NCBI GenBank assembly: GCA_027030295.1
Contig: JALVFB010000299.1
Span: 1-8,141 of the forward strand
From: Hyphomicrobiales bacterium
GTDB lineage: Bacteria; Pseudomonadota; Alphaproteobacteria; Rhizobiales; Aestuariivirgaceae
DNA: 8,141 bases
Direction of reading: 5' to 3'
In this document: positions 1 to 8,141 of the stretch, piece by piece
How positions within the stretch are numbered: position 1 is the first letter of the stretch
Layout of the letters: the number at the start of each line of letters is the position of its first letter
Made by a program: the position numbers and the translations under genes
The notes under the pieces: generated by a model
What the model saw: only the letters and a program-made list of their open reading frames with translations
Databases searched by the model: none
What the model was told of the DNA's origin: nothing

Positions 1-1
1 C

Positions 2-3000
2 GCCTATCTGACGCCGGTGCTGCGCGCTTACGTCAACCGGGTGGCGGCGGCGCTGGGGGCGGTGCCCCCCTCGTCACCCCGGCAAAAGCCGGGGTCTCGT
101 GCGGCATCTCTCCACGGGATTCCGGCTTTCGCCGGAATGACGAGTGAAGACCGGGATGACGAACATGCCTCTCCCCGGCTGTTCTTCATGATGTCCTCCG
201 GCGGGCTGACCTCGGCGGATCATTTCGCCGGCAAGGACGCCATTCTCTCCGGTCCCGCCGGCGGCGTGGTGGGCATGGTGGAAACGGCGAAACTCGCCGG
301 GTTCGAGAAAGTCATCGGCTTCGACATGGGCGGCACCAGCACCGACGTGTCGCATTTCGACGGCGAATACGAACGCAGCTTCGAGACGGAAGTGGCGGGC
401 ACGCGCCTGCGCGCGCCGATGCTGATGGTGCATACGGTGGCCGCCGGCGGCGGCTCCATCCTGAAATACGAGCAGGGGCGCTTTCAGGTGGGGCCGCAAT
501 CGGCGGGCGCCAACCCCGGCCCGGCGTCCTACCGGCGTGGCGGGCCGCTGGCGGTGACGGACGCCAACGTGCTGCTGGGGCGCATCCAGCCGAAGCACTT
601 CCCGCACGTGTTCGGGCCGAACGGCGATGAACCGCTGGACGTGAACGCGGTGCGCGCGGCGTTCACGGAATTGGCGAAACGGGTGGGCGATGGGCGCACG
701 CCGGAGGAGGTGGCGGAAGGGTTCCTGGACATCGCCACGGAGAACATGGCCAACGCCATCAAGAAGATTTCCATTCAGCGCGGGCGCGACGTGACGGAAT
801 ATCTGCTCAACTGTTTCGGCGGCGCGGGAGCGCAGTTCGCCTGTCGCATCGCCGACGCGCTGGGCATGAAGACCGTGCTCGTGCATCCGCTGGCGGGCGT
901 GCTCTCGGCCTATGGCATCGGGCTGGCCGACATCCGGGCCGAGCGCACGCGCGGCATCGAGCAGGAGCTGTCGCCCGACACGCTGAAGAGCGCGCGCAAG
1001 CTCGCCCGGCGGCTTGCGGAAGAAGCGCTGGCGGAGCTGGAAGACAAGGGCGTGGCGCATGCGGAAGCGCGGATGAAGGCACGGCTTCTCCTGCGTTATT
1101 ACGGAACCGATACGGCCCTGCCCGTGGATTTTCCCGAAACGGCCACGGCGGAGGACTTGCGCGCCGCGTTCGAGGCGGAACACGCACGATTGTTCGGCTT
1201 CATTCAGCCGGAAAAGGCGCTGGTGATGGAGGCCATCACCGTGGCGGCGGAAGGTGGCGGCGCATGCATTCCGGAAACACCGGCGGAAGAAACGGTCACG
1301 GGCGCGCCCGCGCCGCTGGAAGAGGTCGACTTTTACGCCGAGGGCACGTGGCAAAAGGCGCCGCTGTATGACCGCGGCGCCATGCGGCCCGGCCAGGAGG
1401 TGGCGGGGCCGGCGCTGATCGTGGAGCCGAACTCCACGGTGGTCGTGGAGCCGGGATGGCGGGCAGAAATGAACGCCTATGGCCACCTGCTGCTGAAACG
1501 CGAGGCCGCGGAATCCGGCGGCGCCATGCCCGCGGCGGCGCTGACGCGCACAGAGGACTTCTCGAAACCCGATCCGGTGCTGCTGGAGGTGTTCAACAAC
1601 CTGTTCATGTCCATCGCCGAGCAGATGGGCGAATCCCTGCGCCAGACGGCCAGTTCCGTGAACATCAAGGAACGGCTGGATTTCTCCTGCGCGGTGTTCG
1701 ACGCACGAGGCGGGCTGGTGGCCAACGCGCCGCACATGCCGGTGCATCTGGGCAGCATGGATCGGGCGGTGGAGGCCGTCATCCGTGCCGCGGGCGATGA
1801 CCTGAAACCTGGCGATGCCTGGGTGCTCAACGCGCCTTATGGCGGCGGCACGCATCTGCCGGACGTCACGGTCGTGTCTCCCGTGTTCATTGGAGACGAA
1901 CCGCACCCCAGGTTCTATGTGGCGGCGCGCGGACATCATGCCGACATCGGCGGTCTGGCGCCCGGTTCCATGAGTCCGGAGGCGCGCACCATTCACGAGG
2001 AAGGGGTGCTCATCGAGCCGTTCCGGCTGGTGGCGGATGGCCGCTTCCGAGAGGAGAAGATGCGCGCCATTCTCACCGCCGGGCCGTTCCCGGCGCGCAA
2101 TCCCGATCAGAACATCGCCGATCTGAAGGCGCAAGTGGCGGCCTGCGGACGCGGCATCGCCGAGCTCGAGAAGATGGTGGCGCATTTCGGCCTCGAGATG
2201 GTGGCGGCCTACATGCGTCATGTGCAGGACAACGCCGAGGAAAGCGTGCGGCAGGTGATCGACGCGCTCAAGGATGGCGCATTTGAAACCGAGCTGGACA
2301 ATGGCGCGAAAATTCGCGTCGCCATCCGCGTCGACGGGGAAAACCGGCGGGCCACGGTGGACTTCACGGGCACCTCCCCACAACTGCCGGACAACCTGAA
2401 TGCGCCGGAGCCGATCACGCGCGCCTGCGTGCTCTACGTCTTCCGCTGCATGGTGAACGCGCCCATTCCGCTCAACGCGGGTTGCCTGAAACCCATCGAC
2501 ATCATCGTGCCCGACGGCTGCCTGCTCAAGCCGAGGCCGCCGGCGGCGGTGGCGGCGGGCAACGTGGAAACCTCGCAAGTGGTGGTGGACGCGCTGTTCG
2601 CCGCCATGGGGGTGATGGCCGCCGCCCAGGGAACCATGAACAACTTCACCTTCGGCAACGCGCGACATCAGTATTACGAAACCATCTGTGGCGGCGCCGG
2701 GGCCGGCGAGGGCTGGCACGGCGAGAGCGCCATTCACACCCACATGACCAACACCCGGCTTACCGATCCGGAGGTGCTGGAGTTCCGCTATCCCGTGCTG
2801 CTGGAGCGTTTCGCGGTGCGGCGCGGCTCCGGCGGCGCCGGGCGCTGGCATGGTGGCGACGGTGTCGAGCGCATCATCCGGTTCCGCGAGGCCATGACGG
2901 CCTCGCTGCTGACCAACCGGCGCCGCGTGGCGCCCTTCGGCCTGAGCGGCGGCGGCGACGCGGCGCCGGGCGAGAATATCTTGCGCCGCGCCGACGGCTC

Positions 3001-3115
3001 ACGAGAGCGGCTGCCTTCCGCCTGCACCGTGGATGTGCGCAAGGGAGACGCCATCATCATCCGCACGCCGGGTGGCGGGGGTTTTGGCGCGGCAGACGGG
3101 GGAGGCGCGACATGA
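2..3115 (+). CDS. Fused HyuA-HyuB 5-oxoprolinase / hydantoinase-family enzyme, 5' end outside window
   Basis: The reading frame is already open at base 2 (AYLTPV...), so the real start lies upstream; 1037 residues are visible. Family members couple ATP hydrolysis to opening of a cyclic amide; for 5-oxoprolinase this is 5-oxoproline to glutamate in the cytoplasm. The HyuA part has an actin-like ATPase motif DMGGTSTDV (visible residues 108-116), then [24 protein letters not shown] and [10 protein letters not shown]. The segment [15 protein letters not shown] closely resembles OPLAH/OXP1-type 5-oxoprolinases. The HyuB part begins near residue 524 ([10 protein letters not shown]) and carries [12 protein letters not shown] (610-621) and RGHHADIGG (643-651), then ends in the typical TPGGGGFG tail. 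HyuA and HyuB are separate proteins in many bacteria but fused here, as in eukaryotic 5-oxoprolinase. Oddity: residues 24-48 are encoded by a palindromic repeat (see 70-144). The family call is firm; the exact substrate (5-oxoproline, a hydantoin or another ring) is inferred. Confidence 0.93.
70..144. repeat. 75-bp palindromic repeat element inserted in frame in the HyuA coding region
   Basis: The ends are perfect 7-bp inverted repeats, CTCGTCA (70-76) and TGACGAG (138-144). Inside are two perfect hairpins: CCCCGGC-aaaa-GCCGGGG (77-94) and ATTCCGGC-tttc-GCCGGAAT (119-138), separated by a 24-base spacer (95-118). The 75-base length is a multiple of three. Read in the enzyme's frame it encodes SPRQKPGSR...[10 protein letters not shown]. 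Read on the other strand it gives RHSGESRNP. Both peptides are familiar spurious translations of dispersed intergenic repeats in proteobacterial genomes. Family assignment rests on pattern recognition; other genomic copies cannot be seen in this window. Confidence 0.88.
132..162 (+). repeat. Direct repeat of the element's 3' end (possible second repeat remnant)
   Basis: CCGGAATGACGA (132-143), the right end of the palindromic element, recurs as CCGGGATGACGA (151-162) with a single mismatch, 19 bases downstream start to start. The second copy has no left arm, so it may be a decayed or partial second unit. Together with the flank up to about 174 it would account for the acidic, non-family residues [11 protein letters not shown] between the element and the conserved [12 protein letters not shown] strand of HyuA. 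Confidence 0.5.
3098..3105 (+). promoter_or_regulatory. Ribosome binding site of the permease gene, inside the end of the oxoprolinase gene
   Basis: GGGGGAGG lies 6 bases before the ATG at 3112 and inside the last codons of the upstream gene. It selects this ATG, which overlaps the upstream TGA as ATGA, over other in-frame starts further upstream. Those would read through unrelated out-of-frame HyuB sequence. Confidence 0.75.
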
Positions 3116-4032
3116 GCGGGCTGGAAGCCTTTTTGCTGACGGTGATCGCGGCGGCGACGCCGCTGCTGCTGGCGGCGACGGGCGAGCTGGTGGTGGAGCG
3201 CTCGGGCGTGCTGAACCTGGGCGTGGAAGGCATGATGGCCATGGGCGCGCTCACCGCGTTCGCCGTGGCCAACGTTAGCGGTTCGCCACTCGCGGGCGTG
3301 CTGGCGGGCGCTATCGCCGGGGCGGTGGTGGCGCTGCCGTTCGTGTTTCTGACACAGGCATTGGCGGCCAACCAGGTGGCTTCCGGGCTGGCGCTGGCGT
3401 TGTTCGGGCTGGGGCTATCCGGGCTGTTCGGAGAGGGTTTCGTGGGCCAGCCGGGGGTGCGGCTGGAGCGGCTGCACATTCCGGGCGTTTCCGACATTCC
3501 GTTCATCGGCCCGGTGCTGTTCGGCCATGACGTGCTGGTCTATCTCTCCTTCCTGATGACGGCGGCGGTGGCGTGGTTCCTGTTCCGCACCCGCCCCGGG
3601 CTGATCCTGCGCGCGGTGGGCACGAACCATCACGCGGCGCACGCGCTGGGCCACCCGGTGCGCCGGGTGCGCACGCTGGCCATCCTGTTCGGTGGCCTCA
3701 TGGCCGGGCTGGCCGGGGCCTATCTCTCGGTCAGCTACACGCCGCAGTGGGTGGAGGACATGACCGCCGGGCGTGGCTGGATCGCGCTGGCGCTGGTGGT
3801 GTTCGCCACCTGGCGGCCGTTGCGCGTGCTGGCCGGGGCCTACCTGTTCGGCGCGGTGTGGATCCTGGGGCTGCATGCGCAGGCCGCGGGCTTCGGCCTG
3901 CCGCCGCAGTTTCTCACCGCGTTGCCCTATCTTGCAACCATCGTCGCTTTGGTGTTGATTGCCCGCAACCGCACTTTGACTCTCACCAATACCCCGGCCA
4001 TGATCGGCCAGCCGTTCCTGCCGGAGCGCTGA
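3112..4032 (+). CDS. ABC transporter permease, BMP/nucleoside-uptake (YufQ-like, BPD_transp_2) family
   Basis: This 306-residue polytopic inner-membrane protein forms half of the channel of an ABC importer that works with BMP-type binding proteins; known relatives carry nucleosides, purines or similar small molecules. The family signature GELVVERSGVLNLGVEGMM (residues 24-42) follows the first membrane helix (about 5-23). Further hydrophobic stretches lie at about 45-55, 60-84, 90-106, near the LVYLSFLMTAAVAWFLF segment, and in three more C-terminal spans. The cytoplasmic loop RPGLILRAVGTNHHAAHALG matches the coupling loop that contacts the ATPase in this family. The start is set by the RBS at 3098-3105, and the ATG overlaps the upstream stop (ATGA), implying translational coupling. 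Length is about normal for YufQ-type permeases. The partner permease and ATPase are not in the window. Substrate unknown; purine, nucleoside or a HyuAB substrate are all possible. Confidence 0.92.
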   Translation: MSGLEAFLLTVIAAATPLLLAATGELVVERSGVLNLGVEGMMAMGALTAFAVANVSGSPLAGVLAGAIAGAVVALPFVFLTQALAANQVASGLALALFGLGLSGLFGEGFVGQPGVRLERLHIPGVSDIPFIGPVLFGHDVLVYLSFLMTAAVAWFLFRTRPGLILRAVGTNHHAAHALGHPVRRVRTLAILFGGLMAGLAGAYLSVSYTPQWVEDMTAGRGWIALALVVFATWRPLRVLAGAYLFGAVWILGLHAQAAGFGLPPQFLTALPYLATIVALVLIARNRTLTLTNTPAMIGQPFLPER

Positions 4033-4044
4033 ACATCAATGCAG

Positions 4045-4052
4045 GGAGGGAG
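4045..4052 (+). promoter_or_regulatory. Ribosome binding site that decides the start of the BMP binding protein
   Basis: GGAGGGAG ends 4 bases before the ATG at 4057. An earlier in-frame ATG at 4039 has no purine-rich site ahead of it and would put the ribosome binding site inside the coding region. The 4057 start also gives a standard signal peptide. Confidence 0.8.
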
Positions 4053-4056
4053 ATCC

Positions 4057-5127
4057 ATGCGCAGCACGCTGAAAATGACCCTTGCCGCCGCTCTCGTTCT
4101 GGGTCTTGCCGGGGCGGCACAGGCGGAAGAGAAACTCAAGGTCGGCTTCATCTACGTCGGGCCTGTCGGCGATCATGGCTGGAGTTATCAGCATGACCAG
4201 GGCCGGCAAGCCATCGAAAAGGCGCTGGGCGACAAGGTGCAGACCAGCTATCTGGAAAAGGTGCCGGAAGGCGCGGACGCGGAGCGGGCGCTGGAACGGC
4301 TGGCGCGCTCCGGCCACAAGCTCATTTTCGCCACGTCGTTCGGCTACATGGACACGGTGCTGAAGGTGGCCAAACGTCATCCGGAAGTGAAGTTCGAGCA
4401 CGCCACCGGCTACAAGCGCGCGAAAAACGTCGCCACCTATTCCTCCCGTTTCTACGAGGGCCGTTACATCATCGGGAAAATCGCGGCCAAGGTGTCGAAA
4501 AAGGGCATGGCGGGCTACATCGCCTCGTTTCCCATTCCGGAGGTGGTGCGCGGCATCAATTCCTTCATGCTGGGCGCGCAGAGCGTCAACCCGCAGTTCA
4601 GGATCAAGGTGGTGTGGGTGAACTCCTGGTATGATCCGGGCAAGGAGGCTGACGCCGCCAAGGTGCTGATCGCACAGGGGGCGGACATCCTCACCCAGCA
4701 CACCGATTCCGCCGCGCCCATGCAGGTGGCGGAGGAAAAGGGCATTCACGCCTTCGGCCAGGCTTCCGACATGATCAAGTTCGGACCGCACGCGCAGCTT
4801 ACCGCCATCATCGACAATTGGGCACCCTACTATATCCGGCGCGCCAAGGCGGTGCTCACCGGCACCTGGAAGAGCGAGGACACCTGGGGCGGGCTGGCCG
4901 CCGACATGGTGAGAATGGCGCCCTATACCAACATGCCGGATGATGTGAAGAAGATGGCCGAGGAGACGGAAGAGGCCATTCGCTCGGGCAAGCTGCACCC
5001 GTTCACCGGGCCGATCTATGATCAGGACGGCAAGCTCCGGGTGAAGAAGGGCGAGGTGATGGCCGACAAGGAACTGCTGGGCATGAACTGGTATGTGAAA
5101 GGCATCGACGACAAGCTGCCGAAGTGA
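4057..5127 (+). CDS. BMP-family ABC transporter substrate-binding protein (periplasmic)
   Basis: This 356-residue secreted binding protein delivers its ligand to the permease encoded just upstream (24-base gap). The N-terminus is a Sec signal peptide: a basic start (MRSTLK), a hydrophobic core LAAALVLGLAG, and a likely signal peptidase I cut after AQA (residue 23). No lipobox cysteine is present, unlike lipoprotein BMP members of Gram-positives and spirochetes. The mature protein opens with KVGFIYVGPVGDHGWSYQHD, the ligand-site segment of the proteobacterial BMP/PnrA-like family. It continues with a two-lobed Rossmann-type fold: FATSFGYMDTVLKVAKRHPEV, then the FEHATGYK, ASFPIPEVVRGINSF, ADILTQHTDSAAP and FGQASDM segments. 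Known relatives bind purine nucleosides or bases, so a nucleobase-like ligand is plausible; the neighbouring oxoprolinase points instead to a lactam or cyclic imide. An intrinsic terminator follows 28 bases after the stop. Family firm, ligand unresolved. Confidence 0.93.
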   Translation: MRSTLKMTLAAALVLGLAGAAQAEEKLKVGFIYVGPVGDHGWSYQHDQGRQAIEKALGDKVQTSYLEKVPEGADAERALERLARSGHKLIFATSFGYMDTVLKVAKRHPEVKFEHATGYKRAKNVATYSSRFYEGRYIIGKIAAKVSKKGMAGYIASFPIPEVVRGINSFMLGAQSVNPQFRIKVVWVNSWYDPGKEADAAKVLIAQGADILTQHTDSAAPMQVAEEKGIHAFGQASDMIKFGPHAQLTAIIDNWAPYYIRRAKAVLTGTWKSEDTWGGLAADMVRMAPYTNMPDDVKKMAEETEEAIRSGKLHPFTGPIYDQDGKLRVKKGEVMADKELLGMNWYVKGIDDKLPK

Positions 5128-5155
5128 TGCGACAGCGACAAGGATCGCTCGCAAG

Positions 5156-5189
5156 GCCCCGGCGTCGCTCGCGCCGGGGCTTTTTCTTT
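5156..5189 (+). terminator. Intrinsic (rho-independent) terminator of the oxoprolinase-transporter operon
   Basis: A perfect 9-bp GC-rich stem pairs GCCCCGGCG (5156-5164) with CGCCGGGGC (5172-5180) around a 7-base loop. It is followed directly by TTTTTCTTT. It starts 28 bases after the binding-protein stop and marks the end of the operon. Confidence 0.92.
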
Positions 5190-5397
5190 CCTGAATGGCG
5201 GATGAACGGCGCGTTCACACCGTGGCCAGAGGCCGGGTGATACCATGTTGCATAAAGAACCACCCACCGCCCCGCGCCCCCACCCAATCCCCGAATTATG
5301 AAAAACAAGGGCCTGAGGGCGCGGGACGGTTTTACCGGTCAATCTTTGGCAGCTTGGTGTGACAGCCTTGGCCCCATACGGGAAGGAGGATTTGATC
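5190..5397. other. Intergenic stretch upstream of the SH3b gene
   Basis: About 208 bases separate the operon terminator from the next start codon. The terminator implies that the downstream gene has its own promoter here. Slightly AT-richer patches occur near 5241-5257 and 5293-5306, but no hexamer pair with sensible spacing is convincing. No RNA gene or coding region is recognisable. Confidence 0.6.
5381..5389 (+). promoter_or_regulatory. Ribosome binding site of the SH3b protein gene
   Basis: GGAAGGAGG lies 8 bases before the ATG at 5398. It favours this start over the in-frame ATG at 5359, which lacks such a site and would bury the signal peptide 13 residues in. Confidence 0.8.
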
Positions 5398-5916
5398 ATG
5401 AAGGGTTGGATTTTTCCGCGAGCAGTGGCGATGGCGCTATTGATGGTCGCCTCGCCGCTGATCACCATGCCCACCCGCGCCGCCTGTGTGACCGGCGTGG
5501 CCGGTTGGGACGTGTTGTGGATGCGCGCCGGGCCGTCCGTGCGTTATCGCCGCATCGGCGGCATCGGGCCGCGCGCCTGTGGCGTGCGCGTATATTGGCG
5601 CCGTTGCGTGCGCGGCGGGCGCTGGTGCAAGGTGCGTTACCAGGGGCGCGTCGGCTGGGTGAATGCGCGGTATCTGGACGAAGGCGGTGACGATGCGGGC
5701 TGGTCGCATCCAAACGCCTGCGTGGTGGGCGTGGCGCGCGGTGATGTGCTGTGGATGCGCGCCGGGCCGTCCGTGCGTTATCGCCGCGTGGCCTCCCTGC
5801 CGCCACGCTATTGCGGCGTCATCGTCACCGACCACTGCCGTGGGAACTGGTGCCAAGTTCGCGCGCGGGAAGGCGTCGGCGGCTGGGTGAACATGCGCTA
5901 CATCCTCATGCGGTAG
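5398..5916 (+). CDS. Secreted protein with two tandem cysteine-rich SH3b-like repeats
   Basis: This 172-residue protein has a signal peptide ([21 protein letters not shown]...) with probable cleavage around TRA-A (residues 26-29). Two bacterial SH3-like units follow, about 30-93 and 108-170. Each has the pattern [14 protein letters not shown], then a CGV strand, then W-C-(K/Q)-V-R and GWVN-x-RY, typical of SH3_3/SH3b domains, which often bind peptidoglycan or act as extracytoplasmic interaction modules. Each unit has four cysteines at matching places (30, 61, 70, 77 and 108, 139, 147, 152), suggesting disulfide bonds in the periplasm. It is Arg-, Trp- and Gly-rich and likely basic. No catalytic domain is present. 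The first parts of the two units are identical at DNA level over 38 bases. The gene stands alone behind a terminator and overlaps the convergent pepN gene by 11 bases. Domain call is good; the cell-wall role is inferred from the family. Confidence 0.85.
5516..5787 (+). repeat. Internal direct repeat: 38 identical bases at 5516-5553 and 5750-5787
   Basis: The two SH3b units share a perfect 38-base match 234 bases (78 codons) apart. It encodes the [13 protein letters not shown] core. Sequence on either side has diverged at both DNA and protein level. This indicates domain duplication with local homogenisation or strong constraint. Confidence 0.9.
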
Positions 5917-8140
5917 GCTGTTTCAGCCCGGCCAGGATGCGCAGGATGATGTCTCGGGTATCCGGCGAGAGCCTTTTCCTTTCGGCGATGCGTTCCAGCA
6001 CCTGGCGCGCCTTGTCCCGCCGCCCCGGCTCCAGCCGCCCGATGAGGCGAAAGGAGGACGCGAGCCGCGCGGCGGCGGTGGGGTTCATGGCATCCAGCCT
6101 TTCCACCGCATTGCCGATCAGCTCGAAGCCGGAACCATCATGGTGGGTGAAGCACACCGGATTGGCGTGCGCGAACGCGCCCAGCAGCGAGCGCACGCGG
6201 TTGGGGTTGGCAAGCGTGAACCAGCGGCTTTCCATCAGCTCGTGCATGGTGTGCACGCAACGGCTGAAGGGCCACATGGCCTGCCAGCTCAGCCACTTGT
6301 CCATCAACAGCGGATCGTCGCCGAAGCGCTCCACATATTCGGCCATGGCCTTTTCGCGCTCTTCGCTATCGGTGAGGGCGAGCGCGGTCAGCGCCATGGC
6401 CATTTCCGTCATGTTGCGCGCCTGTTTCCACGTGGCGAACGCCACTTTCGCCCCGCCCGCCGGGTCGGCGGCCACCATCATCCTGAGGATGGCCGATTGC
6501 AGCGCCCGCTTCGCGGTCTGCTCCGGCGTCGGCGCATAGGGGTCTTCCACCCGCGCCAGCCGGAACGTCTCGGACAGCAGATCGGCCAGCGTCCGGCCCA
6601 CCTCGCCCATCACGGCGTTGCGCGCTTCCTGCAACCGCTCCGGGTCGATGTCGCCGGCAAGCGCATCCATCAGCATGCCCATGCCCGGCGGCGTCAGCAG
6701 CTCCGCCAGCAGCGCCGGGTCGGCATCGCGCAGCGCCCGCACCGCCGCCGCCAGCGCTTCCGCCAGCGGCGCGGCCGGCTCCGGCGCACCCTCGTAATGC
6801 GCCAGCATGTGCCGCTGCCACAACTGTCCGGCGGCCTCGGCACGGGCCACGCCGTCGTCCTCGTGCGCCAGCAGCAGCAACAGATCGTCGGGCGAAAACG
6901 GTGCATGCACCTTCACCGGCGCGGAAAAACCTCGGTTCAGCGATACCACCGGCGGCTCCGCCACGTCGGCGAAGGTGAAGGCGTGCTCCGCTTCCGTCAG
7001 CTCCAGCATGTCCTCGCGCAGTTTGCGCCCCTGCCGGTCGAACAGGGCGATGGAAAGCGGCATGTGCAGCGGCAGTTTCTCCTGCCGATCCTGCGTCGGC
7101 GGCGTGTGCTGCCTCACCTTCAGCGTGAAGGTGCGGCTCTCCGCGTCATGCGCCCAGTCGAAGGTCAGCTCCGGCGTGCCGGCCTGCGCATACCAGCGGA
7201 AGAACTGTGAAAGATTCCGCCCGGTGGCGTCCTCGAAGCAGCGGATGAAGTCCTCCACCGTCACCGCCTGCCCGTCATGCCGCTCCACATAGAGCGCCAT
7301 GCCGCGCATGAAGCCTTCCTCGCCCAGCAGCGTGTGCAGCATGCGCACCACTTCCGCGCCCTTCTCGTAGACGGTGGCGGTATAGAGGTTGTCGATGGCG
7401 TAGTATTGCGACGGCCGCACCGGATGCGCCAGCGGCCCGGAATCCTCCGGCCATTGCACGGTTTTCAGCAGCCGCACGTCGGCCAGCCGCTTCACCGGCC
7501 GCGAGCGCATATCGGAAGTGAACTCCTGGTCGCGGAAGACCGTCAGCCCCTCCTTCAGGCACAGCTGGAACCAGTCGCGGCAGGTGATGCGGTTGCCCGT
7601 CCAGTTGTGGAAATACTCATGCCCGATGATGCCCTCGATGTTCTCGAAGTCGGTGTCCGTGGCCGTCCGCTCGTCGGCGAGAACATACTTGTCGTTGAAG
7701 ATGTTCAGTCCCTTGTTCTCCATCGCTCCCATGTTGAAATCGGCGATGGCCACGACGTTGTAGACATCGAGGTCGCAGGCGAGGCCGAAGCGTTCCTCGT
7801 CCCAGCGCATGGCGCGCTTGAGGCATTTCATGGCCCAGCGGGCGCGGCCGCTCTTGCCCGGCTCCGTCCACAGGCCCAGCTTTACCCGGCGGCCTTCGTC
7901 CGTGATGAAGGTGTCGTGCAGCGCCTCCAGCTTGCCCGCCACCAGCGCGAACAGGTAGCCGGGCTTCGGGAACGGGTCTTCCCAGATGGCGTAATGCCGC
8001 CCGTCCTCCAGCTTCCCCTGCTCGACGAGGTTGCCGTTGGACAGCAGCACCGGGCAGCGCTCGGCGTCCGCCTCGATGCGCACGGTATAGCGCGCCAGCA
8101 CGTCGGGCCGGTCGGGAAACCAGGTGATGCGGCGGAAGCC
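5906..8140 (-). CDS. pepN: Aminopeptidase N (M1 family zinc metallopeptidase), 5' end outside window
   Basis: The frame is open to the right edge ([14 protein letters not shown]...), so about 123 N-terminal residues are missing by colinearity with E. coli PepN; 744 residues are visible. The enzyme removes N-terminal amino acids from peptides in the cytoplasm, finishing protein turnover. Catalytic motifs are complete: NMGAMEN substrate-binding motif (GAMEN at residues 138-142, bases 7715-7729), the zinc site HEYFH (174-178, bases 7607-7621) with the third ligand Glu at 197, and the transition-state Tyr at 258 in TVYEKGAEV. All keep the same offset of 123 from E. coli numbering (297, 301, 320, 381), so there are no indels in the catalytic core. 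After it come the Ig-like domain (from about LTFDWAHD) and the helical C-terminal domain, with the conserved [17 protein letters not shown] segment. It ends normally at a TGA. It converges on and overlaps the SH3b gene. Very sure. Confidence 0.97.
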
Positions 8141-8141
8141 C

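Follow-up and report, generated by a model that had tools for sequence, protein, structure and literature searches.

The window analysed here is a stretch of 8,141 nt that begins at a contig start in a Hyphomicrobiales genome (G000; 1.85 Mb in 433 contigs) and opens within a fused hyuA-hyuB (hyuAB) gene, the 5′ part of which is missing, leaving only 69 bases ahead of a palindromic element (Table 1). The frame stays open across the element, from 2 to 3115, without a stop, in agreement with the preliminary description of this DNA, which had placed an in-frame, stop-free repeat inside a conserved enzyme gene and had taken the downstream permease gene as coupled to it; the start of the latter indeed overlaps the hyuAB stop. 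Past the substrate-binding protein gene, a GC-rich inverted repeat followed by a T-rich stretch (5155-5190) looks by eye like an intrinsic terminator, and 5359-5916 encodes a protein with two SH3-type domains that have one identical peptide in common.

Table 1 Features of the window, with the basis on which each was assigned
Feature	Position	Strand	Basis
Fused hyuA-hyuB gene of a hydantoinase/5-oxoprolinase-type enzyme, cut off at its 5′ end by the contig start	2..3115	+	Pfam Hydantoinase_A, Hydant_A_C, Hydantoinase_B; open frame
Capture loop, 41 codons between a helix and strand LFFMMSSGG	56..178	+	Alignment of 120 homologues; loop extraction
Head-to-head dimer of CGTC-type REP units, 75 bp	70..144	+	Inverted repeats, fold, 41 genome matches
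Left REP unit: tag CGTC 72-75, stem 76-83/88-95, loop 84-87, tail 96-98	72..98	+	Sequence reading; family description in PMC3733652
Right REP unit: tag CGTC 142-139, stem 138-131/126-119, loop 130-127, tail 118-116	116..142	-	Sequence reading; inverted-repeat listing
Third, degenerate REP end, probably left over from an older element shared by congener G004	145..163	+	Direct repeat; by-eye comparison with G004
ABC permease gene; start overlaps hyuAB stop (ATGA)	3112..4032	+	Pfam BPD_transp_2; overlap read in sequence
PnrA/BMP-type substrate-binding protein gene, start possibly 4057	4039..5127	+	Pfam Bmp

The 75-bp element is a head-to-head pair of CGTC-tagged REP hairpins with the layout of CGTC-1 repeats, a known repeat kind. 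Its ends are the perfect 7-bp inverted repeats originally reported (CTCGTCA at 70-76, TGACGAG at 138-144), and the two 32-nt arms (70-101 and 113-144) are 81% complementary. Two perfect internal hairpins had also been claimed; both are present, although each has an 8-bp stem, including the left one that had been given as 7 bp (76-83/88-95 with loop AAAA, and 119-126/131-138 with loop TTTC). RNA folding of 60-154 gives -57.7 kcal/mol (z -6.6), a value equalled by 0 of 200 shuffles. Both units carry the unpaired terminal CGTC motif (72-75, and 142-139 on the minus strand), and the two tags lie outermost around a 17-nt spacer (99-115), which defines the head-to-head arrangement. According to the family description of Di Nocera et al. 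2013 (PMC3733652), CGTC-1 REPs share this combination of CGTC tag, 8-bp stem, 4-nt loop and 3-nt tail, their dimers are predominantly head-to-head, and they are likewise multicopy, mostly intergenic and mainly alphaproteobacterial, with intragenic copies already reported. The same description has A-T pairs almost invariably at the first and second stem positions; in the window the first pair is A-T in both units and the second in the right unit only, and the unpaired 3-nt tails are CTC and CCC, versus mostly CCA in CGTC-1. An Rfam search of the window returned no family at its threshold. With regard to MITEs, filled and empty sites compared by eye showed no clear target-site duplication; the Coxiella QMITEs (as described in PMC5896051) resemble the window element in being short inverted-repeat elements that form in-frame fusions.

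The insert had been described as 75 bp long. The 75-bp element is real, but the extra DNA exceeds it: the loop has 41 codons in the window versus 4 to 21 in seven congeners read without the element. Directly behind the dimer lies the degenerate third REP end, GTGAAGACCGGGATGACGA (145-163), and the DNA outward from it (GATGACGAACATGC) resembles by eye the right end of the element in G004 (AATGACGAACATGC).

That the element is a dispersed repeat, as had been proposed, is borne out by searches with an 83-bp query: the host genome yielded 41 matches, with 40 of its 45 candidates scored, and five congeners (G003, G004, G005, G008 and G010) yielded 24 to 51 each; these are matches rather than sites, and palindromic places can count twice. 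The same query found no match in congeners G001, G002, G006 and G007 and one in G009. Many, though not all, of the same-genus matches span 80-90 bp, and the others comprise one unit only. Six listed copies lie less than 450 bases from a contig start of G000 (contigs C50, C78, C64, C26, C377 and C21), and the repeats may therefore break its assembly. The location of the copies relative to genes was probed by a codon score on 20 fetched stretches per genome, chosen as the best listed matches in G000, G003 and G004. None of the 69 other copies scored as intragenic (0/21, 0/22 and 0/26, respectively), in line with the expectation that such repeats are usually intergenic; eight of the 69 (seven in G000, one in G003) lie less than 200 bases from a stretch end. 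Four of four positive controls were recognised, namely the loop copies of G004 and G005, a G004 copy at the A/B linker, and the window, whose own gene is in the codon-score training set and which is thus not an independent control. The score does miss some coding copies: one of six Mesorhizobium-type controls failed (L023), and another locus (L242) fell under the cut although E2 domains flank the element on both sides, and the 0/69 is accordingly open to false negatives. As far as the codon-score test can tell, the examined same-genus copies are intergenic except those in hyuAB.

Related elements are present in congeners G004 and G005 as well, at the identical point of the HyuA loop. Such an element occupies this loop in three species of the genus, in three frame combinations: left and right units are each read in two frames, and the translations differ between the window, G004 and G005. 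In G005, whose loop translates as SSSSPRKRGSTEPHLTGGMDSRLRGNDE plus further units, an old left end stands ahead of a new dimer. Two further records extend the comparison: in P0002, a separate record with 90% identity to the query, both junctions are present and the insert is almost unchanged, and P0001, 95% identical, has a different insert in the same loop. An assembly artefact, which the preliminary description had named as a possible refutation, is unlikely given the near-identical insert with both junctions in P0002 and the related inserts in G004 and G005. The repeat is present but the loop is short in G003 (12 aa) and G010 (4 aa), and short loops are also found in the four congeners with no match and in G009 with its single match. 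The tree described below groups the three carriers with one change (support 75), and the simplest reading would be one ancestral capture in the genus followed by nested turnover. The hyuAB gene of congener G004 holds another CGTC REP, again in frame, at the linker between its HyuA and HyuB parts (L135:2521-2600).

The position stands out well beyond the genus. In an alignment of 120 homologues, which are the best-scoring of 8000 scored rather than a random sample, this loop holds 31 of 41 inserts of at least 20 aa, the total being spread over six sites, and 20 of 23 inserts of at least 30 aa; by insert count, the best-supported view is that the HyuA loop is the most tolerant point of the enzyme. 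We surveyed the order with an insert-free query in 397 genomes, 222 of which match at an E-value of 1e-60 or better. Loops of at least 30 aa occur in at least 17 of these 222 genomes, in eight families: G000 and G004, plus 15 others in seven further families. This figure draws on the portion of places that the survey listed, leaves out the divergent families f4 and f33 apart from G188 (short loop), comes from a loop finder that skipped loops with stops, and takes a best E-value of 1e-110 or better to mean no long loop, twenty of the weaker-matching genomes having been searched again. The 15 other long-loop genes have loops of 33 to 115 aa within stop-free open frames of 1251-1336 aa. The loop pattern missed 14 loci (L103-L106, L108, L110, L112-L114, L160, L171, L173, L182 and L189); among them L182 has a 61-aa loop, which lies outside both the fold test and the tree, L160 and L173 have short loops, and L171 and L189 are uninterpretable. 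At L189 (G109, contig C125) the contig starts 114 bases ahead of the hyuA match, which sets in just past the loop and is preceded by stops; this marks either a broken gene or an assembly edge. Apparent extra inserts elsewhere in hyuAB, seen as split matches, occur at L139 and L109. Among 80 named loci from GTDB genomes, loops of at least 36 aa are found in Mesorhizobium (L007, L015, L023 and L029), Aminobacter (L070) and the cyanobacterium Planktothrix (L080). The loop is therefore filled in more than one lineage, and in other families by other repeats, whereas the preliminary description had proposed to confirm that the extra residues are unique to this lineage.

Short loops have a natural range of 4 to 27 aa, and loop length varies widely even in homologues without repeats, which would suit an ordinary variation in length by local slippage or duplication that is only repeat-like in look. 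Yet each of the seven hosts queried with its own loop has this DNA at other places in its genome too, with 6 to 57 further matches: 41 matches for the window, 37 for L184, 19 for Planktothrix L080, 58 for L176, 47 for L186, 7 for L174 and 22 for L190 (counts include the query's own place, a palindromic place may be counted twice, and only 40 candidates were scored per genome). The Planktothrix matches are short, 31-42 bases over query positions 76-122. Coding DNA adjoining the L174 loop matched itself only. These recurrences exclude ordinary length variation for the window and the six other hosts, and as a general account we regard it as extremely improbable; it is possible for L007, L175, L178, L180 and L185, which have fold z-scores above -3 and also no demonstrated copies.

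The recurring loops belong to more than one kind of repeat. The L176 element also matches the genomes of L015 (55 matches), L023 (61), L029 (54) and L070 (5) and finds nothing in G000, G119 and G387, and the L184 query finds nothing in G000, G003, G085 and G353, with 3 to 10 weaker matches in each of G090, G119, G250 and G252. From these cross-genome nulls, three types differ in sequence: that of the window, that of Mesorhizobium and that of G387. The total of unrelated families is uncertain because B, C and D (the repeat-family names A-D being labels of this analysis) share local GC-rich similarity. In the L186 loop there are two elements, each with copies of its own in that genome: one is a palindrome of about 114 bp, the other a smaller unit (query 132-185) that on visual inspection resembles the CGTC type. 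The long loops are also rich in hairpins: 15 of 23 distinct long loops fold with z ≤ -3, versus 4 of 104 same-length segments of the same genes, and the mean z over 26 rows is -4.0 versus -0.43 for the control segments (three of the 26 rows are duplicates of one genome each, and the 104 segments include duplicates). The other eight of the 23 have z above -3, and not every long loop is a proven repeat.

How often the loop was filled can be read from a tree of 141 rows, 23 of them long-loop, which came from a fast search that left the loop out and used a single support measure. The distribution of long loops on it requires at least 14 changes, whether gains or losses, and nine of these are forced by starred branches. 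In the Mesorhizobium clade, an empty site of five codons (L010, L017, L021, L024 and L026) stands beside filled sites in close genes, and L155 (genome G327), which falls among the filled genes, has a loop of 11 codons whose end is like that of L023 and which is perhaps the trace of a loss. Taken at the level of sequence comparison, the HyuA loop is likely a recurrent capture site for different palindromic repeats. Our limited literature search, which covered few subscription papers, turned up no description of a single loop that different families had filled time and again, and no repeats in hydantoinase genes among the listed titles and opening abstract lines; as far as such limited searches show, the phenomenon appears undescribed. 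Di Nocera et al. note one shared insertion site, in recB of two Xanthomonas species, which differs from the filling of a single loop by several families in different phyla; a term search of the main text of their paper gave no mention of hydantoinase or oxoprolinase.

We consider it probable, with good confidence, that a head-to-head pair of CGTC-tagged REPs lies in frame in the window and that the HyuA loop captured different palindromes many times, being predicted tolerant of extra residues. As the likely mechanism, the repeats would insert blind to the protein. Selection would then remove any insert that causes a frameshift, introduces a stop or strikes the folded core, and stop-free multiples of three in the tolerant HyuA loop would persist and turn over, with new units landing in or beside old ones. 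A preference at the DNA level, whereby the insertion machinery favours the GC-rich DNA of the loop and protein tolerance is secondary, would account for the GC-rich empty sites of Mesorhizobium (e.g., GGCGCCGGCCCGCGG) and for the new units of G000 and G005 in or next to older REP sequence. However, different repeats converge on the same protein loop despite differing empty-site DNA, the same element occurs at other sites in other genes, including between domains, and the 15 long-loop genes lie in open frames of 1251-1336 aa (loops containing stops having been skipped, and G109 aside). Because different repeats and empty-site sequences converge on the same protein position, we hold target preference to be the less likely account and, overall, an unlikely one.

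The tolerance account agrees with the state of the enzyme. Outside the loop, the three carriers compared with one another have dN/dS values of 0.15-0.18, and the twelve remaining pairs have 0.23-0.34; these carrier values place hyuAB under purifying selection, speak against a pseudogene and support the earlier statement that the element lies in a conserved enzyme. An intein was likewise rejected: the Pfam hits of the window include no splicing domain, and the loop is repeat DNA. Placement of the insert in a surface loop, also suggested at the outset, is plausible from the variation in length and the helix-to-strand position, on which the presumed exposure depends, but the available model is too poor around the loop to show it: the structure prediction of a carrier (P0005, 1170 aa, 38 rows) has a mean pLDDT of 71.9, with values below 50 at 162-187 and most of 195-316, and the loop is not placeable. 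Foldseek with this model confirms the family alone (best match 9h03, an N-methylhydantoinase), and in the solved enzyme 7hk5 the loop is short by sequence alignment. The insert is probably translated as a mostly disordered spacer. A precedent for the tolerance of in-frame palindromes may be seen in the Rickettsia guanylate kinase, which carries an in-frame Rickettsia palindromic element (RPE) that is translated and leaves the enzyme active with a changed substrate affinity (Abergel et al. 2006, as told in PMC2229807).

That change in affinity would also suit a captured element kept because it is useful, with its peptide modifying the enzyme or its mRNA hairpin slowing ribosomes. Stable hairpins are indeed common in long loops (the 15 of 23 above), and ribosomes can stall at REPs that lie no more than 15 nt from a stop codon, according to work cited in PMC5082802. 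Against usefulness, the peptides vary from lineage to lineage and in reading frame, G003 and G010 possess the repeat without the insert, and L155 has only an 11-aa loop within a filled clade; such retention for benefit is in our estimation very unlikely. Also unlikely is the broader and more speculative notion that the HyuA loop is a standing landing pad at which, across much of bacterial evolution, various selfish palindromes were turned into protein again and again, their hairpins being retained for a role at the RNA level, e.g., a ribosome pause between two folding units. In-frame palindromes have been known chiefly from Rickettsia, with isolated cases elsewhere, and the repeated filling of one loop by different repeats in many genera provides natural replicates of one experiment, through which one can ask what decides the survival of an insertion (protein tolerance, DNA target or RNA effect); the loop thereby bears on how selfish DNA becomes protein. 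Annotators and those who model structures are also warned that IPAFAGMTS, SPLEGEMSAKPTEG and similar peptides derive from repeats.

In-frame palindromes as such are already known, both as RPEs and from Di Nocera et al. The RPEs (Ogata et al. 2000, 2002) are, according to the reviews PMC10969869 and PMC2229807, palindromic repeats found like ours in frame in conserved genes; these reviews give them 105-150 bp, and the window element has 75 bp. Unlike the RPEs, different repeats here fill one loop in many genera. The preliminary description called the window sequence a different type from the Rickettsia elements, which is doubtful in light of the published classification alone: its layout fits CGTC-1, to which Di Nocera et al. 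assigned RPE-6 of R. conorii.

Among the copies examined in the window's genus, hyuAB alone was found to carry the element. The situation differs in G090, where the Mesorhizobium-type element was placed in coding frames for five of the 23 copies examined; HyuA is not the sole target in this genome, since the same element is in frame in at least five other genes. These copies (L241, L243, L244, L250 and L255) are in frame within uvrB, a uvrD-type helicase gene, xdhC, cobN and glyS, the last three encoding XdhC, CobN and the beta chain of glycyl-tRNA synthetase, and a sixth copy, at the L242 locus that scored under the cut, separates domains of a 2-oxoacid dehydrogenase E2. In all six the reading frame starts in the manner of SPLEGE. 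UvrB, a UvrD-like helicase and tRNA synthetases are also among the REP-tagged genes given by Di Nocera et al. In Mesorhizobium prunaredense, a second partial copy of the loop element, 96% identical over 52 nt, lies farther along the same hyuAB gene (L029:11906-11957).
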